Below, in pieces: positions 1 through 64,000 of a stretch of DNA of 64,000 nt. The notes under the pieces were generated by a model. That model did no database searches. It was given only the letters and a program-made list of their open reading frames with translations, and was not told the origin of the DNA. Numbering within the stretch: position 1 is the stretch's first letter; each line of letters begins with the position of its first letter. Origin of the DNA: Bacteroidia bacterium (GTDB lineage: Bacteria; Bacteroidota; Ignavibacteria; SZUA-365). The stretch lies in NCBI GenBank assembly GCA_027493955.1, contig JAOSJT010000001.1, positions 1,007,131 to 1,071,130 on the forward strand. Direction: 5' to 3'. Both the position numbers and the translations under genes were made by a program.

Positions 1-1262
1 CCACGATCAATACTCTCGAAACCCTCCTGGCGCATGCGATATTCCAGCAGCATCTCATCCGGAGCTTTGGCATCGAAGAGCTGCTGCGCCTCCCCGGAAT
101 CCGAGGTTCGCAATGCGTTGATGATGCGCTGCGTAAACGCGCGATTCGTTGCGTTGTCCGGCGGAGGAATGACCGGCTGGTACGACGGACGGAACAGTAT
201 TCGCGCGATTTCGAAAGCAATGCGCGCGAAGTACTGATGGGCATTGTTGCACAGCACGATGATGACTACCTCATCCTCGGGAAAGCGGACATAGTCGGCA
301 TAGAACACTCTGTTCGTTCCGTTGTGCCAGAAACGCCGGCTTCCCCACTCGGTCAGCGACACATCCCAGCCATAGGCATAGTAGGACGTACTGTCTTCAT
401 CCGCACGCAGAATCGGGTGATAGTACTTCTGTTTGGCTTCGTACGAGAGAATGTTCGTGCCGAGGAGGGCATGATGCCAGCGTAACAGATCAGCGGTCGT
501 CGACAGCACCCCACCATTCCCCAGGAGATGCCGGAAGGGTGCGTTACCGTCCCATGCCTTCTCCGTCGGCAGGCCCCACAGAACCTGCTCCTCGTCATAC
601 CCGATGGCAACCGCCTCCCGGTCGAAGGCGGGACGGGAATATCCTGTGTGCTCCATTCCGGCAGGCTTCCACAGCTGTTCGTACAGATAGCTCTCCCACG
701 AGCTGCGTGAGACGCGTTCAACGATGATGGCGAGCAGACTGTAGCCGACGTTGGAATAGGAAAAACCGCTGCCGGGCGAAAATTCCAGCGGCGCGTTCAG
801 AACGCTGTCAATGAAAGCCCCGGTCGTAATCGCTTCATAATCGCCGCCAACATTGCCGACAAGACCCGACTGATGTCGTAGCATATCGTGAATCGTGATC
901 TGCTGCTTGTCCGCCGGGACATTCGCGAAGTACCGTGTCAGCGGATCTTCAGTGGACAGCTTCCCTTGCATTTCCAGCTTCAGAATCGCGGCAGCGGTGA
1001 ACTGCTTTGTAATGGAGCCGATGTCGAACACGGTTTCCGCTGTATTCCGCTGCTGACGCTCTCTGTCGGCAAATCCATACCCCCGCGAAAGCAGCAGTTG
1101 TCCTTTCTGCTCGACAAGAACTGTGCCGTGAAAACCGATCTTTTCCATCGCGCCGAGATACGCAGCAATGTGCAGCCGCATACGGTCCTGTTGTGCCGAA
1201 AGCGAGACGGAGCAGAAAGAGAGGGTCGTGAAAAAGACGAGTAAGTATGCTTTATGGACCAA
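1..1262 (-). CDS. Exported serine hydrolase, beta-lactamase class C/PBP4* family (3' end cut by window)
   Basis: The frame is open to the left edge, so the C-terminus is missing. It reads as a penicillin-binding-protein-like serine hydrolase of the beta-lactamase class C/esterase fold. An N-terminal signal peptide (hydrophobic residues about 6-22, ending SLSAQQ) predicts export. The nucleophile motif SITK is at residues 83-86, the second motif is a YSN in GFSYSNVGYS, and an HNG triad replaces the usual KTG in FWHNGTNRVF. There is no ATG between the upstream in-frame stop and the signal peptide; TTG at 1262 gives the natural start MVHKAYLLVFF. Substrate unknown: the family includes D-aminopeptidases, esterases and beta-lactamases. 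It lies about 100 bp beyond purE on the same strand and probably has its own promoter. Confidence 0.85.
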   Translation of the reverse strand, partial: MVHKAYLLVFFTTLSFCSVSLSAQQDRMRLHIAAYLGAMEKIGFHGTVLVEQKGQLLLSRGYGFADRERQQRNTAETVFDIGSITKQFTAAAILKLEMQGKLSTEDPLTRYFANVPADKQQITIHDMLRHQSGLVGNVGGDYEAITTGAFIDSVLNAPLEFSPGSGFSYSNVGYSLLAIIVERVSRSSWESYLYEQLWKPAGMEHTGYSRPAFDREAVAIGYDEEQVLWGLPTEKAWDGNAPFRHLLGNGGVLSTTADLLRWHHALLGTNILSYEAKQKYYHPILRADEDSTSYYAYGWDVSLTEWGSRRFWHNGTNRVFYADYVRFPEDEVVIIVLCNNAHQYFARIAFEIARILFRPSYQPVIPPPDNATNRAFTQRIINALRTSDSGEAQQLFDAKAPDEMLLEYRMRQEGFESIDR

Positions 1263-1365
1263 GAACGTGTCTTTCGGTATATGAAACAGTAACGAATCCC
1301 GCAGGAGTACCTGACCGGTATTTCACTTCAGCCGATCGCAGGTGAATGAAGAGTCAGACCGGTGC

Positions 1366-1860
1366 TCAAGCATTCCCGAGCCTCTGCACCTTCGCCATGA
1401 CCTCGGCAGACAATCGCTGTTTATAATCCTGAATTTGCGTACGCAGCTGCGGGTATTTGCCTGACAGTATCTGGAGCGCGAGCAGACCGGCGTTCTTCGC
1501 TCCGTTCAGCGCGACCGTCGCTACCGGTACGCCGCCGGGCATCTGAAGAATGGAGAGAATCGAATCCCACCCGTCTATGGATATTGATGACTTTATGGGG
1601 ACACCGATCACCGGCAGGGGTGAAATGGATGCGACCATACCGGGTAAATGGGCCGCTCCACCCGCACCGGCGATGATGACCTCGATTCCCCGTTGATGCG
1701 CGTTTTCCGCATAGTCAAACAAGCGCTTCGGCGTGCGATGGGCGGAGACTATTGTCAATTCGTAGGATATGCCGAATTCTTTGATGATTTCTGCAGCCTG
1801 CGTCATAACAGGCAAATCAGAATCCGACCCCATGATGATACTGACGACCGGTTCTACCAT
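1366..1860 (-). CDS. purE: N5-carboxyaminoimidazole ribonucleotide mutase
   Basis: Class I PurE of 164 residues, the normal bacterial length. It moves the carboxylate of N5-CAIR to carbon 4 to give CAIR in de novo purine synthesis. Visible family motifs are [12 protein letters not shown] near the N-terminus, VSAHRTP (catalytic His loop) and the glycine-rich [11 protein letters not shown]. The frame is open further upstream, but the start at 1860 ([15 protein letters not shown]) is preferred because it fits the family N-terminus and overlaps the end of purK by 7 nt (ATGGTAG), a typical translationally coupled pair. Pairing with PurK confirms the two-step N5-CAIR route rather than the animal-type AIR carboxylase. 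Confidence 0.97.
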
Positions 1861-3011
1861 GACGTTACCCTCAGTGTGCGTTTCACAATATCGGACTTTT
1901 GTATCGCTTCCTCGATAGTCGGAGCAAGCACTGTCACATGACCCATTTTTCTGAATGGTTTCGTTACCTTTTTTCCATACAGATGGATCTTCACACCACC
2001 AATGCTCATGCACTCCGTCAATCCTTCATAACGGACGGGACCATCGCACCCTGGTTCACCGAGGAGATTGATCATGACGGAGGGCATTTTCAACTGCGTG
2101 CTGCCCAACGGAAAATTGAATATAGCCCGCAGCAACTGCTCGAACTGCGATGTGACCACACTTTCGATCGTATGATGACCGCTGTTATGCGGTCTGGGAG
2201 CAATCTCGTTTACCCACACTGCGTTGTTCGTATCGACAAACATCTCCACAGCCAGTACGCCTCGCAGGTTCAACAATGAAACGATTCGGGTGGCGATATC
2301 TGTCGCCTGTGCAAGGATCTCCGCATCCAGCGCAGCGGGGCAGATCAATCTCTCCACCAGATTTGCCTCATCATTAAATTCCATCTCCACGACCGGAAAG
2401 CACTGTGTCTCTCCCCTGCCGTTCCGTGCGACGATTACGGCAATCTCCTTCCGGATGTCAATGAGTGACTCCACAACCGATGCGCCGTTGAGTGCGTCGA
2501 CCAGATCATCCTTCGATCGCATGAGCGCAACGCCCTTCCCGTCATATCCTCCCTTGCGCAGTTTTTGGACGAACGGCAGGGGCAGGGTTTGCCTCTCGGC
2601 AGCGGCAAGAACTGCTTCTCTGTTATCACAGAGGACGAAGCGGGGAGAGGGTATATGGTTGTCCCGATAAAATATTTTTTGCAAACCCTTATCCTGAATG
2701 ATTTCGAGTGTTTCAGGTTCAGGATAGATTTTTTTTCCGTCGGCTTTGAGCTGTTTCAGAGCCTCGATGTTCACATTTTCGATCTCGAAGGTGATGAGAT
2801 CCACCATGTTTCCGAAACGGATGACATCATCATAATCGAGCTGACTCCCCTGCACAAAGCAGGTGCACGACGTTGCGGCCGGGCAGTGATCGTCCGTATC
2901 GAGGATATACGTCCGTACATCCCAATTACTGGCCGCCAGGACCAGCATCTTGCCCAGCTGACCTCCCGCGATTATTCCAAGCTTGAAATCAGATGTAACT
3001 AATTGTTCCAT
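1854..3011 (-). CDS. purK: N5-carboxyaminoimidazole ribonucleotide synthase
   Basis: ATP-grasp ligase of 385 residues that makes N5-CAIR from AIR, ATP and bicarbonate. The N-terminal pre-ATP-grasp domain carries [12 protein letters not shown]. The ATP-grasp core includes [15 protein letters not shown] (ATP-binding loop), and the metal/phosphate end reads [17 protein letters not shown], all characteristic of PurK. It ends in a TAG that overlaps the purE start and begins 29 bp after the stop of the SbtA-type bicarbonate transporter, so all three are probably co-transcribed. That order places bicarbonate import beside the bicarbonate-consuming step. Confidence 0.97.
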
Positions 3012-3040
3012 AGTTCATTTCCGATGATTGCTACCTCTGG

Positions 3041-4027
3041 TCACAGGGCATTCGCAATGAAATAATACACGGGCATACCTATGGAGATGTTGAACGGGAA
3101 GGTGATTCCCAGCGCCATAGGGATATACAGACCCGGATCGGCCTTGGGTGCGGCGAGTCGCATCGCCGCAGGCACGGCGATATACGACGCGCTTGCGGCA
3201 AGAACAGCAAGAATGAATCTGTCGCCCGTGTTCTCTATCAGCAAACCGCTTATCGCGGCAACAACGACTCCGTTGACAAGTGGAATGACAATGGCGAACA
3301 TCGTCGCGAACGCACCATATTTTCTGAAGGTGGCGAAGCGTCTTGCCGTCACCATTCCCATCTCGAGCAGGAAAATCGCAAGGAAGCCTTTGAAAATATC
3401 CGTGGTAAACGGCTTGATGCCCTCCGCCTGCTTCGCATCGGCAATCAGCCCGATGAAGAGACTCCCCAGGATCATCAACACACTTCCATTGGTGAACGCG
3501 TGGCTTGCCGTACGCGCCAGATTCACTTCCCTGCGCGTATCTGAATCATATTTCATCAACAGTATGACTCCGATGATAATGGCCGGCGCTTCCATCAACG
3601 CCATCACGGCAACCATGTGTCCACCAAAGTCAATCTGCTGGCCTTCGAGAAACGAAACGGCTGCGACAAAGGTCACCGCACTGACCGATCCATAGGCGGC
3701 GGCAACCGCACCCGCATCGCTGATGGACATTTTCCGTTTCAGAATGAAAAATGTGTAGAGGGGAATACACAGGGCGATGACGAAGCCGAACAGCAACGCG
3801 TAGATGATTTCGGCAGAGAAACCGCTGTAGGCCAGTTCCTGGCCGCCTTTGAAACCAATCGCGAACAGGAGGTACAACGAGATGAACTTGCTTGATGATT
3901 CGGGAATCTCCATATCGCTTTTGACCAATACGGCAAGCGTTCCCAGCGCGAAAAACAGGAGGGTCGGATTTGTGAGGTTCGAAATAAGAATCTGGAAGTC
4001 CATGTCCGTTTTCTTCTGGTAGTACAT
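3041..4027 (-). CDS. Sodium-dependent bicarbonate transporter, SbtA family
   Basis: Polytopic membrane protein of 328 residues, about ten hydrophobic segments, matching the SbtA/DUF897 family of sodium/bicarbonate symporters. Family-like features include the N-terminal MDFQILISNLTNPTLLFF, the segment AIGFKGGQEL and AAAYGSVSAVTFVAAVSFLE in the second half of the transport core. The first in-frame ATG is at 4027, but ATG at 4003 (MDFQIL) fits cyanobacterial SbtA N-termini better and has a purine-rich AGAAGAAAA stretch ahead of it. No sbtB (PII-like inhibitor) gene is adjacent. It lies 29 bp upstream of purK on the same strand. Transport of bicarbonate is inferred from family membership; the exact substrate is not proven by sequence. 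Confidence 0.85.
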   Translation of the reverse strand: MYYQKKTDMDFQILISNLTNPTLLFFALGTLAVLVKSDMEIPESSSKFISLYLLFAIGFKGGQELAYSGFSAEIIYALLFGFVIALCIPLYTFFILKRKMSISDAGAVAAAYGSVSAVTFVAAVSFLEGQQIDFGGHMVAVMALMEAPAIIIGVILLMKYDSDTRREVNLARTASHAFTNGSVLMILGSLFIGLIADAKQAEGIKPFTTDIFKGFLAIFLLEMGMVTARRFATFRKYGAFATMFAIVIPLVNGVVVAAISGLLIENTGDRFILAVLAASASYIAVPAAMRLAAPKADPGLYIPMALGITFPFNISIGMPVYYFIANAL

Positions 4028-4649
4028 CCGAAATCAAGAGATCGCACGCCGAAGGTGCGCTGCCTGCCTGTGCCAGGTCGGGAGGAATTCCCTCACCTTT
4101 CCCACGATGCCGGAAACAGCCCCGGACGCATCGTCGAATCACCCGCATTGTCTCCGTACAACGGCGAGGTCGCCCGCCTGGGTACAGAATGGCCCGCTTC
4201 GAGGTCGAATTTCGAGTCAAGGCTATATATGCTTCGCGGACGTTTACCGCGTTTTCGAAGCCGATTCAGACAACACGCGGAACGGGAGTCGCAGGAGGAG
4301 GACCTTCCCCTGACGTACTTTTGCATGCTTTCTCAAGAATCCGTCACTTCGAATGTCCTGCCGAAGGAGATATGCATACACATCTCCGGTCTCCGTATCG
4401 TCGTTCAGACCTCTCAAGTATCGTGCTTCCGTCGTCCATATGCAAACGAAATGGGGGCTCGAGGAGTATCGGGGTTCTGGACGATCCAGGCCTGCCCGGA
4501 GCCGCATTCCCCTTCGCGAAGTCAGCTTTGGGAGAGCTGCCCGGGCGCCCTTCGGCAAAGGTCCTTCGTGGTCCCGCGCGGGTGGACGAGCGACTTTCGC
4601 GGCACTCCCTCCATGAACCGATTCTCACGTGCACACGGATACAGACAGC
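4028..4649. other. Gene-free stretch between sbtA-like gene and rsgA
   Basis: About 620 bases with no recognisable gene. Short open frames occur in several frames on both strands, as expected in GC-rich DNA, but none shows a domain, a consistent codon pattern or a credible start site. It must hold the promoter for the minus-strand sbtA-purK-purE unit at its left end. I see no terminator hairpin after rsgA, no RNA gene and no clear tandem repeat. Confidence 0.6.
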
Positions 4650-5726
4650 TCAGAATTTCGACCCGGGATGCTTTTTCATCAATTTCTTGTAATCCTTCAG
4701 AACCTTGCCGAAGATTTTCTCGTTGCGTCGGCGTTCGGCGACGGTGCTTTCGAAATGCGCGCGCTCGCGTTCCATCTTCATGAAATTCTCGTAGGTGCCG
4801 TTGTCGAGTTCTCCGCTGTCGAGGGCTGCGAGAACCCGGCAGCCGATTTCGGACGTATGCGTGCAATCAGGAAAACGGCATTCACGTGAAAGCTCGCTTA
4901 TTCTGTCGAAGGTACGTTCCAGGCCTTCTCCGGCATCCGCTATGCCCACCTCGCGCATTCCGGGATTATCGATGAGAATGCCTCCGCCGTCAAGCACGAC
5001 CAGCTCACGATGCGTGGTGACGTGCCGACCCTTGCTGGTGCTGTCGCTGATTGCATCCGTGCGCATGAGCGTTTTGCCGGAAAGATGGTTGAGCAGAGTA
5101 GACTTCCCCACCCCGGATGAACCAAGCAGACAGTGCGTTTTCCCTACCGCGATGCATGCCCGGAGTTCGGAATATCCCTCTTCTGTTTCACTGCTGATCG
5201 CGAGGACCGGAACATCATCGATGCGCGACCGGACGCGTTCCAGGATGACAGACAGGTCCGCGGCATCGATCAAATCGATTTTCGTGAGTAAAATGATCGG
5301 CCGGACGTTCGATGCGTAGCAAATGGTCAGGTAGCGCTCGAGACGGTTGATGTTGAAATCCCTGTCCGCGGCCTGCACCAGGAACGCCACGTCGATATTC
5401 GCCGCGATGACCTGAATTTCCGCATGTTTGCCCACGGCTTGTCGCCTGATCACCGAATGCCGCGGAAGCACGGCATGAATGACCGCCAGTTCGGGATCGC
5501 TGATGGATACGGCCACCCAGTCGCCCACTGCAGGAAAGTCCTCGCGACCCCGTGCGGAGAAGCGGAGGGTTCCGGTGATCTCCCCGCTGTACTCTCCCGC
5601 TGCGGCACGGACGACGTAGCGTTCCTTATGCTCGGCGATGACGCGGGCGGGTTGGAATGCTGCGAAGTCATTGGTCGTGAACAGGTTTGAAAAATGTTCG
5701 TCGTAACCGAGTTCCTGAAGTGTCAT
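4650..5726 (-). CDS. rsgA: Small ribosomal subunit biogenesis GTPase RsgA
   Basis: Late-stage 30S maturation GTPase, 358 residues. The domain order is that of RsgA: an N-terminal OB fold (about 1-100), then a circularly permuted GTPase in which the G4 motif LLTKIDLI comes before the P-loop LLGSSGVGKSTLLNHL, with G3 as DNPGMRE, and a C-terminal zinc finger CRFPDCTHTSEIGC. A His-containing switch region precedes DNPGMRE (GRHVTTHREL), the presumed catalytic His of this family. The basic C-terminus KKLMKKHPGSKF is typical. The ATG at 5726 lacks a strong ribosome-binding site. It stands alone, with a 250-bp gap upstream. Confidence 0.96.
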   Translation of the reverse strand: MTLQELGYDEHFSNLFTTNDFAAFQPARVIAEHKERYVVRAAAGEYSGEITGTLRFSARGREDFPAVGDWVAVSISDPELAVIHAVLPRHSVIRRQAVGKHAEIQVIAANIDVAFLVQAADRDFNINRLERYLTICYASNVRPIILLTKIDLIDAADLSVILERVRSRIDDVPVLAISSETEEGYSELRACIAVGKTHCLLGSSGVGKSTLLNHLSGKTLMRTDAISDSTSKGRHVTTHRELVVLDGGGILIDNPGMREVGIADAGEGLERTFDRISELSRECRFPDCTHTSEIGCRVLAALDSGELDNGTYENFMKMERERAHFESTVAERRRNEKIFGKVLKDYKKLMKKHPGSKF

Positions 5727-5977
5727 GGGATGTACAATTCGTTTCGAAAGAACATGATTGTGTGCGACAAGGGTCTATGGGTACATTGAACCGAAGCGCG
5801 TCAGCGGGAAACAATCGTCCCGGATGGAAAATACGAATGACGCGTGATATAATCCTGTTCGGGGAAGAACATCTCTTCACTTTTTGGAATGGGCTGAATT
5901 CTCACCCCTGTCGCATGAGAAAACGCGCAACGATTCCCGGTGAGGAAAACGGATTGATTCGGGTGCATGTGAAGCCA

Positions 5978-7567
5978 TTAGGACAGGTCCATGACTCTCT
6001 CCACCCCGACATCCTCAAGAAAGACACTGTCGTGTGAAACCACGAGGAGTGTTCCCCGGTACTCGTTAACCGCGTGGGTGAGGATGTCTATGCTTTGCAG
6101 GTCCAGATTGTTGGTCGGTTCGTCGAGCACGAAGATGTCCGGTGTCTGATGGGCTATCATGAGACAGCAAAGCGAAAGACGGAGCTTTTCGCCGCCGCTG
6201 AGCGTGCCGCAGGGCTTGTCGAGGAAGGACTCATCGAACAGAAAGCGATAGAGACGAATGCGCAGCTCGTGTTCCTCGAGTGCCTCACGGTTGTACAGGC
6301 ACACCTGCTCATACACGGTTCGCTCATCGCGGATCAGCGAATAGTCCTGATCAATGAACACCGCATGCATTCGGGCGCGCTGTACCGCGCCGACCGCAGG
6401 TTCGATATCCCCAAGCAGAAGGCGCAGCAACGTGCTTTTCCCCGAACCGTTGGCGCCACACAGACTGATGCGCTCGCCGCTGCGTATGGTGAAACGCAAC
6501 GGAGCGGACCAGAGCAGATCACCGCCGAAGTGGTGATTCATGTCCAACGCTTCAAGGAGGATTTTCCCCTGATACAGGTCGGGATCACCGAAATCCAATC
6601 TGAGTCTGCGGTGCGACGGAAGACGTTGCCGCGCTTGAAGCAATTGTTCCTGCATGGAATCTTGTTTTGCTTCGTGCTCCTGGCGCAGGCGCCTGGCGCT
6701 GCGCTCTGCCGTATCCTTGCGCTTCTTCCGGGCGATGCGTGGTCCGCCGCCGGCGTCGAGCTTTTTTCGTCCGCGAACCTCTCCCTTTTCTTTCCGTTCC
6801 CGCACCTCGCGTGCCTCGCGTTCGGCTTTGCGTACGGCGGTTGAAAAATTGCCGACCTCTTGTATTGCCGCCTGTTCCTGTGCGGATTTTTGTGCCAGAT
6901 AGAGATCGTAACCGCCGCCGTAGAAAACCAATCCCCGCGATGTCAATTCGCAGACGGGACTGAGGAGACGCAGCAATAGTCGATCATGGGTCACGACCAC
7001 GAGAGTGTCCGTCGTATCGCGGATATAGTCGTAGAGCAGCGCTCGGCTGTGTACGTCCAGATGATTGCTGGGTTCATCCATGAGCACGATATCAGGCCGA
7101 TGCAGGCGGATTCCGGCGAGGAAGACCTTGGTTTTCTCTCCCCCGCTGAGTCTGGAGAGGGGTTCTGCGAGATCGACTCCCGGCAGTTGCCAGAGGTCGA
7201 GCGCCTCGCGGCAGCGCTCTTCGATATTCCAGTCCTCGTCGAGCACTTCGAAGTGGACCGCAAGCGTTTCACCGTTCAGTATGGCCCGCAGAGCGTGCAG
7301 CTTCCCGGAGACGCCAAGAGCATCCGCGATGGTGCAGGTATCAAACTGACCGAAGTGCTGTGGGATGTAGAAGCGGCGTCCTTCGCACATCACTGCACCG
7401 CTTGTGGGTTCGATCAACCCCGCCATGATGCGCAACAGGGTGGATTTGCCCGTACCATTATTCCCGATCAGCGCGGTCTTGTGACGGTTGGCGAATGACG
7501 CGGAGATATTTTCGAACAGGAGTTCTTTATCGGGATGTCTGTACGTGATATTTTGTACCGTGAGCAT
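5978..7567 (-). CDS. ABC-F family ATPase (ribosome-associated translation factor/resistance type)
   Basis: Soluble protein of 529 residues with two ABC nucleotide-binding domains and no membrane segment, the ABC-F layout. Domain 1 has Walker A GNNGTGKST, signature LSGGEKTKV and Walker B IVLMDEPSNHLD. Domain 2 has GANGSGKST, LSGGEKLRL and IFVLDEPTNNLD. Between them is a long, highly charged linker rich in Lys and Arg (about residues 240-320), the P-site tRNA interaction motif region of this family. Members act on the ribosome by clearing antibiotics or relieving stalls; which applies here cannot be told from sequence. Gaps of 250-280 bp on both sides suggest its own transcription unit. Confidence 0.92.
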   Translation of the reverse strand: MLTVQNITYRHPDKELLFENISASFANRHKTALIGNNGTGKSTLLRIMAGLIEPTSGAVMCEGRRFYIPQHFGQFDTCTIADALGVSGKLHALRAILNGETLAVHFEVLDEDWNIEERCREALDLWQLPGVDLAEPLSRLSGGEKTKVFLAGIRLHRPDIVLMDEPSNHLDVHSRALLYDYIRDTTDTLVVVTHDRLLLRLLSPVCELTSRGLVFYGGGYDLYLAQKSAQEQAAIQEVGNFSTAVRKAEREAREVRERKEKGEVRGRKKLDAGGGPRIARKKRKDTAERSARRLRQEHEAKQDSMQEQLLQARQRLPSHRRLRLDFGDPDLYQGKILLEALDMNHHFGGDLLWSAPLRFTIRSGERISLCGANGSGKSTLLRLLLGDIEPAVGAVQRARMHAVFIDQDYSLIRDERTVYEQVCLYNREALEEHELRIRLYRFLFDESFLDKPCGTLSGGEKLRLSLCCLMIAHQTPDIFVLDEPTNNLDLQSIDILTHAVNEYRGTLLVVSHDSVFLEDVGVERVMDLS

Positions 7568-7849
7568 ATATTCCTTCTCGACAACGTGAATAATCCGGAC
7601 GTCGGGTGGTCGAATTGAAAGAATATGCTGTTCTCATCGGACGGATCTCCTGGGATGCGGTCGGGTACAGAATAGGGTATTCGTTTGTGACCGAATTTTG
7701 TTGCACCGCTCAATTGAAAAACTGGGGATCTCTCGCCGTCTCCTCTGACGGAGCGAAGAATCCGCTGCACGAGGGATTTGCGCGAAGGCACGGCAGAGCC
7801 GAATCTCGTGATGCCCGCGCGGTATGAAGCAGAGCGAAGCCCTGCTCCG

Positions 7850-8566
7850 TCACCACCCTCTCGTCAGTCGCACCATTTCCTGCACGGCCTGGGGCAAGCC
7901 CACGAACACTGCGCGTGCAACGAGCGCGTGGCCGATGCTGACTTCTTCGATCTCACGGATGGGAGTGATATAGCGGATGTTCGTGTAATTGAGCCCGTGG
8001 CCTGCGTTGACGCCGAGTCCCAGTGACGCGGCATACGTGGCGGCATTGCGGATGCGCGCCAGCTGCTCGAGGAGTTCTTCCTGGCTTCGGGCGTTGGCGA
8101 ATTCACCGGTATGGAGCTCGATGATGTCCGCTCCCACCTGTGATGCCGCTTCGATCTGCTCGTCTATTGGATCGACGAAAATACTCACTTCGATATCGTT
8201 TTGATGAAGGATGCGCACAGCTTCCTCCACTTTTTGTGCTTCCTTCAGGATGTCGAGTCCGGATTCCGTCGTCAGCTCCTTGCGCTTCTCGGGAACGAGC
8301 GTGGCGAGGTCGGGAAGAATATCAATGGCTACCTGTATGATTTCGTCCGTGATGGCCATTTCGAAATCGAGTTTGGTCTTGATCGTGTCCCGCAGGAGTC
8401 GGACGTCGCGATCATTGACGTGTCGGCGGTCTTCACGCAAATGACACACTATACCTTCGGCCCCGTACAGTTCGCAGAGCTGCGCTGCCGTGACGGGATC
8501 GGGCTCCAGACCTCCGCGGGCTTCGCGAAGTGTGGCAAAATGATCGATGTTGACGCAGAGACGCAT
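7850..8566 (-). CDS. pdxJ: Pyridoxine 5'-phosphate synthase
   Basis: PdxJ of 238 residues, normal length, condensing 1-deoxy-D-xylulose 5-phosphate with 3-amino-1-hydroxyacetone phosphate to form pyridoxine 5'-phosphate. The start MRLCVNIDHFATLREARGG is diagnostic, followed by PDPVTAAQLCE, GIVCHLREDRRHVNDRDV and a C-terminal GVNAGHGLNYTN and ISIGHALVARAVF-like segment of the (beta/alpha)8 barrel (here EVSIGHALVARAVFVG). It is the last gene of the long minus-strand run beginning near 19651, 60 bp below the CPBP protease. Its presence implies the DXP-dependent vitamin B6 pathway. Confidence 0.97.
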   Translation of the reverse strand: MRLCVNIDHFATLREARGGLEPDPVTAAQLCELYGAEGIVCHLREDRRHVNDRDVRLLRDTIKTKLDFEMAITDEIIQVAIDILPDLATLVPEKRKELTTESGLDILKEAQKVEEAVRILHQNDIEVSIFVDPIDEQIEAASQVGADIIELHTGEFANARSQEELLEQLARIRNAATYAASLGLGVNAGHGLNYTNIRYITPIREIEEVSIGHALVARAVFVGLPQAVQEMVRLTRGW

Positions 8567-8626
8567 GAGAAATCACCGGTACTTGTTCCACATTTCCGGC
8601 CTGATCGCCGGCGTGTGGAAAGATAC

Positions 8627-9445
8627 TCACGCGCCGAGAAGGGAAAAAATTGCCCGCAGGGCTTCAATTCCTATCCCATGCGCTCCGCTGCGGAAACGCA
8701 AGGTGGAAAGCAGATCTATGGTCAACATCACTGACCAGTGAATCAGCACGGCATACCAGAAAGAACGCACCCGCAGCGAGAGCGCTCCCAGAGCTATCGC
8801 GGCGGCAATGGAGCCGATGGTTTCGGGTAGCGGTTTGCCGTAGTGCAGAATGACGAACGGTATCATCTGCACGAAAACCGCAACGGCGGGTCCTGTATGC
8901 GGTGCCAAACCGAAAACGGTATAGCCGCGCCAGATAAATTCCCAACCGATGAAATACAGGAGGAAGGCCCCTTCGTAGAGCAGAAACAATGTCCAGTCGC
9001 CGCGCACGGACGCGGCATGCGGATAGACTTGCTGGAACATCGGCATGTCGCTCACGACCCACAGTATCGGCAGCATGACCAGGTAGAACAACGCCGAGAT
9101 CTTCAGTCCGAAGCGCCAGTCACCCACTCCGAGACCGAATCCGCGAAGCGGGCGCCGGTGGATGAGCACGATGACGAGTAGTGGTAACAAAAAGTACACA
9201 ACGAATTCGGAGCCGAACCAGTACAGATACTGATAAAGCTCAAAGAGCGGATCTGCACCCAGCACGGAGTACCATTGCTCAGTGAAAAAACGCTTGCTGC
9301 CCACATGGACCGACAGGATGCCCAGGGCGGCAATGGTAAGAAACACCGTGGTGACGTCGCGCGGTGTACGACGCGCCTCGGCGATAAACGTGCGAAGAGC
9401 GGCCGCGAGGGACCGCTCTCCGTTATCATTCCGTTCGTCCGTCAT
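8627..9445 (-). CDS. CPBP family intramembrane protease-like protein (CAAX/Abi)
   Basis: Membrane protein of 272 residues with about seven to eight hydrophobic segments. The C-terminal half matches the CPBP (CAAX protease and bacteriocin-processing) family: motif 1 reads GWEFIWRGYTVFG (one Glu and the Arg of EExxxR are present, the first Glu is Trp), motif 2 MIPFVILHYGKPLPE (FxxxH) and a later LIHWSV. These are the residues thought to form the glutamate/histidine active site. Substrate unknown. It starts 9 bp after the PorQ-like gene stop and so is very likely co-transcribed with it. Confidence 0.8.
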   Translation of the reverse strand: MTDERNDNGERSLAAALRTFIAEARRTPRDVTTVFLTIAALGILSVHVGSKRFFTEQWYSVLGADPLFELYQYLYWFGSEFVVYFLLPLLVIVLIHRRPLRGFGLGVGDWRFGLKISALFYLVMLPILWVVSDMPMFQQVYPHAASVRGDWTLFLLYEGAFLLYFIGWEFIWRGYTVFGLAPHTGPAVAVFVQMIPFVILHYGKPLPETIGSIAAAIALGALSLRVRSFWYAVLIHWSVMLTIDLLSTLRFRSGAHGIGIEALRAIFSLLGA

Positions 9446-9454
9446 GGGGAGGTA

Positions 9455-10405
9455 TCAGAACGTGGTACCCAATGAAAAACGATGCATGGCTCCTATTTCT
9501 CCCATCGAGTTCCATGCGTAGTCAACGACAAAGTTGGCGACCGTCAGTCCGAAGCCCGCGGAAAAACCGGCGAGTTTGGCGCTGTTGCCGATTTTCCATT
9601 CGCGGCGGCCTTCATTGTAGTACCCGACCCGGGCGCGCAGGGACTCGCTCAGATCGAACTCCCCGCCCAGAGAGTAATTTGCGAAACGGTCGAAAAAGCC
9701 GTCGCTGTCCTCGTTCAGCTTGTGAAAATTGAGCATGACCGTCAGCGGCAGGTGTTCGAGTTTTTTCCCGACACCGATGCGCACGTCCAGAGGTAAATCC
9801 TCCTTGACGGTATTGAAGGCGCTGATTTGCGTACCGGCGTGCAGTATCCCGGCGGCCAGTACGATTTGTTCGTCGGGAATGAGATAAGACACTCCCGCGT
9901 CCAGCGCAATACCGGCGGAGCTGTAATCGTCGATATAGGAGTAGATGAGCTTCAGCGCGGCGCCATAGGAAAGATCGCCTGCCCTATTACCGTAGCCGAC
10001 GCTGAACGCGAGATCCGAAGCACCGAAGGTACCGCCCAGCAGATTGCCGAATTTGTCGGTACGCTCCATCGAGCCGTAATTCAGATAGACGACGCCGGCG
10101 CTGAGCCAACCGATGTCGGGCATTTCCTGACCATACACCGCATAGCCGGCGTTGACGTCGAGCAAATGTTTGACGAAGCCGACGGAGGCCGACGGCGCCT
10201 CGAGGGTGCTGAGAGCGCCGGGATTCGCGAACAGCAGGGTTGGATCGTTGCGCATGGTGAGGAAGGTGTTTCCGAGCGCAGCGGCGCGGGCGTTCATGGT
10301 CACACGCAGGAAGTCATACACCGGATTACCTCCGGCGCTGAGAGCCACCGGCAGAGAAACGGTGAGAGTCGCAATTGCGGCGAGTGTACAGAGGAAACGC
10401 TTCAT
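9455..10405 (-). CDS. PorQ/PorV-type outer-membrane beta-barrel protein
   Basis: Exported protein of 316 residues with a cleavable signal peptide (MKRFLCTLAAIATLTVS, cleavage near LSAGG). The mature N-terminus GGNPVYDFLRVTMNARAAALGN is the family signature of PorQ/PorV (UPF0164-like) barrels linked to type IX secretion in Bacteroidota. The rest alternates short hydrophobic and turn segments and ends in an aromatic-terminated strand, RFSLGTTF. A start 24 bp further upstream is possible, but ATG at 10405 gives the proper signal peptide. PorQ proteins bind sugar or LPS in surface attachment of secreted proteins; PorV shuttles substrates. I cannot decide between them. No other T9SS gene is nearby. 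Confidence 0.8.
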   Translation of the reverse strand: MKRFLCTLAAIATLTVSLPVALSAGGNPVYDFLRVTMNARAAALGNTFLTMRNDPTLLFANPGALSTLEAPSASVGFVKHLLDVNAGYAVYGQEMPDIGWLSAGVVYLNYGSMERTDKFGNLLGGTFGASDLAFSVGYGNRAGDLSYGAALKLIYSYIDDYSSAGIALDAGVSYLIPDEQIVLAAGILHAGTQISAFNTVKEDLPLDVRIGVGKKLEHLPLTVMLNFHKLNEDSDGFFDRFANYSLGGEFDLSESLRARVGYYNEGRREWKIGNSAKLAGFSAGFGLTVANFVVDYAWNSMGEIGAMHRFSLGTTF

Positions 10406-10473
10406 AGGTATACGGTGATTGTGGATCAAACTTCAATCTACATTTTTCCGGAGGCATGCGGCAAGGGGAAAAA

Positions 10474-11418
10474 TCAGCCGCCGCAGAGCGCCTCTCTTGT
10501 GTATTCGTATTCGTCGAGCAATCGGCGAAGCACTTCGGCAGCGGGACGCACGGCATGCACCAATGCGCTGCTCTGCCCCGCCTCGAACTCCCCTTCCTCG
10601 AGATTGCCCTCGAACATACCCATCATTTCGCGTTTGCGTCCTAGCAATGCAAGCTGTGCCTCGCGATCGGCACCCCCGGCTTCCGCCTCCAGCGCGCGCA
10701 GCGCGAAGGGTGTACGGATAAGCCGCACGGGTGCCGCCTTTTTCAACGTGAGCACTGTACCGCCATCACCCGTGTCGACGATGAGCTGCTTGAACGTGTC
10801 ATGCGCGGAGGATTCCTCTGTCGCGGCGAACAGCGTACCGATTTGCACGCCGTCGGCACCGAGCGCCATGGCAGCGCACATCTGCGCACCTGTGGCGATG
10901 CCTCCGGCGGCGATCACGGGAATGTCCACGGCCGCCCGCACCTGCGGGATGAGGCAGAACGTGGTGGTTTCCTCATAGCCATTGTGTCCGCCCGCTTCGA
11001 AGCCCTCGGCAACGACGGCATCACACCCGACATCCTGCACTTTTTTCGCGTGTTTGACGGAGGGTACGACATGCGCGACCACACAGCCCGCCTGCTTCAG
11101 AAGCGGCAGGTACTTCCCGGGGTGGCCGGCGGAGGTAAAGACAATGCGAATGCCCTCTTCTATGGCTGCGCGGACGAGATCTTCCGCATCGCCGCGAAGC
11201 AAGGGAATGTTCACTCCGAGAGGCGCTTTCGTTGCGGCGAATCCTTTGCGTATATGTTCGCGCAGCAGGTCCGGTTTCATCGAGCCGGCTCCGATGAGGC
11301 CCAGGCCGCCGGCTTCGGACACGGCGGCGGCGAGACGGTAGCCGGAGACCCAGACCATGCCGGCCTGGATCACCGGATACCGTATACCGAATAGATCTGT
11401 GACGCGCGTCGCCTTCAT
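10474..11418 (-). CDS. FMN-dependent nitronate monooxygenase / FabK-type enoyl-ACP reductase
   Basis: TIM-barrel flavoprotein of 314 residues in the 2-nitropropane dioxygenase/FabK family. Visible features: RYPVIQAGMVWVSGYRLAAAVSEAGGLG at the N-terminus (split across the first strand and helix), EGFEAGGHNG with the active-site loop, and the FMN phosphate-binding IPVIAAGGIATGAQM followed by GADGVQIGTLF. FabK enzymes reduce enoyl-ACP in fatty acid synthesis, while nitronate monooxygenases detoxify nitronates; sequence alone does not separate them. Its place three genes below acpS favours a lipid role slightly (inference). The start is 3 bp after the stop of the lipoprotein gene. Confidence 0.85.
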   Translation of the reverse strand: MKATRVTDLFGIRYPVIQAGMVWVSGYRLAAAVSEAGGLGLIGAGSMKPDLLREHIRKGFAATKAPLGVNIPLLRGDAEDLVRAAIEEGIRIVFTSAGHPGKYLPLLKQAGCVVAHVVPSVKHAKKVQDVGCDAVVAEGFEAGGHNGYEETTTFCLIPQVRAAVDIPVIAAGGIATGAQMCAAMALGADGVQIGTLFAATEESSAHDTFKQLIVDTGDGGTVLTLKKAAPVRLIRTPFALRALEAEAGGADREAQLALLGRKREMMGMFEGNLEEGEFEAGQSSALVHAVRPAAEVLRRLLDEYEYTREALCGG

Positions 11419-11421
11419 GCG

Positions 11422-12915
11422 TCAGGGCACATACTCGTATTGAATCAGATTGAAGCCGGCGTTGTTGCTGCCGAATCCGCCATTGGAGCGGTAATTGAAC
11501 GTCGCCAGTTCGAGATTATTCAACACGTAAGTGGTCTGAAAATTCGTTGCCGTCGCGTCCAGGAGAACGTCGAAGGAATTGATGCCGAACATGTTCAGCG
11601 CCGGAGAGGCTACCGGACCGCTTCCATCCTGCCTGTTCATATCATAATCCAGCAGGCACAGGAAAAACGTATTCATGCCGGTACCCGCTCCTCCAGCTGC
11701 AGGGGCATTCGCTACGGTAAGCAACTGGACGTCGCCGATGGATTCTCCGGCGGGGTTGAAGCGTTTGGCCAGCAGATTGTCGCGTCCGTGGTGCAACACG
11801 TGATTCTGCGAGTAGACAATGGCATTGGCATGCGTGCCCGTGCGCAGCGCCGCGCTGAAGGCGGTCAGCATGGTCGAGCCGCCCGTGCGCGGAACCAGAC
11901 GCAGACGCTCCGTCAGAGAATTGTCCCGCCAGGGTTGGCGGTAGATATGCATGTCGTAGTGCGACGGGGATGCCGTGCGAACAAGAAGTTCGATGTGGCT
12001 GTCCGGCGAAACGTTGTCCGTCAACTCGAAATAACCGTTGGCATCACTCGTTGCGCTGGGGCCTCCGGTGATGCGCTGATAGGTTCCGTCCGTATTCTTG
12101 CGGATTTTGATGGACACAACCGTTGCGCCCGCGATGCCGGTATTGTCGATGAAGTCGATAACACGGCCGCGCAGAACGTATGGTTGTCCCGGTTTCGTGG
12201 CGGGGAGTTTGGTGACGACAGGTGCGGCCCCGGTAAAGAAGGCGAATATTTTTCCGAACGCCTCCGCGGAACTCGCGAGTTGTCTGTTGTCATGGTCCGC
12301 GAGCTGTTCGTTCTGCGCGCCGGTGAGCGAGCCGTAATTGGCATCGCCAAGCTGCAGCGCGTCCTTGCCGTTGCTGCGCAGCGTCAGATATTTGCACGGG
12401 GGCGGAGTGGGATCGCCATTGACGGTGATGCTCAGGTCGAACGCGGGTCCCGCGTACGCGACACGGGCGACTTTTGCCGTGCCTCCCAGCGTGGCGAGAT
12501 ATTTCTGTACCGCTTTCGCGCCGGCACCGTGTGCCACGATGTCCACGCGGGCTTCCCCGCTCGACGCGGTCAGCGCATCCACGCGGGATTTGACGGCTGT
12601 CGCCATTTTGTCCACATCAGCTTCCCCGGATTCGTTCATGAACAGTTCGAAGTCTTCCGCATTGATCTGTGCTTCGGTGTAGCCGTTGCGCAGCATCAAC
12701 TGCGTGAGCTGTGTGAACATGTCGGCGGCTTCCATCGCGCCATGCACGAACACGACGGGCCGCTTGCGGGCGTCGATCGTTGTGGTGTCGCCGGGATCCA
12801 CTGGATCGGGATCGGGTTTCGTCGGTTCGTCGTCCGAGCATCCGACGAAGACGACTGCTCCGAAGAACAGCGCCATTACGCCGAGGCGCAGAAGTCTGGT
12901 GTACATACGCTCCAT
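11422..12915 (-). CDS. Lipoprotein with alpha/beta-hydrolase (lipase-like) fold, nucleophile Ser replaced by Gly
   Basis: 497 residues. A lipoprotein signal ends at FVGCSDDE (Cys26), followed by a Pro/Asp linker. From about 50 the domain resembles secreted lipases or PHB depolymerases: RPVVFVHGAMEAADM (oxyanion region) and VDIVAHGAGAKAVQKYL. At the nucleophile elbow, where GHSxG is expected, the protein has AHGAG with Gly130 encoded by GGT, one base from the AGT serine codon. A carboxypeptidase-regulatory-like (Ig/CNA-B-like) segment appears to follow (YVLRGRVIDFIDNTGIAGATV), then a C-terminal beta-rich part. It is probably anchored in the outer membrane and non-hydrolytic, unless another residue substitutes. 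Located between acpS (20 bp upstream) and the FabK-like gene. Confidence 0.75.
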   Translation of the reverse strand: MERMYTRLLRLGVMALFFGAVVFVGCSDDEPTKPDPDPVDPGDTTTIDARKRPVVFVHGAMEAADMFTQLTQLMLRNGYTEAQINAEDFELFMNESGEADVDKMATAVKSRVDALTASSGEARVDIVAHGAGAKAVQKYLATLGGTAKVARVAYAGPAFDLSITVNGDPTPPPCKYLTLRSNGKDALQLGDANYGSLTGAQNEQLADHDNRQLASSAEAFGKIFAFFTGAAPVVTKLPATKPGQPYVLRGRVIDFIDNTGIAGATVVSIKIRKNTDGTYQRITGGPSATSDANGYFELTDNVSPDSHIELLVRTASPSHYDMHIYRQPWRDNSLTERLRLVPRTGGSTMLTAFSAALRTGTHANAIVYSQNHVLHHGRDNLLAKRFNPAGESIGDVQLLTVANAPAAGGAGTGMNTFFLCLLDYDMNRQDGSGPVASPALNMFGINSFDVLLDATATNFQTTYVLNNLELATFNYRSNGGFGSNNAGFNLIQYEYVP

Positions 12916-12935
12916 GGGGCCTCCTGTCTAACCGC

Positions 12936-13313
12936 TCAACCGCGCTCCACCACCACCATGGCGGTAACGTACGCTGTGCTGTGCGAAAGTGAAAGATGAA
13001 TGTTGAACTGTCCGAATTGATCCGCTAGCGAATTATGCAGACGGAAGGATGGTTTGCCATTGTCGTCGTTACACACCTCTACATCCTTCCACGAAAACTG
13101 CCCGCGCCAGCCGGTGCCTATGGCTTTGGAAAACGCTTCCTTCGCGGCGAAACGCGCGGCGAAGTGCTGCGCGGGGATAAGTTTCCCCCGGCAGTAGGCG
13201 ATTTCGTCTTCGGTGAACACTTTCTTCTCGAAGCGTCCCCCCCAATCGCCGAGGAGTCCTTCGAAGCGGACGATTTCTTCGATATCCACACCGATGCCGA
13301 GAATGTCGCTCAC
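12936..13313 (-). CDS. acpS: Holo-[acyl-carrier-protein] synthase
   Basis: AcpS of 125 residues, normal length. It transfers the 4'-phosphopantetheine of CoA to a serine of apo-ACP. Motifs seen: GIGVDIEEIVRFE (Mg-binding Asp) near the N-terminus, FAARFAAKEAFSKAIGTG (WxxKEA-type metal/CoA site) and HLSLSHSTAYVTAMVVVE at the end. The start is GTG at 13313, overlapping the stop of the upstream HAD gene in GTGA; no later start would keep the GIGVD motif, and the open frame upstream is simply the HAD gene in another frame. Confidence 0.96.
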   Translation of the reverse strand: MSDILGIGVDIEEIVRFEGLLGDWGGRFEKKVFTEDEIAYCRGKLIPAQHFAARFAAKEAFSKAIGTGWRGQFSWKDVEVCNDDNGKPSFRLHNSLADQFGQFNIHLSLSHSTAYVTAMVVVERG

Positions 13314-13999
13314 GCCGGATCTCCGTTGATATCGCGCACGATCCCGATCAGCGCGCTGATGTCGGCGAGATCGTAATCCGCCGATGTGACGCCGGTGTTG
13401 AACGTGTCGCCATAGCGCGCGAAGGCGGTGCGCATCCCGATATTGCGTGCGCCCAGTATGTCGCGCTCCTCCCAATCGCCGACCATAATGGCGCGCTCCG
13501 GAGCGATATTCATGAGAGACAGCACGCGGCGGAACGGACCCGGATCCGGTTTCCGGACACCGGTATCCTCAAAAGTGACAACGGCATCGAAGATATGATG
13601 GAGGTTGAGTGAGCACAGCCGCAACCAGGCCTCGAGCTTGGGCGCATCGGAAACCACGCCGAGTCGCAATCCCATGCGCGCGAGCGTAAACAACGTCATG
13701 TGCACATGGGCGTAGGGAACGAGATTCGCTTCACGCGCTTTGCGGTAGCCGACGATGCCGGCGGCGAGGATTTTATAATCCACCTCGCCTGTCAGCTCTT
13801 CAAGCACCTGGTTGAACACGCGCTGATATTCGATGCCCTGTTCCTTGTACACCTGCGCGATGAGGGAATCGATGTCTTCGAAGGAGCGCTGCAGCCCGGC
13901 ATCGATCATCGCGCGAATGCCCGCCTGTACGGCGTTGCGCTTCATGAGCATGAAGTCGACCAGCGTGTTGTCAAGATCGAAAACGACGGCGTGTATCAT
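13310..13999 (-). CDS. HAD-superfamily hydrolase (phosphatase)
   Basis: Haloacid dehalogenase-like phosphatase of 229 residues. The catalytic motif I is VVFDLDNTLVDF (Asp nucleophile plus general acid), motif II is LGVVSDAPK (the usual Thr/Ser followed by Asp), motif III is VRKPDPGPF and motif IV MVGDWEERDILGARNIGM (two Asp/Glu around Mg). A helical cap lies between motifs I and II, as in subclass I. Substrate unknown; the class includes phosphoglycolate and nucleotide phosphatases. It is joined by 4-nt overlaps to both neighbours (ATGA with the MBL gene, GTGA with acpS), so translation is probably coupled. Confidence 0.92.
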   Translation of the reverse strand: MIHAVVFDLDNTLVDFMLMKRNAVQAGIRAMIDAGLQRSFEDIDSLIAQVYKEQGIEYQRVFNQVLEELTGEVDYKILAAGIVGYRKAREANLVPYAHVHMTLFTLARMGLRLGVVSDAPKLEAWLRLCSLNLHHIFDAVVTFEDTGVRKPDPGPFRRVLSLMNIAPERAIMVGDWEERDILGARNIGMRTAFARYGDTFNTGVTSADYDLADISALIGIVRDINGDPA

Positions 14000-14784
14000 G
14001 GGGAGCTCTCATCACTCGTGATCAGAAGACCATCATACGAAAATTCCATGGTTTCCGGAAGCAGCACACTGTCGCGCTCGTGTTTAATATTGTGCGCGAT
14101 ATGCGTGAAGTAGGTGCGGGAAGCGGCGATGTTTTCCGCGATGCCTATGGCCTGTTGCAGCGAAAGATGGGTCGGGTGCGCGCGATGGCGCAGCGCATCG
14201 AGCACCAGAACATCGAGGCCGCTGAGTCGCTCAAGCGTGGAGGCGGGTATTTCGCTCACATCGGTGAGGTAGGCCACCCGGCCGATGCGATAGCCCAACA
14301 CCGACATGCGTCCGTGCAGCGCAGGCAACGGGACGACGCGAACACCGGCGATGAAAAAATCCTGCGCACCATCCACCGTATGTTTTTCCACCACCGGAAG
14401 TCCCCCGCCCACCTGCTTCGCGTGTCCGAAGGCATAGCGAAAGGTGACGGAAAGTTCATCCAGCGTCTCCTGCATACCATACAGAGGCATGGGCATGGAT
14501 TGGATGAAGTTGTATTGCCGAAGGTCGTCGAAGCCGCCGATATGATCGAAATGGTGGTGCGTGTAGAGCACGGCGTGAATTGCGGGAACACGATGCCGCA
14601 GCATCTGCTGACGAAAATCCGAGGACGTATCGACGAGAAGGTTTATTCCGTCCACGCTGAACAACACAGACGGACGCAGGCGCCTGTCGCGATCGTCGGC
14701 GGATGTACAGGTTTCACAGTCGCAGCCGATTGCCGGTACGCCCTGCGAGGTTCCCGTTCCGAGCATTCTCAGAGACACGCTCAT
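13996..14784 (-). CDS. MBL-fold metallohydrolase, PhnP-like (cyclic phosphodiesterase type)
   Basis: Metallo-beta-lactamase-fold protein of 262 residues. The N-terminus RMLGTGTSQGVPAIGCDCETC is typical of the PhnP-like branch, including the Cys pair that binds a structural zinc in PhnP. The active-site motif is YTHHHFDHIGG (HxHxDH), followed by later Asp (YLTDVS) and His (TYFTHIAHNI) ligands. Family members hydrolyse cyclic phosphodiesters or nucleic-acid-derived substrates; the precise substrate is not clear. It overlaps the upstream small gene and downstream HAD gene by 4 nt each. Confidence 0.9.
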   Translation of the reverse strand: MSVSLRMLGTGTSQGVPAIGCDCETCTSADDRDRRLRPSVLFSVDGINLLVDTSSDFRQQMLRHRVPAIHAVLYTHHHFDHIGGFDDLRQYNFIQSMPMPLYGMQETLDELSVTFRYAFGHAKQVGGGLPVVEKHTVDGAQDFFIAGVRVVPLPALHGRMSVLGYRIGRVAYLTDVSEIPASTLERLSGLDVLVLDALRHRAHPTHLSLQQAIGIAENIAASRTYFTHIAHNIKHERDSVLLPETMEFSYDGLLITSDESSP

Positions 14785-15056
14785 GCGTTTTCGAGTTTCC
14801 CCTTTTCGATGTCGATAACTTCCCGTACGGCGGGTTTGACAAAAATCGCATCCACACCGAGATCGCCCAGTGCGCGCGCGATGACGGAGATTTTTCTCTC
14901 AAGCTGAAAGCGCTTGTTCACGACGAGGAGGCGTTCCTCGCGAAGTATACAGGCGCCGCCGTTGAAATCTCCGCGTTCATAGCGGATTTTATAGCCAAGT
15001 TGCTCGACCGTTTCGCGCAATTCTTCGAGCAGCATTTCTCGTTCCATCCCGGCCAT
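14781..15056 (-). CDS. Small conserved protein of unknown function
   Basis: 91 residues, soluble, no signal peptide. An N-terminal amphipathic helix rich in Glu/Leu (MEREMLLEELRETVEQLG) is followed by an apparent beta-rich centre (YKIRYERGDFNGGACILRE) and a C-terminal acidic tail. I do not recognise a function; small proteins of this pattern occur beside MBL genes in Bacteroidota-type genomes, but that is only an impression. The reading frame is kept by a 4-nt overlap with the downstream MBL gene and a 3-bp gap from the membrane protein gene upstream, which is the main reason to accept it as real. Confidence 0.75.
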   Translation of the reverse strand: MAGMEREMLLEELRETVEQLGYKIRYERGDFNGGACILREERLLVVNKRFQLERKISVIARALGDLGVDAIFVKPAVREVIDIEKGKLENA

Positions 15057-15059
15057 GGC

Positions 15060-15644
15060 TTACTGCTTCTCCTCACGTGTGGATGTGTCGCGTCGCATGG
15101 GCTGAATGAACAGCACCGCGAGCGCGGTGAAATAACTGAGCACCGCCATCACGGGCAAACCGTGGAGCGCACCGATGCGATGCGAGAGCGTTTTCCGCAG
15201 TTCGGTGCGAAACACCTCGTAGGCGGCACTGCCGCTGCTGAGGTAGGCAGACCGGGCCTCGAGCCAGTCGAAAATGAAATGCAGATCCAACCAGGCGGTG
15301 AAGATTTCGGCGGGCACGAACATGAAAAACAGAATGGACGCCATCAGCAGCCAGCCATTATCCTTGAATGTCAGTGTCGTACGCTTCAGCAAAACGATGG
15401 CGCTGACAAGCACGGTCAGATAGGCGCAGACAATAATGGTCGTGGACGCTGCGACAAGCTGGAAAAGCATCCGTTCCTGATGCACGTTAATCCCGGGATC
15501 GAAGACCAGCGTGGTTGGAAGAAAAAATTCATTGGCGATGATCGCGCGGTACACCGTTCCTCCAAGCCAGAGAATTGTTCCGAGCGCGAGAAGAAAAAGG
15601 AAAAAGCGCGTCACGCCGTCAGTGGTTTTAGCGGTTGATTGCAT
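15060..15644 (-). CDS. Membrane protein of unknown function, four predicted segments
   Basis: 194 residues with four hydrophobic stretches: about 13-35, 62-85, 100-120 and 165-182. Between segments 3 and 4 lies a soluble loop with helical pattern (DWLEARSAYLSSGSAAYEVFRTEL). No enzymatic motif is visible and I do not recognise a family with certainty. A short charged C-terminus (RRDTSTREEKQ) is probably cytoplasmic. It is packed 12 bp below hslU and 3 bp above the small 91-residue gene, so it belongs to the same transcription unit. Confidence 0.75.
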   Translation of the reverse strand: MQSTAKTTDGVTRFFLFLLALGTILWLGGTVYRAIIANEFFLPTTLVFDPGINVHQERMLFQLVAASTTIIVCAYLTVLVSAIVLLKRTTLTFKDNGWLLMASILFFMFVPAEIFTAWLDLHFIFDWLEARSAYLSSGSAAYEVFRTELRKTLSHRIGALHGLPVMAVLSYFTALAVLFIQPMRRDTSTREEKQ

Positions 15645-15656
15645 AGGTAGTGTGAC

Positions 15657-17003
15657 TCAGAGAATGAACTGGCTGAGATCGCGGTCCGTCGCTATACCCG
15701 AGAGTTTCTCGTGGACCATGGCTCCGTCGACGGTCAGATGCGGTTCGGTCATGCCTTCGGGTACATCGAAGAGAATGCCCTCGAGCAGCGTGGTCAGTAT
15801 GGTGTGCAGGCGGCGTGCGCCGATGTTTTCGACATTGCGGTTCACTTCCGCGGCGATACGCGCTATCTCGCGAATGGCATCGTCGGTAAAATCCATGCCG
15901 AGCCCCTCGGTTTCCAGCAATGCGGTATACTGCTTGAGGAGCGCGTTGCGCGGACGGGTGAGGATGAGGACAAAATCCTCCTCTGTCAGACTGTCGAGTT
16001 CCACGCGAATCGGGAAACGTCCCTGCAATTCCGGTATGAGGTCGCTGGGTTTGGAGACATGGAAAGCACCGGATGCAATGAAGAGGATGTGATCCGTGCG
16101 GACCACACCGTACTTGGTATTCACGGCACTGCCTTCCACGATGGGCAGCAGATCGCGCTGCACGCCCTCTCGGGACACATCCGGTCCGGAACCGCTGCTT
16201 TTCGGTCCGGCGATTTTATCAATTTCATCAAGAAAAATGATGCCGGCATTCTGCACGCGTTGCAGAGCAATTTTCGACACCGCGTCGTTGTCGATAAGTT
16301 TTTGGGCTTCTTCCTGCTCGAGCAGCGGGCGCGCTTCCGCGATTTTCACTTTGCGGGTTTTCTTCCGCTTGGGCATCATGGAGTTGACGAGGTTCTGCAA
16401 ATCCACACCCATGTCTTCAAGGCCCATGGGACCGAAAACCTGCATGCTCGAACCCGTCGCGGTGATTTCTACTTCAATTTCCCGCTCGTCAAATTTTCCG
16501 GCGCGCAGTTGGCCGCGGAGGCGTTCCCGCGTTTCGGTCTGCATATCCTCTTCCTGACCGGGCGAGCGCGGAAAAATAATCTCCATGATACGGTCTTCCG
16601 CCAACTGGGCGGCACGCTCACGGACTTCGGCCGCTTTCTCTTCGCGAACCTGATTGATCGCGATTTCGACGAGGTCGCGGACCATGGATTCCACGTCGCG
16701 GCCGACGTAGCCGACTTCGGTGAATTTCGACGCCTCGATTTTCAGGAAGGGTGCGCCCGCGAGTCGTGAAAGGCGGCGCGCGATTTCGGTTTTTCCAACA
16801 CCGGTGGGACCGATGAGGATGATATTGTTTGGCATGATTTCATCGCGCAGCGGCGGCTGTACTTGCTGACGCCGCCAGCGATTGCGCAGCGCGATGGCCA
16901 CGGAACGCTTGGCGTTATTTTGCCCGATGATGTATTTGTCCAGTTCCTCGACGATACGCCTGGGCGTCAGCGAGTCCTGGAGAGAAAGAAACGAGTCTTC
17001 CAT
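15657..17003 (-). CDS. hslU: ATP-dependent protease ATPase subunit HslU (ClpY)
   Basis: AAA+ unfoldase of 448 residues, normal length. Motifs: the N-terminal [22 protein letters not shown], Walker [16 protein letters not shown], the pore loop [14 protein letters not shown] (GYVG), the inserted I-domain (about 110-240), Walker [13 protein letters not shown], sensor and the C-terminal LSQFIL tail that docks into HslV. It recognises, unfolds and feeds substrates to HslV. hslV lies directly upstream with a 2-bp gap, the usual order. The combination with rpoN upstream is a neighbour arrangement rather than a functional necessity. Confidence 0.98.
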
Positions 17004-17005
17004 GA

Positions 17006-17563
17006 TCAGGAGAGTTCCTCGATAATGATGTTGTCGTTGGTATACACGCAGATTTCGGCTGCGATGTGTAGAGATTTTTCCACTATGTCACGCGCCTGTA
17101 GTTCGGTGCTTCGGGCGAGGGCGCGTGCGGCGGCGAGAGCGAAGCTCCCTCCCGATCCAATCGCGACGATGCCGTCGTCGGGCTCGATCACATCGCCGGT
17201 ACCGGACACGATGAGCGCCTTGTCACGGTTGAGCACGGCGAGCATGGCCTCGAGCTGACGCAGATATTTGTCCGTGCGCCACTCGCGCGCGAGTTCCACC
17301 GCGGCGCGCTCGAGATTGCCGCGATATTCCTGAAGCTTGGCTTCGAATTTTTCCGAAAGGGTAAATGCATCCGCCGCGCTGCCGGCAAAACCGGCGAGGA
17401 CCGTTCCGTTATACATCGAGCGGATTTTCCGCGAATGATGTTTCATGACCGTTTGTCCCACCGTCACCTGTCCATCCGCGCCGAGCACCGCCGAGCCGCC
17501 CCGGACGACACCGAGTACCGTCGTGGACCGAATGAGGCGTGGAGCGGGTGCAGAATCGTTCAT
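17006..17563 (-). CDS. hslV: ATP-dependent protease proteolytic subunit HslV (ClpQ)
   Basis: N-terminal-nucleophile (Ntn) peptidase of the proteasome beta family. The mature start is [20 protein letters not shown], with the first Thr as nucleophile, followed by Lys in [17 protein letters not shown] and [12 protein letters not shown]. The ATG at 17563 gives a 13-residue segment ([13 protein letters not shown]) before that Thr; ATG at 17569 adds two residues. Both are longer than the single Met removed in E. coli HslV, so self-cleavage of a short propeptide is expected. The open frame continues upstream into rpoN in another frame. The start lies 8 bp after the rpoN stop. Confidence 0.95.
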
Positions 17564-17570
17564 TGCCATT

Positions 17571-19082
17571 TCAGTTGAGTCCTTTTCTGAGTCGTGATAC
17601 GGGAATATCCATGGCTTCGCGATACTTGGCAACCGTACGGCGGGCGATGACATATCCCCGTTCCTGTAATACGTCGGTTATTGCCTGATCGCTGAGAGGT
17701 TTGCGGGGGTGTTCGTTGTCAATCATTTCACGTATCATGGCCATGATTTCCTTGTTGGCTATTTCCTCACCGCTTTCGGTGACAATGCCTTCGCTGAAGA
17801 AATGGCGCAATTCAAAGACCCCCCATTCGGTTTGCGCGTACTTTCCGTTGACGACGCGCGAAATGGTGGAGATATCCATGCCGATATCGTCTGCGATATC
17901 CTTGTACACGAGAGGCCGCAGAAAGCCCTTTCCCTGCTCGAACCATTCCTTCTGATGCTCGATGATGCTCCACATGACCAGATACATCGTTTGCCGACGC
18001 TGGTGGATGGACTGGATGAACCATTTGGCGGCGTCCATTTTCTGGCGCAGAAATGTTCGCGCTTCCGAGGAAAGGTTTTTCCTGCCATGTGTCATGAGCT
18101 GGCGGTATGCCCGGCTGATGCGCAGCGGAGGCACCCCACGATCGTTGAGCTGCACGACGAATTCCCCGTCTTCGCGCGTCACGAAGAAGTCCGGAATGAT
18201 GTAATTGATATTATCCACGGCATCGCCTTCGCCCGGCTTCGGATTCAAGCCGCGAATGATATCGAAAGCCCTGCGGAGCATATCTTCGCTGATGTGCAAC
18301 TGATGCATGATGCGGTCGAAGTGCTTTTTACTGAACAGGTCGAAGGCTTCGCGAAGGATGCGAATGGCGATGATGCGCGCGGTGCTCGTGTTGGGGAGCA
18401 TTTCGAGCTGGGTCAAGAGGCATTCCCGCAGGTTTCGGGAAGCGATGCCCGGCGGTTCCAGCCGTTGCACGCGTTTGAGAACCGACTCGGCATGTTCCAT
18501 CGAGATTTCGGTCTCATGCTGACCGTTCGTTTCCTCGACGATTTCACCGAGCGAACGGCGCAGGTAACCGTCATCGTCGATGTTCCAGATAATGGCTTCC
18601 ACGAGCAGCACTTCATCTTCGCTCAGATCGAGCATACGCACCTGATCGAGAAGGCGCTCGCGCATGGATACGACGGCAGGAGTCGGAATTTCGTAATCGT
18701 CTTCGCTGTCGTAGTAGTTTACCGTCGCGGCCCCTTCGTTGTCGTCCAGAAATTCGTCCCAGGAGTATTCCTCGTCCCTGTTCTCCTGAATACTGCGCTC
18801 GATGACATCTTCCGGCGACGGGGGTGAATCCACCGTGAGGGCATCCGCGTTCAAAAGATCTGCTTCGCCATTGTCGCCGCTTTCCTGATCCACGACGGCT
18901 TCAAGCTCGAAATCCATTTCTTCTTCCTGCTCCATGCCCTCTTCGAGGAGTGGGTTGAGTTCCAACTCATCCTTGATGGTTTGCTCGAGCTGAAGAACGG
19001 GAAGTTGAAGAATTTTAAGGTATTGAACCTGTGCAGGCGTAAGTTTTTGTTGAAGGGTCTGCCTTTGCGTGAGATTGAGCAT
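17571..19082 (-). CDS. rpoN: RNA polymerase sigma-54 factor
   Basis: RpoN of 503 residues with all three regions. Region I is the Gln/Leu-rich N-terminus ([25 protein letters not shown]). Region II is strongly acidic (about 50-125, many Glu/Asp). Region III holds the core-binding domain, the HTH that reads the -12 element ([24 protein letters not shown]) and the RpoN box [12 protein letters not shown] for the -24 element. It directs promoters activated by bEBPs; one such activator is encoded at 61506-62861 in this window. The start ATG lies 2 bp after the DUF3109 gene stop. Confidence 0.98.
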
Positions 19083-19084
19083 GG

Positions 19085-19651
19085 TCAGTCGGTACCTCCC
19101 CTGACCGCGTCACTGCGTGCCTTGATCGCATCGAAGGTACTTTGTCCGAAAGCGCGAACGAGCGGCTCACGCAGAAAATCCACGAGAGGAATATCCAGAT
19201 GCTCTCCCAATTCAACGGCGGGATCGCATTCGGTAAAACGCTCATACCGAAGCTGATCGCGCTGTTTTCCTCGGACACGTATGGGAAACAGGTGGCAGGA
19301 AATCGGTTTTGGCCAGGAAATCTCCCCCGCTTCAGCGGCCCGCTGGATAGAGCAGCGGGCGATCCCGTCCTCGTACACGACGAAAACGCATGCCCTTTCA
19401 TCGTAGCAGCGTATGGTCATTTCCCCGTCGTCTTCGACAAAAAGCCCCTCACTCTCGACCAGTCGTCTATGCGGCTGCGGAACACGCGAATGCAGAAGCG
19501 CCCAGGCCTCCTCCAGAATCGGCATTTCCGCCTCAAGCACTGGCGGACCGCTTCCTCCTGGAAAAGTGCAACAGGCGGCCTTGCAGGCATGCAGGTCGCA
19601 GACAAAACGGGTGGTCAATATCTTTCGGTCAATGTGCAAATGACTTGGCAC
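19085..19651 (-). CDS. DUF3109 family Cys-rich protein
   Basis: 188 residues resembling DUF3109, a small cytoplasmic family common in Bacteroidota. The conserved cysteines are in DLHACKAACCTFPGG, a mid-protein ACVFVVYEDGIARCSIQRAAE, KPISCHLFPIRV and FTECDPAVELG, arranged as in CxxxCxxxCC zinc or iron-sulfur binding proteins. Function unknown. The start is GTG at 19651 (CCA AGT follows); a TTG a few codons downstream is an alternative. It leads the long minus-strand run that continues with rpoN 2 bp later, so its promoter lies in the intergenic region shared with the divergent tetR. Confidence 0.82.
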   Translation of the reverse strand: MPSHLHIDRKILTTRFVCDLHACKAACCTFPGGSGPPVLEAEMPILEEAWALLHSRVPQPHRRLVESEGLFVEDDGEMTIRCYDERACVFVVYEDGIARCSIQRAAEAGEISWPKPISCHLFPIRVRGKQRDQLRYERFTECDPAVELGEHLDIPLVDFLREPLVRAFGQSTFDAIKARSDAVRGGTD

Positions 19652-19877
19652 GATTTTTATTGCAACTTTTCAAAAATATTGAAAACTTCACGCCCAAACA
19701 AAAAAAATCGATGGACTCCCTCCGCACGCGATATACGCAAAGGCTTGCCCCCGCGTCGGCGATGCTACACTGCTGCTTCACCGAAAGCGACGGCCGATGT
19801 AGCGTCCCTTGATGCTCGCCAGTGCATCAAGGGGATGCAGCGGCAGAAAGGAAATATTCGCATCGGTATAGCGACAC

Positions 19878-19906
19878 TTGACATTGCAGCATGAATACTG
19901 TATGTT
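19878..19906 (+). promoter_or_regulatory. Sigma-70-type promoter of the exporter operon
   Basis: TTGACA at 19878-19883 matches the -35 consensus exactly. A 17-bp spacer leads to TATGTT at 19901-19906, 4 of 6 for the -10 element. Transcription would begin about 19913, some 26 bp before the tetR start. The downstream palindrome overlaps the -10 and start point, the classic layout for TetR-family autorepression. Confidence 0.75.
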
Positions 19907-19933
19907 AATCAGAGAATTTAATTTTTTGGTTAA
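19905..19933 (+). promoter_or_regulatory. Imperfect palindromic operator, probable TetR-family site
   Basis: A 29-bp inverted repeat with arms TTAATCAGAGAATT and AATTTTTTGGTTAA around a central T; 11 of 14 opposed positions are complementary. It begins inside the -10 element and ends 5 bp before the tetR ATG at 19939. The position and size fit a dimer or dimer-of-dimers TetR/AcrR operator. Binding itself is inferred. Confidence 0.65.
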
Positions 19934-19938
19934 TACTT

Positions 19939-20592
19939 ATGGTTAACAATCAGAGCCTACCCGAATACAGCGAGACAGAAGAAAAAATCTTTCTCGCGGC
20001 TCTGGTGGAATTCGCCACGCATGGGCGAAAGGGTGCCCGCATGCAGGAAATTGCGGCACAGGCGGGCTACAACAAGGCCCTGGTGCATTATTACTTCCGC
20101 AGCAAGGAACGGTTGTATGAAGAAGTCTTTGCTTTTGTTATTCGCCGTTTCATCAAAGGTCTGTTCGATGATTTGGAGTCGGCGCCTGATTTTCCAGCCA
20201 TGCTTCGCATGCTGATTGAGCGGTATATCTCGTTGCTGGATCGCACCCCCTGGCTTCCGAAATTCATGCTCCGCGAATTATGGGAAGGTGCAGCGGTGCT
20301 TCAAGACAGACTCCGGACACTGTTCCCGGAGGGGAGCAACAGCCCGCCCGCATTTTTCATTGCCAGGATGGACGAAGCAGTGGCAAAAGGTGTCCTGCGG
20401 CCGCTCGATCCCGTGCAGACGCTGTTTACCATCCTCGGCTCCTGTATTTTCTTTTTCGCCGCCTTCCCGGTTTTCTCCGCATTCCTGCCGGGAGTGGATA
20501 AGGAGCGACCGCGCCTCGTGCAGGAACGTGCCGATCACATCTACGATATCATTATGAATGGGCTACTTCCACGGGAGGGTATGTCGGCATGA
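19939..20592 (+). CDS. TetR/AcrR-family transcriptional repressor (CecR-like position)
   Basis: 217 residues. The N-terminal HTH (about 15-60) reads ALVEFATHGRKGARMQEIAAQAG then YNKALVHYYFRSKERLYEEVF, the standard TetR DNA-binding helix set with the conserved YYFxSKExL. The C-terminal all-helical part is a ligand-binding and dimerisation domain; a hydrophobic stretch (TLFTILGSCIFFFAAFPVF) may line the ligand pocket. It opens the exporter operon and overlaps tolC by 4 nt (ATGA), as in E. coli where CecR (YbiH) controls ybhGFSR. It most likely represses its own operon through the 19905-19933 palindrome. The inducer is unknown. Confidence 0.93.
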   Translation: MVNNQSLPEYSETEEKIFLAALVEFATHGRKGARMQEIAAQAGYNKALVHYYFRSKERLYEEVFAFVIRRFIKGLFDDLESAPDFPAMLRMLIERYISLLDRTPWLPKFMLRELWEGAAVLQDRLRTLFPEGSNSPPAFFIARMDEAVAKGVLRPLDPVQTLFTILGSCIFFFAAFPVFSAFLPGVDKERPRLVQERADHIYDIIMNGLLPREGMSA

Positions 20593-21908
20593 GACATCGT
20601 TATTCCGGAATACCCGCCATTCTGCTGATGGTCTTTCTTTTCGTCGGTGAGCCGCTCCAAGCACAGACGGTCCTGTCGCTGCGGCAGGCAGTGGACCTTG
20701 CCTTGTCGCGTGCAGAAGAAATCGAACTTGCCAGACTTCGCGTTGAGCAGGCCGGGCATACTCTGGATCGGCTCAAGGCGCAGCGCCTGCCGTCTGTGTC
20801 CCTTTCCGCGAGCTATTCATGGATAAGCGAGACGGCAGGAATTGACCTGCAGGTGCCAGGTCTGTTCTCCCGTCGCCTCAGCTTTGGTGACGGAAACGTG
20901 TACGATGCGGGGATTACCGCAGCCGTTCCGCTGTTTACGGGGTTTCGTCTGTCGAAGCAGCAGGATGCCTTGCAGGGGCAGGTCCTTGCCGCGACTGAGC
21001 TGCATCGTGCACGACGCATCGACGTAGCCCGTACTGTTGCGTCCGTATACCGCAGGGCGCAACTCGCGCGCATGTCCGTACGGATTCATGAGCAACAACG
21101 CGAGGCATTGATCGCCCAAAAGCACATGCTCGCGGCGCTTCTCGCGCAGGGTCAGGCGCTGGCCTACGATACCCTGGTGATATCCTCACGCATCATGGCA
21201 CTCGAGGTGGCCCGAACGGCAAGTGAGAATGAACACCGCAACGCGCTCCTAACGCTCGCAGTGCTCGTCTCACCATCAGAGTCCCTGGAGGTTGACGAAA
21301 ACACCGTCGTGGATGACGCGTTCATCCACGCAGGGCATGCCGCCCTGTTGCGGGAAGCACTGGACCAGCGACCGGACATTCGTCAACTGGCAGCGCAGTC
21401 CGCGTCGGCGCGCAGTCTCGCTGATGCCGAACGCGCGTCGCTGTATCCCAGCGTCAACGCTGCGGCGTCGTTTCATTACGGTAAACCAGGTGTTGATCAG
21501 ATACGCAACGAATGGATGCGCTATTACACCGCCGGATTGTCGTTGCAATGGAATCTTTGGTCATGGGGAGCCGATAAACACGCGATTGAAGCCCGTGAAA
21601 TCGATGCGCGCAGTATGGACCTCTCAGAACGTCGCCTGCGTACCGAAGTGGAGGCCGGCATCACCCTTTTGCGCAACGAACTGGATGTGCTGCGCGCGAA
21701 CATCGCCCTGCTCGAAATGCAGATGGTTCGAGAAGAGGAACGATTCCGCCTGGCCGGCGCGCGTCTCCGGGAAGGAATGGCGAACGCGGTGGATGTGGTG
21801 GACGCAGAAACGGCGCTGACCAACGCTTCGCTCGAGCGGAGTAAGGCCGTCATTCAATACGCAGTGAAAGTGCATGAACTTTCCGCCGCGATCGGGCGGG
21901 AACAATAA
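20589..21908 (+). CDS. TolC-family outer-membrane efflux protein
   Basis: 439 residues with a signal peptide (MRHRYSGIPAILLMVFLFVGEPLQAQ). The body is the outer-membrane-efflux-protein repeat pair: two long helical halves beginning LSLRQAVDLALSRAEEIELARLRVEQ and ALDQRPDIRQLAAQSASARSLADAERASLYPSV, each with coiled-coil heptads, and beta segments such as GLSLQWNLWSWG. It should form a trimeric channel that connects with the HlyD-type lipoprotein and the inner-membrane ABC parts encoded next. The start overlaps the tetR stop. Unlike the E. coli ybh locus, this operon brings its own TolC. Confidence 0.92.
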   Translation: MRHRYSGIPAILLMVFLFVGEPLQAQTVLSLRQAVDLALSRAEEIELARLRVEQAGHTLDRLKAQRLPSVSLSASYSWISETAGIDLQVPGLFSRRLSFGDGNVYDAGITAAVPLFTGFRLSKQQDALQGQVLAATELHRARRIDVARTVASVYRRAQLARMSVRIHEQQREALIAQKHMLAALLAQGQALAYDTLVISSRIMALEVARTASENEHRNALLTLAVLVSPSESLEVDENTVVDDAFIHAGHAALLREALDQRPDIRQLAAQSASARSLADAERASLYPSVNAAASFHYGKPGVDQIRNEWMRYYTAGLSLQWNLWSWGADKHAIEAREIDARSMDLSERRLRTEVEAGITLLRNELDVLRANIALLEMQMVREEERFRLAGARLREGMANAVDVVDAETALTNASLERSKAVIQYAVKVHELSAAIGREQ

Positions 21909-21920
21909 GGAGTTTCAGAG

Positions 21921-22814
21921 ATGTCAGGAATCCGCATAGCCACCATTCTCACAGCGCTTCTCTTCATTTCGTCCTGCGGAGATGACCACGATCAGAAAAT
22001 GACCTTTACCGGACTCGTGGACGCAAACACCGTTCGTGTCAGTGCGGAAAACGCCGGTCGTGTGCTCGCCATACATGCCGATGAGGGCGCGATTGTAGCA
22101 AAAGGCGACACCATCGCCGTCGTCGACACCGAGCGTCTCGATCATCAGGCGACACAGCAGGACGCTCTGCTGAGCGAGTTGGAACTGCAACGGAAAGCAG
22201 CGGTGGAACGACGCGCTGCCGCGGCAATTCAAAGAGAAAATCTGCATCGGAAGCTTGTACGTTTCCGCGCTCTTCTTGCCGAACACGCGGTGACACAGCA
22301 AAGCGTGGACGACCTCGCCGCGCAGCTCGATGCCACTGATGCGGAGCTTCGTTCCGCCGACCGCTCACTGGCCGCAATGGAGAGCAAACGGGCGCAGATT
22401 CTTGCCGGGAAGGGCGTGATCGAAACACAGCGCAGTGATGCGCATATACTCGCTCCCCTTTCCGGGACAGTGCTCGTTCGCTATGTCGAGGCAGGTGAGG
22501 TACTGGGGCCGGGCTCCCCCGTCTGTGAAATCGCCGACCTCGGCGCAATGTGGACACGGGTGTATCTCAGCGCAAAACAGCTTGCACAGGTACGACTCGG
22601 CCAGGAGGTACAGGTATACATGGATGGTAGCGACACCGCTCTGACCGGACGCGTGAGTTGGATTGCGGACAAAGCCGAGTTTACCCCCAAATCCATTCTG
22701 ACGGAAGAAACACGCGCCTCCCTCGTGTACGCAGCGAAAATCAGCGTCGCCAATCCCGGGGGAGCGTTGAAAATCGGAATGCCTATCACCGTCGTTGTAC
22801 ACGGCAGGGACTGA
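21921..22814 (+). CDS. HlyD-family membrane-fusion lipoprotein (YbhG-like)
   Basis: 297 residues. The lipoprotein signal MSGIRIATILTALLFISSC anchors it through Cys19. A biotinyl-lipoyl-like half-motif follows (TGLVDANTVRVSAENAGRVLAIHADEGAIVAKGDTI, in two strands), then a coiled-coil hairpin (about 75-155: alternating Ala/Leu/Glu/Arg heptads), the second lipoyl half (AHILAPLSGTVLVRYVEAGEVLGPGSPV) and a beta-barrel domain ending KIGMPITVVVHGRD. It links the ABC-2 transporter to the TolC channel. The stop TGA shares its last A with the ATG of the first ATPase gene. Confidence 0.92.
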   Translation: MSGIRIATILTALLFISSCGDDHDQKMTFTGLVDANTVRVSAENAGRVLAIHADEGAIVAKGDTIAVVDTERLDHQATQQDALLSELELQRKAAVERRAAAAIQRENLHRKLVRFRALLAEHAVTQQSVDDLAAQLDATDAELRSADRSLAAMESKRAQILAGKGVIETQRSDAHILAPLSGTVLVRYVEAGEVLGPGSPVCEIADLGAMWTRVYLSAKQLAQVRLGQEVQVYMDGSDTALTGRVSWIADKAEFTPKSILTEETRASLVYAAKISVANPGGALKIGMPITVVVHGRD

Positions 22815-23746
22815 TGGAAACGATCATCGAAGCGAGCGAAGTACGGAAATCCTTCGGCAGCGTCCGCGCTGTGGACAGGTTAAGCTTTTCCGTGTCCGCG
22901 GGTGAAATTTACGGCATCATCGGGCCGGACGGCGCGGGCAAGACCACCCTGCTCCGCATGATCGTCACACTCCTTCGCCCGGACGGCGGTCACCTGACCG
23001 TACGCGGCTACGACGTTTCGCAGCACATGCGGCAGATTCGCGCACTTGTCGGTTACATGCCGCAGCGTTTTTCGCTGTATCCCGATCTGTCGGTGAAGCA
23101 GAATCTGCATTTCTTCGCGGAGTTGTTCAATGTGCCGAAGGAACAAATCGCCTCGCGAAAACGCCGCTTGTACGAATTCAGCCGGCTCGAAGAATTTTCC
23201 AACCGTCTCGCGGGCCGTCTGTCCGGAGGCATGAAACAGAAACTGGCTCTTTCCTGCACACTCATTCACGATCCGGTGCTGCTCGTACTGGACGAACCCA
23301 CCACCGGGGTCGATCCCGTGTCGCGAACGGAGTTTTGGAACATCCTCCAGGAATTGCGTGCGCAAGGCGTGAGCATCGTCGTATCCACGCCGTACATGGA
23401 CGAGGCCTTGCTGTGTGATCATGTGATAATCATGCACAACGGCTGTCGTCTGGGCGATGGTGCTCCCGCAGAGTTGCTTGCGCGTCACCCCTTTCCGGTT
23501 TTCTCCCTTCCCGTGGGCGGGCACGGGATCACGGTCTCGTCTCTCGAAACCGTGGCGGACGTCGTTTCCGTACAGATCTTCGGAGAAACATTGCATGTAA
23601 CAGCGGCGCCCAACACGACTTCGGCGGTATTACGAAGTCGTGTGGCGGAATTGACAGGCCAGGATATTCCCGTGCATCGCATCGATCCAACCCTCGAAGA
23701 TGTATTCATTTCCCTGGTATTGGAAAAACAGAACGCCATCGCTTGA
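22814..23746 (+). CDS. ABC transporter ATPase, first nucleotide-binding protein (YbhF N-half-like)
   Basis: 310 residues. Walker A is IIGPDGAGKTTLLRM, the Q-loop lies in VGYMPQRFSLYPDLSV, the signature is LSGGMKQKLAL, Walker B LLVLDEPTTGVDP, and the H-loop position holds STPYMDEA, with Thr-Pro replacing the usual Thr-His. A C-terminal extension (about 215-310) carries GEIYG-type folding and ends FISLVLEKQNAIA. It corresponds to the N-terminal half of E. coli YbhF, which fuses two such domains. The open frame starts earlier, but ATG at 22814 overlapping the hlyD stop is the natural start. The missing H-loop His suggests this half is a poor or non-hydrolysing site. Confidence 0.93.
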   Translation: METIIEASEVRKSFGSVRAVDRLSFSVSAGEIYGIIGPDGAGKTTLLRMIVTLLRPDGGHLTVRGYDVSQHMRQIRALVGYMPQRFSLYPDLSVKQNLHFFAELFNVPKEQIASRKRRLYEFSRLEEFSNRLAGRLSGGMKQKLALSCTLIHDPVLLVLDEPTTGVDPVSRTEFWNILQELRAQGVSIVVSTPYMDEALLCDHVIIMHNGCRLGDGAPAELLARHPFPVFSLPVGGHGITVSSLETVADVVSVQIFGETLHVTAAPNTTSAVLRSRVAELTGQDIPVHRIDPTLEDVFISLVLEKQNAIA

Positions 23747-23766
23747 AGCGTACCGGAATCCGCAGC

Positions 23767-24576
23767 ATGAATAAACACCGAGTCTCCACGATAAAGAGTA
23801 CGAATATCCCGGATGACGTGTCCGTACACGCGCACGCCCTGACACGGCGCTTCGGAACATTCACCGCGGTGGACGAGATTTCACTGGATGTCCACAAAGG
23901 AGAGATCTTCGGTTTTCTCGGTGCCAACGGTGCGGGCAAGACCACTGCGATACGCATGTTCTGCGGTCTGCTGGCTCCCACCGGAGGCGAAGCGCGCGTG
24001 GGCGGCTACGACGTGGCGACGCAGCCCGCGAAGATACGACAGAACATCGGCTACATGAGTCAGAAGTTCTCACTGTACGAAGACCTGACCGTCGCACAGA
24101 ACATCGAATTCTACGGCGGTATGTACGGGCTGTCTCGCAAGCACATATTTGACGCCACCGAACGCCTGCTCAACGAATTGGACATGCACAGTCAGCGCAA
24201 TACCCTGACGCGGGCACTTCCCCTCGGATGGAAACAGCGTCTGGCCCTCAGCGCCGCGCTCCTCCACAATCCGGACATCCTGTTTCTCGATGAACCGACC
24301 GGCGGTGTGGATCCCATTTCCCGCAGGAATTTCTGGCGCATCATTTACGACATCGCCGCGGCGGGTACGACGGTGTTCGTTACCACGCATTACATGGACG
24401 AGGCGGAATACTGCGGACGAGTTTCCATCATGCATCAGGGCCGCATTATCGCAATGGGTACCCCCTCCGCATTGAAACGCACGCACGGTCTGGGCAGCAT
24501 GCAGGAGATCTTTGTCCACCTGATCGACGGCAACAATAGTACGCGGCCGCGACGCTCGGGGGGAGGAAGGCCATGA
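23767..24576 (+). CDS. ABC transporter ATPase, second nucleotide-binding protein (YbhF C-half-like)
   Basis: 269 residues from ATG 23767; a TTG at 23743, overlapping the previous stop, is an alternative. Walker A FLGANGAGKTTAIRMF, Q-loop IGYMSQKFSLYEDLTV, a degenerate signature LPLGWKQRLALS in place of LSGGxxQ, Walker B ILFLDEPTGGVDP and a standard H-loop VTTHYMDEAEY. The degenerate signature is common for the second NBD of YbhF/DrrA-type exporters. Together with the first ATPase it should form an asymmetric heterodimer: one lacks the H-loop His, the other the canonical signature. It overlaps the following permease gene by 4 nt. Confidence 0.92.
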   Translation: MNKHRVSTIKSTNIPDDVSVHAHALTRRFGTFTAVDEISLDVHKGEIFGFLGANGAGKTTAIRMFCGLLAPTGGEARVGGYDVATQPAKIRQNIGYMSQKFSLYEDLTVAQNIEFYGGMYGLSRKHIFDATERLLNELDMHSQRNTLTRALPLGWKQRLALSAALLHNPDILFLDEPTGGVDPISRRNFWRIIYDIAAAGTTVFVTTHYMDEAEYCGRVSIMHQGRIIAMGTPSALKRTHGLGSMQEIFVHLIDGNNSTRPRRSGGGRP

Positions 24577-25676
24577 GGCGCAGACTGTACGCGATTCTCC
24601 GTAAGGAGTTCATTCACATAGTCCGCGACTGGCGCTCGCTGCTGATCGTCATTCTCATGCCGCTCGCGATGATCATCCTGTACGGTTATGCGATCACACT
24701 GGACATGCGCAATATTCGCTTCGCGGTCATCGATGAGGCGCGCAGCCCGGAAAGCCGCGAGATCATTCGGGCGTTCAGCGAAAACGGATTTTTCGTGCGG
24801 ACACCTGGGGACTTGACGCATGGGGATATAGAGCGAAGCTTTCTGCATCGCACGGTCGCTCTCGTCATCATCATTCCGCAAGATTTTTCAACGGACCTGC
24901 TTCGCGACGGACGCGCACGCGTTCAGCTCATTATCGATGCGACAGACAGCAACGCAGGGACCTTCATCAGTGCCTACGCGGAACAGGTGCTGACACTGGC
25001 CTCTTCGCGTCTGAATGGACAGCCGCGTATGCTGTTCGACATAACACCGCGCATTTTCTACAATCCCGATATGAAGAGCGCGTATTTTTTCGTCCCTGGT
25101 TTGGTGGCGCTCATCCTCATGCTCATTTCCGCGTTACTGACTTCCATTGCCATCACGCGCGAAAAAGAGACCGGTACGATGGAACAAATACTGGTATCGC
25201 CTGTGCGTCCGGTGGAAATCATCGTGGGCAAAGTTGCGCCGTATATTGTGCTCGGACTACTGAACGCTGTGGTGATCATTGTCAGTGCGAGGCTGCTGTT
25301 CGACGTACCGATACGCGGAGATCTGCTGCTGTTGGCATTCCTCTCGTTGATCTATGTGTTTGTGGCCCTCAGTTTCGGACTGCTCTTCTCCACCGTGGCC
25401 AGGACACAGCAGGTGGCGATGTTCATGACTCTGATGGCCACGATACTTCCGACCATGATGCTGAGCGGTTTCATTTTTCCGGTGGCCAGCATGCCTGAGG
25501 TTCTGCGCTGGATATCGCGCATCATCCCCGCGACTTACTACCTCGACATTATCCGGGGCATCATGCTCAAAGGCATCGGGTTGCGTGAACTCGCGACGCA
25601 AGCCGCAGTTCTCACCGTATTCGGCCTTGTGTTGCTCGCTGTCGCCACCAAGCGCTTCAGCGTCAGATTGGACTAA
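24573..25676 (+). CDS. ABC-2 type transporter permease (YbhS-like)
   Basis: 367 residues with the ABC-2 topology: one N-terminal membrane segment (LLIVILMPLAMIILYGYAI), a large extracytoplasmic domain (about 45-185), then five clustered segments in the C-terminal half, including the family motif TREKETGTMEQILVSPVRP between segments 2 and 3 that couples to the ATPases. The penultimate part LSGFIFPVASMPEVLRWISRIIPATYYLDIIRGI is the conserved ABC-2 export motif. It corresponds to YbhS of the ybhGFSR exporter. It is followed by a 218-bp repeat-bearing gap before the second permease. Confidence 0.93.
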   Translation: MRRRLYAILRKEFIHIVRDWRSLLIVILMPLAMIILYGYAITLDMRNIRFAVIDEARSPESREIIRAFSENGFFVRTPGDLTHGDIERSFLHRTVALVIIIPQDFSTDLLRDGRARVQLIIDATDSNAGTFISAYAEQVLTLASSRLNGQPRMLFDITPRIFYNPDMKSAYFFVPGLVALILMLISALLTSIAITREKETGTMEQILVSPVRPVEIIVGKVAPYIVLGLLNAVVIIVSARLLFDVPIRGDLLLLAFLSLIYVFVALSFGLLFSTVARTQQVAMFMTLMATILPTMMLSGFIFPVASMPEVLRWISRIIPATYYLDIIRGIMLKGIGLRELATQAAVLTVFGLVLLAVATKRFSVRLD

Positions 25677-25677
25677 T

Positions 25678-25896
25678 GATTGACGACGTACGATGTACGA
25701 TTGACGATTTATTTGCTTCAGGCGGAACGATCTCCGATTAATTCGTGCAAAACAGTACTGTAAAATCGTGCGTTATTCATCAGATACAATTTTTGAGGGT
25801 ACCCATATGGCAACGCGGGCTCAACGGTAGAGAGCGTTAATTCGTCGTTCGTGATTCGTAATTGAAAACCGTCAATCGTAGTCGTACATCGTCAAT
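25678..25896. repeat. Heptad-built inverted repeat pair flanking a ~155-bp insert between the two permease genes
   Basis: The left arm starts just after the permease stop and reads as 7-bp units of type GATNNAC: GATTGAC GACGTAC, then GATGTAC GATTGAC GATTTAT (25678-25712). The right arm, 25866-25896, is on the opposite strand; read in reverse complement it aligns with 25679-25710 over about 32 positions with three substitutions and a one-base gap. Further degenerate 7-mers run leftward from it to about 25840. The arms can pair in mRNA as a long stem. The right arm supplies the first two bases of the next gene's ATG. Confidence 0.8.
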
Positions 25897-27022
25897 GGTT
25901 AAACGCATTTTTTATCTGGTACAGAAAGAGTTTCGGCAAGTCTTCCGGGACAAGTCGATGATCGCAATTCTCTTTGTCGTACCGTTCATACAGTTGGTGC
26001 TGCTCGGCAACGCCATCACGACGGAGGTGAAGCATATTCCCCTGCTCATCAGTGACCAGGACAACACCCCGTTGAGCCGCGGACTGGCGGCGGCATTCGG
26101 GAACATGGTGTATTTTGATGTGCTGGGAAACGAAACGGATTACAGCGAATTAACGCGTTCGCTGGACGAAGGGCACACCAAGGCGGCGCTGATCATCCCG
26201 AAACACTTCCAACGGGATGTGGTCCTCTCGCGCAGACCGGCTGTTCAGGTGCTGCTCGACGGACTGGACGGCAATACGGCAGGTGTTGCGCTCAGATACA
26301 TTTCGCAGATCACCGGGCAGTATCAGGGACGTCTCGTTTCTGATCAGCCGGCACTGGTAGCGATGTTGCGCGACAACCGCTCCATTACCGCCGAAACGCG
26401 ATTCTGGTTTAATCCGGAAATGGAGAGCAAAGTCTACGTTGTACCTGGTATCGTGGGTCTGTTGCTTCTCATCATCACGGTGTTTCTCACCAGCATGAGC
26501 ATCGTGCGCGAAAAGGAGATCGGCACACTGGAGCAGCTCATGGTGACGCCTCTGCGTTCTTCGGAGCTTATACTGGGAAAAATCATTCCCTTCTCCATTC
26601 TCGGCATGATAGAAATCAGTATTGCCATGGTGCTGGTGTATGTGCTGTTTGGTATCGGCGTGGAAGGCAGCGTACTCTTGCTCTTCGCCGAATCCGGACT
26701 GTTCATTCTCACCACGCTGGGGGTGGGCATTCTCATCTCCACGATATCGGAAACGCAGCAGCAGGCGCTGTTTGTGGGGTGGTTTTTCATGATATTCGCC
26801 ATCATGCTCTCAGGTTTTTTCGTACCCATCGCCAACATGCCCGACGTATTGCAATGGGTGACCTATCTCAATCCGCTGCGCTATTTCCTGACGGTGGTGC
26901 GGGAAATCTACCTGAAGGGCAGTTCGATTGAGTACCTGCTCCCCGAAACCCTGGCGATGATGCTGTTCGGTGTCATCGTATTCAGCACCGCGGTATGGCG
27001 GTACCAGCGGCGGCTGGCATAA
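25895..27022 (+). CDS. ABC-2 type transporter permease (YbhR-like)
   Basis: 375 residues with the same ABC-2 layout as its neighbour: N-terminal segment (IAILFVVPFIQLVLLGNAI), a large extracytoplasmic domain, and five clustered C-terminal segments with VREKEIGTLEQLMVTPLRSSELILGK and the export motif LSGFFVPIANMPDVLQWVTYLNPLRYFLTVVREI. It corresponds to YbhR and should pair with the YbhS-like permease. The start ATG at 25895 lies at the end of the right repeat arm; a TTG at 25862 inside the repeat would add 11 residues. Separation from the rest of the operon by a repeat element is unusual for genes whose products must be equimolar. Confidence 0.92.
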   Translation: MVKRIFYLVQKEFRQVFRDKSMIAILFVVPFIQLVLLGNAITTEVKHIPLLISDQDNTPLSRGLAAAFGNMVYFDVLGNETDYSELTRSLDEGHTKAALIIPKHFQRDVVLSRRPAVQVLLDGLDGNTAGVALRYISQITGQYQGRLVSDQPALVAMLRDNRSITAETRFWFNPEMESKVYVVPGIVGLLLLIITVFLTSMSIVREKEIGTLEQLMVTPLRSSELILGKIIPFSILGMIEISIAMVLVYVLFGIGVEGSVLLLFAESGLFILTTLGVGILISTISETQQQALFVGWFFMIFAIMLSGFFVPIANMPDVLQWVTYLNPLRYFLTVVREIYLKGSSIEYLLPETLAMMLFGVIVFSTAVWRYQRRLA

Positions 27023-27074
27023 AAAACCGACAGCTCTCAAAGGTTGTGGAAGTTGGCCTTGGAGAGCTGATCGG
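27021..27074 (-). terminator. Rho-independent terminator for the minus-strand genes at 27169-30532
   Basis: Read on the minus strand, a long stem (right arm 27057-27074, left arm 27027-27043; CCGA, CAGCTCTC and AAGG blocks pair with one mismatch and one bulged base) is followed directly by six T (27021-27026). The T tract overlaps the TAA stop of the plus-strand permease. It lies about 95 bp past the zincin-like gene. On the plus strand there is no T tract, so it would act only as a 3'-end hairpin there. Confidence 0.85.
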
Positions 27075-27168
27075 AGGATGTTATGCCCTGAAGTATACGA
27101 AGAGGGTGCCGTTTGGTTGCGTACGGGCGTAGGTCAAAAATCCGGTACCATGGAAGAAGCCTCCAGCG

Positions 27169-27699
27169 CTACTCACAGAGCGCACCGATGTAGTTCCATT
27201 TTCTCCGGATTATCTCGAAATCCAGAAAACGCGGAAGCTTCCCTCCCCGATCCAAATATTCGGCGAAGATCTCCGCAAAGTCTTCTGCAGGACTTTCTGC
27301 GGCGAAACTGCTGACATGGATTTCCTTGTCATATCGCTGTGCACCTCCGTTGAAATAGTGTCCACCGAATACCGCCGCGAACGCATCCGTCCCGATGATT
27401 TCGCGATGTGTTTCCGCGTACACATGCCCATACGCGTGACGCAACACGTGACGCAAAGAGAGTATGTCCCGCTGAAAGTGATCTCGCAGCACAGACATCG
27501 CGGCTTCGGGAATCGTGATGTTTCCGTCTCCGGTCCGGCACCGCCACGGATGATCCGGATCAAAAGGAAGCAGCGAGACATCCGCATTGCGCATGGGTTT
27601 GTCGAACAAGCCTGCACGACCCAGCTCGCGGCGCACAACATGGAGATGCTTCTCCAATTCCGGAGCATCGATGTGACCAATAATCTGAGGATACGGCAT
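27169..27699 (-). CDS. Zincin-like protein with degenerate HExxH motif (Peptidase_Mx-like)
   Basis: 176 residues, no signal peptide. The middle resembles putative zinc metallopeptidases of the Peptidase_Mx type: SLRHVLRHAYGHVYAETH occupies the place of the HExGH helix and SPAEDFAEIFAEYLDRGG the downstream helix with the third ligand/Glu-Asp pair. Both His are present (88 and 92) but the catalytic Glu is Ala89 (GCG, one base from GAG). Metal binding is therefore possible but peptidase activity is doubtful. It ends near a strong terminator and begins about 80 bp below the M16 peptidase gene. Confidence 0.6.
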   Translation of the reverse strand: MPYPQIIGHIDAPELEKHLHVVRRELGRAGLFDKPMRNADVSLLPFDPDHPWRCRTGDGNITIPEAAMSVLRDHFQRDILSLRHVLRHAYGHVYAETHREIIGTDAFAAVFGGHYFNGGAQRYDKEIHVSSFAAESPAEDFAEIFAEYLDRGGKLPRFLDFEIIRRKWNYIGALCE

Positions 27700-27781
27700 C
27701 CGGCCCTCCTGTTCAGGTTCCGTTCGTAAGAGCTACCATCCACGCCGACAAGCTGCGATTCCGACTCCGGGGGCAGGCATT

Positions 27782-30532
27782 TCAACGGACCTGGCGTAGC
27801 ACACGCCCCTCGTCATCTACGACATACGCAGAGCCCCAGGCCAGTTCCTTGACCGCAGCTTCCGTGACAGCCAGATCGCCGACCACGACAGTGATGGCAT
27901 GGTTGAAACGCAGGTGACGCTGTGCCGCCTCCGTTACACGCGGTACAGTCTGTGCAGAAGTTTCGGACAAATACGTATCAAGTTCGCTCAACGGCAGATC
28001 GAAGCTCAACAGAGACGCGAGTTGCCCCAGGACCATCTCGTTGCTTTCGAAGTTCTGTGTATATCCGCGCATAAGATTGTTTTTCATATTGCGCAACTCG
28101 TCTTCCGTCACCGGAATCGTGCCCGACATGCCCTCGATCTCCTTTCTGAATTCAAAAAGCGCTTCCCTGGTGTACGCCGACTGAACCCCCGCGGTCGCCA
28201 GCCAGCTTCCATATCCCTTCCCGGCGCCGACCCGACTGAATGCTCCATAGGTATAGCCCTTGTCCTCGCGGAGATTCAGATTCAGACGCGAGGAAAACGC
28301 CCCCCCGAGCAGCGCGTTCGTCAGTTGCAGAAGGTGGTAATCAGGACTGAAGCGATCGGGAGCAACACTCCCGATGCGAATCTCTGATTGCGGGGCCGAA
28401 GGACGATCGCACAGATATATGGTGTGCGCAGGGGGAGCCACGAGCGTTGGGAGCGTCTGCGTCGGCAGATCCGCGGCTTTCCACTCTCCCAGATATTTCT
28501 TCGCAAGACTCACGGCTTGCTCGAGCGTGATATCACCGACAAAGACAAGCACCGCGTTGTTCGGCCGCCAGAAGGTGCCCCAGGTCCGCCGCAAGTCATC
28601 GGTGGTCAACGCGGAAAGTGATGTTTCGCTCCCGTTGGCCGGTATTCCCAGAGGGTGCTCTTTGCCAAAAAGCAGGGTCGCGAGCAGTCGCGAAGCGAGA
28701 GTGGACGGATCGTTTTTGCCCCTGCGCACGTCATCGATACTCTGTCTGCGCACCCGATCGAACTCCTGTTCCGGAAAGGCCGGATTGAGAATGACATCGG
28801 AAAAAATCTCCATGGCCTCATCGCGGTACTGGGCGAGTGTACGGAGGGAAACCGCAGCGGACATTTTGCTGCCGTTGACGCTGAGCGAAGCACCGATGCG
28901 ATCGAGATCCTCCTTGATACGAATGGCGTTGCGTTTGGCTGTGCCCTCGTCCAGCATATCAGCGGTAAGAGCGCTGCACCCCGCTTTGTCAGCAGTCTCG
29001 AGTTGATCCTGGGTTTTGAGCAGAAGGCGCGCCGAAAACAGCGGTAGCTGTCCCCTGCGCGATACAACGACTTCAAGTCCATTATCAAGACTCGTGCGCT
29101 CCACCACCGGTGACTGGAACACGACGGGGCCTTCCGTGGAAGGCGGAATGCTCCTGTCGAATTCTTCCGCATCGGGACGACTGCTGGTCTCAGGCGTTAT
29201 GATCACCTCGAGCCGATGGGCATCTGCGATCCATGTACGGAAATCACGTTTCACCGCATCAGCGCTCACCTGCTGATATCTGTCGTAGTCCTGCTGGAAA
29301 TAGTCCGGTGTACCGAGATAGGTGTTGTATCCATTGAGACGATCCGCTATACCCCCGAAGCCGCCAATGCGTTCGAGTCCGGAGATGAACTGCATCGCTG
29401 CGCCCGCCTTGAAGCGCAACAGGTCCTCCGATGTGGATCCTTGCTTCGCGAAGGCCTGAATCTGTTCGTCGATCTCTGTTGTGATGCGCCCAAGGTCCGC
29501 TCCCTCACTTGCGGTAACGATAATGTGGAACTGTCCGGCAATTTCGCGACTCGTATTCCGGACACGCACGTTGTTGGCAAGCTTGAGTTCGCTGACCAGA
29601 CGCCGGAACAGCAAGGAATTCTTCCCCTGTCCAAGAATTTCCGCTGCCGCGTCAAGTGGCGCTTCCTCAGGAGAATACTGCTGAGGGACAGCATAGACGA
29701 ACTCGACTCTCGCGGCAGGCACGCGGTCGGTGGCGTGTACCCGTTTGGTAGAAGGAAGCACCGGAATGTTGACGCCTGGGCGGGACAGCGGTTTCCCGGC
29801 CGGGATGGGACCGAAATATTTCCGGATGAGTCTCTTCGCCACGTCGGGATCAAAGTCACCGCATAACGTCAACGAGCAGTTGTTCGGTACGTACCACGTG
29901 TTGAAAAATTCCCGCACATCGTCCAGGGTGGCATTGGTGAGATCGGTGATGGAGCCGATAACGGTATGCGCGTAGGGATGACCGAACGGGTACAGATGTT
30001 CGGCAACCAGATATTGTACTGCGGAATACGGTGCGTTATCACCCTGTCGTTTTTCATTCTTCACCACATCCTGCTGATTGGCGAAGGACTCCTGGGTGAG
30101 TACATCGTCAAGAAAGCCCATGCGATCGGACTCCATCCACAGCGCATATTCGAGCGAACTTGTCGGAACGGTCTGAAAATAATTGGTACGATCTTCGTTG
30201 GTGGTACCGTTGACGCCGCCGGTGCGGAGATTCGCTCCTGCCCGTTCAATAAGCGCAAGGTACTCTCCCTGCACATGCTTCGAACCCTGAAACATCATAT
30301 GTTCGAACAAATGTGCGAATCCGCTTTTTCCCTGCTCTTCATTCTTGGAGCCGACATGGTACCAGAGATTGACATTGACGGCGGGAATACTGCGGTTGAC
30401 ACACAGTATCACCTGCAATCCATTGGCGAGGGTGTATTTTTCAAACTCGATTTTCGGAAGAGATTGCGCCACTACCTGCTGCCGCAGAGTCACGATCATG
30501 ACAAGGACGCAAAGCAGACGAATACTTTTCAT
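27782..30532 (-). CDS. Secreted M16 (insulinase/pitrilysin) zinc peptidase, fused two-subunit form
   Basis: 916 residues from ATG 30532, which begins a signal peptide (MKSIRLLCVLVMIVTLRQQVVAQ); the frame is open 36 codons further upstream but without a signal. The N-terminal half carries the inverted zinc motif HLFEH (74-78) and the third ligand Glu in VVKNEKRQ. The C-terminal half (from about 480, TSLDNGLEVVVSRRGQLPLF) is a second M16 unit without HxxEH, as in the single-chain or PqqL/YhjJ-like pairs where one half is catalytic and the other shapes the chamber. It is likely a periplasmic or surface oligopeptidase. Confidence 0.92.
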   Translation of the reverse strand: MKSIRLLCVLVMIVTLRQQVVAQSLPKIEFEKYTLANGLQVILCVNRSIPAVNVNLWYHVGSKNEEQGKSGFAHLFEHMMFQGSKHVQGEYLALIERAGANLRTGGVNGTTNEDRTNYFQTVPTSSLEYALWMESDRMGFLDDVLTQESFANQQDVVKNEKRQGDNAPYSAVQYLVAEHLYPFGHPYAHTVIGSITDLTNATLDDVREFFNTWYVPNNCSLTLCGDFDPDVAKRLIRKYFGPIPAGKPLSRPGVNIPVLPSTKRVHATDRVPAARVEFVYAVPQQYSPEEAPLDAAAEILGQGKNSLLFRRLVSELKLANNVRVRNTSREIAGQFHIIVTASEGADLGRITTEIDEQIQAFAKQGSTSEDLLRFKAGAAMQFISGLERIGGFGGIADRLNGYNTYLGTPDYFQQDYDRYQQVSADAVKRDFRTWIADAHRLEVIITPETSSRPDAEEFDRSIPPSTEGPVVFQSPVVERTSLDNGLEVVVSRRGQLPLFSARLLLKTQDQLETADKAGCSALTADMLDEGTAKRNAIRIKEDLDRIGASLSVNGSKMSAAVSLRTLAQYRDEAMEIFSDVILNPAFPEQEFDRVRRQSIDDVRRGKNDPSTLASRLLATLLFGKEHPLGIPANGSETSLSALTTDDLRRTWGTFWRPNNAVLVFVGDITLEQAVSLAKKYLGEWKAADLPTQTLPTLVAPPAHTIYLCDRPSAPQSEIRIGSVAPDRFSPDYHLLQLTNALLGGAFSSRLNLNLREDKGYTYGAFSRVGAGKGYGSWLATAGVQSAYTREALFEFRKEIEGMSGTIPVTEDELRNMKNNLMRGYTQNFESNEMVLGQLASLLSFDLPLSELDTYLSETSAQTVPRVTEAAQRHLRFNHAITVVVGDLAVTEAAVKELAWGSAYVVDDEGRVLRQVR

Positions 30533-30710
30533 TGTGTCTCTCCATGCGGATACTGATTGAATTGCTGGAAAATACGCATTGCGGCATCTCTTTGCGAATA
30601 CCGATTCCCTCATGACGGACGGATCATCGGAGACAGACATGTGTCTGTCGTGCTGCGACCTGGTGCCAGCAGCGCTACGGCCCGACCACCACCACCACGA
30701 ACACCCGGCT

Positions 30711-32957
30711 TCAACGACGCCGGAGTTTCACGATCACCGCGGAAGCGGGCGGAAGATCCACGACAAGCCTTCGTGCAGCCGCATCCCATGCGTGAAAGCG
30801 CCCGCGCGGGAACAGTTCGGTCGCCTGAACGACATTGCGGTCAGACAATTCGATGTCGATGCGCCGGCCTCCATGCGCGTCCACGCGCTTATTGAGTATG
30901 AACAGCACGGTTGCAGCGCTGTCGGCGGGATCGGAGAAGGCGGTAACCTCGACGAAGCGTCTTCCGGGTACATCGGCATCACGTCCGCCGAAGGGTTTCG
31001 TCTCAACACTGCGTACGACGTCTATCATCCTGCCGCGTAATCCCGCCTCGACGCTGACACCTGACTGCCACAGCAACCCCACAAGTGCGTCCCCCGCCGG
31101 CTGAAGTTCGTTGAGAACACTGACGCGCGTCGAGTCCCACTTACTCTCGTCGTTGGTGTCCATCCGCCGCGGTTGGTTGGAATGCGGATCGAGAAAACCG
31201 ATGCAGCCCATGTTGCCATACTGCGGATCGGAACGTTTCCGAACGACAGGAGTGGTAGCCAGTCCCGGCCAGCTCGAAAAACTGTAGAACACCAGTCCAC
31301 TCGCTCCATACGCCAGCGCGAGATTGCAGTTGAAGCGCAACTCCGCCGCCGACGGCTCCCGCAGCCATATGGTGTCGGCTATGGGCAGTACCGGCCAGCC
31401 ACCGCGGAACTGCCAGGAATGATTTTGAATGGCCGGCATCCAATCGATACCGCCCACCGCGCGACGCTGCTCTGCATAGAGTCGGTACCAGACCGGGAGC
31501 TGCACAAGATTTGTCCACGTGTTGCGCCCTCCATGCTCCCACGGGACGGGTGTGTAGCAGGAATCGTAGTACCAGGAATCACGCGGTGTTGCATGAAACG
31601 CTTCCTGAAAAGGATAGGAATAGAAACCCGAGGTCTTTCCGAGCATGATGGCAGCAGACCCGCGTATGCGTTGCGTATCGAGCGAAGCTTCACCACTCGT
31701 GTACGTAAAAAGGCGAACAGGGGCGCGTTTGGACCCTGCCGCTTCCCGAAGCATAGCGGTCATTTTACGGCCGATGGGCCAGGCAGCGTCCTCAGGCAAT
31801 GATTCCGCGAACTCGAGCCAGGCCAGTGCCGGCCAGGCCGCACTGGAATCAGCGCCGAGAAGGCGCAAGCGTTTACGGACCACCTCGTCGAATCCATGAT
31901 GTTCAGCATGCGTATCGACGGGATTGCAGAACGCGTAGCTACGTGCATCGCTGAGACATACCGCATCCAACGACACCGGCACGACGCCATGGTACTCCAC
32001 GACGAGATCCGCGTCCGCAGCCAACGCTGTCCGCGCGTTGCGTTCGCTCCCCGATTCCGGCGTGCGTCGCACCGACACCCGACCATCGGTTTTCGTGTAC
32101 ACATGCACTCCTCCGAGGGCGACTTCCACTGCTTCTGCGGGATTCCGGAGATATGCCTCTGCTAATTCTGTCGTCCCGAGTGCAAAGCGTACCGTGTCGC
32201 TCCCCACGCGGAGATGTATGGTGAGTACCACCCTCTCCTCATGGATTGCAGGCATACGCATCGGTGCAAGGCGGATAGAGAGAACATAGTGGCCTGAAGC
32301 GGGTCCGCTGCTTCCTTGCGCGCGGACACCGCCGCAGCCACGATTCAGCAGACGCGCACCCACGTCACGGGAAGGGAGAAGCAACAAGACATTCTCCCGG
32401 CCCTCGTGGCGGAGAGGACGGTCGCAACCGTACGCATGTCGTTCCGCCGCAACGCTGTGCAACGCGACGCCGGCGCGACGTTCGGGAAAATCATGTAACG
32501 ATTCGGGATGCAGTACACGTCGTTCTCCTTCACCCAGATCCCGGATCCCGGCATCGGTCAACATCAGGCGCAAACCTCGCGCATGAGCGGCCTTGCACAG
32601 ACGGAGCGCGACATTGCGCTCGTCATCGCGCACCGCATCAGGAAATACTGTGAACTGCGCAAAGGTCATTCCGAGTTCGCGCAGTTGATCCCAACGCCGG
32701 GATGGTATCGCATCGGCGCGACCGCTATTGCTTTCGCTCGTATCGCGGATCCAGCTTCCCCATGTGCTGTTCGGTACGGGGAAACGCATATCACCGAGAA
32801 CGCCGTAGGCGCCGATCTCGATTTTCTGGCCCGCCATATTGGGTGGACAAAGGACAGACACAAGCGCGATGCCTGACAGGAGAATCCCGAAACGCAGGAT
32901 CGGGTTCGTAAAGCTGCGCGGGAGAGCGTGGAGAGAAGTGACGGGAAATATGATCAT
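30711..32957 (-). CDS. Secreted glycosidase-like protein of unknown specificity
   Basis: 748 residues. A hydrophobic N-terminal stretch (about 22-40) predicts export. After GAYGVLGDMRFPVPNSTWG the pattern is that of a TIM-barrel glycoside hydrolase with an inserted beta domain: LRELGMTFAQFTVF early, HARGLRLMLTD, then WMPAIQNHSWQFRGGWPVLP and LALAYGASGLVFYSFSSWPG late, the last being typical of GH42/agarase-like barrels. The C-terminus (ATVLFILNKRVDAHGG to SAVIVKLRRR) looks like an all-beta accessory domain. I cannot assign catalytic residues or a family. It sits 57 bp below the polysaccharide deacetylase, suggesting glycan processing. Confidence 0.6.
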   Translation of the reverse strand: MIIFPVTSLHALPRSFTNPILRFGILLSGIALVSVLCPPNMAGQKIEIGAYGVLGDMRFPVPNSTWGSWIRDTSESNSGRADAIPSRRWDQLRELGMTFAQFTVFPDAVRDDERNVALRLCKAAHARGLRLMLTDAGIRDLGEGERRVLHPESLHDFPERRAGVALHSVAAERHAYGCDRPLRHEGRENVLLLLPSRDVGARLLNRGCGGVRAQGSSGPASGHYVLSIRLAPMRMPAIHEERVVLTIHLRVGSDTVRFALGTTELAEAYLRNPAEAVEVALGGVHVYTKTDGRVSVRRTPESGSERNARTALAADADLVVEYHGVVPVSLDAVCLSDARSYAFCNPVDTHAEHHGFDEVVRKRLRLLGADSSAAWPALAWLEFAESLPEDAAWPIGRKMTAMLREAAGSKRAPVRLFTYTSGEASLDTQRIRGSAAIMLGKTSGFYSYPFQEAFHATPRDSWYYDSCYTPVPWEHGGRNTWTNLVQLPVWYRLYAEQRRAVGGIDWMPAIQNHSWQFRGGWPVLPIADTIWLREPSAAELRFNCNLALAYGASGLVFYSFSSWPGLATTPVVRKRSDPQYGNMGCIGFLDPHSNQPRRMDTNDESKWDSTRVSVLNELQPAGDALVGLLWQSGVSVEAGLRGRMIDVVRSVETKPFGGRDADVPGRRFVEVTAFSDPADSAATVLFILNKRVDAHGGRRIDIELSDRNVVQATELFPRGRFHAWDAAARRLVVDLPPASAVIVKLRRR

Positions 32958-33014
32958 GATGCCCGTGTGCTTTGAAGGAATATCGGCATTTTTTCGGCAC
33001 GAAGGCGCATGGCA

Positions 33015-34124
33015 TCAAAATCTGACTGCGCAGGATTCTTCGTCGCTCTGTCTGCCGCTTTCGGGGACACTCCGTCCGAGGATTTTTCGTAACAATTTTC
33101 GCATCACCTCGCGCAGTAAAATACCACAGGCACCGTATTCCGTCTCCATCCTCAGTCGTTGCACGTGTCTGGCATTCCATTCCGGCCGCCATCCCGCTGT
33201 TCCGAAGCTGTAATCCAGGGTACACCGCTCTATAAGTTCGTCGATACGACGTTGTGTGATGCCCGCATCTCCGAAGGGATAGGAGAAGAGTCGAGCGTGC
33301 AACGGCACAATACGCGCAATTCGGTCGAGACTCTCATTCACCATATCAACAACAACATGTGTGTCGCTCCCCGACACAGGCGCGTGATCCATTCCATGCG
33401 AACCGATGAGCACACCCCGTCTCGACAGTGCGTGCAATGCTTCAGATCCAAGATATGGACGCAGATGTTGAGCGCAAACCCGGATATCGATACCAAGAAT
33501 CTTCGCTGCCACATCCAGCACATCGCGGTCAGCATAGGTAACATTCAGCAACTGTCGGCCGACACCATCGCCGGCTATCCCCCGTTCGGTAAGCATATTC
33601 GACACACGCGCCAGTACTGTCGGTACGGTTACCTGCGCATAGGCAGCCTCGACGAGGATACTGGCCTTATGTCTGTACATGAGATCAGTGTTGTCAAAAA
33701 ACGCAGGACAAACGAAGAGCAGGACAGTCCATCCGGCATCGAGAGCGCGCGATATGGCGAAGAAAGCGCCCGCCCGCAGGCCATCGTCAAACGCGATGAC
33801 CTTCCTTCCCTCCAGGTGGAATCCATGCCCGCGGATATCGGACTTACTGGACCTGTTCGACCTGTCGCATATGCGGTTGAGCAGATGGAGATCCCGTCGG
33901 TAATCAACCGGACTCCGAATAGTCTGTACCCATCGCAAATATGACGGAGCCGACCGGACAATAGCGTGATAGTACGGGATGAGACTAGCAGTATTGCCTT
34001 TCTGACCTTTGTTCCGTATTTGTTGATCTTTGTTCCGTTCTGCGATGCCAGGTGAGGTCTCGGTCAAACGGACCTGGATTGAAGCTGCGCTGTGTTTCTG
34101 ACGTATCATGCAGCAATATGCCAC
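33015..34124 (-). CDS. Polysaccharide deacetylase (NodB/CE4 family)
   Basis: 369 residues. CE4 motifs are present: VIAFDDGLRAG (catalytic base and metal Asp pair), IGSHGMDHAPVSG (the HxxxH-type metal motif, here SHGxxH) and LFSYPFGDAG (active-site groove). The segment SLIPYYHAIV, from about residue 47, is a common beginning of the family domain, so residues 1-46 are an extension. The start GTG at 34124 is supported by a GGGAGG Shine-Dalgarno site about 9 bases upstream; ATG at 34109 is the alternative. It probably removes N-acetyl groups from a cell-wall or exported glycan. No signal peptide is evident. Confidence 0.82.
   Translation of the reverse strand: MAYCCMIRQKHSAASIQVRLTETSPGIAERNKDQQIRNKGQKGNTASLIPYYHAIVRSAPSYLRWVQTIRSPVDYRRDLHLLNRICDRSNRSSKSDIRGHGFHLEGRKVIAFDDGLRAGAFFAISRALDAGWTVLLFVCPAFFDNTDLMYRHKASILVEAAYAQVTVPTVLARVSNMLTERGIAGDGVGRQLLNVTYADRDVLDVAAKILGIDIRVCAQHLRPYLGSEALHALSRRGVLIGSHGMDHAPVSGSDTHVVVDMVNESLDRIARIVPLHARLFSYPFGDAGITQRRIDELIERCTLDYSFGTAGWRPEWNARHVQRLRMETEYGACGILLREVMRKLLRKILGRSVPESGRQSDEESCAVRF
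34003..34037. repeat. 14-bp direct repeat with 21-bp period
   Basis: TGACCTTTGTTCCG (34003-34016) and TGATCTTTGTTCCG (34024-34037) differ at one position and start 21 bp apart. They lie in the N-terminal coding part of the deacetylase gene and encode the short peptide repeat RNKDQQI/RNKGQKG. Either a small duplication or, if the true start is downstream, a paired regulatory site two helical turns apart. Confidence 0.6.
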
Positions 34125-34143
34125 TGCGACATACCTCCCCGCC

Positions 34144-34159
34144 TCCCATAGATATGGGA
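34144..34159. promoter_or_regulatory. Short palindrome upstream of the deacetylase gene
   Basis: TCCCATA (34144-34150) and TATGGGA (34153-34159) are exact inverted copies around GA, followed on the plus strand by five T. It lies 20 bp above the GTG start of the deacetylase. The tiny loop makes a terminator unlikely; an operator is possible. Confidence 0.35.
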
Positions 34160-34219
34160 TTTTTCATTGCATCAGGAAATAGTATTTTTGTGAGTGCAAT
34201 CCGAGGAACACGAGCATAT

Positions 34220-34237
34220 ATGTGATTTATTTCACGT
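34220..34237 (+). promoter_or_regulatory. CRP/FNR-type palindrome upstream of the aspartase fusion gene
   Basis: ATGTGATTTATTTCACGT contains TGTGA, six bases, then TCACG: nine of ten positions of the CRP consensus TGTGA-N6-TCACA. The outer A/T also pair. It is centred about 126 bp upstream of the ATG at 34355. An AT-rich stretch (34255-34290) that could hold the promoter lies between. Recognition by a Crp/Fnr regulator is inferred; none is encoded in the window. Confidence 0.5.
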
Positions 34238-34354
34238 TTTAATCCAACAGATGAACGGTTTTGACATGTTTTTTGTGTATATTTAGGAATCAGGGCCGAT
34301 TACAAGCTCATCATACGTGAATTTCATTGACTTTTTACCGATAGCAGGCATACC

Positions 34355-36238
34355 ATGAATACCGAAGTAATGCGAAATTTCATCGCGGGCATCGAACTAT
34401 TCGCCGATCTCACAACAGACGAGATGAACATTGTTCTCTCCGGTTTTGAAGTGCGTCATTACGAGTTGAATGAGATGCTGTTTTCCGAGAACAGACCGCG
34501 GGAATTTCTCTTCATCCTGTATGACGGCATGGTGGAAATGTTCAAGACGACAGCGTTCGGGAAGGAGAAGCGCATCACCATTTTCAATAAGTTCGATTTT
34601 ATTGGAGAAGGACTGCTGCTCGAGGACTCCCCGCACTCCATGTCCGGCCGCGCATTGCTATCGACAACCGCCTTTGTCATAAGCAAAGCCACGCTCGAAG
34701 ACGTCTTTTCCACGCATCCGCACATTGCCGTCAAGATCACCTCGCGCGTCGCGCGCGTGATATCTCGTCGCATGCGGCAAACGACGACGCATGTGGTCAA
34801 CGTCGCCGTGCAATACGAAAGTGGTCGCACACGCAGTGAACATGACCTGCTCGGGGACCGTGAGGTACCGGCGGAACGGTACTACGGCATACAAACACTC
34901 CGCGCTATCGAGAATTTCAATATTAGCGGTGTACCGCTCAGCTTCTTCCCTTCTCTCATCGAAGCCTTGGCCATGGTGAAAATGGCTTCCGCCAAGGCCA
35001 ATTACGATCTCGGTTTGCTGGCGCGCCCCATCATGGAAGCTATCTGCCAGGCCTGCACGGAGATCATCAATGGTCGCCTGCATGGGCACTTCGCCGTGGA
35101 TATGATACAGGGAGGTGCCGGCACCTCGACAAACATGAACGCGAATGAGGTTATTGCCAACCGCGCTCTGGAAATACTGGGATACGAGAAAGGTGAGTAC
35201 AAGTACTGCCATCCCAACAACCACGTGAACCTCTCACAGTCCACCAACGACGCATATCCCACAGCCGCGAAAATCGCAATGCTTATGAGCAATGCGGTGT
35301 TCATCGAGGTTCTGAAGGACCTGATACAGAGTTTCCGCGACAAAGGCAAGGAGTTTGCGAATGTCGTGAAAATGGGACGCACGCAGCTGCAGGACGCGGT
35401 ACCGATGACGCTCGGGCAAAGTTTTACCGCCTGGGCCGACACGCTCGCTGAGGAAATTGATCGTCTCCAGCAGAACGCCGCGCTGTTTCTGGAAATCAAC
35501 ATGGGCGCCACTGCAATCGGTACGGGCATCAATGCCGATCCGGGGTATGCGGAAAAAGTCGTCGCCCATCTGCAGGACATCACCTGCTATCCCGTCACGA
35601 ATGCGCACAACCTGGTGGAAGCGACGCAGGATACGGGCCCCTTCCTGATGTACTCTTCCGCGATCAAACGCCTGGCAGTGAAGTTGTCGAAAATCTGCAA
35701 CGATCTTCGCTTGCTGTCGTCGGGACCACGCGCCGGCCTGAATGAAATCAACCTGCCGCGTATGCAGCCCGGGTCGTCCATCATGCCGGGGAAGGTGAAT
35801 CCCGTCATCCCGGAAGTGGTGAATCAGATAGCATTCAAAGTTATCGGCAACGATCTGACCATCACCCTCGCATGCGAGGCCGGGCAGCTTGAGCTGAACG
35901 TGTTCGAGCCCATCATCGTGCAATGCCTGTTCGAGTCCATGGAAATGCTCAAGAACGGCATGAACACGCTGAATTACCGCTGCATCAAGGGTATCACAGC
36001 CAATGTCGCCCGGTGTCGCGAACTCGTAGAGCGCAGCATCGGGCTGGTAACAGCTCTCAATCCCGTCCTCGGCTACGAAATCTGTACCGCACTCGCCAAG
36101 GAGGCGCTGGAAAGCGACCGTGGCGTGTACGAGCTCGTTCTCGAGAAACAACTCATGTCCCGCGAAGAACTCGACCGCTTGCTCGCTCCCGAGAATATGC
36201 TGCAACCGATGAAAATGCCACGCTCCGCGGACGAATAG
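34355..36238 (+). CDS. Aspartate ammonia-lyase with N-terminal cyclic-nucleotide-binding domain (fusion)
   Basis: 627 residues in two domains. Residues 1-150 form a Crp-type sensor: beta-roll pattern LFSENRPREFLFILYDGMVEMFK and a phosphate-binding-cassette-like FIGEGLLLEDSPHSMSGRA (82-100), then a long helix (VAVKITSRVARVISRRMRQ-like). The Gly-Glu pair is kept but the Arg that grips cAMP phosphate in CRP is not at its usual place, so the ligand is uncertain. There is no HTH. Residues 158-627 are a complete aspartase: TSTNMNANEV (257-266), SQSTNDAYPTA (294-304), GRTQLQDAVPMT (341-352) and the catalytic SS loop GSSIMPGKVNP (473-483). The enzyme releases ammonia from aspartate to give fumarate; the fused domain suggests allosteric control. 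Aspartase rather than fumarase is judged from the overall pattern and is not absolute. Confidence 0.88.
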   Translation: MNTEVMRNFIAGIELFADLTTDEMNIVLSGFEVRHYELNEMLFSENRPREFLFILYDGMVEMFKTTAFGKEKRITIFNKFDFIGEGLLLEDSPHSMSGRALLSTTAFVISKATLEDVFSTHPHIAVKITSRVARVISRRMRQTTTHVVNVAVQYESGRTRSEHDLLGDREVPAERYYGIQTLRAIENFNISGVPLSFFPSLIEALAMVKMASAKANYDLGLLARPIMEAICQACTEIINGRLHGHFAVDMIQGGAGTSTNMNANEVIANRALEILGYEKGEYKYCHPNNHVNLSQSTNDAYPTAAKIAMLMSNAVFIEVLKDLIQSFRDKGKEFANVVKMGRTQLQDAVPMTLGQSFTAWADTLAEEIDRLQQNAALFLEINMGATAIGTGINADPGYAEKVVAHLQDITCYPVTNAHNLVEATQDTGPFLMYSSAIKRLAVKLSKICNDLRLLSSGPRAGLNEINLPRMQPGSSIMPGKVNPVIPEVVNQIAFKVIGNDLTITLACEAGQLELNVFEPIIVQCLFESMEMLKNGMNTLNYRCIKGITANVARCRELVERSIGLVTALNPVLGYEICTALAKEALESDRGVYELVLEKQLMSREELDRLLAPENMLQPMKMPRSADE

Positions 36239-37225
36239 TTCCGATCCCGCGACACGTATTTCAACGCCGACTCGGATCATCGAGCGGATGGACAGGAGTT
36301 TCATCTACGGGATCTCTGCTCGGAAGTGCGCAGGCCAAGGAATCGAGGCGCTTTCACATGAGACAAATGCCTGCTCAGGATGCCAACGCGCCCTGCATGC
36401 TTCCTTTGTATCGCGCTCCCTTTCGCCTTGCATGAAACGAATCCTGAGTACCGTTTTTCTCACCGTTTTATGGAAACGCCGGTAACAGCGGCAGTATTGA
36501 CGGATGAAGAGGAGCTCAGGAGATTGTGCGCGGAATCGGCCGCACGCTACGCGATGATCCGCTTCCCGGTGCATCAGCGCTCCGGTGCCGGGCCGGTACT
36601 ATCACTTCTCCCGGCTGTCACCCCGGATGTGAGCGGGGGCACGGTTTCCGGAGTATCCGATATCGGCGTCTCAGACTCACCTGAGAACGGACACGAGACG
36701 TCACTATTGGGTCGCGCGTTTTTGCTCATGGGGCGAATGGTCGTCTCGGATTCTGGGTACGAAGACCGGAGACAGACGACGCCGGAGAAACGTTTTGCGA
36801 CGCCCAACCCCCGTTCGCCTGCAGCGCGTACTCGGGCAGTGGAGATCGAAGGATAGGATCGTCGCCGGGCGTCCGGCAGGCACTGAACGAACATCGAGAA
36901 TACTTAAGTCGGTGAAACCGAGATCCGGAGATACACGTCGCGTCGGACGGGATCGCTATGTCCGAAGGCGTGATGTACGGTACAAACAAGGCCAGGCGAA
37001 ATGGTTTGCGGTGCGGAAATGGGAGTAAGAGAGGCGTTTTACAGCGATGCAACTTCCGGTCGCTGGTTTGTGGTGTTTCATGAAACAACCCGGAGACGGG
37101 TATAGCCGAAAAATCGAAGATTCGCTTGCATACGACTCTCCCCGCCCGCCACCCGTACCCCCGCAGCGCAGGGCTCGGCGACAAACCCAATGCTCCACTC
37201 CTCCATCCTGCTTTACCTTCTCCGC
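36239..37225. other. Gene-free stretch of about 1 kb downstream of the aspartase fusion
   Basis: No gene I can support. The longest open frames (plus 36380-36856, minus 36726-37190) have no recognisable domain and unconvincing composition rich in Pro, Arg and Ser. Small structures seen: a 6-bp hairpin TCTCAG/CTGAGA at 36669-36686 and a perfect 14-bp palindrome at 37074-37087. No terminator with a T tract follows the aspartase gene, and no RNA gene is recognised. Confidence 0.6.
37074..37087. promoter_or_regulatory. Perfect 14-bp palindrome TGTTTCATGAAACA
   Basis: TGTTTCA and TGAAACA meet at the centre with no spacer. It lies about 140 bp past the stop of the 37226-38551 gene, in DNA without genes. 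It could bind a dimeric regulator or be chance; no promoter is recognisable beside it. Confidence 0.3.
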
Positions 37226-38551
37226 TTACAACACACCGGCTCCGCGCAAACGGCGGGCAAGATAGCGTGTGCGCAAATCAAGCCGCTCGAACATACGTTT
37301 GTATTCGGTCATAAAGCTGATGCGTCCGTACGTCTCCGGCATCCCCTCTCGATACTCGCGCGCGGTGCTGAGCACCGTCGCCCAATCGCGACGACTGGCG
37401 TGATCCACGTCATGGTACACGGCACAAAAACCGGCTCCATGTAACACCGAAGAACGCGAAAACAGCTTCCTCGGGAGTCGAAGCGTGAAATCCCAACTGT
37501 TATAGTCCGTGGCATCGCTGCGCATGGTCACGGCAATATGCGGCAACAGCGAATCCGCCCGTTTGTCGCCGAGTATCGTCACCGCGGGCCCATGTCCCTC
37601 GCCGTCTCCCATTATCAGCAACAACGTGACATGCGACTGTTCGGGATAACGCTGCCGCGTACCATCGCGCTGTATGCGCGGACGACCGCTGAGATCGAAA
37701 TGTAACGCCAGATAATCTGCCGAATCGGAAACGGCGTGATGGAGCAAACGATCATCGTGAATGCGGATTTCGAACAGCACGGACGCACTGTCATAACGCG
37801 CGCTGAGCATGAAATGGCTGTCTTCCGCGCCGTACCAGCTGCTCCCTCCGCGAACGATCATGAATGCGGTCGTATCCCCCACGCGTACGGGGATGTCCGA
37901 CGGCAGTTCCAGCGCTGCCGGATACACCGGAAGCGAATAAAAGTGTTGATCCAGAAACGTGCGTCCGGTGTTGACGCCGAAGTAGCGCTCCCAGCCCATG
38001 TTTGTCAGATGATCCAGGGATTGCTCGAAGCCCACGGCGGTGCTCCCTCCTCCAGCACGGAGACGACGTGTGGTCCATTCGGATACGCGCCGGAACAGGC
38101 CTTGCGCCATGCTGTATCCCGTGATGCGCCAATCGAACTCCCCTGTTTTCTCGGTTACGTGACAAACTCCCTGCTCGATGGAAAATCCTACCTCGATGGG
38201 CTCAAGCATGTAGCGGCGTTGCACCGTGTGCGCGAGTTCGAAATCGGGTCCGCTATTCAGGAAAAAATGGACATCGATCACACGAGGCGGAGCATCGGTG
38301 CTGCGAGTGGACAACACGAGATCCATGCCGTCGTCGCCCGAATAGTCGCCGTAGTCGTACCCGTGAATTTTGCACTTTGGCGGGAGTTTTGATAGAATGG
38401 ATGCTATCTTTTCACGGGAAAAGATCTGTGACAATACATCGGCGAAGGCCGCAAATTCCAGACTGTCCGACGGCGCAGACGATGCGGCGCGCAGGACGTA
38501 TGGAACGAGGAGCATAATGACTGTTACGACTATCAGAAAAGACTTCGACAT
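37226..38551 (-). CDS. Exported protein of unknown function with CBM9/DOMON-like C-terminal part
   Basis: 441 residues with a signal peptide (MSKSFLIVVTVIMLLVPYVLRAAS). I do not recognise the N-terminal part, which opens with a helix-rich region and a Ca/Mg-like loop GYDYGDYSGDDGMDL. The C-terminal half (about 230-400) resembles carbohydrate-binding family 9/DOMON beta sandwiches: SASVLFEIRIHDDRLLHH, ADYLALHFDLSG, SWDFTLRLPRKLF and GFCAVYHDVDHASRRDWATVLST. Sugar or surface binding is therefore possible. Its ATG (38551-38549) shares bases with the ATG of the divergent carboxypeptidase gene. Confidence 0.7.
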   Translation of the reverse strand: MSKSFLIVVTVIMLLVPYVLRAASSAPSDSLEFAAFADVLSQIFSREKIASILSKLPPKCKIHGYDYGDYSGDDGMDLVLSTRSTDAPPRVIDVHFFLNSGPDFELAHTVQRRYMLEPIEVGFSIEQGVCHVTEKTGEFDWRITGYSMAQGLFRRVSEWTTRRLRAGGGSTAVGFEQSLDHLTNMGWERYFGVNTGRTFLDQHFYSLPVYPAALELPSDIPVRVGDTTAFMIVRGGSSWYGAEDSHFMLSARYDSASVLFEIRIHDDRLLHHAVSDSADYLALHFDLSGRPRIQRDGTRQRYPEQSHVTLLLIMGDGEGHGPAVTILGDKRADSLLPHIAVTMRSDATDYNSWDFTLRLPRKLFSRSSVLHGAGFCAVYHDVDHASRRDWATVLSTAREYREGMPETYGRISFMTEYKRMFERLDLRTRYLARRLRGAGVL

Positions 38552-39974
38552 GCGTTCCTACTGGGTTGCTACATTCACGATACTTGGCGTTCTGCTCCTG
38601 CTTCACAGTACCTCGGCGCAGCGAAACACATCGCCGCTCGAGGCGCTTGTCGCGTCCGTTGATGGCGAAGTGGAGGGGAAACTGTTCCGCAACAGCATTG
38701 CCGCAGTGGAAATCACCGACGTTCGTAGTGGAAAGACGCTGTATTCCAGGAACGCCAACCTTTTGCTTCGTCCGGCTTCGAACACAAAGCTGTTCACTTC
38801 GGCGGCTGTGCTGCTCGGTATTGACGACAGCGGAACGTTCAGCACAGATCTGGCCCTGACAGGTTCCGCCACGCTCGTGTGTGCCGCCGGAGGTGATCCG
38901 CTGTTCCGTTTGAAAGATATTCAAAAACTCACTGAAATCGCACTGGGAGCCGGTATTTCGCACATCGATACACTGCTACTGGATGCTGCTGAATTCGACA
39001 CAACGGTATTCGGTGAAGGATGGATGTGGGATGATGAGAGCGACCCCTTCCTTCCCGCACTTTCGCCATTCTGTCTCGAACGCAACATCTTCACTCTAAA
39101 CATTAAACAAGACACGCAAGTACATACAGAATTGGATGTTAGCAGTATTCCGCTTATACCGAATCTTGAATGGTCGTGGAGCAGAAGTCCGAAACCTTTG
39201 ACCGTCATCAAAGAGCCGCGCAGCAATCGCTTTCAGCTTCACGGCACTCTCGGTCGCGGAGAACGGTTTTCAAAAAGCTACCCGGTCTGGCAACCCCAAT
39301 CGCTTTTCGCGGACGCGTTTGCACGGAGCTTGCGCGAAGCGGGATTGGCGGATTCCACTCTTTCCATCATGTATGGAAGCGCACCTGATGAACGTGTTGA
39401 GCTCGGAACCGTTGTGCGTCCACTCGACGAAGTGCTTGCTGCAATGAATAAGGAAAGCAACAATCTCTGTGCGGAAATGGCGCTGCGGCTACTGGGATTG
39501 CGGAGCGCGGTGGGCACGGCTTCGGCCCGGGCGGGCATCGCTGCTATGGAAAAACTCTTTACCGACCGGGGCCTCGTACCGGGAGGACTTTCACTCGTCG
39601 ATGGCTCCGGTATCTCCTTTTACAATCTTGCCACCGCAACATCCATCACCCGGGTGCTGCGTATGATGGCCGCGCATCCCCTCTTCGAGCGCTACCGGGC
39701 GTCACTGTCCGTGGCAAGTGTGGACGGTACGCTGCGGAATCGCCTGAAGGATGACAAGATGGGAAAGTTTTTTCAGGGAAAGACAGGCACATTGAGAGGG
39801 GTGAGTGCGCTGTCGGGGTACGTCCAGGCTCCCGGGGGACGACTACTTACCGTCGTGTTGTTGATGCAGAATTTTTCCGGGGATGGTGCGTTGTACCGAC
39901 GTGCACAGGACAGGATAGTGAGGCACTGCATCGAGTACAGTGCCTCACCCGCTGCTTCTACACAACCTCGATGA
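38550..39974 (+). CDS. D-alanyl-D-alanine carboxypeptidase/endopeptidase, PBP4 (DacB) family
   Basis: 474 residues from ATG 38550, beginning a signal peptide (MRSYWVATFTILGVLLLLHSTSAQ). ATG at 38517 would add 11 residues and put a charged segment ahead of it. The three penicillin-binding motifs are in order: SNTK in LLRPASNTKLFTSA, SNN in MNKESNNLCAEMALRLLG and KTG in FFQGKTGTLRGVSALSGY, with the long PBP4-type insert between the first two. It trims peptidoglycan peptide stems in the periplasm. Its last 17 bases overlap the convergent 100-residue gene, and a perfect 11-bp hairpin is embedded in its last codons. Confidence 0.92.
   Translation: MRSYWVATFTILGVLLLLHSTSAQRNTSPLEALVASVDGEVEGKLFRNSIAAVEITDVRSGKTLYSRNANLLLRPASNTKLFTSAAVLLGIDDSGTFSTDLALTGSATLVCAAGGDPLFRLKDIQKLTEIALGAGISHIDTLLLDAAEFDTTVFGEGWMWDDESDPFLPALSPFCLERNIFTLNIKQDTQVHTELDVSSIPLIPNLEWSWSRSPKPLTVIKEPRSNRFQLHGTLGRGERFSKSYPVWQPQSLFADAFARSLREAGLADSTLSIMYGSAPDERVELGTVVRPLDEVLAAMNKESNNLCAEMALRLLGLRSAVGTASARAGIAAMEKLFTDRGLVPGGLSLVDGSGISFYNLATATSITRVLRMMAAHPLFERYRASLSVASVDGTLRNRLKDDKMGKFFQGKTGTLRGVSALSGYVQAPGGRLLTVVLLMQNFSGDGALYRRAQDRIVRHCIEYSASPAASTQPR
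39918..39948. terminator. Perfect 11-bp stem-loop between convergent gene ends
   Basis: GTGAGGCACTG (39918-39928) and CAGTGCCTCAC (39938-39948) are exact inverted copies around a 9-base loop. It lies inside the last codons of the carboxypeptidase gene and 9 bp past the stop of the minus-strand 100-residue gene. Neither side has a good T tract, so it may be a weak bidirectional terminator or an RNA 3'-end stabiliser. Confidence 0.6.
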
Positions 39975-40260
39975 GGGTGCGGTATTCGGTTTTGCCGTCT
40001 TTGATGAACTCGTCGACAATGCGATTGATCAATTGATCCGTCACTTCATCGGCGTCGTCCTCAAGCGCATCGTACTCCTCCATCGATGCGCAGACGTACA
40101 TCTCGTTGAACACGTTCGGTTTCGTCATGCTTTCGAACACCGAGTAGTTCTTTCCCCGTTCATGTATCAGGTAATTTTTCAAAGCCTGGATGGTCTCGAG
40201 ATACTCCTCCCGTTTTTCTTCCTTGATCGGGTAGGAAATCGTAAAGATGACTCTTGGCAT
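39958..40260 (-). CDS. Small protein with dimeric alpha/beta-barrel (ABM-like) pattern
   Basis: 100 residues. The order strand (RVIFTISYPI), helix (REEYLETIQALKNYLI), strand (NYSVFESMTKPNVFNEMYVCA), helix (MEEYDALEDDADEVTDQLINRIVDEFI) and final strand (YRTLIEVV) is that of ferredoxin-like dimeric barrels such as antibiotic-biosynthesis-monooxygenase (ABM) proteins. No cofactor residue is evident, so the function is unknown. It lies 35 bp below pnp on the same strand and may be a tail gene of the large translation operon. Its end overlaps the convergent carboxypeptidase gene. Confidence 0.75.
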   Translation of the reverse strand: MPRVIFTISYPIKEEKREEYLETIQALKNYLIHERGKNYSVFESMTKPNVFNEMYVCASMEEYDALEDDADEVTDQLINRIVDEFIKDGKTEYRTLIEVV

Positions 40261-40295
40261 CTGGTACTCCGTGTTTTCGTTGGGGAAAGGACCGC

Positions 40296-42482
40296 TCAGC
40301 GGCGGCCTCCGTGTCTGGAACCACCGCTACCGCCCCGGCGCTGACCTCCACCGCCGCCGCTGCTGCGATGATGACCTTCGTCCGGTTTTTCTTCATAGCC
40401 CTCGGGAGGCTCCATAAGTGCTTTGCGACTGAGAACAAGTTTTCCATTGTCCTCGACGCGCAGCAACTTGACGGTAACGATGTCGCCGACTTTCAGCACT
40501 TCTTCGACGTTGGCAATACGTCGGAAGTCAATCTGCGAAATGTGCAGCAATCCTTCCTTGCCAGGCAGAATTTCGATGAAGGCGCCGAAATCCATGATTT
40601 TTTTCACGGGACCGGTGTACACCTCGCCCGCTTCGGGTACTGTGGTAATGCGTTTGATCATTTCCACTGCACGGGCGCTGCTGTCGGCGTTGTTGGATGC
40701 GATCGTGACCCGTCCGTCTTCTTCGATATTGACTTCCGCACCGCTTTCGGCAACGATGGCCTTGATATTCTTTCCTCCCGGTCCGATCACCGCGCCGATC
40801 ATATCCACAGGGATATAGATGGTGGTGAGTCGGGGGGCGTACTCGGAAAGATCGGGGCGGCTTTCTTCGATGGTTTCGTTCATGACATCCAGAATATGGA
40901 ATCTGCCGGCACGGGCTTGCTCCAACGCCGTTTCCATGATCTCGATGGTGATACCCTTGATTTTGATATCCATCTGATAGGATGTGATGCCATCCTTCGT
41001 GCCGGCGACCTTGAAGTCCATGTCACCGAGGTGATCCTCGTTGCCCAGGATATCGGTGAGAATGGCCACCCGATCGCCGTCCTTGATAAGACCCATCGCC
41101 ACGCCGGCTACGGGTTTCTTAATCGGAACACCGGCATCCATGAGCGCCATGGAACCTGAGCACACCGTCGCCATGGAGGACGAACCGTTGGATTCGAGGA
41201 TGTCGCACAAAAGACGAATAGTGTACGGAAATTCTTCCGTGGGCGGGATCAGCGCTTTAAGTGCGCGCTCGGCGAGATTTCCATGACCGATTTCACGACG
41301 ACTGGTGAAGCCCATGCGTCCGACTTCCCCTACCGAGAACGGCGGGAAATTGTAATGCAACATGAAGCGCTTGCGCGATTCCTCGCCGAGCCCGTCAATG
41401 ATCTGCTCGTCGGATTTCGTTCCAAGCGTGCAGCTCATGAGGGCCTGTGTTTCACCGCGCGTGAAAAGCGACGACCCGTGTGCGCGTGGGAGAAGTCCCA
41501 CGTCACAAGAAATCGGTCGCACGTCCGTCAGTCCGCGTCCGTCGAGTCGCACACCTTTGTCGAGAATGGTGTCGCGCATGGCCTTTTTTTCGAGATCATG
41601 GACGAGATTCTTGATGGTCTGCTCCTGCTCGGGATAGTCTTCCGCCAAGGCTGCGAGGACTTCGTCGTACAGCGCATGCGTCTGCTCGGAGCGTGCCTGT
41701 TTGTCGAGCACGGTGCCGGCCAGATCATAGAGCTTGTCCCACGCGAGGGCGTGAATTTTATCTTCCAGTCCTTCGGGCAACTCCGCGACGGCAACCTGCA
41801 TGCGGGGCTTACCGCATTCGGCATGGAGTTCGGAAATCGCGTTACAGATTTCCGCGATATGTTTGTGACCGAAGGCCAGCGCGTCGAGCATGTCGCGTTC
41901 GGAGATCTCCTTCGCTTCACCTTCCACCATGAGGATGGAATCGGCCGTGCCGGCCAGGACAACCTCGAGATCGGAGTTCTTCAAATCCTCGAAGGTCGGA
42001 TTCACGATGAGTTGACCGTTGACGCGCCCTACACGCACTTCCGCGATGGGTCCTTCGAATGGTGCGCCGGAAATCATCATCGCGGCGGAGGCGGCCGTCG
42101 TTGCGAGCACATCCGCGTCGTTCTCCTGATCGGAGGAATATACCGACGCAATGACCTGTACTTCGTTGCGGAAGTCGTCGGCAAACATCGGCCTGATGGG
42201 TCGATCCATCAATCGCGCGGAAAGAATCTCCTTCTCGGAAGGTTTTCCCTCACGCTTGAAAAAGCCGCCGGGGATTTTTCCCGCAGCGGAGGTTTTTTCA
42301 CGATACTCGCAGCTCAAGGGAAAGAAGTCAATGCCTTCCCGGGGTGAGTCTGCGACAACGACGGTGGAGAGCACCATGGTCTCTCCGTAGGTGATGAGCA
42401 CCGATCCGCTCGCCTGACGGGCGAGGCGGCCGGTTTCAAACACCATGGTTTTACCGCCGATTTCTATTTCTTTTCTAGTCAT
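40296..42482 (-). CDS. pnp: Polyribonucleotide nucleotidyltransferase (PNPase)
   Basis: 728 residues from ATG 42482, chosen because an AAGGA Shine-Dalgarno site lies 4-8 bases ahead; the upstream frame would run into rpsO. Two RNase PH cores are present (first from MTRKEIEIGGKTMVFETGRLARQASG, second with LDGRGLTDVRPISCDVGLLPRAHGSSLFTRGETQAL), joined by a helical linker. The KH domain has VIGPGGKNIKAI, and the S1 domain follows (GEVYTGPVKKIMDFGAFIEILPGKEGLLHISQI). It degrades RNA 3' to 5' using phosphate. Its C-terminus is an unusual Gly/Arg/Ser tail (HHRSSGGGGGQRRGGSGG...). The neighbour rpsO upstream is the conserved order. Confidence 0.97.
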   Translation of the reverse strand: MTRKEIEIGGKTMVFETGRLARQASGSVLITYGETMVLSTVVVADSPREGIDFFPLSCEYREKTSAAGKIPGGFFKREGKPSEKEILSARLMDRPIRPMFADDFRNEVQVIASVYSSDQENDADVLATTAASAAMMISGAPFEGPIAEVRVGRVNGQLIVNPTFEDLKNSDLEVVLAGTADSILMVEGEAKEISERDMLDALAFGHKHIAEICNAISELHAECGKPRMQVAVAELPEGLEDKIHALAWDKLYDLAGTVLDKQARSEQTHALYDEVLAALAEDYPEQEQTIKNLVHDLEKKAMRDTILDKGVRLDGRGLTDVRPISCDVGLLPRAHGSSLFTRGETQALMSCTLGTKSDEQIIDGLGEESRKRFMLHYNFPPFSVGEVGRMGFTSRREIGHGNLAERALKALIPPTEEFPYTIRLLCDILESNGSSSMATVCSGSMALMDAGVPIKKPVAGVAMGLIKDGDRVAILTDILGNEDHLGDMDFKVAGTKDGITSYQMDIKIKGITIEIMETALEQARAGRFHILDVMNETIEESRPDLSEYAPRLTTIYIPVDMIGAVIGPGGKNIKAIVAESGAEVNIEEDGRVTIASNNADSSARAVEMIKRITTVPEAGEVYTGPVKKIMDFGAFIEILPGKEGLLHISQIDFRRIANVEEVLKVGDIVTVKLLRVEDNGKLVLSRKALMEPPEGYEEKPDEGHHRSSGGGGGQRRGGSGGSRHGGRR

Positions 42483-42523
42483 GTGATCCTTGGTGTAAAA
42501 GCTTCCCTTGGGAAGAGCGCGCA

Positions 42524-42793
42524 TTACTTGCGCAACTCGAGTTCCTTGACGATGGTGCGATAGCGATTCATGTCGATCTTCTGCAAATAGGCGAGAAGGC
42601 GACGGCGCTTACCGACCATTTTCAGCAGGCCGCGACGGCTGTGATGATCTTTCTTGAACGCATCGAAATGCGGGGACAGTCCGTTGATCGTTTCGGTGAG
42701 AATCGCGATCTGGACTTCGGCTTTGCCGGTGTCGTTCGCGTGGGCACCGAATTTCGCAACGAGTTCCTGCTTGCGTTCTTTCGTGAGAGGCAT
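42524..42793 (-). CDS. rpsO: 30S ribosomal protein S15
   Basis: 89 residues, standard length. Recognised by the S15 pattern: [53 protein letters not shown] and the final IVKELELRK. It binds 16S rRNA near the central domain junction and helps form the intersubunit bridge. It lies between ribF (29 bp upstream) and pnp (41 bp downstream), the common rpsO-pnp arrangement. In E. coli S15 represses its own mRNA; no leader structure is obvious in the short gap here. Confidence 0.98.
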
Positions 42794-42822
42794 GATTGTA
42801 GCTCCTTGGTAAACAGATAAAG

Positions 42823-43767
42823 TTATTTCGTATTCAGTTGATTTCGTCGGATAACGGCTCGTTCAATATCTTCGGCGATTTGTGCGACAAGTTGTTCGCG
42901 GGTGTCAAAACGGATCTCATCGCGCAACCGGTCGAGCAATGCAACGTGCAGCTGCAGACCGTAGAATCTGCCCGAACAAGCTAAAATATGAACTTCCAAT
43001 GAGAAATGCACCTGCTGAGAAACGGTCGGGCGTAATCCGATATTCATGACGCCCGTGTATGTTTCGCCTCGCAATGTCACATCCACCAGATAGACGCCAC
43101 CCTTGGGAAGCATTTTGGATGTGTCCTGCACCTGTATATTGGCGGTAGGGAATCCGAGCTGCGAACCGAGTCCGTCGCCGCGGACCACGATACCCGCAAG
43201 CATATACGGACGACCGAGCAGTCGCGACGCTTTCAGGACATCGCCCTCCTTCAGTGCGGATCGGACGGCAGTGCTGCTGACTTTCACGCCTTCGAGCAGA
43301 AGTTCACCGACCGGTGTGACGTCAATACCATTGCTCATACCGAGACGCTGCAGTTCATCCACCGTCCCCGTGCGTCCCTTCCCGAAAGCGTGATCCATCC
43401 CCACCACGAGATGGCGCACGCGAAAGGTGCGCATGATGTATTCGTCAAAAAAATCCTTCGCGTCAAGCATCGACAGATCGCGCGTAAACGGCAGCACCAT
43501 GCACGTGTCGATGCCCGATTGTGCGAGCTGCTCGATGCGTTCGTCAATCGTTGTGAGCAGATAGGTCGGATCACCCCGGCGTCCGATCACCTCGCGCGGA
43601 TGCGGATCGAAGGTGAGCAGTACAGAAGGCAATCCTGATTCGACGGAGATGCTGCGGACGCGGTCAAGAATTTTTCTGTGACCGAGATGCAGGCCGTCGA
43701 ACGTTCCCAGCGTGAGGACGACCGGACCGCGGTGGGGCCATTGTTCGAGACTTCGGCACACGATCAT
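42823..43767 (-). CDS. ribF: Bifunctional riboflavin kinase / FAD synthetase
   Basis: 314 residues. The N-terminal nucleotidyltransferase half has [19 protein letters not shown] (HxGH-type ATP site) and a DPHPREVIG motif. The C-terminal riboflavin kinase half has [26 protein letters not shown] and [10 protein letters not shown] with the conserved Glu in FSLEVHIL. Together they turn riboflavin into FMN and FAD. ATG at 43767 overlaps the truB stop in ATGA; the frame is open further upstream but that part is truB read in another frame. Confidence 0.96.
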
Positions 43768-44501
43768 ACGGCGCCTCCCGGAACTCCCTCGTGCGGCTGC
43801 TTGGGCCTGGCGGCTGCATGGACGATATCGTCCAGCGCCCATGCTTCATCAACATGGAATGCGCCGATGGCGGTACGGCGTAGATTGCTCAAGTACGCAC
43901 CGCATCCGAGATGCTGGCCGAGGTCGTGCACGAGAGAACGGACGTACGTGCCTTTGGAACACTCGATCTTGAAAGCGACTTCCGGCAGTTCCACGCGGGT
44001 GATGTGAAACGTGGCGATATGCACTTCGCGCGGTGTGCGTTCGACCTCCATCCCCTTTCGCGCGAGCGTATAGAGGCGTTTACCTTCGACCTTCACCGCG
44101 GAGAACATTGGCGGGAGCTGCGAGACGGTGCCGGTGAAATGGTTTGCGGCGGCTTGTAACTCTTCCAAACGCAGAGGCGGGACAGCGCAGACATTCTCTT
44201 CCGGCGTTGCGGCATCGTAGCTGGCAGTGACGGCTCCGAGTTTCATGCTGCCCTCGTACGTTTTCGGCAGTGCCTGAAACGCATCGATGCGTTTCGTCAT
44301 GCTCATGGAGCACAGAATCAGCAGGCCGGTGGCGAGCGGGTCCAGAGTACCGGCGTGCCCGACTTTTTTGACACGCAAGCTACCGCGCACCTTTTTCACG
44401 ACATCAAATGAGGTCCAATCCCGGGGTTTGTCGACCAGCAGCGCTCCCCCGCTGTGTGATATGAAATGCTCGATGGTATTGAAACCCTGCTCGCCTGTCA
44501 A
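43764..44501 (-). CDS. truB: tRNA pseudouridine(55) synthase
   Basis: 245 residues, near the usual length but without a long PUA domain. Key motif GHAGTLDPLATGLLIL contains the catalytic Asp. Other features are VDKPRDWTSFDVVKKVRG near the N-terminus, YEGSMKLGAVTASYDA and KIECSKGTYVRSLVHDLGQHLGCGAYLSNLRRTAIG, all typical of TruB. It makes pseudouridine 55 in the T loop of tRNAs. Overlaps of 4 nt with rbfA and ribF tie it into the rimP-to-pnp operon. Confidence 0.97.
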   Translation of the reverse strand: MTGEQGFNTIEHFISHSGGALLVDKPRDWTSFDVVKKVRGSLRVKKVGHAGTLDPLATGLLILCSMSMTKRIDAFQALPKTYEGSMKLGAVTASYDAATPEENVCAVPPLRLEELQAAANHFTGTVSQLPPMFSAVKVEGKRLYTLARKGMEVERTPREVHIATFHITRVELPEVAFKIECSKGTYVRSLVHDLGQHLGCGAYLSNLRRTAIGAFHVDEAWALDDIVHAAARPKQPHEGVPGGAV

Positions 44502-44851
44502 CGATTCTTCTCGTCCTCGTGGATTTTCCTGAGCAGTTCCTCGATGCGTTCCACACGATCGAGCGATTGATCAATATAGAAGCGCAATTCCGGCGTAAAC
44601 TTGATACGCACGGATTTGCCTACGGCCATTCGTATCTCCCTGGCATTTTCATTGAGAAAATCAAGTACCTGCTCGTCTGTCTTGCCGCTGTGGAAATGGC
44701 TGACATGCACGCGCGCCAACCGGAGGTCCGGTGTCACGGTTACCTCTGTCACCGTAAGCAATCCGTACCCCGCCGTCTCGATATCCTTCGACAGCGTTTC
44801 ACTGATCTGCTGCTTGATGAGCGCGGCGACTCGCGACGTGCGTATGGACAT
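44498..44851 (-). CDS. rbfA: Ribosome-binding factor A
   Basis: 117 residues, standard length. The KH-like fold is recognised by SRVAALIKQQISETLSKDIE, TVTEVTVTPDLRLARVHVS and IRMAVGKSVRIKFTPELRFYIDQSLDRVERIEELL. It binds the 30S subunit and helps mature the 5' end of 16S rRNA, in a pathway shared with RsgA encoded elsewhere in this window. It lies 6 bp below infB and overlaps truB by 4 nt. Confidence 0.96.
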   Translation of the reverse strand: MSIRTSRVAALIKQQISETLSKDIETAGYGLLTVTEVTVTPDLRLARVHVSHFHSGKTDEQVLDFLNENAREIRMAVGKSVRIKFTPELRFYIDQSLDRVERIEELLRKIHEDEKNR

Positions 44852-44857
44852 AAGCTG

Positions 44858-47674
44858 TTACTGCGCCTGTTCGAGAGACCGTTTTACTTCTACCTGCTCG
44901 TACGATTCGATGACGTCGCCGATCTTGATGTCGTTGAAGCCATCGAGACTGATACCGCATTCGAAGCCCGTGTCAACATCGCGCACATCGTCTTTGAAGC
45001 GTTTAAGAGAGCTGATGCCACCGGTGAAGATGACGATACCATCGCGCAGCAATCGGACACGCGCATTGCGATTGATTTTTCCATCCTGCACATAGCAACC
45101 GGCGATGGCACCCACTCTGGAAATGCGGAAGACCTCGCGCACCAGAACGGTGGCGTTGATTTTCTCCTTGATTTCCGGACGCAGCATTCCTTCGAGTGCA
45201 TCACGCACGTCTTCGATGGCATCGTAGATGATGTCGTACATGCGGATGTCCACATCCTCGCTCTCGGCCAGCTTTCGGGCGTTGAGATTGGGACGGACGC
45301 GGAAGCCAATGATGATGGCGTTGGATGCGCTTGCGAGCAGCACGTCGGACTCGGAGATGGCGCCGACACCCTTGTGAATGACGTCGATGCGCACTTCGCC
45401 CGTCGACAGCTTGAGCAGAGAGTCGGACAGCGCTTCGACAGAACCGTCCACATCGCCTTTGACAACAATGGGGAGATCCTGTACGCCGCCAAGCTTGATC
45501 TGTTCGGAGATATCGTCGAGCGTCTTGCGCCGCACGCGCCGGAAGTCGGATTCGCGTTTGATCTGCTGGCGGTTCGTCGAAATTTCACGCGCTTTCCGTT
45601 CGCCTTCCACCACATAGAACGCGTCGCCCGCCTGCGGAGCCCCATTGAAGCCCAACACCTGCACGGGCATGGCCGGAGAGGCTTCCTCAACGCGCTTGCC
45701 GCGTTCGTCCATCATTGCGCGCACCTTGCCGAATTCGTTTCCGGCTACGAAGGAGTCGCCGACACGCAGTGTGCCTTTCTGAACGAGGACGGTTGCAATG
45801 ATGCCCTTCCCCTTGTCCAGCTCGGCCTCGATAACCGTGCCGCGCGCTTCGCGGTCGGGATTCGCTTTGTATTCCATGATATCGGCTTCGAGGAGAATGC
45901 GCTCGAGCAGATCCTCGATGTTGATACCCTCTTTGGCGGAAATCGGTACGCAGCCGTATTTGCCACCCCATTCCTCGACGAGAATGCCGCGGTCGGCAAG
46001 CTGCTGTTTGACCTTGTCCTGATTCGCTTCGGGCTTGTCGATTTTGTTGAGAGCGACAACGATCGGCACCTTGGCGGCCTGTGCGTGACTGATGGCTTCC
46101 ACGGTCTGTGGCATGACGCTATCGTCGGCGGCGACGACAAGGACGACGATATCCGTAACCTGGGCGCCGCGGGCACGCATAGCGGTAAAGGCCTCGTGGC
46201 CCGGTGTATCGAGGAAGGTGATTTTCCGGCCGGACTCCAGAGTGACGGTGTACGCACCGATATGCTGCGTGATGCCGCCGCTCTCGCCCGCCACGACATT
46301 GGTCTTGCGGATAAAATCGAGAAGCTTGGTTTTTCCGTGATCCACATGGCCCATGATGGTGACGATGGGCGGACGCGGCAGGAGCGTATCCTCGTCATCC
46401 TCCTCTTCGACAAATTCTTCCTCGACGAATTCTTCATGCGGTTGCAATTCGAAGCCGAATTCCGCGGCCACCATTTCGATGATTTCGAGTTCGAGGCGCT
46501 GGTTGATCGAGGCCATGACACCGAGTCCGATGAGGGCCTGAATGACCTGGCTGACGCCGACGTTCATCAGCGATGCGATTTCGCTGACGGTGGCGTATTC
46601 GTAGATGCGCAGGATCTTTTTCTCGCGCTCCTGCATCTCGATTTCGCGCAGCTGCTCTTCTTCCCTGCGCGCGCGTTTGCGTTTGCGGAGGGCGGAGCGT
46701 TGGGACGTCGCGCCGAAATCGGACATGGAGGCGATGGTTTTCTTGATGGCGCTTGCAACTTCCGCCTGATCTACTTCTTTCGGTTTGGGGCCTCGTTTGC
46801 CGCCCTTACGCGCAAGTTTCTTATCCAGTGACTCTTCGGTTGCAGGCTTCGCACCGGGTAATTCCTTTTTCTTTTTCTTCTTCTTCCGCTTGGGCTTGTC
46901 ATCATCCGCCGCATCACCGGTGGAGGCACCGGGTTTCGTGTCCTTCTTGCGCTCAGCAGCTGCAGCGGCGGCGTTGAGATCGATTTTCCCCATGACCGTG
47001 AGTCCGCGCATCTTGGGTACCGCAGCCTCGATGGAAAGGTCGATTTCCTCGGTTTTCGCTTTTTTCTTCACCTCCGGTTGCTTCTCCGCCTCGGGGGCCG
47101 CTACCGGGGCCTCGGTCACTTCTTCAGACACCGTATCGGCAACTGCGGCCTCCACCTCCTGTGCCTCTTCCACGACGACGGGAGGGACTTCTTCGACAAC
47201 GACAACAGGCGGGGTTTCCGCCTCGATGGGTTGCGAAGGCAGATGTTCGACATCGACGTGCTCCACGGCAGGCTCTTCCACCTCGGGCACCTGCTCGACA
47301 GGCGTGGTTTGCTCGGCGGGCGGTTCTGCCACCTCGGTGGCGACTTCTTCGGCGAGAATGGGTTCCACCTCTGCGTCTGGAACGGTGGGCGGCTCCGCAC
47401 CGACGAGGATTTCGCCATCTTCCGATAGCTGATCCTCCCCGCGGCGACGCTTGTCGATCTCGTCAAACTCCTTGCGCTTTCGCGCGTGTCGTTCAGCGTC
47501 GACCTTTTCTTTCTTGTAATGCCGCTCGATCAGTTCCATCATCGGATCGTCGATTATCGACATGTGATTTTTGACATCACATCCCTTCTTGATAAGGAAA
47601 TCGATGAGAGTGTCGTGGGAGAGGTTGAACTCCTTCGCGACTTTGTAAAGACGTGTTTTTTTCTGATCAGTCAC
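44858..47674 (-). CDS. infB: Translation initiation factor IF-2
   Basis: 938 residues. An N-terminal IF2-N helix domain ([25 protein letters not shown]) is followed by a long low-complexity linker rich in Glu, Val, Pro and Ala and by a Lys-rich patch (about 90-300). A second IF2-N unit follows near 355-400. The G domain has GHVDHGKT (G1), DTPGHEAF (G3) and NKID (G4). Domains II, III and IV follow, with the C-terminal fMet-tRNA-binding barrel ([30 protein letters not shown]). It recruits initiator tRNA. The order nusA-infB-rbfA is the standard one. Confidence 0.98.
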
Positions 47675-47719
47675 AGTTCGCCGTCAGTGTGCGTTTGAGA
47701 TGGAAAGGTGGTCAGCCGG

Positions 47720-48985
47720 TCAGTCCTCTTCGGTAAAGGCCTTTTTCATTTCGATCACGACTTCATTGATTTTTTCGATCGTAATACCCGGCACCTTGGA
47801 AAGAATGTCGGAAACCGGCGCGAGAATAACATCGTTCGCCGTGCGGTAGCCGGCGGCGATAAAGCTGTTGATGAGTTCTTCGCCGTACTCATCCACAAAT
47901 TCCTGAAGATCAATTTCGTATTCAGCCATGGTCTTGGTAATCTCCATACCCTCTTTGACGATCTCGAGTCTGAAGCCCGTCAGCTCCGAGGCAAGGCGGA
48001 TATTCTGCCCGTTTCTGCCGATGGCGAGGGAGGCCTGATCGGTGTCCACATGCACTTTCGCTGTGCGCGTGGCGCGATCAAGTTTGATCTCCGATAGTTT
48101 TGCGGGTGCAAGGGCACGCTGAATGAACAGATACGGATCATCGGTCCAGTTGATCACGTCAATGTTCTCGTTGTTCAGCTCGCGGACGATAGCGTGAATG
48201 CGCACGCCTTTCATACCGACACAGGCGCCGACGGCATCGATACGGTCATCATGCGATTCGACGGCAACCTTGGCACGCTCACCCGGCTCGCGGGCAATTT
48301 TCCGAATGGTGATGACGCCGTCGTAAATCTCGGGAATTTCCTGTTCGAAGAGCTTTTGCAGAAACAGGGAATCGGCGCGCGAAACGACAACCATGGGCAT
48401 GCCGCTTCCTTTGCGGACGACCTCCTTGACGACGCAGCGGATGACGTCGCCCTTGCGGTAGCGCTCCTTGCCAATTTGTTCGGATTTCGGAAGGAGAAGT
48501 TCAGAACGGTTGTGATTGATCAGCACATCGCTTCTGCGGACCTGATACACGTCGCCGACGACGATGTCGCCAACTTTGTCGGAATACTCGTCGTAAATGA
48601 GGTCTTTCTCGATTTCTTTGATACGCTGGTTCAGGTTCTGTTTCGCTGTCGCCACAAGACGGCGGCCGAACTCGGCCATGTCAATGATCTCGACATACTC
48701 TTCCCCCACCTCAAGTTCCTCACCGGATTTTGCGCGTGCGGTTTCGACGTCGATCTGCAGTGTGGGATCCTCGACCTCATCAACCACTTCGCGGATGAGG
48801 AAGATTTCGATGTCGCCCTTATCCATGTTGACGACAATCTCGAAATTCGCTTCGGCTCCATATTTCTTTCGGACCATCATTCCGAAGATATCTTCGATGA
48901 CGGACACCAGACGATCGCGGTCTATACCCTTCTCACGAACCATCTGGCTGAATGACTCGACGATCTCTGAATTCATGCGGCTCAT
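47720..48985 (-). CDS. nusA: Transcription termination/antitermination protein NusA
   Basis: 421 residues from ATG 48985, favoured by a GGAG site eight bases ahead; ATG 48976 is next. The N-terminal RNAP-binding domain reads SFSQMVREKGIDRDRLVSVIEDIF. The S1 domain contains VGDIVVGDVYQV, and two KH domains include RIHAIVRELNNENIDVINW and VDTDQASLAIGRNGQNIRLASELTG. A short C-terminal part (from about 360, IDLQEFVDEYGEELINSFI) resembles a helix-hairpin repeat. NusA acts on pausing, termination and antitermination. It lies between rimP and infB as in most bacteria. Confidence 0.97.
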   Translation of the reverse strand: MSRMNSEIVESFSQMVREKGIDRDRLVSVIEDIFGMMVRKKYGAEANFEIVVNMDKGDIEIFLIREVVDEVEDPTLQIDVETARAKSGEELEVGEEYVEIIDMAEFGRRLVATAKQNLNQRIKEIEKDLIYDEYSDKVGDIVVGDVYQVRRSDVLINHNRSELLLPKSEQIGKERYRKGDVIRCVVKEVVRKGSGMPMVVVSRADSLFLQKLFEQEIPEIYDGVITIRKIAREPGERAKVAVESHDDRIDAVGACVGMKGVRIHAIVRELNNENIDVINWTDDPYLFIQRALAPAKLSEIKLDRATRTAKVHVDTDQASLAIGRNGQNIRLASELTGFRLEIVKEGMEITKTMAEYEIDLQEFVDEYGEELINSFIAAGYRTANDVILAPVSDILSKVPGITIEKINEVVIEMKKAFTEED

Positions 48986-49025
48986 TTCTGTTGCTCCTGC
49001 CCTGGGGCGTGTATGCGACTCAAGT

Positions 49026-49478
49026 TTACAATTTAGCGATAATGTGTGCTTCCATGATCTCATCGTGCGGAATGGCAACGAAGCCATTGCCGACACGAAG
49101 AATCAGCTGTTCCTCATCCACATCGTGTATCTCGCCTTCAAGCGGCTGCTGTCCGCCCGCAATAGCGCGAAGCAGTGCGACATGACGATTTTTATGGCGT
49201 CCGAACTGCCACGGAAAACGAATCGGACGCTCGAGCCCGGGAGAGGAAACATTCAGTGTGTAGGCGCCATCGAACCACTGTTCGGCTTCCATGAAGGCGT
49301 CGACAGCTCTGCTGATATCGGCGAGCTGGTCGGCGGCAATGCCCTGATCCGTATCAGCGAATACCTCCACCACGGTGCGGTTCCGTTGACCACGGACGGT
49401 AATATCAACCAATTTGGCACCATTTTCCAGCACCAGCGGCTGCAGTAGTTCGAATATTTGTTGTTCTGTCGGTACCAT
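49026..49478 (-). CDS. rimP: Ribosome maturation factor RimP
   Basis: 150 residues. The two-domain RimP pattern is seen: TEQQIFELLQPLVLENGAKLVDITVRG, VEVFADTDQGIAADQLADISRAV and AYTLNVSSPGLERPIRFPWQFGRHKNRHVAL, followed by the SH3-like C-terminal barrel. It assists 30S assembly. The start ATG at 49478 fits the family; the frame remains open far upstream but only crosses the divergent intergenic and smpB antisense DNA. It heads the minus-strand operon and has a recognisable promoter 40 bp upstream. Confidence 0.93.
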   Translation of the reverse strand: MVPTEQQIFELLQPLVLENGAKLVDITVRGQRNRTVVEVFADTDQGIAADQLADISRAVDAFMEAEQWFDGAYTLNVSSPGLERPIRFPWQFGRHKNRHVALLRAIAGGQQPLEGEIHDVDEEQLILRVGNGFVAIPHDEIMEAHIIAKL

Positions 49479-49517
49479 AATAAAAAATGCGGGTACGCCC
49501 CACATCTGAAACATCAT

Positions 49518-49546
49518 AATATAGAGCACATCGCCATCATTTGCAA
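49518..49546 (-). promoter_or_regulatory. Sigma-70-type promoter of the rimP-nusA-infB operon
   Basis: Read on the minus strand, TTGCAA (49541-49546) is separated by 17 bp from TATATT (49518-49523). The matches to TTGACA and TATAAT are 4 and 5 of 6. Transcription would start near 49511, about 33 bases before the rimP ATG. TTGCAA is itself palindromic, so it may serve both directions. Confidence 0.6.
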
Positions 49547-49608
49547 TTGTCTGCGGGTCTTTTTTCATTGTTTTCTCTTTTGTTTTGCGAATTGTGCATG
49601 GACAAGGA

Positions 49609-50064
49609 ATGACAACCCCGAAAGACACCGTCAAAGGAATCATGGTAAACCGCCGCGCGCGGCATGAATACCATGTGCTTGAGACGCTCGAAGTCGGTAT
49701 CGTACTGAAGGGAACGGAAGTGAAATCCATCCGTGCGGGGAAGGTCAATCTGCAGGACAGTTACGCAACCGTGGAAGCCGGAGAGCTCTTCCTGTACAAT
49801 ATGCACGTCAGTCCCTTCGAGAAAGGCAATATTTTCAATCACGACCCCGTTCGTGTGCGCAAGCTGCTCGCGAAGCGCCGGGAGATACTCAAGCTTGCAC
49901 AAAAAACCAATGAGAAAGGCCTGACCCTGATTCCTCTGCAGCTGTATTTCGTCGGCAGGCATCTCAAGGTGGAATTGGGTGTGTGCAAAGGCAAGAAGCT
50001 TTACGATAAACGGGAATCCCTCAAATCACGCGATGTACAACGAGACCTGGAACGATTGCATTGA
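49609..50064 (+). CDS. smpB: SsrA-binding protein SmpB
   Basis: 151 residues from ATG 49609; in-frame GTG 49594 and TTG 49585 are alternatives, and an AAGGA lies too close to the ATG to decide. The SmpB pattern is clear: VNRRARHEYHVLETLEVGIVLKGTEVKSIRAGKVNLQDSYA, AKRREILKLAQKTNEKGLTLIPLQLYF and the C-terminal GKKLYDKRESLKSRDVQRDLERL tail that mimics an anticodon arm. It carries tmRNA to stalled ribosomes. No tmRNA gene is visible in the window. It overlaps the tyrS start by 4 nt. Confidence 0.95.
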   Translation: MTTPKDTVKGIMVNRRARHEYHVLETLEVGIVLKGTEVKSIRAGKVNLQDSYATVEAGELFLYNMHVSPFEKGNIFNHDPVRVRKLLAKRREILKLAQKTNEKGLTLIPLQLYFVGRHLKVELGVCKGKKLYDKRESLKSRDVQRDLERLH

Positions 50065-51284
50065 CGACTCACCGCTTCCCCCCCGTCAACGAACAGATGG
50101 ACGTCATCCGCAAGGGCGCGTTCGAGATTCTTCCCGAAGAAGAACTGCTGCGCAAACTGGAACGCTCTCTCGCGACCGCGACACCGCTCAACATCAAGCT
50201 CGGATGCGACCCCAGCAGGCCCGATCTGCATCTCGGTCATTCCGTCGTTCTTCGGAAATTGCGGCAGTTTCAGGACCTTGGCCATCAGGCCATCCTCATC
50301 GTGGGTGATTTCACCGGCATGATCGGAGATCCGACGGGCAAGAGCAAAACCCGTCCGTCGCTCACCCTGGAGGATACTCGCGCGAACGGACAATCCTATT
50401 TTGAACAGGCCGCGCATGTGCTGGATATCGAGCGCGTGTCCATCGTCTACAATTCGGACTGGCTGGCACCGATGCAGTTCGAGGACGTCATCAAGCTCGC
50501 CGCGAAGTACACGGTCGCCCGCATGCTCGAACGTGATGATTTTGAGAAACGCTATCGCGCGCAGGAAGCGATCTCCGTGCACGAATTCCTGTATCCCCTC
50601 GCGCAGGCCATGGACTCCGTCGCTGTCAAATCGGACGTGGAACTCGGGGGAACGGATCAGAAATTCAATCTGCTCGTCGGAAGAGATATACAGCGGGAAT
50701 TCGGACAGGAGCCCCAGATCATTCTCACCATGCCGCTGCTGGAGGGCACAGACGGCGTGGAAAAAATGAGCAAATCGCTTGACAACTACGTGGCCTTTAC
50801 CGACACGCCCGAGGATATGTACGGGAAAACACTCTCCATACCGGATACGTTGATCCTGCCGTGGTTCCGTCTCCTCACCGATTTCCCTGCTGAACGACTC
50901 GGGAATATTGACGCGGCCATGGAGCGCGGTGAAAATCCGCGGGACTTCAAACGCGAACTCGCCCGGGTGATTGTCGCGCAGTATTATGATGAAACGGCTG
51001 CCGCCGCCGCAGAAGCGCATTTCGATCGGGTCATTAAAAACAAACAAGCCCCGGAAGAGGTCGAGGTATTTCCCATCCCGAAGGACAGTGATATTTCGTT
51101 GCTGGATGTTATTTTTGAAGCAGGCCTTGTCAAGTCCAGAAGCGAAGGCCGGCAACTGATGAAACAGGCAGCGGTCAGTATCGGCGATACCCGCATTCTC
51201 GATCCGATGACGCCGGTCCCCGATTCCGATGAAGTCATCGTCAAGGTCGGCAAACGACGGTTTATAAAAATCGTCCGGAGCTGA
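50061..51284 (+). CDS. tyrS: Tyrosyl-tRNA synthetase
   Basis: 407 residues, class I aminoacyl-tRNA synthetase. The HIGH motif is HLGH in [19 protein letters not shown], the KMSKS motif is in [12 protein letters not shown], and the substrate pocket has [18 protein letters not shown] and [17 protein letters not shown]. The C-terminal S4-like RNA-binding domain ([31 protein letters not shown]) is present. The TTG at 50061, overlapping the smpB stop in TTGA, is favoured over ATG 50097 because the residues [24 protein letters not shown] are a usual TyrRS beginning. Confidence 0.96.
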
Positions 51285-51331
51285 AACAGTCCATCATCAC
51301 TTCCATAGATCCATCCATAGGAGGCCCAGCG

Positions 51332-51874
51332 TTGTTCGTACCGAAGCGCATTTTCTTCACAAAAGGTGTCGGAAGGCACAAGGACTATCTGCAGTCCTTC
51401 GAGCTTGCCCTGCGCGATGCAGATCTCGAGCAGCAGAATCTTGTCACTGTTTCGAGCATTTATCCGCCGGGTTGCAAACGCATCAGTAAAGCCATCGGTT
51501 TGCGCGAGCTCGAACCGGGTCAGATCACCTTCGTCGTCATGGCACGTAACGCAACCAACGAAGCGAATCGCCTTGTCGCCGCGTCCATCGGCGTCGCCAT
51601 CCCCACGGACGGAACAACGTACGGCTATCTCTCCGAACACCACCCCTTTGGTGAAACACAGCGCGTCGCCGGCGACTATGCGGAGGACCTGGCAGCCACC
51701 ATGCTTGCGACAACGCTCGGCGTCGACTTCGATCCCGACAAAGCGTGGGATGAGCGCGAGCAGCTGTACAAGGCCTCGGGTAAACTTTTCCAATCCTTCA
51801 ATGTGACGCAGTCCGCGGAAGGAAAACTGGGATTATGGACCACCGCCGTGGCTTGCGCGGTCCTTCTGCCCTGA
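51332..51874 (+). CDS. Pyruvoyl-dependent arginine decarboxylase
   Basis: 180 residues. The self-cleavage site is in [16 protein letters not shown]: chain cleavage before the second Ser yields the pyruvoyl cofactor on the alpha chain. Further family features are [35 protein letters not shown] and a late [10 protein letters not shown]. It converts arginine to agmatine, the first step of polyamine synthesis by the arginine route. The start is TTG 51332, backed by a perfect AGGAGG seven bases upstream; no nearby ATG fits. It follows tyrS by 47 bp and is ended by a strong hairpin. Confidence 0.92.
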
Positions 51875-51893
51875 CATCACTCGTCCAATATCA

Positions 51894-51930
51894 TCAGTCG
51901 GACATGGCCGCGCGCGGGATGTCCGACTGA
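51894..51930. terminator. Perfect 12-bp stem terminator between convergent genes
   Basis: TCAGTCGGACAT (51894-51905) and ATGTCCGACTGA (51919-51930) are exact inverted copies with a 13-base GC-rich loop that may pair further. On the plus strand a TATTTT follows after three bases, making it a terminator for smpB-tyrS-decarboxylase. On the minus strand only TGATATTGG follows, so termination of the thioesterase operon would be weaker. Confidence 0.85.
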
Positions 51931-52003
51931 AGTATTTTCGGACCCCGGTGTCTGCTTCCGGATCACGCGCAACGCTGTGAGAAAAGAAAAAGCCGAGAGG
52001 CAG

Positions 52004-52444
52004 TTATTTCCGGGGAATGGCGCCTTCGTACGCAGCTATAAGGGAGCGAAGTGCTTCCGGCACTCTGCTCGGTGTATTACTCTCCGTATCGACGTGGACA
52101 AAGACGTGCTCTCCCCTCGCGCACAAGGTGCCATCGGTCTTGCGCGCGATGTGTTCGAAGCCGATGCTGCTCTCCCCGATGAAAGATATGCGTGTCAGTA
52201 TCTCCAGCATCTCGTCGAAATACGCCGGGGCGGCATACTCGCAGCAGTTCTTCACCACGAAAAATTTATCATGCGTCAGGAAGGTCCCTTCATCCATGGG
52301 AAGCCCCACCGCGCGTATGTACTCCACCCGCGCTTCTTCAAAGAAGTACAAATACTGCAGATTATGAACGACATTCTGGCGATCCACGTGATAGGAACGC
52401 ACGCGCAGAGGCCAGATATGACGGAAAGTTCGTGCCGAGTCCAT
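52004..52444 (-). CDS. Acyl-CoA thioesterase, YbgC/4HBT hot-dog family
   Basis: 146 residues in a single hot-dog domain. The motif RSYHVDRQNVVHNLQYLYFFEEARVEYI matches the 4-hydroxybenzoyl-CoA thioesterase/YbgC pattern, with the catalytic Asp in VDRQNVVHN. The strand CCEYAAPAYFDEMLEILTRISFIGESSIGFEH and the end ALRSLIAAYEG follow. It hydrolyses short or medium acyl-CoA, exact substrate unknown. It is the last gene of the acyP-to-thioesterase unit, only 2 bp after the threonine aldolase stop. Confidence 0.88.
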   Translation of the reverse strand: MDSARTFRHIWPLRVRSYHVDRQNVVHNLQYLYFFEEARVEYIRAVGLPMDEGTFLTHDKFFVVKNCCEYAAPAYFDEMLEILTRISFIGESSIGFEHIARKTDGTLCARGEHVFVHVDTESNTPSRVPEALRSLIAAYEGAIPRK

Positions 52445-52446
52445 GA

Positions 52447-53484
52447 TTACCTCAAAATTGCGTGACAGATCCCGATTGCGCGGTCGACGTCGTCATCGGA
52501 CAAGCCGATGTGAAAAACAGCGCGAAGTGTGCGACCCATGCCCATACCAATGAGAACACCCTGTTCTCTGAGCTCTTGCTGAACGGATTCCGCCCGGCGT
52601 GTGGAGTCGGAAAAATCCAGCAGAACCATGTTGCTCTGCACCCGGTCGCGGTCAATGCGCATCTGCGTACAATCCTGCAGGGCTTCCGCGAAACGTCGCG
52701 CACGGAGATGATCCTGATGAAGCAGCGGCAGATGCTCCTGCACGCCGTACGCCGCCGCTGCGGCAAGAACACCGGCCTGACGCATCCCGCCGCCGAATAT
52801 TTTCCGATACTTGTGCGCCCGCGCAATGAACTCCGTCGGACCGAGCAGCATGGAACCCGCCGGTGCGCCCAGTCCCTTGGAAAAACAAATCGAGATGGAA
52901 TCCACCGCCGCTCCAAATTCCGCGAATGCCGTCCCCGTGGCGACGTGCGCGTTCCAAATGCGTGCCCCGTCCAGATGGAGCGGGATCTGACGCGCACGAC
53001 AGAGACCGGACAGCGCACGCATTTCCGCGATGGGATACAGAGTCCCGCCGCAGCGGTTGTGCGTATTCTCGATGCAGACCAGCGACGACCGCGGATAGTA
53101 ATAGTCCGGCGGCCGCACTGCCTCCTCGACGTCCCGAGGGTCGAGCACACCCATCGCACCCCGTACGGTCCGGAGCTGGACGGCGGACATCATCGCGGGC
53201 GCCGCGGTTTCATAATTGAAGATATGCGACTCCTCTTCGACAATGATCTCGTCTCCGGGTTGCGTCCAGGCCTTGATGGCGAGCTGATTGCTCATGACGC
53301 CGGTCGGTACGAACAAGCCGGCCTCCTTGCCGAACAGCGCAGCCATATCGCGTTGCAGTTGGTTCACGGAAGGATCTTCGGCATACACATCATCGCCAAG
53401 GGGAGCGGACACCATGGCCGCGTACATGCCCTGCGTCGGCCGGGTAACCGTATCGCTTCGGAGGTCAATCGGATGGGAAGTCAT
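52447..53484 (-). CDS. Low-specificity L-threonine aldolase (PLP-dependent)
   Basis: 345 residues. The fold-type I PLP enzyme is recognised by DLRSDTVTRPTQGMYAAM at the start, AEDPSVNQLQRDMAALFGKEAGLFVPTGVMSN, HLDGARIWNA (Asp and Arg at the PLP ring) and FSKGLGAPAGSMLLG with Schiff-base Lys203. It splits threonine or allo-threonine to glycine and acetaldehyde. The start overlaps the lnt stop by 4 nt. Confidence 0.95.
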   Translation of the reverse strand: MTSHPIDLRSDTVTRPTQGMYAAMVSAPLGDDVYAEDPSVNQLQRDMAALFGKEAGLFVPTGVMSNQLAIKAWTQPGDEIIVEEESHIFNYETAAPAMMSAVQLRTVRGAMGVLDPRDVEEAVRPPDYYYPRSSLVCIENTHNRCGGTLYPIAEMRALSGLCRARQIPLHLDGARIWNAHVATGTAFAEFGAAVDSISICFSKGLGAPAGSMLLGPTEFIARAHKYRKIFGGGMRQAGVLAAAAAYGVQEHLPLLHQDHLRARRFAEALQDCTQMRIDRDRVQSNMVLLDFSDSTRRAESVQQELREQGVLIGMGMGRTLRAVFHIGLSDDDVDRAIGICHAILR

Positions 53485-55139
53485 TTTTTGTAGTGCACCG
53501 CGATGAATGAAAGAAGAAGCAGTAATCCTGTCGCGACCGTGGTTCCAATGGGAAGCCAGTCGCCGTGGCGGGCGTAGAAGGTGATTTCGTCGGTCGACTC
53601 CACCTCATCGAGAATGGCGGCTTGTGTGTACAGCTTCGTCTCCTGCCGCACCTCGCCGTATTTGTTGATGAAGCAGCTCACGCCATTGTTCGCGCAGCGC
53701 GCGATAGCGCGACGATTCTCGATCGCCCGGAGCACCGTGTAGCGTTGCAGCTGATACGGGCCGGAGGTCGGGCCAAACCAGCCGTCGTTCGTGATCACCC
53801 CGAAGGCATTCGCACCGCGCGCGGCAAAGCCCGCGACGAACGACGGATACAGTGTTTCGTAGCAGATCATCGCCCAGAATCCGTCGCGTGTCGGCCGGTT
53901 GTTCAGGGTAAACACGGTAGTGTCGTTTCCCAGCCCCCAGTTACTGATGCCGACGCCCCAGGTGAGCGCGTCCTGCATAAACGGTAAGGCATCGAGATAC
54001 GGAATGCGCTCGCTCAACGGTGTGAGGCGGGATTTCTTGTATACCTGCGGCACAGTCTCCCCCGCCTCCACGAGCATCGCCGCGTTGAAATCATGATACC
54101 GGATATTCGTATCTGGTATGCGGCGAGCGCTTCCGGGCGCCGTTTCGGGATCGTCATAGAATACCGTGTAGGGAAATCCGGTGAGCAGCGCGACGCCGGA
54201 ACTGTCTACCCTGCGGCGCAGCTCCAGCCACTCCTCGCGATACGTGGCCTGAAGAATGCGGAACGGTATGGCTGTTTCGGGCATCAGCACGAGATCGGGT
54301 TGGAATTGCGCGAGAGAATCATAGAGATGAAGCAATTTCTGCAGCTTCATCAGCGGTGTTTCACCGCTTCCCCACTTCTCGTAGGGATCGATGTCCGGCT
54401 GTACGATGCCGATGCGCAGAGTGCGCTGCGCTGCCTCGGGATTGCGCAACAGCACTGTTCCGTGGATCTTGGGAAGCAGGAGCAACAGCACGACGGTCGC
54501 AAGCAGCGCCAGGGCCGGACGCGACGGAAAATGCCACGTCCCGCGAATAATGTGCCGAACGCCGATGTAGAGCAATGCGTTGATGCTTGCTATCCAAAGC
54601 GTGATACCAAAGGTTCCCGTCACTGTGATATACTGTATGCCGATATGATCATAGGTCTGCGTATTGGCGAGCAGCATCCAGGGAAAGGACAGTTCGGGCA
54701 GATGCGCCAGCCACTCCCAGGTTGTCCACAAAAAAGGAAAACCCGCTCCCATAGCCACCGGCCCCAGACGACGTCGGATGAAATAGAGCAGCATGCCGGG
54801 GATAGTGAACAGCAAAGGATGAACCAGATTCACCACCACACCCGCGGCCTTGAGCCAGGGATCGTCGCCCCACCAACCGCTGATCCAATAGATGGTGCCG
54901 AAATTCGCCACGAGAAAGGCGAGATAGCTGTAACGAAACGCACCGGCGAAACTCCGCTGCCGCTCCAGGAGAAATAAAAACGGCACCAGCGCCACGAGCG
55001 CCGTATGGCCGAAGGGAACGGGCGGAAACGCGAGTGCAAGCAGCAGTCCGGATGCGCAAGCGAGGAGCATGTTCCGGCTTCGCGAATACTCCTGCACTAC
55101 CTCGCTACGCGGTGCGTCGCGTCGTGTGATCGTCATCAT
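53481..55139 (-). CDS. lnt: Apolipoprotein N-acyltransferase
   Basis: 552 residues from ATG 55139, which overlaps the PAP2 stop in ATGA; ATG 55136 is immediately next. An N-terminal part of about seven membrane segments precedes a nitrilase-like periplasmic domain. The catalytic triad is visible: Glu in LMPETAIPFRIL, Lys in VYKKSRLTPLSERIP and Cys in WAMICYETLYPSFV. A last membrane segment ends at HYKK. It adds the third acyl chain to lipoproteins, which fits the several lipoproteins in this window and a double-membrane envelope. Confidence 0.95.
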   Translation of the reverse strand: MMTITRRDAPRSEVVQEYSRSRNMLLACASGLLLALAFPPVPFGHTALVALVPFLFLLERQRSFAGAFRYSYLAFLVANFGTIYWISGWWGDDPWLKAAGVVVNLVHPLLFTIPGMLLYFIRRRLGPVAMGAGFPFLWTTWEWLAHLPELSFPWMLLANTQTYDHIGIQYITVTGTFGITLWIASINALLYIGVRHIIRGTWHFPSRPALALLATVVLLLLLPKIHGTVLLRNPEAAQRTLRIGIVQPDIDPYEKWGSGETPLMKLQKLLHLYDSLAQFQPDLVLMPETAIPFRILQATYREEWLELRRRVDSSGVALLTGFPYTVFYDDPETAPGSARRIPDTNIRYHDFNAAMLVEAGETVPQVYKKSRLTPLSERIPYLDALPFMQDALTWGVGISNWGLGNDTTVFTLNNRPTRDGFWAMICYETLYPSFVAGFAARGANAFGVITNDGWFGPTSGPYQLQRYTVLRAIENRRAIARCANNGVSCFINKYGEVRQETKLYTQAAILDEVESTDEITFYARHGDWLPIGTTVATGLLLLLSFIAVHYKK

Positions 55140-55717
55140 GATGCGGTGTTGCCTTTCTTTGTGGCAATGAAATCCGAAAACCACTGCGATCCCTTCTCCC
55201 AGCTATACGCTACCCCCGCGGCAATGAGTGTGCCCAGAACTGCTCCTCCGATGATGTCGGAGAAATAATGTACTCCGACGTAGACCCGTGAATACGCTAC
55301 CAGCACCGCCCAGAGCAGCAGCCAGGGACGCGCCTGGCGATAAAAATGCGAGACCAGTATCGCCATCGCAAAATTGTTCACCGCGTGCGAAGAAGGGAAA
55401 GACTTGCCTCCGCCGCAGCCGACAAGAAGGCGAACATCCTCCAGCGTGTGACAGGGACGCAGACGCCCGACCAGCGGCTTGATTCCGAAACTGCTGAGCT
55501 GATCGCTGATGGTGATGGTGACCAGCAGGAGGATGACGGTGATCACCCCGCGTTTCTTCCCGAAAATCATCAACGCCAGCAGCGAGACGGCGTATATGAT
55601 ATAAAAATTCTTGACCTCCGTGATCGTCGGAAAAAACCAGTCGCCCAGCGGATTCGCCAGCGCCTCGTTACCGAAGCGGAAAAGCGCCAGGTCAATGCTG
55701 TACAGCCATTCGATCAT
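55136..55717 (-). CDS. PAP2-family membrane phosphatase
   Basis: 193 residues, about six membrane segments. The three PAP2 motifs are in order: KPLVGRLRP (KxxxxxxRP), SFPSSHAVN (PSGH type, with Ser for Gly) and SRVYVGVHYFSDI (SRxxxxxHxxxD). The likely substrates are undecaprenyl diphosphate or phosphatidate/PGP lipids; sequence does not decide. ATG 55717 overlaps the dedA stop in ATGA and matches the domain start; the longer open frame upstream lies inside dedA. Confidence 0.92.
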   Translation of the reverse strand: MIEWLYSIDLALFRFGNEALANPLGDWFFPTITEVKNFYIIYAVSLLALMIFGKKRGVITVILLLVTITISDQLSSFGIKPLVGRLRPCHTLEDVRLLVGCGGGKSFPSSHAVNNFAMAILVSHFYRQARPWLLLWAVLVAYSRVYVGVHYFSDIIGGAVLGTLIAAGVAYSWEKGSQWFSDFIATKKGNTAS

Positions 55718-56349
55718 GCGTTGCCGTTCCCCTGGCCGTTGCCGTTCCGTTTCTTCCGCCATTTCCACCAGGCACGGACGGCCCAGAGCGCAACAACGAG
55801 TGTCAGTAAGACGGTAATCACCCGGCTGTATGTGCTCAGGTACTCCCCGATATCCTTCCAGTTGTCGCCGAGCGCATAGCCGGCATAAATGAGAATCGCG
55901 TTCCAGAGCAAGGCGCTGAGTGCGGACAGAACCACGGTGATGCCGAAGTGCATTTCCGCGATACCGGCGCAGAAGCTGATCACCGCGCGGGTTCCCGAGA
56001 GAAAGCGATTGGCGATGACCACCCAGAAGCCATAGCGTCCGAACCAGCTATGAACCTTGGCGACGAGTTCTGGCGAGATGAATTTGATTTTCCCCGTTTC
56101 AAGCACGCGATGCCCGAAGGATTTGCCGAGCGAATACATCGTCACAAAGCCCGCGGTGCTTCCGGCCGTCGCGAAAAGGAGAGTAAGAAGTACGCTTCCC
56201 TCTCCCAGACTGATGATGGAGCCGGCCGCGACAATGAGTACATCGCTCGGAGACGGTGGGAAAATATTCTCCAGCCAGGCGAAAAAAAACAGCGCAAAGT
56301 AAATCCAGACTACATCAATGCGTGAGAGAAAAGCGACGATTTCCTCCAC
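55714..56349 (-). CDS. DedA-family membrane protein
   Basis: 211 residues. The DedA (SNARE-associated/VTT-domain) pattern is seen in WLENIFPPSPSDVLIVAAGSI, GFVTMYSLGKSFGH and VVIANRFLSGTRAVISFCAGIAEM, including the conserved Arg in RFLSGTR. Members act in flipping or recycling membrane lipids such as undecaprenyl phosphate, which fits the following PAP2 gene. The C-terminus is a short Gly/Asn tail (NGNGQGNGNA) encoded by an 18-bp-period DNA repeat. Confidence 0.9.
   Translation of the reverse strand: MEEIVAFLSRIDVVWIYFALFFFAWLENIFPPSPSDVLIVAAGSIISLGEGSVLLTLLFATAGSTAGFVTMYSLGKSFGHRVLETGKIKFISPELVAKVHSWFGRYGFWVVIANRFLSGTRAVISFCAGIAEMHFGITVVLSALSALLWNAILIYAGYALGDNWKDIGEYLSTYSRVITVLLTLVVALWAVRAWWKWRKKRNGNGQGNGNA
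55720..55749. repeat. Two 12-bp copies with 18-bp period at the end of the DedA gene
   Basis: CGTTGCCGTTCC occurs at 55720-55731 and again at 55738-55749. It encodes the Gly/Asn C-terminal tail of the DedA protein. It looks like recent slippage. Confidence 0.7.
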
Positions 56350-56352
56350 CTG

Positions 56353-56847
56353 TTACCTCGCTGCGAATATCAGGGCTGTTGCATGGGCGGTGACGCCCGC
56401 TCCCGTTCCGACAAAGCCGAGCGTCTCGCTCGTTGTAGCCTTGAGGGATATCCGGGAAATGCTGACGCCGCAAGCGGTGGCGATATTCTGACGCATCTGC
56501 TGCTTGTATGGCAGAATTTTCGGTCGCTCGAGCACCAGCGTCGCATCGATGTTGCCGATGGCATAGCCGCTCTCCGCCAGGCGCTGCACGCTCCGCTCGA
56601 GCAGGGAGATGCTCGAAATGCCGCGGTATGCGGCTTCGCTATCAGGGAAATGTTCGCCGATATCCCCGAGCGCCGCCGCGCCCAAAAGCGCATCGCATAT
56701 TGCATGCAGCAGCACATCCCCGTCGGAGTGCGCCACCGTGCCGAATTCCGATGCAATGGTCACCCCGCCGAGGATGAGGGATTCTCCCGGAGCGAGGCGG
56801 TGCACATCGTAGCCATACCCTATGCGGTAAGGAAAATCTTCATTCAT
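56353..56847 (-). CDS. ispF: 2-C-methyl-D-erythritol 2,4-cyclodiphosphate synthase
   Basis: 164 residues. Metal and substrate motifs: GYGYDVHRLAPGESLILGGV (DxH zinc site), GTVAHSDGDVLLHAICDALLGAAALGDIGEHFPDS and ISLKATTSETLGFVGTGAGVTAHATALI. It forms MEcPP in the non-mevalonate isoprenoid pathway, and with pdxJ points to DXP as a shared precursor in this organism. ATG 56847 overlaps the acyP stop in ATGA. Confidence 0.97.
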   Translation of the reverse strand: MNEDFPYRIGYGYDVHRLAPGESLILGGVTIASEFGTVAHSDGDVLLHAICDALLGAAALGDIGEHFPDSEAAYRGISSISLLERSVQRLAESGYAIGNIDATLVLERPKILPYKQQMRQNIATACGVSISRISLKATTSETLGFVGTGAGVTAHATALIFAAR

Positions 56848-57119
56848 CGTATTTCGAACGTCTGGAACACATTTTCGCTCTCCTCCCACGTCACCCGAAC
56901 GTCAGCCACCGCGGAGCGCATGGGACCTTTGCGCAAGTCCTCGAGCAGGATACGCAGATCGATCTCCCTGCCCTGCGCGAGCACCTCCACGCGTCCGTCC
57001 GCGCAATTCCGAACCCATCCGTTGATGCTCAACCCCTCCGCGATGCGCAGAACGAAATAGCGGAAACCCACCCCCTGAACAAAACCCGATATACTGACAT
57101 GCATCGTGGTGCAACTCAT
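56844..57119 (-). CDS. acyP: Acylphosphatase
   Basis: 91 residues, standard length. The signature HVSISGFVQGVGFRYFVLRIAE carries the catalytic Arg and GWVRNCADGRVEVLAQG the catalytic Asn. It hydrolyses acyl phosphates. The frame has two close Met; the first (57119) or Met6 (57104) could start. It heads the minus-strand unit acyP-ispF-dedA-pap2-lnt-aldolase-thioesterase and faces the divergent tldD-like gene across 267 bp. Confidence 0.94.
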   Translation of the reverse strand: MSCTTMHVSISGFVQGVGFRYFVLRIAEGLSINGWVRNCADGRVEVLAQGREIDLRILLEDLRKGPMRSAVADVRVTWEESENVFQTFEIR

Positions 57120-57386
57120 GTTTCAAGATACGGAGAGCAAAACTGAAAAACACCGGGTTAGGCGCTCGAGCGCTGCGGGTTTCCCATGCGACAATTGCCG
57201 AAGAGCACCTAGGCTCAAGGCCTCCGTGGAGTACCGTCGTGCTTGCCGAAGCGTTGCTGTAGCCGGTATTTCGTTGCCAAACCGCAACGTACCGCGATGT
57301 GTGTCCACCCGTCGGACGAGCGCTTCTATGCACTTTCCCTTTCTCGCACTACATTAGATGTTTGTACCATGCCGATGAATTGACAC

Positions 57387-58940
57387 ATGCGCCGAAGAAC
57401 ATTTCTCTCTCTCACCGGAACCGCGACGGGCAGTCTGCTGCTGCGGCCATCCGCGCAGATCTTTTCCCGCTCTCTGCTCCGAAGCGAAAACCGGGAGAGC
57501 GACCTGCTGATCGATCTGGTCGATGCCGCGATGACGCAAGGAGCCGAATATGCCGACGCCCGTCTGCTGTCCACTCGAGCGCAGACGGTGCAATTGCGCA
57601 AAGACGTCGTCGCGCAACTCACCGATGTCGAAGATCGCGGCTTCCTGCTTCGGGTGTTCAAGAATGGCGGATGGGCGAGCAGCGCCATCAGCGGCGCTGT
57701 GGAGATACATCCGCGGCATGTGGCACGCCAGGCGCTGCAGTCCGCACTGACAGCATCGCAACTTTCGCCTGTCCCCTTCGATCCGATGCATCGGCCCGAG
57801 CAGCTCACCGCCGCGTACGCCACTCCCATGGAGCGCGATCCCTTCGAGGTGCCGCTGCAGGAAAAAATCGATTTCCTTCGCGAAATAGCCACCGCGCCTC
57901 TCACCGTGCAGCAAATCCCGCATACGGTGGCGAATCTCTTCCTCAACAGGACAGACAGCGATTTTTTCAACAGCACGCAAACCCGCCTGCGACAGACCAC
58001 GACAAGCCTGTATCAGAACTATGCGCTGACCGCCTTCAGTCAGGCACTGAAACGCATGGATTCCCGCAGCAGTCCGCGCGAAGCCAAGGCCGGCGGCTGG
58101 GAATTGCTGAAGGAATACTCGCGCAGCGAACTCGACACGCTCATTCAGGACGTGATGAAAAAACTGCAAGCCGAAGCACTCGCAGAGGGCTCCTTCGATG
58201 TCGTTGTGGATCCGACGGTCATGTGGGATTTGATCACCGACACACTGCTCCCGCATCTGGACGCTCGCCGCATGCTCGAACGCGACGGCGCGCGACCGGG
58301 AGGCAGATGGTTGACGCCGGACATGGTCGGCGCAGCACAGATCACGTCACCCGCTCTTACGCTGGGCTGGGACAACACTCTCCCGGGGGGACTTGCGACC
58401 TGCGGTTGGGATGACTCGGGACGACCCGCGGACAGCGGAACCCTGATAGATCAGGGGAAACTCCTTCGCATCGTCGGTTCGGATGAAATCGGCGGTGTAC
58501 CGGCGCATCTTGCTCATACGCGCTCGAATAGCTGGCGGCAGCCGCCGCACTGCTCCATGCCCAACATCGTGCTGAAAAGCGGTGGGACGAAGACGCTGCA
58601 ACGCCTGATCGAGTCGGTGCCGAATGGTATACTCATCCGCGGCCGTGGAAGTATTATCACGAATCCGCAACGCACCATCGCGCGCATCCGACCGCAGATG
58701 GGTTGGCGTATCCGTGCCGGAGAGGTCACGGACATGGTACGGGATTTCGAAATTGAGGTCCCCGTGGAGAAGCTCTGGAACAGTCTCGGTGAGACGGGCG
58801 GCCCGCTGACGGCGATCACCGCGGGCGAATTGTTTCCGGAGCGCTGCTACCCACTGTGGACGCAACCCTTCTCCGTATCCACCCCGGCGGCACTGTTCCG
58901 CGCCCTTCCAGTGTACTCTTCAACCGAGAATGCATCATGA
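57387..58940 (+). CDS. TldD-family protein with TAT signal, zinc motif lost
   Basis: 517 residues. The N-terminus MRRRTFLSLTGTATG is a twin-arginine signal. The body matches the TldD branch exported in Bacteroidota (VDAAMTQGAEYADARL at the start; RIRPQMGWRIRAGEVTDMVRDFEI and TPAALFRALPV at the end). Where active TldD proteins carry HExxGH, after FDVVVDPTVMW, this one has ITDTLLPHLDARRM (282-296): the first His and the Glu are gone. A Cys near the C-terminus (RCYPLW) may still be the remaining ligand. It is probably not a zinc protease. It overlaps the tldE-like gene by 4 nt. Confidence 0.82.
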   Translation: MRRRTFLSLTGTATGSLLLRPSAQIFSRSLLRSENRESDLLIDLVDAAMTQGAEYADARLLSTRAQTVQLRKDVVAQLTDVEDRGFLLRVFKNGGWASSAISGAVEIHPRHVARQALQSALTASQLSPVPFDPMHRPEQLTAAYATPMERDPFEVPLQEKIDFLREIATAPLTVQQIPHTVANLFLNRTDSDFFNSTQTRLRQTTTSLYQNYALTAFSQALKRMDSRSSPREAKAGGWELLKEYSRSELDTLIQDVMKKLQAEALAEGSFDVVVDPTVMWDLITDTLLPHLDARRMLERDGARPGGRWLTPDMVGAAQITSPALTLGWDNTLPGGLATCGWDDSGRPADSGTLIDQGKLLRIVGSDEIGGVPAHLAHTRSNSWRQPPHCSMPNIVLKSGGTKTLQRLIESVPNGILIRGRGSIITNPQRTIARIRPQMGWRIRAGEVTDMVRDFEIEVPVEKLWNSLGETGGPLTAITAGELFPERCYPLWTQPFSVSTPAALFRALPVYSSTENAS

Positions 58941-60262
58941 CGCGCACCGACACCGAGCAACTGCTCTCCCGCATCATCAACCGCTCGAAAGCCGAGGAAA
59001 CCTTCGCGGTACTTCGCGGGACCAACGCCACCACGCTGCGCTTCGCAGACTCGCTCCTTCTGCCGCCGTTGCAGCTTTCGGACCGGATAGTGCAGATCAG
59101 CATCAGGCGCGGAAAAAAATATGCCTCCACCACGCTCACCGCCTTCGATGACGCGTCCGTGGACCGGTGTTTCTCCCGTCTCGAAGACATGCTCCCACAG
59201 TTCACCGAAACGGATACCATTATCCCCTTCCCGGAAACGCGCCTCGTTCTCGAAGCACCGCTCTTTCATCAGCGGAACGAGGATATTGCACCGGAGTGGC
59301 GAAACGCAGCCGCGGAAAAGATGCTCGATACCTTCCGCACGGCGGCCCTCTCGGTAAGCGGCAGTCTCGTGACCAGCGACTCGGTACTGGCTGTCGCAAC
59401 CTCGAACGGACTGTTTCTTCATCAACCGTCTTCGCTCATCCACGGTGATGTACGGGCGTACTCCGGCGATGGCTTGCAGACGTCCTCCGCGCGCGTGTAC
59501 CGCCACCGTCTGGACACGTTCGATGCGGCCGCTTTCGCGACCCATGTACGGGATCGCTGTTTGCTTTGGAAGCATCCCGCGGATATCAAAGCCGAGCGCA
59601 TCACGACCATTTTCTCACCGCATGCCTTGGCGGACTTGCTCATGCCCCTGTTGCAGCAATTTTCCATGCGCGCCGTGCAGGACGACAAAAGCTTCCTGCG
59701 CCGCCTGGACGGTTCGACCTTCGTCGGTTCGAGAATGTTTGCGAAGGGTGTGCATCTGCGTTCCGATCCGTTCGATCAGGAAGTCCCGTCGCTGCCGTTT
59801 ACCATGGAGGGCAATGAGGTCAAAGCCGTCACGTGGGTGCGCGACGGCGTCATCGAGAATGTGGCCGAGGGCAGATATGATACAGCGGGAAGCGTCCGCG
59901 ACGTCCGTCCCCTGCCGACGAATCTCATCATGGAGGGTGGCGACGCGCAGATCGGGGATTTGATCAAGAAGACCAAACGCGGTTTGCTCGTGCACGGCTT
60001 CGCCTCACTCGGGATGGTAGATCCCAGGAACTGCCTTCTCTCAGGCTCCACCCGCGACGGCGTGTTTCTCATCGAGAACGGGAAAATTTCCAAAGCTGTG
60101 AAAAACCTTGTGCTCCGCGAAACCCCGGTGTATCTGCTCAAGGAGGTCCTCGACATGTCCGTGCCCGAGGTGGTTTCTCCGTCGGGCTCCTATTTTCCCA
60201 TGCGCCTCCCTTCGCTGCTCGTCAAGGACGTCATGTACACGCAAGCGAGCGGCGTGATCTGA
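58937..60262 (+). CDS. TldE/PmbA-family protein, partner of the TldD-like protein
   Basis: 441 residues, no signal peptide evident. It shows the family pattern of PmbA/TldE: LRFADSLLLPPLQLSDRI early, SPHALADLLMPLLQQFSMRAV, GSRMFAKGVHLRSDPFDQEVPS and PTNLIMEGGDAQIGDLIKKTKRGLLVHGF (the PTN and GLLV elements), ending LVKDVMYT. TldE normally lacks the zinc motif and pairs with TldD. ATG 58937 overlaps the partner stop; the frame is open earlier only because it runs inside tldD. Its TGA is directly abutted by the stop of the convergent EamA gene. Confidence 0.88.
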   Translation: MTRTDTEQLLSRIINRSKAEETFAVLRGTNATTLRFADSLLLPPLQLSDRIVQISIRRGKKYASTTLTAFDDASVDRCFSRLEDMLPQFTETDTIIPFPETRLVLEAPLFHQRNEDIAPEWRNAAAEKMLDTFRTAALSVSGSLVTSDSVLAVATSNGLFLHQPSSLIHGDVRAYSGDGLQTSSARVYRHRLDTFDAAAFATHVRDRCLLWKHPADIKAERITTIFSPHALADLLMPLLQQFSMRAVQDDKSFLRRLDGSTFVGSRMFAKGVHLRSDPFDQEVPSLPFTMEGNEVKAVTWVRDGVIENVAEGRYDTAGSVRDVRPLPTNLIMEGGDAQIGDLIKKTKRGLLVHGFASLGMVDPRNCLLSGSTRDGVFLIENGKISKAVKNLVLRETPVYLLKEVLDMSVPEVVSPSGSYFPMRLPSLLVKDVMYTQASGVI

Positions 60263-61147
60263 TTATTCCTTATTCAGCGCGGCGAGCAGTTCGGAGATCA
60301 GCAGGCCGGCGAACATCAGCGACGCCCCGACAACCTCGATGGTACTCATGGTTTCACCCAGTGCGAAATACGCCATGACGGCGGCGAACACCGGTTCGAG
60401 GGAAAAGATGATAGCGGCCTTGGTCGGTGTGGTCTCGCGCTGATATTTCGATTGCACGAAAATCGCAATGGTGGAAGCGAAGAAGGCCAGATACAGCACC
60501 GCTCCTATCGCACCAGCGGAAAACACCGCCGGACCTCCGCCGAAGAACGGTGCAAGCACAAAACCGATCACCGCAGTCACGACAAACTGATAAAATACGA
60601 TCTCGCGGTCGAAGCCGTTTTTCGTAAACACGTCGAGATACACGATGTAAAAGGCGAAAACAACGGCACAAAGCAACACCAGCAAATCACCCTGATTGAA
60701 GGTGCTGTCGGTGGGATTGGTGAACAGGTACAGCCCGGCTGCCACGATGAGTACACCAAGGATGTTTCCCCACGACGGCATGCGTCGCTCGATGGCCAGT
60801 TGCAGCAGCGGTGTAAAGACGACCATGGTCCCGGTGAGGAATCCGGCTTTCGACGCTGTGGTCTGCACGAGTCCGATGGTCTGCAACGCGAAACCGCCTC
60901 CGAGCAGCGCACCCAGTATCAACCCGGCTTTGAGTGAGGCCCTGGTAGTTGTCCGTATGTCCCGGAAGGTGTAGATTCCAACCATCAGGGCCGCGAGTGC
61001 GAAGCGCGCACCCTGCAACACCATAGGCGGCAGATCGTTCAGCGTGTATTTCGTCACGCTGAAGGTGGACCCCCAAATCAATGTAATCGCGATGAGAAAT
61101 CTGTCTGCTCTCGGAAATATCGGACTGCCGCTCTTGTTGGCCTGCAT
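60263..61147 (-). CDS. EamA/DMT-superfamily transporter
   Basis: 294 residues from ATG 61147; ATG 61165 would add six. Ten hydrophobic segments form two EamA repeats: FLIAITLIWGSTFSVTKYTL to LLQLAIERR and LLVLLCAVVFAFYIVYLD to the end (LMFAGLLISELLAALNKE). Family marks are WGSTF, LPPMVLQGARF, ASKAGFLTGTMVVFTPLLQ and the late IFSLEPVFAAVMAYFALGE. It probably exports a metabolite or amino acid, which one unknown. Its 5' end overlaps the divergent lipoprotein gene. Confidence 0.88.
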   Translation of the reverse strand: MQANKSGSPIFPRADRFLIAITLIWGSTFSVTKYTLNDLPPMVLQGARFALAALMVGIYTFRDIRTTTRASLKAGLILGALLGGGFALQTIGLVQTTASKAGFLTGTMVVFTPLLQLAIERRMPSWGNILGVLIVAAGLYLFTNPTDSTFNQGDLLVLLCAVVFAFYIVYLDVFTKNGFDREIVFYQFVVTAVIGFVLAPFFGGGPAVFSAGAIGAVLYLAFFASTIAIFVQSKYQRETTPTKAAIIFSLEPVFAAVMAYFALGETMSTIEVVGASLMFAGLLISELLAALNKE

Positions 61148-61466
61148 GTTCTGTGTGTGCTCCATGTGGGGATGCGGCGGCGGGGAAACACCCCGGCTGC
61201 CGGAAGAGAAGTTCGAGCAAATATACGGCGATATCCTCTTTCTGGGAGAATTGCACCGCGAGGACACGCTGGCCATGCGCAAGGCGGTGGACTCGCTGCT
61301 CAAAGCGCATAACACCGACAGCACGGCTCTGCTCGCCACCGCGCGCGAGCTCGCCGACGACAGCGGCGCGCTCAACTCCATCTATCGCAATCTGATTCTC
61401 CGCTTCGAAACGCTTTCCATGCCGGACAGCTCGAAAGATGTCCCCGAATGGGACAGGCCGAACTGA
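61092..61466 (+). CDS. Small lipoprotein of unknown function
   Basis: 124 residues. The signal MRNLSALGNIGLPLLLACMF runs to a lipobox-like SMWGC (Cys28), followed by GGGETP and a helical body (PEEKFEQIYGDILFLGELHRED, AMRKAVDSLLKAHNTDS, ALLATARELADDSGALNSIYRNLILRFETL). The pattern resembles short helical DUF4296-type lipoproteins of Bacteroidota, but I am not certain. It begins within the first codons of the oppositely oriented EamA gene. No downstream partner on the same strand. Confidence 0.7.
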   Translation: MRNLSALGNIGLPLLLACMFCVCSMWGCGGGETPRLPEEKFEQIYGDILFLGELHREDTLAMRKAVDSLLKAHNTDSTALLATARELADDSGALNSIYRNLILRFETLSMPDSSKDVPEWDRPN

Positions 61467-61505
61467 AGCACCTTCTCAGGCTGCTCTCCCCCGCTTCTCT
61501 CAACA

Positions 61506-62861
61506 TCAGCTTCGTTCGAGTCCGTATTTCTTGATCTTGGAATAAAGATGGCTGCGCTGAATGCCGAGTTCATCCGCTGTGCGGCTGATGTTCCAGTCAT
61601 AGCGATCGAGCTGCCGTTGAATGAACAACTTCTCGGCCCTGTCCTTGAACTCCTGAAAATTCATGTCCATCGGAAGAGCGTCGTCCGCCGGGGTGACGCT
61701 ACCCAGAACGTAGCGCCCCACGTCCGCGCTGCCGATATGCTGTGCAACCATGATCACGAGTCGCTCCACGGCGTTGCGCAATTCCCGCACGTTACCCGGC
61801 CATTGCATGGCACACAGCCGCTCCATTGCGGCATCGTCTATGCTCCGTTCGGGAAGTTTATTCTTTTTGCAGGATTCGCGGAGGAAATGCCGGACGAGGT
61901 CGGGAATGTCTTCCCGACGGTCGCGCAACGGGGGCACATGAATCGGAATGACGTTCAGGCGATGGTATAAATCCTCGCGGAAGCGTCCTTCGCGAATTTC
62001 CGTGAACAGATCCTTGTTCGTGGCGGCCAGCACGCGCACGTCCACCGAAATTTTCTTGCCGCCTCCCACGCGCTCGAAGGTGCCTTCTTCGAGAATGCGG
62101 AGTACCTTTGCCTGTGCCGGCAGACTCATGTCTCCGATTTCATCGAGAAACAGAATACCGGCGTCGCTCTGCTCGAACTTGCCGATGCGCTGCGCCGTGG
62201 CTCCTGTGAACGATCCCTTTTCGTGACCGAACAACTCGGATTCGATCAGTTCATGCGGAATGGCGGCGCAGTTGACCTCCACCATGTCTTTGCCGGCACG
62301 GGTGCTCTGCCGGTGGATCGCGCGCGCCACGAGTTCCTTTCCTGTTCCGTTCTCTCCGGTGATAAGAACATACGCTTCGGTAGGTGCAACGCGCGCTATC
62401 GTTTCCTGCAATTCACGCATCACGCGTGAGCGACCAATGATCTCGCCGGATGGTTCGATCTGACTGCGCATCTCGCGATTCTCGCGAAGCAATGACGTCT
62501 GTGTAATCGCGTTGCGCAGCGTGATGAGAATTTTTTCCCTGTCAGGCGGCTTGGTCAGAAAATCGAACGCGCCTTTGCGCGTGGCCTCCACAGCCGTTTC
62601 GATGCTCCCATGCCCGGTGAGCAGAATCACCGGAAGCGTCGGATTACTCTCACGAAGACGTTCCAATGTTTCCATACCATCCATACCCGACATTTTGATG
62701 TCGAGAATCACGGCATCGGGTGATCGCCGCTGCACCGCCGCGAGCGCTGCGGGACCGCTGTCTGCATCCTCCACGTCAAAACCTTCGTACTCGAGCGTCA
62801 TTCGCAAGGTCTCGCGTATGCTCTGTTCATCGTCAACGATCAGGATGCGTGCTGCTTTCAT
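61506..62861 (-). CDS. NtrC-type sigma-54-dependent response regulator
   Basis: 451 residues in three domains. The receiver (1-120) has the phospho-acceptor Asp54 in [10 protein letters not shown] and the acidic pair DDE at the N-terminus. The AAA+ activator domain has Walker [16 protein letters not shown], the sigma-54-contact loop GSFTGA (Ser for the common Ala), Walker [13 protein letters not shown] and the arginine-finger region [13 protein letters not shown]. The C-terminal Fis-type HTH reads [25 protein letters not shown]. It works with sigma-54, encoded at 17571-19082. No histidine kinase is adjacent. The start lies inside the last codons of the upstream gene, a 29-nt overlap. Confidence 0.95.
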
Positions 62862-63615
62862 TGTTTTTTGACCAATGGTGAAAAATGTCCGATGGGCGTA
62901 CGGCCCGCTGCCGCTGAAGTTGCATGGCGAAGACTATGCCCATGCGGTTGACCATGATGTCGCGGTCGTCGTGAAAGCCTTCGAGCTTGAACACCTGCTC
63001 GAACCACTCCACACCGTAACCGAGGACGTCAGCCAACGAGGGTTCATTCACGACGGTTTGCAGATATGCCGAGCCGAAAAAATGCGGCAGCTTGTCGCGA
63101 TCCAGCGAAGGCGGCGTATCGGGCAGCAGCAGACCAGGCAGATTGGCCAGCCGTCGCTGAAAGTCGCTCCTGCTCTCTGTGGAAACCGGTACGGTAATCG
63201 TCCAACCGAGCAGCGGTACCACCGCCGGAAAGCGATGATACGGCAAGGTGGCCCAGGTGAGCGCCAGCAGCGCCGCTTGTATGTCGCCCTCCGCGAGATA
63301 CACCGCGTGATCGAACAACGCGTCGAGCAATCTCAGATCTCTCTCCTGCGTTCTGGGCTCCGTCAGCTCGAGATCGGTGATGTATCCCCGCAGTTCGTAC
63401 ATGATTCCCAGCGGCTCCGGCAGCAACGCCCTCCGTAACATCGCCCAGATGCCCGGGAAGGGGACGTCGCCGACCCGTTCGCCGAGCGATGGGATTGCGT
63501 CTTCGGCTGGGACACGCTGCGCCGACGCGGGCGCAACGAACAACAACGGGAGTACGACGACAAGGCGGAATGTACCGGTCCGGAGCGCCCCCTGCCGTGT
63601 CTGGCCTCGCCGCAT
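62833..63615 (-). CDS. Exported VanZ/DUF2279-like protein of unknown function
   Basis: 260 residues from ATG 63615, which starts a signal peptide (GTFRLVVVLPLLFVAPASAQ); the frame is open upstream only because it runs antiparallel to the next coding frame. In the C-terminal half, DKLPHFFGSAYLQ, then GYGVEWFEQVFKLEGF and DDRDIMVNRMGIVFAMQL follow the order D-K-x-x-H-F, G-x-E, D-x-x-x-N-x-x-G seen in VanZ and DUF2279 proteins, but here with weak hydrophobicity. Function unknown. The ATG shares its A with the stop of the carboxylase gene (TGATG). Confidence 0.65.
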   Translation of the reverse strand: MRRGQTRQGALRTGTFRLVVVLPLLFVAPASAQRVPAEDAIPSLGERVGDVPFPGIWAMLRRALLPEPLGIMYELRGYITDLELTEPRTQERDLRLLDALFDHAVYLAEGDIQAALLALTWATLPYHRFPAVVPLLGWTITVPVSTESRSDFQRRLANLPGLLLPDTPPSLDRDKLPHFFGSAYLQTVVNEPSLADVLGYGVEWFEQVFKLEGFHDDRDIMVNRMGIVFAMQLQRQRAVRPSDIFHHWSKNNESSTHPDR

Positions 63616-64000
63616 CAGGTCTGAATCACTCCCGGATTGAAAGGGCGCAGTTCCGGATTGCAGTCCGCGGCGTCTATGCACGTCGAGATCACAGCGCGCG
63701 TATCCACGGGATCGATGATGCCGTCCACCCACAGCCGGGCTGCGGCATAGTAGGGGCTGGTCTGCGCGTCGTAACTTTGCTGAATGGTTTTCAGGAGTTC
63801 CTGCTGCTCTTCCTCGGTGATGCTCCGGCCGCTGTGCTTCATTTGGGAGAGACGGATTTCCAGCAGGGTCTTGCTCGCCTGCGCTCCGCCCATAACCGCG
63901 ATTTGTGCCGTGGGCCAGGCGAAGATGAAACGCGGATCGTAGGCCTTGCCGCACATGGCGTAGTTGCCCGCTCCGTAGCTGTTGCCCACGACGATGGTGA
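63615..64000 (-). CDS. Acyl-CoA carboxylase beta (carboxyltransferase) subunit, C-terminal part
   Basis: 128 codons at the C-terminus; the gene continues beyond the right edge. The sequence VVGNSYGAGNYAMCGKAYDPRF then FIFAWPTAQIAVMGGAQASKTL is the second carboxyltransferase half of methylcrotonyl-/acyl-CoA carboxylases (oxyanion-forming Gly pairs), and the end YYAAARLWVDGIIDPVDTRAV is the usual C-terminal signature. It moves CO2 from carboxybiotin to an acyl-CoA such as 3-methylcrotonyl-CoA, geranyl-CoA or propionyl-CoA; which substrate cannot be told from the fragment. Confidence 0.9.
   Translation of the reverse strand, partial: TIVVGNSYGAGNYAMCGKAYDPRFIFAWPTAQIAVMGGAQASKTLLEIRLSQMKHSGRSITEEEQQELLKTIQQSYDAQTSPYYAAARLWVDGIIDPVDTRAVISTCIDAADCNPELRPFNPGVIQT

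What the first reader, a model, noticed from the sequence alone, without database searches (positions are those of the whole stretch)
25678..25897. Heptad-built inverted repeat inserted between the two permease genes
Two arms of about 32 bp built from degenerate GATNNAC units face each other around about 155 bp without a gene. All other junctions of the operon are 12 bp or overlapping. The right arm donates part of the next start codon. It may be a mobile miniature element, a slippage-derived array of the type seen as 7-bp repeats in other bacteria, or an mRNA stem that sets permease stoichiometry.
Basis: partly seen in the sequence, partly recalled or inferred. Interest (0 to 1): 0.55.

Follow-up and report, generated by a model that had tools for sequence, protein, structure and literature searches.

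The report
Miniature mobile element between transporter genes
Between two transporter genes of an uncultured bacterium sits a 218-base insert whose mirrored ends are built of 7-base repeats; the same kind of ends flank a small selfish gene (S23) in other bacteria and phages, so this looks like a gene-less miniature of a little-known mobile element.

Summary
The permease 1 to permease 2 gap (25677-25894, 218 bp) carries a 30-bp inverted repeat of ACGA-NNN heptads. The eight same-family genomes with both genes have gaps of 12-74 bp and no repeat. The arms, not the whole unit, recur in this genome: 78 exact hits at 44 sites, reversed pattern 2.

The key result came from relatives. At this same junction genome G032 carries an S23 (four-helix-bundle, PF05635) gene between convergent heptad arrays of another sequence. 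Genome G122 has an S23 gene between ACGA-NNN arrays, stop codon to start codon. In 25 clusters of S23 loci from viral contigs, 7-bp periodicity flanks 17 and an inverted repeat 20; control ORFs give 2 and 0 of 23. A 429-bp S23 stretch with heptad ends is 98.1% identical in two phages whose adjoining genes are about 78% identical; 78 of the 80 loci compared lack it.

Best reading: an S23-less miniature of an S23/IVS-type element, probably cut by RNase III in the mRNA (inferred). Unexplained: most arrays here are one-sided and polarised by replichore. Mechanism of movement unknown.

The parts
25677..25894 (.). 218-bp insert filling the whole gap between the stop codon of permease 1 and the start codon of permease 2; proposed miniature S23/IVS-type element
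   Evidence: gap 218 bp here; 12-74 bp in the eight same-family genomes with both genes
25678..25712 (+). left terminal array: 5 heptads GATTGAC GACGTAC GATGTAC GATTGAC GATTTAT (ACGA-NNN register)
   Evidence: paired part 25681-25710
25866..25894 (-). right terminal array, inverted, directly before the ATG; pairs with 25681-25710 in 26 of 30 columns
   Evidence: folds
25843..25865 (-). degenerate inner part of the right array (GAATTAC GAATCAC GAACGAC-like units on the - strand)
   Evidence: read; weak
25713..25842 (.). interior without a recognisable S23 reading frame and without another copy in the genome
   Evidence: only the arms match elsewhere; no S23 match up to E 0.1 in reading frames of 40 aa or more of L001, which covers it; no Rfam match
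24573..25676 (+). permease 1, ABC-2 type transporter (upstream flank)
   Evidence: PF12698, E 2.9e-54
25895..27022 (+). permease 2, ABC-2 type transporter (downstream flank), reading frame open throughout
   Evidence: PF12698, E 1.1e-48

Best explanation
The 218 bp are a miniature, protein-less member of a family of mobile elements whose full-size members carry an S23 (23S_rRNA_IVP, four-helix-bundle) gene between two convergent arrays of 7-bp repeats. It inserted exactly between the stop codon of permease 1 and the start codon of permease 2. The two ACGA-NNN arrays are its terminal inverted repeats. Shown here: the inverted repeat, the short junctions of relatives, the dispersal of the arrays, S23 genes between convergent heptad arrays in several sources (once with ACGA-NNN units), and a filled/empty comparison of one S23 element in phages. 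Inferred: that this copy derives from an S23-bearing one; that S23 supplied in trans or an unknown enzyme moves it; and that in mRNA the arms form a stem of about 30 bp which RNase III can cut, as reported for the S23-bearing IVS of Coxiella, separating the two cistrons.
For: Inverted repeat beyond chance. Gap -4 to 97 bp in 49 of 51 distinct related junctions (59 rows, 8 repeats of the same junction dropped, recounted); the two exceptions, L108 (505 bp) and L110 (118 bp), are themselves heptad-bounded insertions, L108 with an S23 gene (PF05635 E 5e-38). L191 of G122: stop TAG, ACGA-NNN array, S23 ORF (PF05635 E 1.4e-12), inverted ACGA-NNN array, next ATG; array-to-array pairing score 21. Own genome: an S23 gene in two frames between convergent AAGGTGAA arrays (L212). 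An inverted partner lies inward of 12 of 53 own class A arrays (score 12 or more; 7 at 15 or more) and outward of none; in G122/G154 inward of 6 of 26 (score 11 or more), outward of none. Viral contigs: lag 7 in 17 of 25 S23 clusters, each other lag 4-12 in 0-1 of 25, inverted flanks 20 of 25; control ORFs 2 and 0 of 23. Filled/empty phage site: element 421/429 identical, adjoining 372 bp 77.4%, next 900 bp 78.6%, upstream 1.5 kb 89.2%; lacking in 78 of 80 loci. PMC4990558 (passages seen): the Coxiella IVS has S23, GACAGAT heptamers, a 28-bp terminal stem and RNase III excision.
Against: No S23 gene was found between ACGA-NNN arrays in this genome (only stretches held, with the window 12.7% of the chromosome); the one S23 gene found there has an 8-bp unit. 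The interior is unique, unlike a classical MITE family. Most arrays are one-sided and polarised by replichore (20+/1- against 5+/18-), which a plain terminal-repeat model does not predict. No target duplication could be read at the window junction: the nearest relatives share only about 66% protein identity. Ends of free sequence are unlike any transposon known to me (recalled). In plasmids the control is less clean: 11 of 14 S23 genes have a periodic flank, but so do 8 of 23 other genes. Some viral clusters have similar ends (TCGGCGTTCGGCC type in L231, L233, L237, L242, L260), so the 25 are not fully independent.
Confidence: 0.68

Rival explanations
1. Heptad arrays arise by themselves at DNA ends or stalled forks (3'-end extension on the nascent lagging strand, or template switching), and a pair of them encloses filler DNA. 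S23 genes are passengers that use or adjoin such arrays.
For: Arrays start at the edge of the spacer and run inward: the 5' neighbour gene is nearer in 41 of 47 class A arrays with both neighbours known; replichore polarity (0 of 5000 permutations); inverted partners inward, none outward; period 7 dominates among short tandem repeats of a 464-kb sample, in several sequences.
Against: Would not predict S23 between the arrays in such different hosts, nor a 429-bp stretch nearly identical in two phages with diverged adjoining genes. No reverse transcriptase (PF00078, E 0.01) found in this genome. Polarity is not evident in G122/G154, read from contig-level hits only.
Confidence: 0.2
2. The arrays are binding sites of a protein that reads 7-bp units, kept by selection for regulation or chromosome organisation, as ribbon-helix-helix ParB does on plasmid pSM19035.
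For: Constant ACGA with variable triplet and no likeness of neighbours; heptad arrays of direct and inverted units are a known binding layout (PMC9499535, passages seen); replichore polarity.
Against: No array at this junction in the eight same-family genomes with both genes; at one mismatch this genome has 161 hits and the next of 296 sampled genomes 23 (89 have any); other genomes have other heptads at the same junction.
Confidence: 0.07
3. REP-like elements spread by the Y1 (RAYT) transposase, whose single-strand targeting would give the strand bias.
For: One Y1_Tnp gene at G000:C1:4215650; strand bias.
Against: In the 1.6 kb read around it that gene is surrounded by its own, different palindromic repeats and no ACGA-NNN arrays.
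Confidence: 0.02

Closest known systems
23S rRNA intervening sequences (IVS) with S23 ORF, e.g. Coxiella burnetii
   Same: Terminal inverted repeats forming a stem of about 28-30 bp, heptamer repeats beside the S23 start codon, host RNA still usable (PMC4990558, passages seen)
   Different: Here at an mRNA junction, not in rRNA; no S23 ORF; RNase III cutting not tested
GGGAATC / GGGGA(T/C)T heptad repeats of Xanthomonas and Nostoc (Rehm 2015, PMC4692102)
   Same: Mostly about 4 units, partly constant and partly variable unit, many intergenic, nearer to the 5' neighbour, 70 and 75 convergent pairs in two Xanthomonas genomes (passages seen)
   Different: No G-runs here, so no quadruplex; here polarised by replichore, there no leading/lagging preference; S23, four helix and 23S do not occur in that main text
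TAACTGA heptamer repeats of Beggiatoaceae (MacGregor 2015, PMC4679880)
   Same: Dispersed intergenic 7-bp arrays, sporadic in Bacteroidetes and Cyanobacteria (passages seen)
   Different: Related heptamers rarely repeated there; mostly just upstream of start codons; S23 and four helix do not occur in that main text
MITEs (defining features recalled)
   Same: Short, ORF-less, terminal inverted repeats, dispersed ends
   Different: Interior not shared between copies, ends degenerate, no transposase family identified

Membership tests
S23/IVS-type element | Convergent terminal arrays of short tandem units | tested here: met
S23/IVS-type element | S23 (PF05635) ORF between the arrays | tested here: not met
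   no match in L001, which covers the insert. ORF-less pairs with ACGA-NNN ends also occur in G154 (L208 near 4888-5016). Hence 'miniature derivative', not full member
S23/IVS-type element | Insert absent from orthologous junctions | tested here: met
S23/IVS-type element | RNA stem cut by RNase III | not testable with these tools
   only the fold was computed
MITE | Many copies alike over their whole length | tested here: not met
   only arms recur
MITE | Target-site duplication | tested here: inconclusive
   relatives too diverged
REP/RAYT | Repeats shared with the flanks of a Y1 transposase gene | tested here: not met
G-quadruplex heptads (Xanthomonas/Nostoc) | Run of three or more G in each unit | tested here: not met
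   units are GA-NNN-AC; GGG is the triplet in 3 of the counted units
Telomerase-like repeat addition (DRT10) | Reverse transcriptase gene in the genome | tested here: not met
   PF00078, no match at E 0.01; 3 of 14 control genomes positive
Rfam families | Match to a described RNA family | tested here: not met
   none up to E 1 in 25500-26100

The most novel reading that the evidence does not exclude
S23 (four-helix-bundle) genes define a widespread class of mobile element whose terminal inverted repeats are 7-bp-periodic arrays of almost free sequence: only the period and the convergent layout are conserved. The 23S rRNA intervening sequences, the orphan 'four helix bundle protein' genes inside operons and phages, and the unexplained heptameric repeats of Xanthomonas, cyanobacteria and Bacteroidota would be full-size, decayed and miniature forms of one thing; the window holds a miniature.
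Probability: 0.55. Interest if true: 0.87.

Novelty: new variant of a known kind. Interest (0 to 1): 0.74.

Why it matters
Heptameric repeats in bacterial intergenic DNA have been described more than once without an agreed role (passages of PMC4692102, PMC4679880 and PMC6749651), and S23 proteins are said to have no known function (PMC4990558, passage). Linking them gives both a testable origin: the repeats as ends of S23 elements, and S23 as a protein that recognises or helps copy 7-bp-periodic ends. It also predicts RNase III cuts where such inserts lie in mRNAs. Library searches aimed at the link (listings and starts of abstracts only, 15 of 26, 2 of 2 and 25 of 278 papers shown) brought up only the Coxiella IVS paper, which notes heptamers beside S23 for that one element; most subscription journals are not held.

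Tried and rejected
Chance: rejected. G-quadruplex: units lack a fixed G-run. RAYT/REP. Telomerase-like reverse transcriptase (lead from PMC12632851, passages seen): no PF00078 in this genome. A weak S23-like match near a class B array (L029) was looked at and dropped as chance. Class B (GATTAAC/GATTCCC/GATTCAC) and GTTTAAC arrays look unpolarised from the places listed; judged by eye on capped or partial lists, not tested. Polarity exceptions: in the + half, on -: 1080932, 1412283, 2979922, 2664769, and 2162097, 1979831, 2383403, 902269 as right-hand arms; in the - half, on +: 260563, 4190436, 4203088, 4730115, and 4826947, 5209154 as left-hand arms. With looser clusters of two or more hits the split is 29+/5- and 7+/18-. 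The half boundaries were drawn; the two-breakpoint permutation allows for that.

Pair counts that needed mending: one search lists 9 convergent rows at 8 places (902 kb counted twice), 4 of them with at least two hits on both sides, none divergent. One search lists 6 convergent rows; the left hit of L202 lies in coding sequence, and two rows of L204 share one right-hand hit. I therefore rest on the alignment count. L202 itself has a right-hand array and only about one unit at its left end (fold z -2.85).

Dropped rows: of 38 plasmid records with S23 I fetched 16 and scored 14 (L176 near-copy, L180 broken); of 35 viral loci 2 with short matches and 3 exact duplicates were left out, giving 30 (either flank periodic at lag 7 or 8 in 22, inverted flanks in 24; random places 16 and 6 of 283), then 25 clusters. 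The 80 phage loci are the best 80 of 425. An empty-site search with another phage gene returned only the same two contigs. The report call numbered 120 lacked fields and was not accepted.

Full report
WHAT IS THERE. The gap between the two ABC-2 permease genes (Pfam) of an efflux operon is 218 bp (25677-25894). After one base it has five heptads, GATTGAC GACGTAC GATGTAC GATTGAC GATTTAT, and it ends with an inverted, less regular array that abuts the ATG at 25895. The best pairing is 25681-25710 with 25866-25894, 26 of 30 columns, score 21; 5000 shuffles reached 15 at most, and no other 218-bp frame of the window, in steps of 10, scores as high. The transcript folds better than all 200 shuffles on either strand. 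No Rfam family matches.

THE JUNCTION IN RELATIVES. Of 59 related loci with both permeases (loci), 51 are distinct junctions. In 49 the gap is -4 to 97 bp without arrays; in the eight same-family genomes with both genes it is 12-74 bp (three further same-family genomes had no permease match at E 1e-80). The two exceptions are informative. L110 (G036) has 118 bp with convergent arrays of GGTTAGT/GGTCAGT-type heptads, fold z -3.4. L108 (G032) has 505 bp: AGTATAA-type heptads, an ORF of 119 aa, and the inverted heptads. The ORF is PF05635, 23S_rRNA_IVP, E 5e-38, with a match to bAvd below its cut-off. So three genomes carry three different heptad-bounded inserts at one junction.

THE ARRAYS IN THIS GENOME. 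The genome is one contig of 5,237,942 bp; the 220-bp unit itself is unique, only arms recur. (GATNNAC)x3 with up to 2 mismatches occurs 185 times forward and 182 reverse, the reversed control 1 and 0. The looser exact pattern (GANNNAC)x3 has 101 hits but its reversed control 89, so the tighter ACGANKDACGANKDACGA was used: 78 hits, control 2. In a sample of 296 genomes of the phylum this genome has 161 hits at one mismatch, the next 23; 89 have any. In array-centred stretches (56 segments, 158 kb) 59 arrays scoring as three or more units were found and none for four permuted motifs; 53 are of the ACGA-NNN class. None lies inside a predicted gene; the gene on the 5' side is nearer in 41 of 47 with both neighbours known, and 17 of 53 begin within -14 to +8 bases of a co-oriented stop codon. 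An inverted partner lies within 400 bp inward of 12 of 53 (score 12 or more; 7 at 15 or more) and outward of none. Neighbouring triplets are identical in 15 of 135 pairs, 14.1 expected; alternate ones in 32 of 115, 20.8 in shuffles.

S23 BETWEEN HEPTAD ARRAYS. G122, a distant member of the phylum, has at L191 a gene stop, an ACGA-NNN array, an S23 ORF (PF05635 E 1.4e-12), an inverted ACGA-NNN array and the next ATG: the anatomy of the window with a cargo (pairing score 21). Of 26 arrays in the 20 G122/G154 loci, 6 have an inward partner (score 11 or more) and none an outward one; the pair in L208 encloses about 100 bp without an ORF. Most arrays in those genomes are one-sided too. This genome has an S23 gene read in two frames between convergent AAGGTGAA arrays (L212). 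On plasmids, mostly cyanobacterial, S23 genes sit inside operons, such as cas10-S23-cmr3, with arrays of TCAGGAG, GGGAACA, GGTGTAG, GCAGAAG and other units; one had 8-bp units (L188) and one none (L190). Scored: 11 of 14 loci have a periodic flank, 6 of 14 both, 6 of 14 inverted flanks, against 8, 1 and 2 of 23 control genes. The cleanest test is a separate collection: S23 loci of viral contigs. In 25 clusters period 7 reaches 12 of 14 in a flank in 17, while each of the periods 4-6 and 8-12 does so in 0 or 1; the flanks are inverted repeats (14 of 16) in 20. Control ORFs of the same loci: 2 of 23 and 0 of 23. Five clusters have similar ends, so they are not fully independent.

MOBILITY. In 80 phage loci around the decoration-capsid gene junction (the best 80 of 425), 78 have a gap of 2-85 bp and two have 426 bp: L268 and L274, the contigs already seen as S23 loci L235 and L240. 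Their insert is an S23 gene in antisense between GGGTTTA-type heptad arrays. The stretch from stop to start is 98.1% identical in the two phages (421 of 429), the upstream gene 77.4%, the next 900 bp 78.6%, the 1.5 kb before 89.2%. The insert lies between stop and start, as in the window. A short segment swap between phages would also give this identity pattern, but the empty sites show a discrete insert.

HOW IT MOST LIKELY WORKS. The window insert is taken as an S23-less miniature. Shown: layout, absence in relatives, ACGA-NNN ends shared with an S23 element in G122. Inferred: descent, movement in trans, and an RNA stem for RNase III. For the Coxiella IVS the literature reports S23, heptamers beside it, and RNase III excision from a terminal stem (PMC4990558; passages seen). 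Cutting here would separate the two permease messages; this is not tested.

WHAT DOES NOT FIT. Most arrays of this genome are one-sided, and their strand follows the replichore: 20+/1- between 0.82 and 3.33 Mb and 5+/18- outside (Fisher 5e-7; two-breakpoint permutation 0 of 5000). dnaA lies at 3.568 Mb and the weak GC skew of sampled stretches changes sign between 0.94 and 1.0 Mb and between 3.4 and 3.8 Mb, with one stretch against (2.97 Mb), so the array strand is that of the nascent lagging strand (inferred). Sampled genes in that half lie mostly on the other strand, so gene strand does not explain it. A possible reading is loss of the origin-side arm during lagging-strand synthesis. Xanthomonas repeats show no such bias (PMC4692102, passages), and contig-level hits in G122/G154 do not suggest it. 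The heptad sequence is free between elements, which no transposon end known to me tolerates (recalled); the mechanism of movement is therefore unknown.

VERDICT. The wider link between S23 genes and heptad arrays is the larger finding; in the listings I saw no paper stating it beyond the single Coxiella case.

Noticed in passing
G000:C1 0.82-3.33 Mb against the rest: One-sided ACGA-NNN arrays are polarised by replichore, on the strand of the nascent lagging strand, while overall GC skew is weak.
   Followed up: partly
L154 (G000:C1:4215650): A single Y1/RAYT transposase gene lies among its own palindromic repeats, unlike the heptads.
   Followed up: partly
L212 (G000:C1:3158200-3162400, - strand): An S23 gene in two overlapping frames, apparently broken, between convergent 8-bp AAGGTGAA arrays.
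   Followed up: partly
after arrays at G000:C1 1235173, 1235277, 3150621, 4434941, 5235118: A repeated element of about 70 bp starting CCTGCCCGCCGAAGCATC and ending GGCGGGAC follows these arrays and in places separates two of them.
   Followed up: no
G000, 464-kb sample: Among short tandem repeats of the sample, period 7 (15 places) and its double 14 (12) dominate over other periods from 2 to 15 (0-4), in several sequences, e.g. CTCTCCG and GTTTAAC.
   Followed up: partly
L177, L181, L189: S23 genes inside CRISPR-Cas operons on cyanobacterial plasmids, e.g. cas10-S23-cmr3 and cas6-S23-cas4.
   Followed up: no
window 25754-25815: The interior of the insert contains small palindromes (ACAGTACTGT, GGGTACCC, CATATG).
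   Followed up: no
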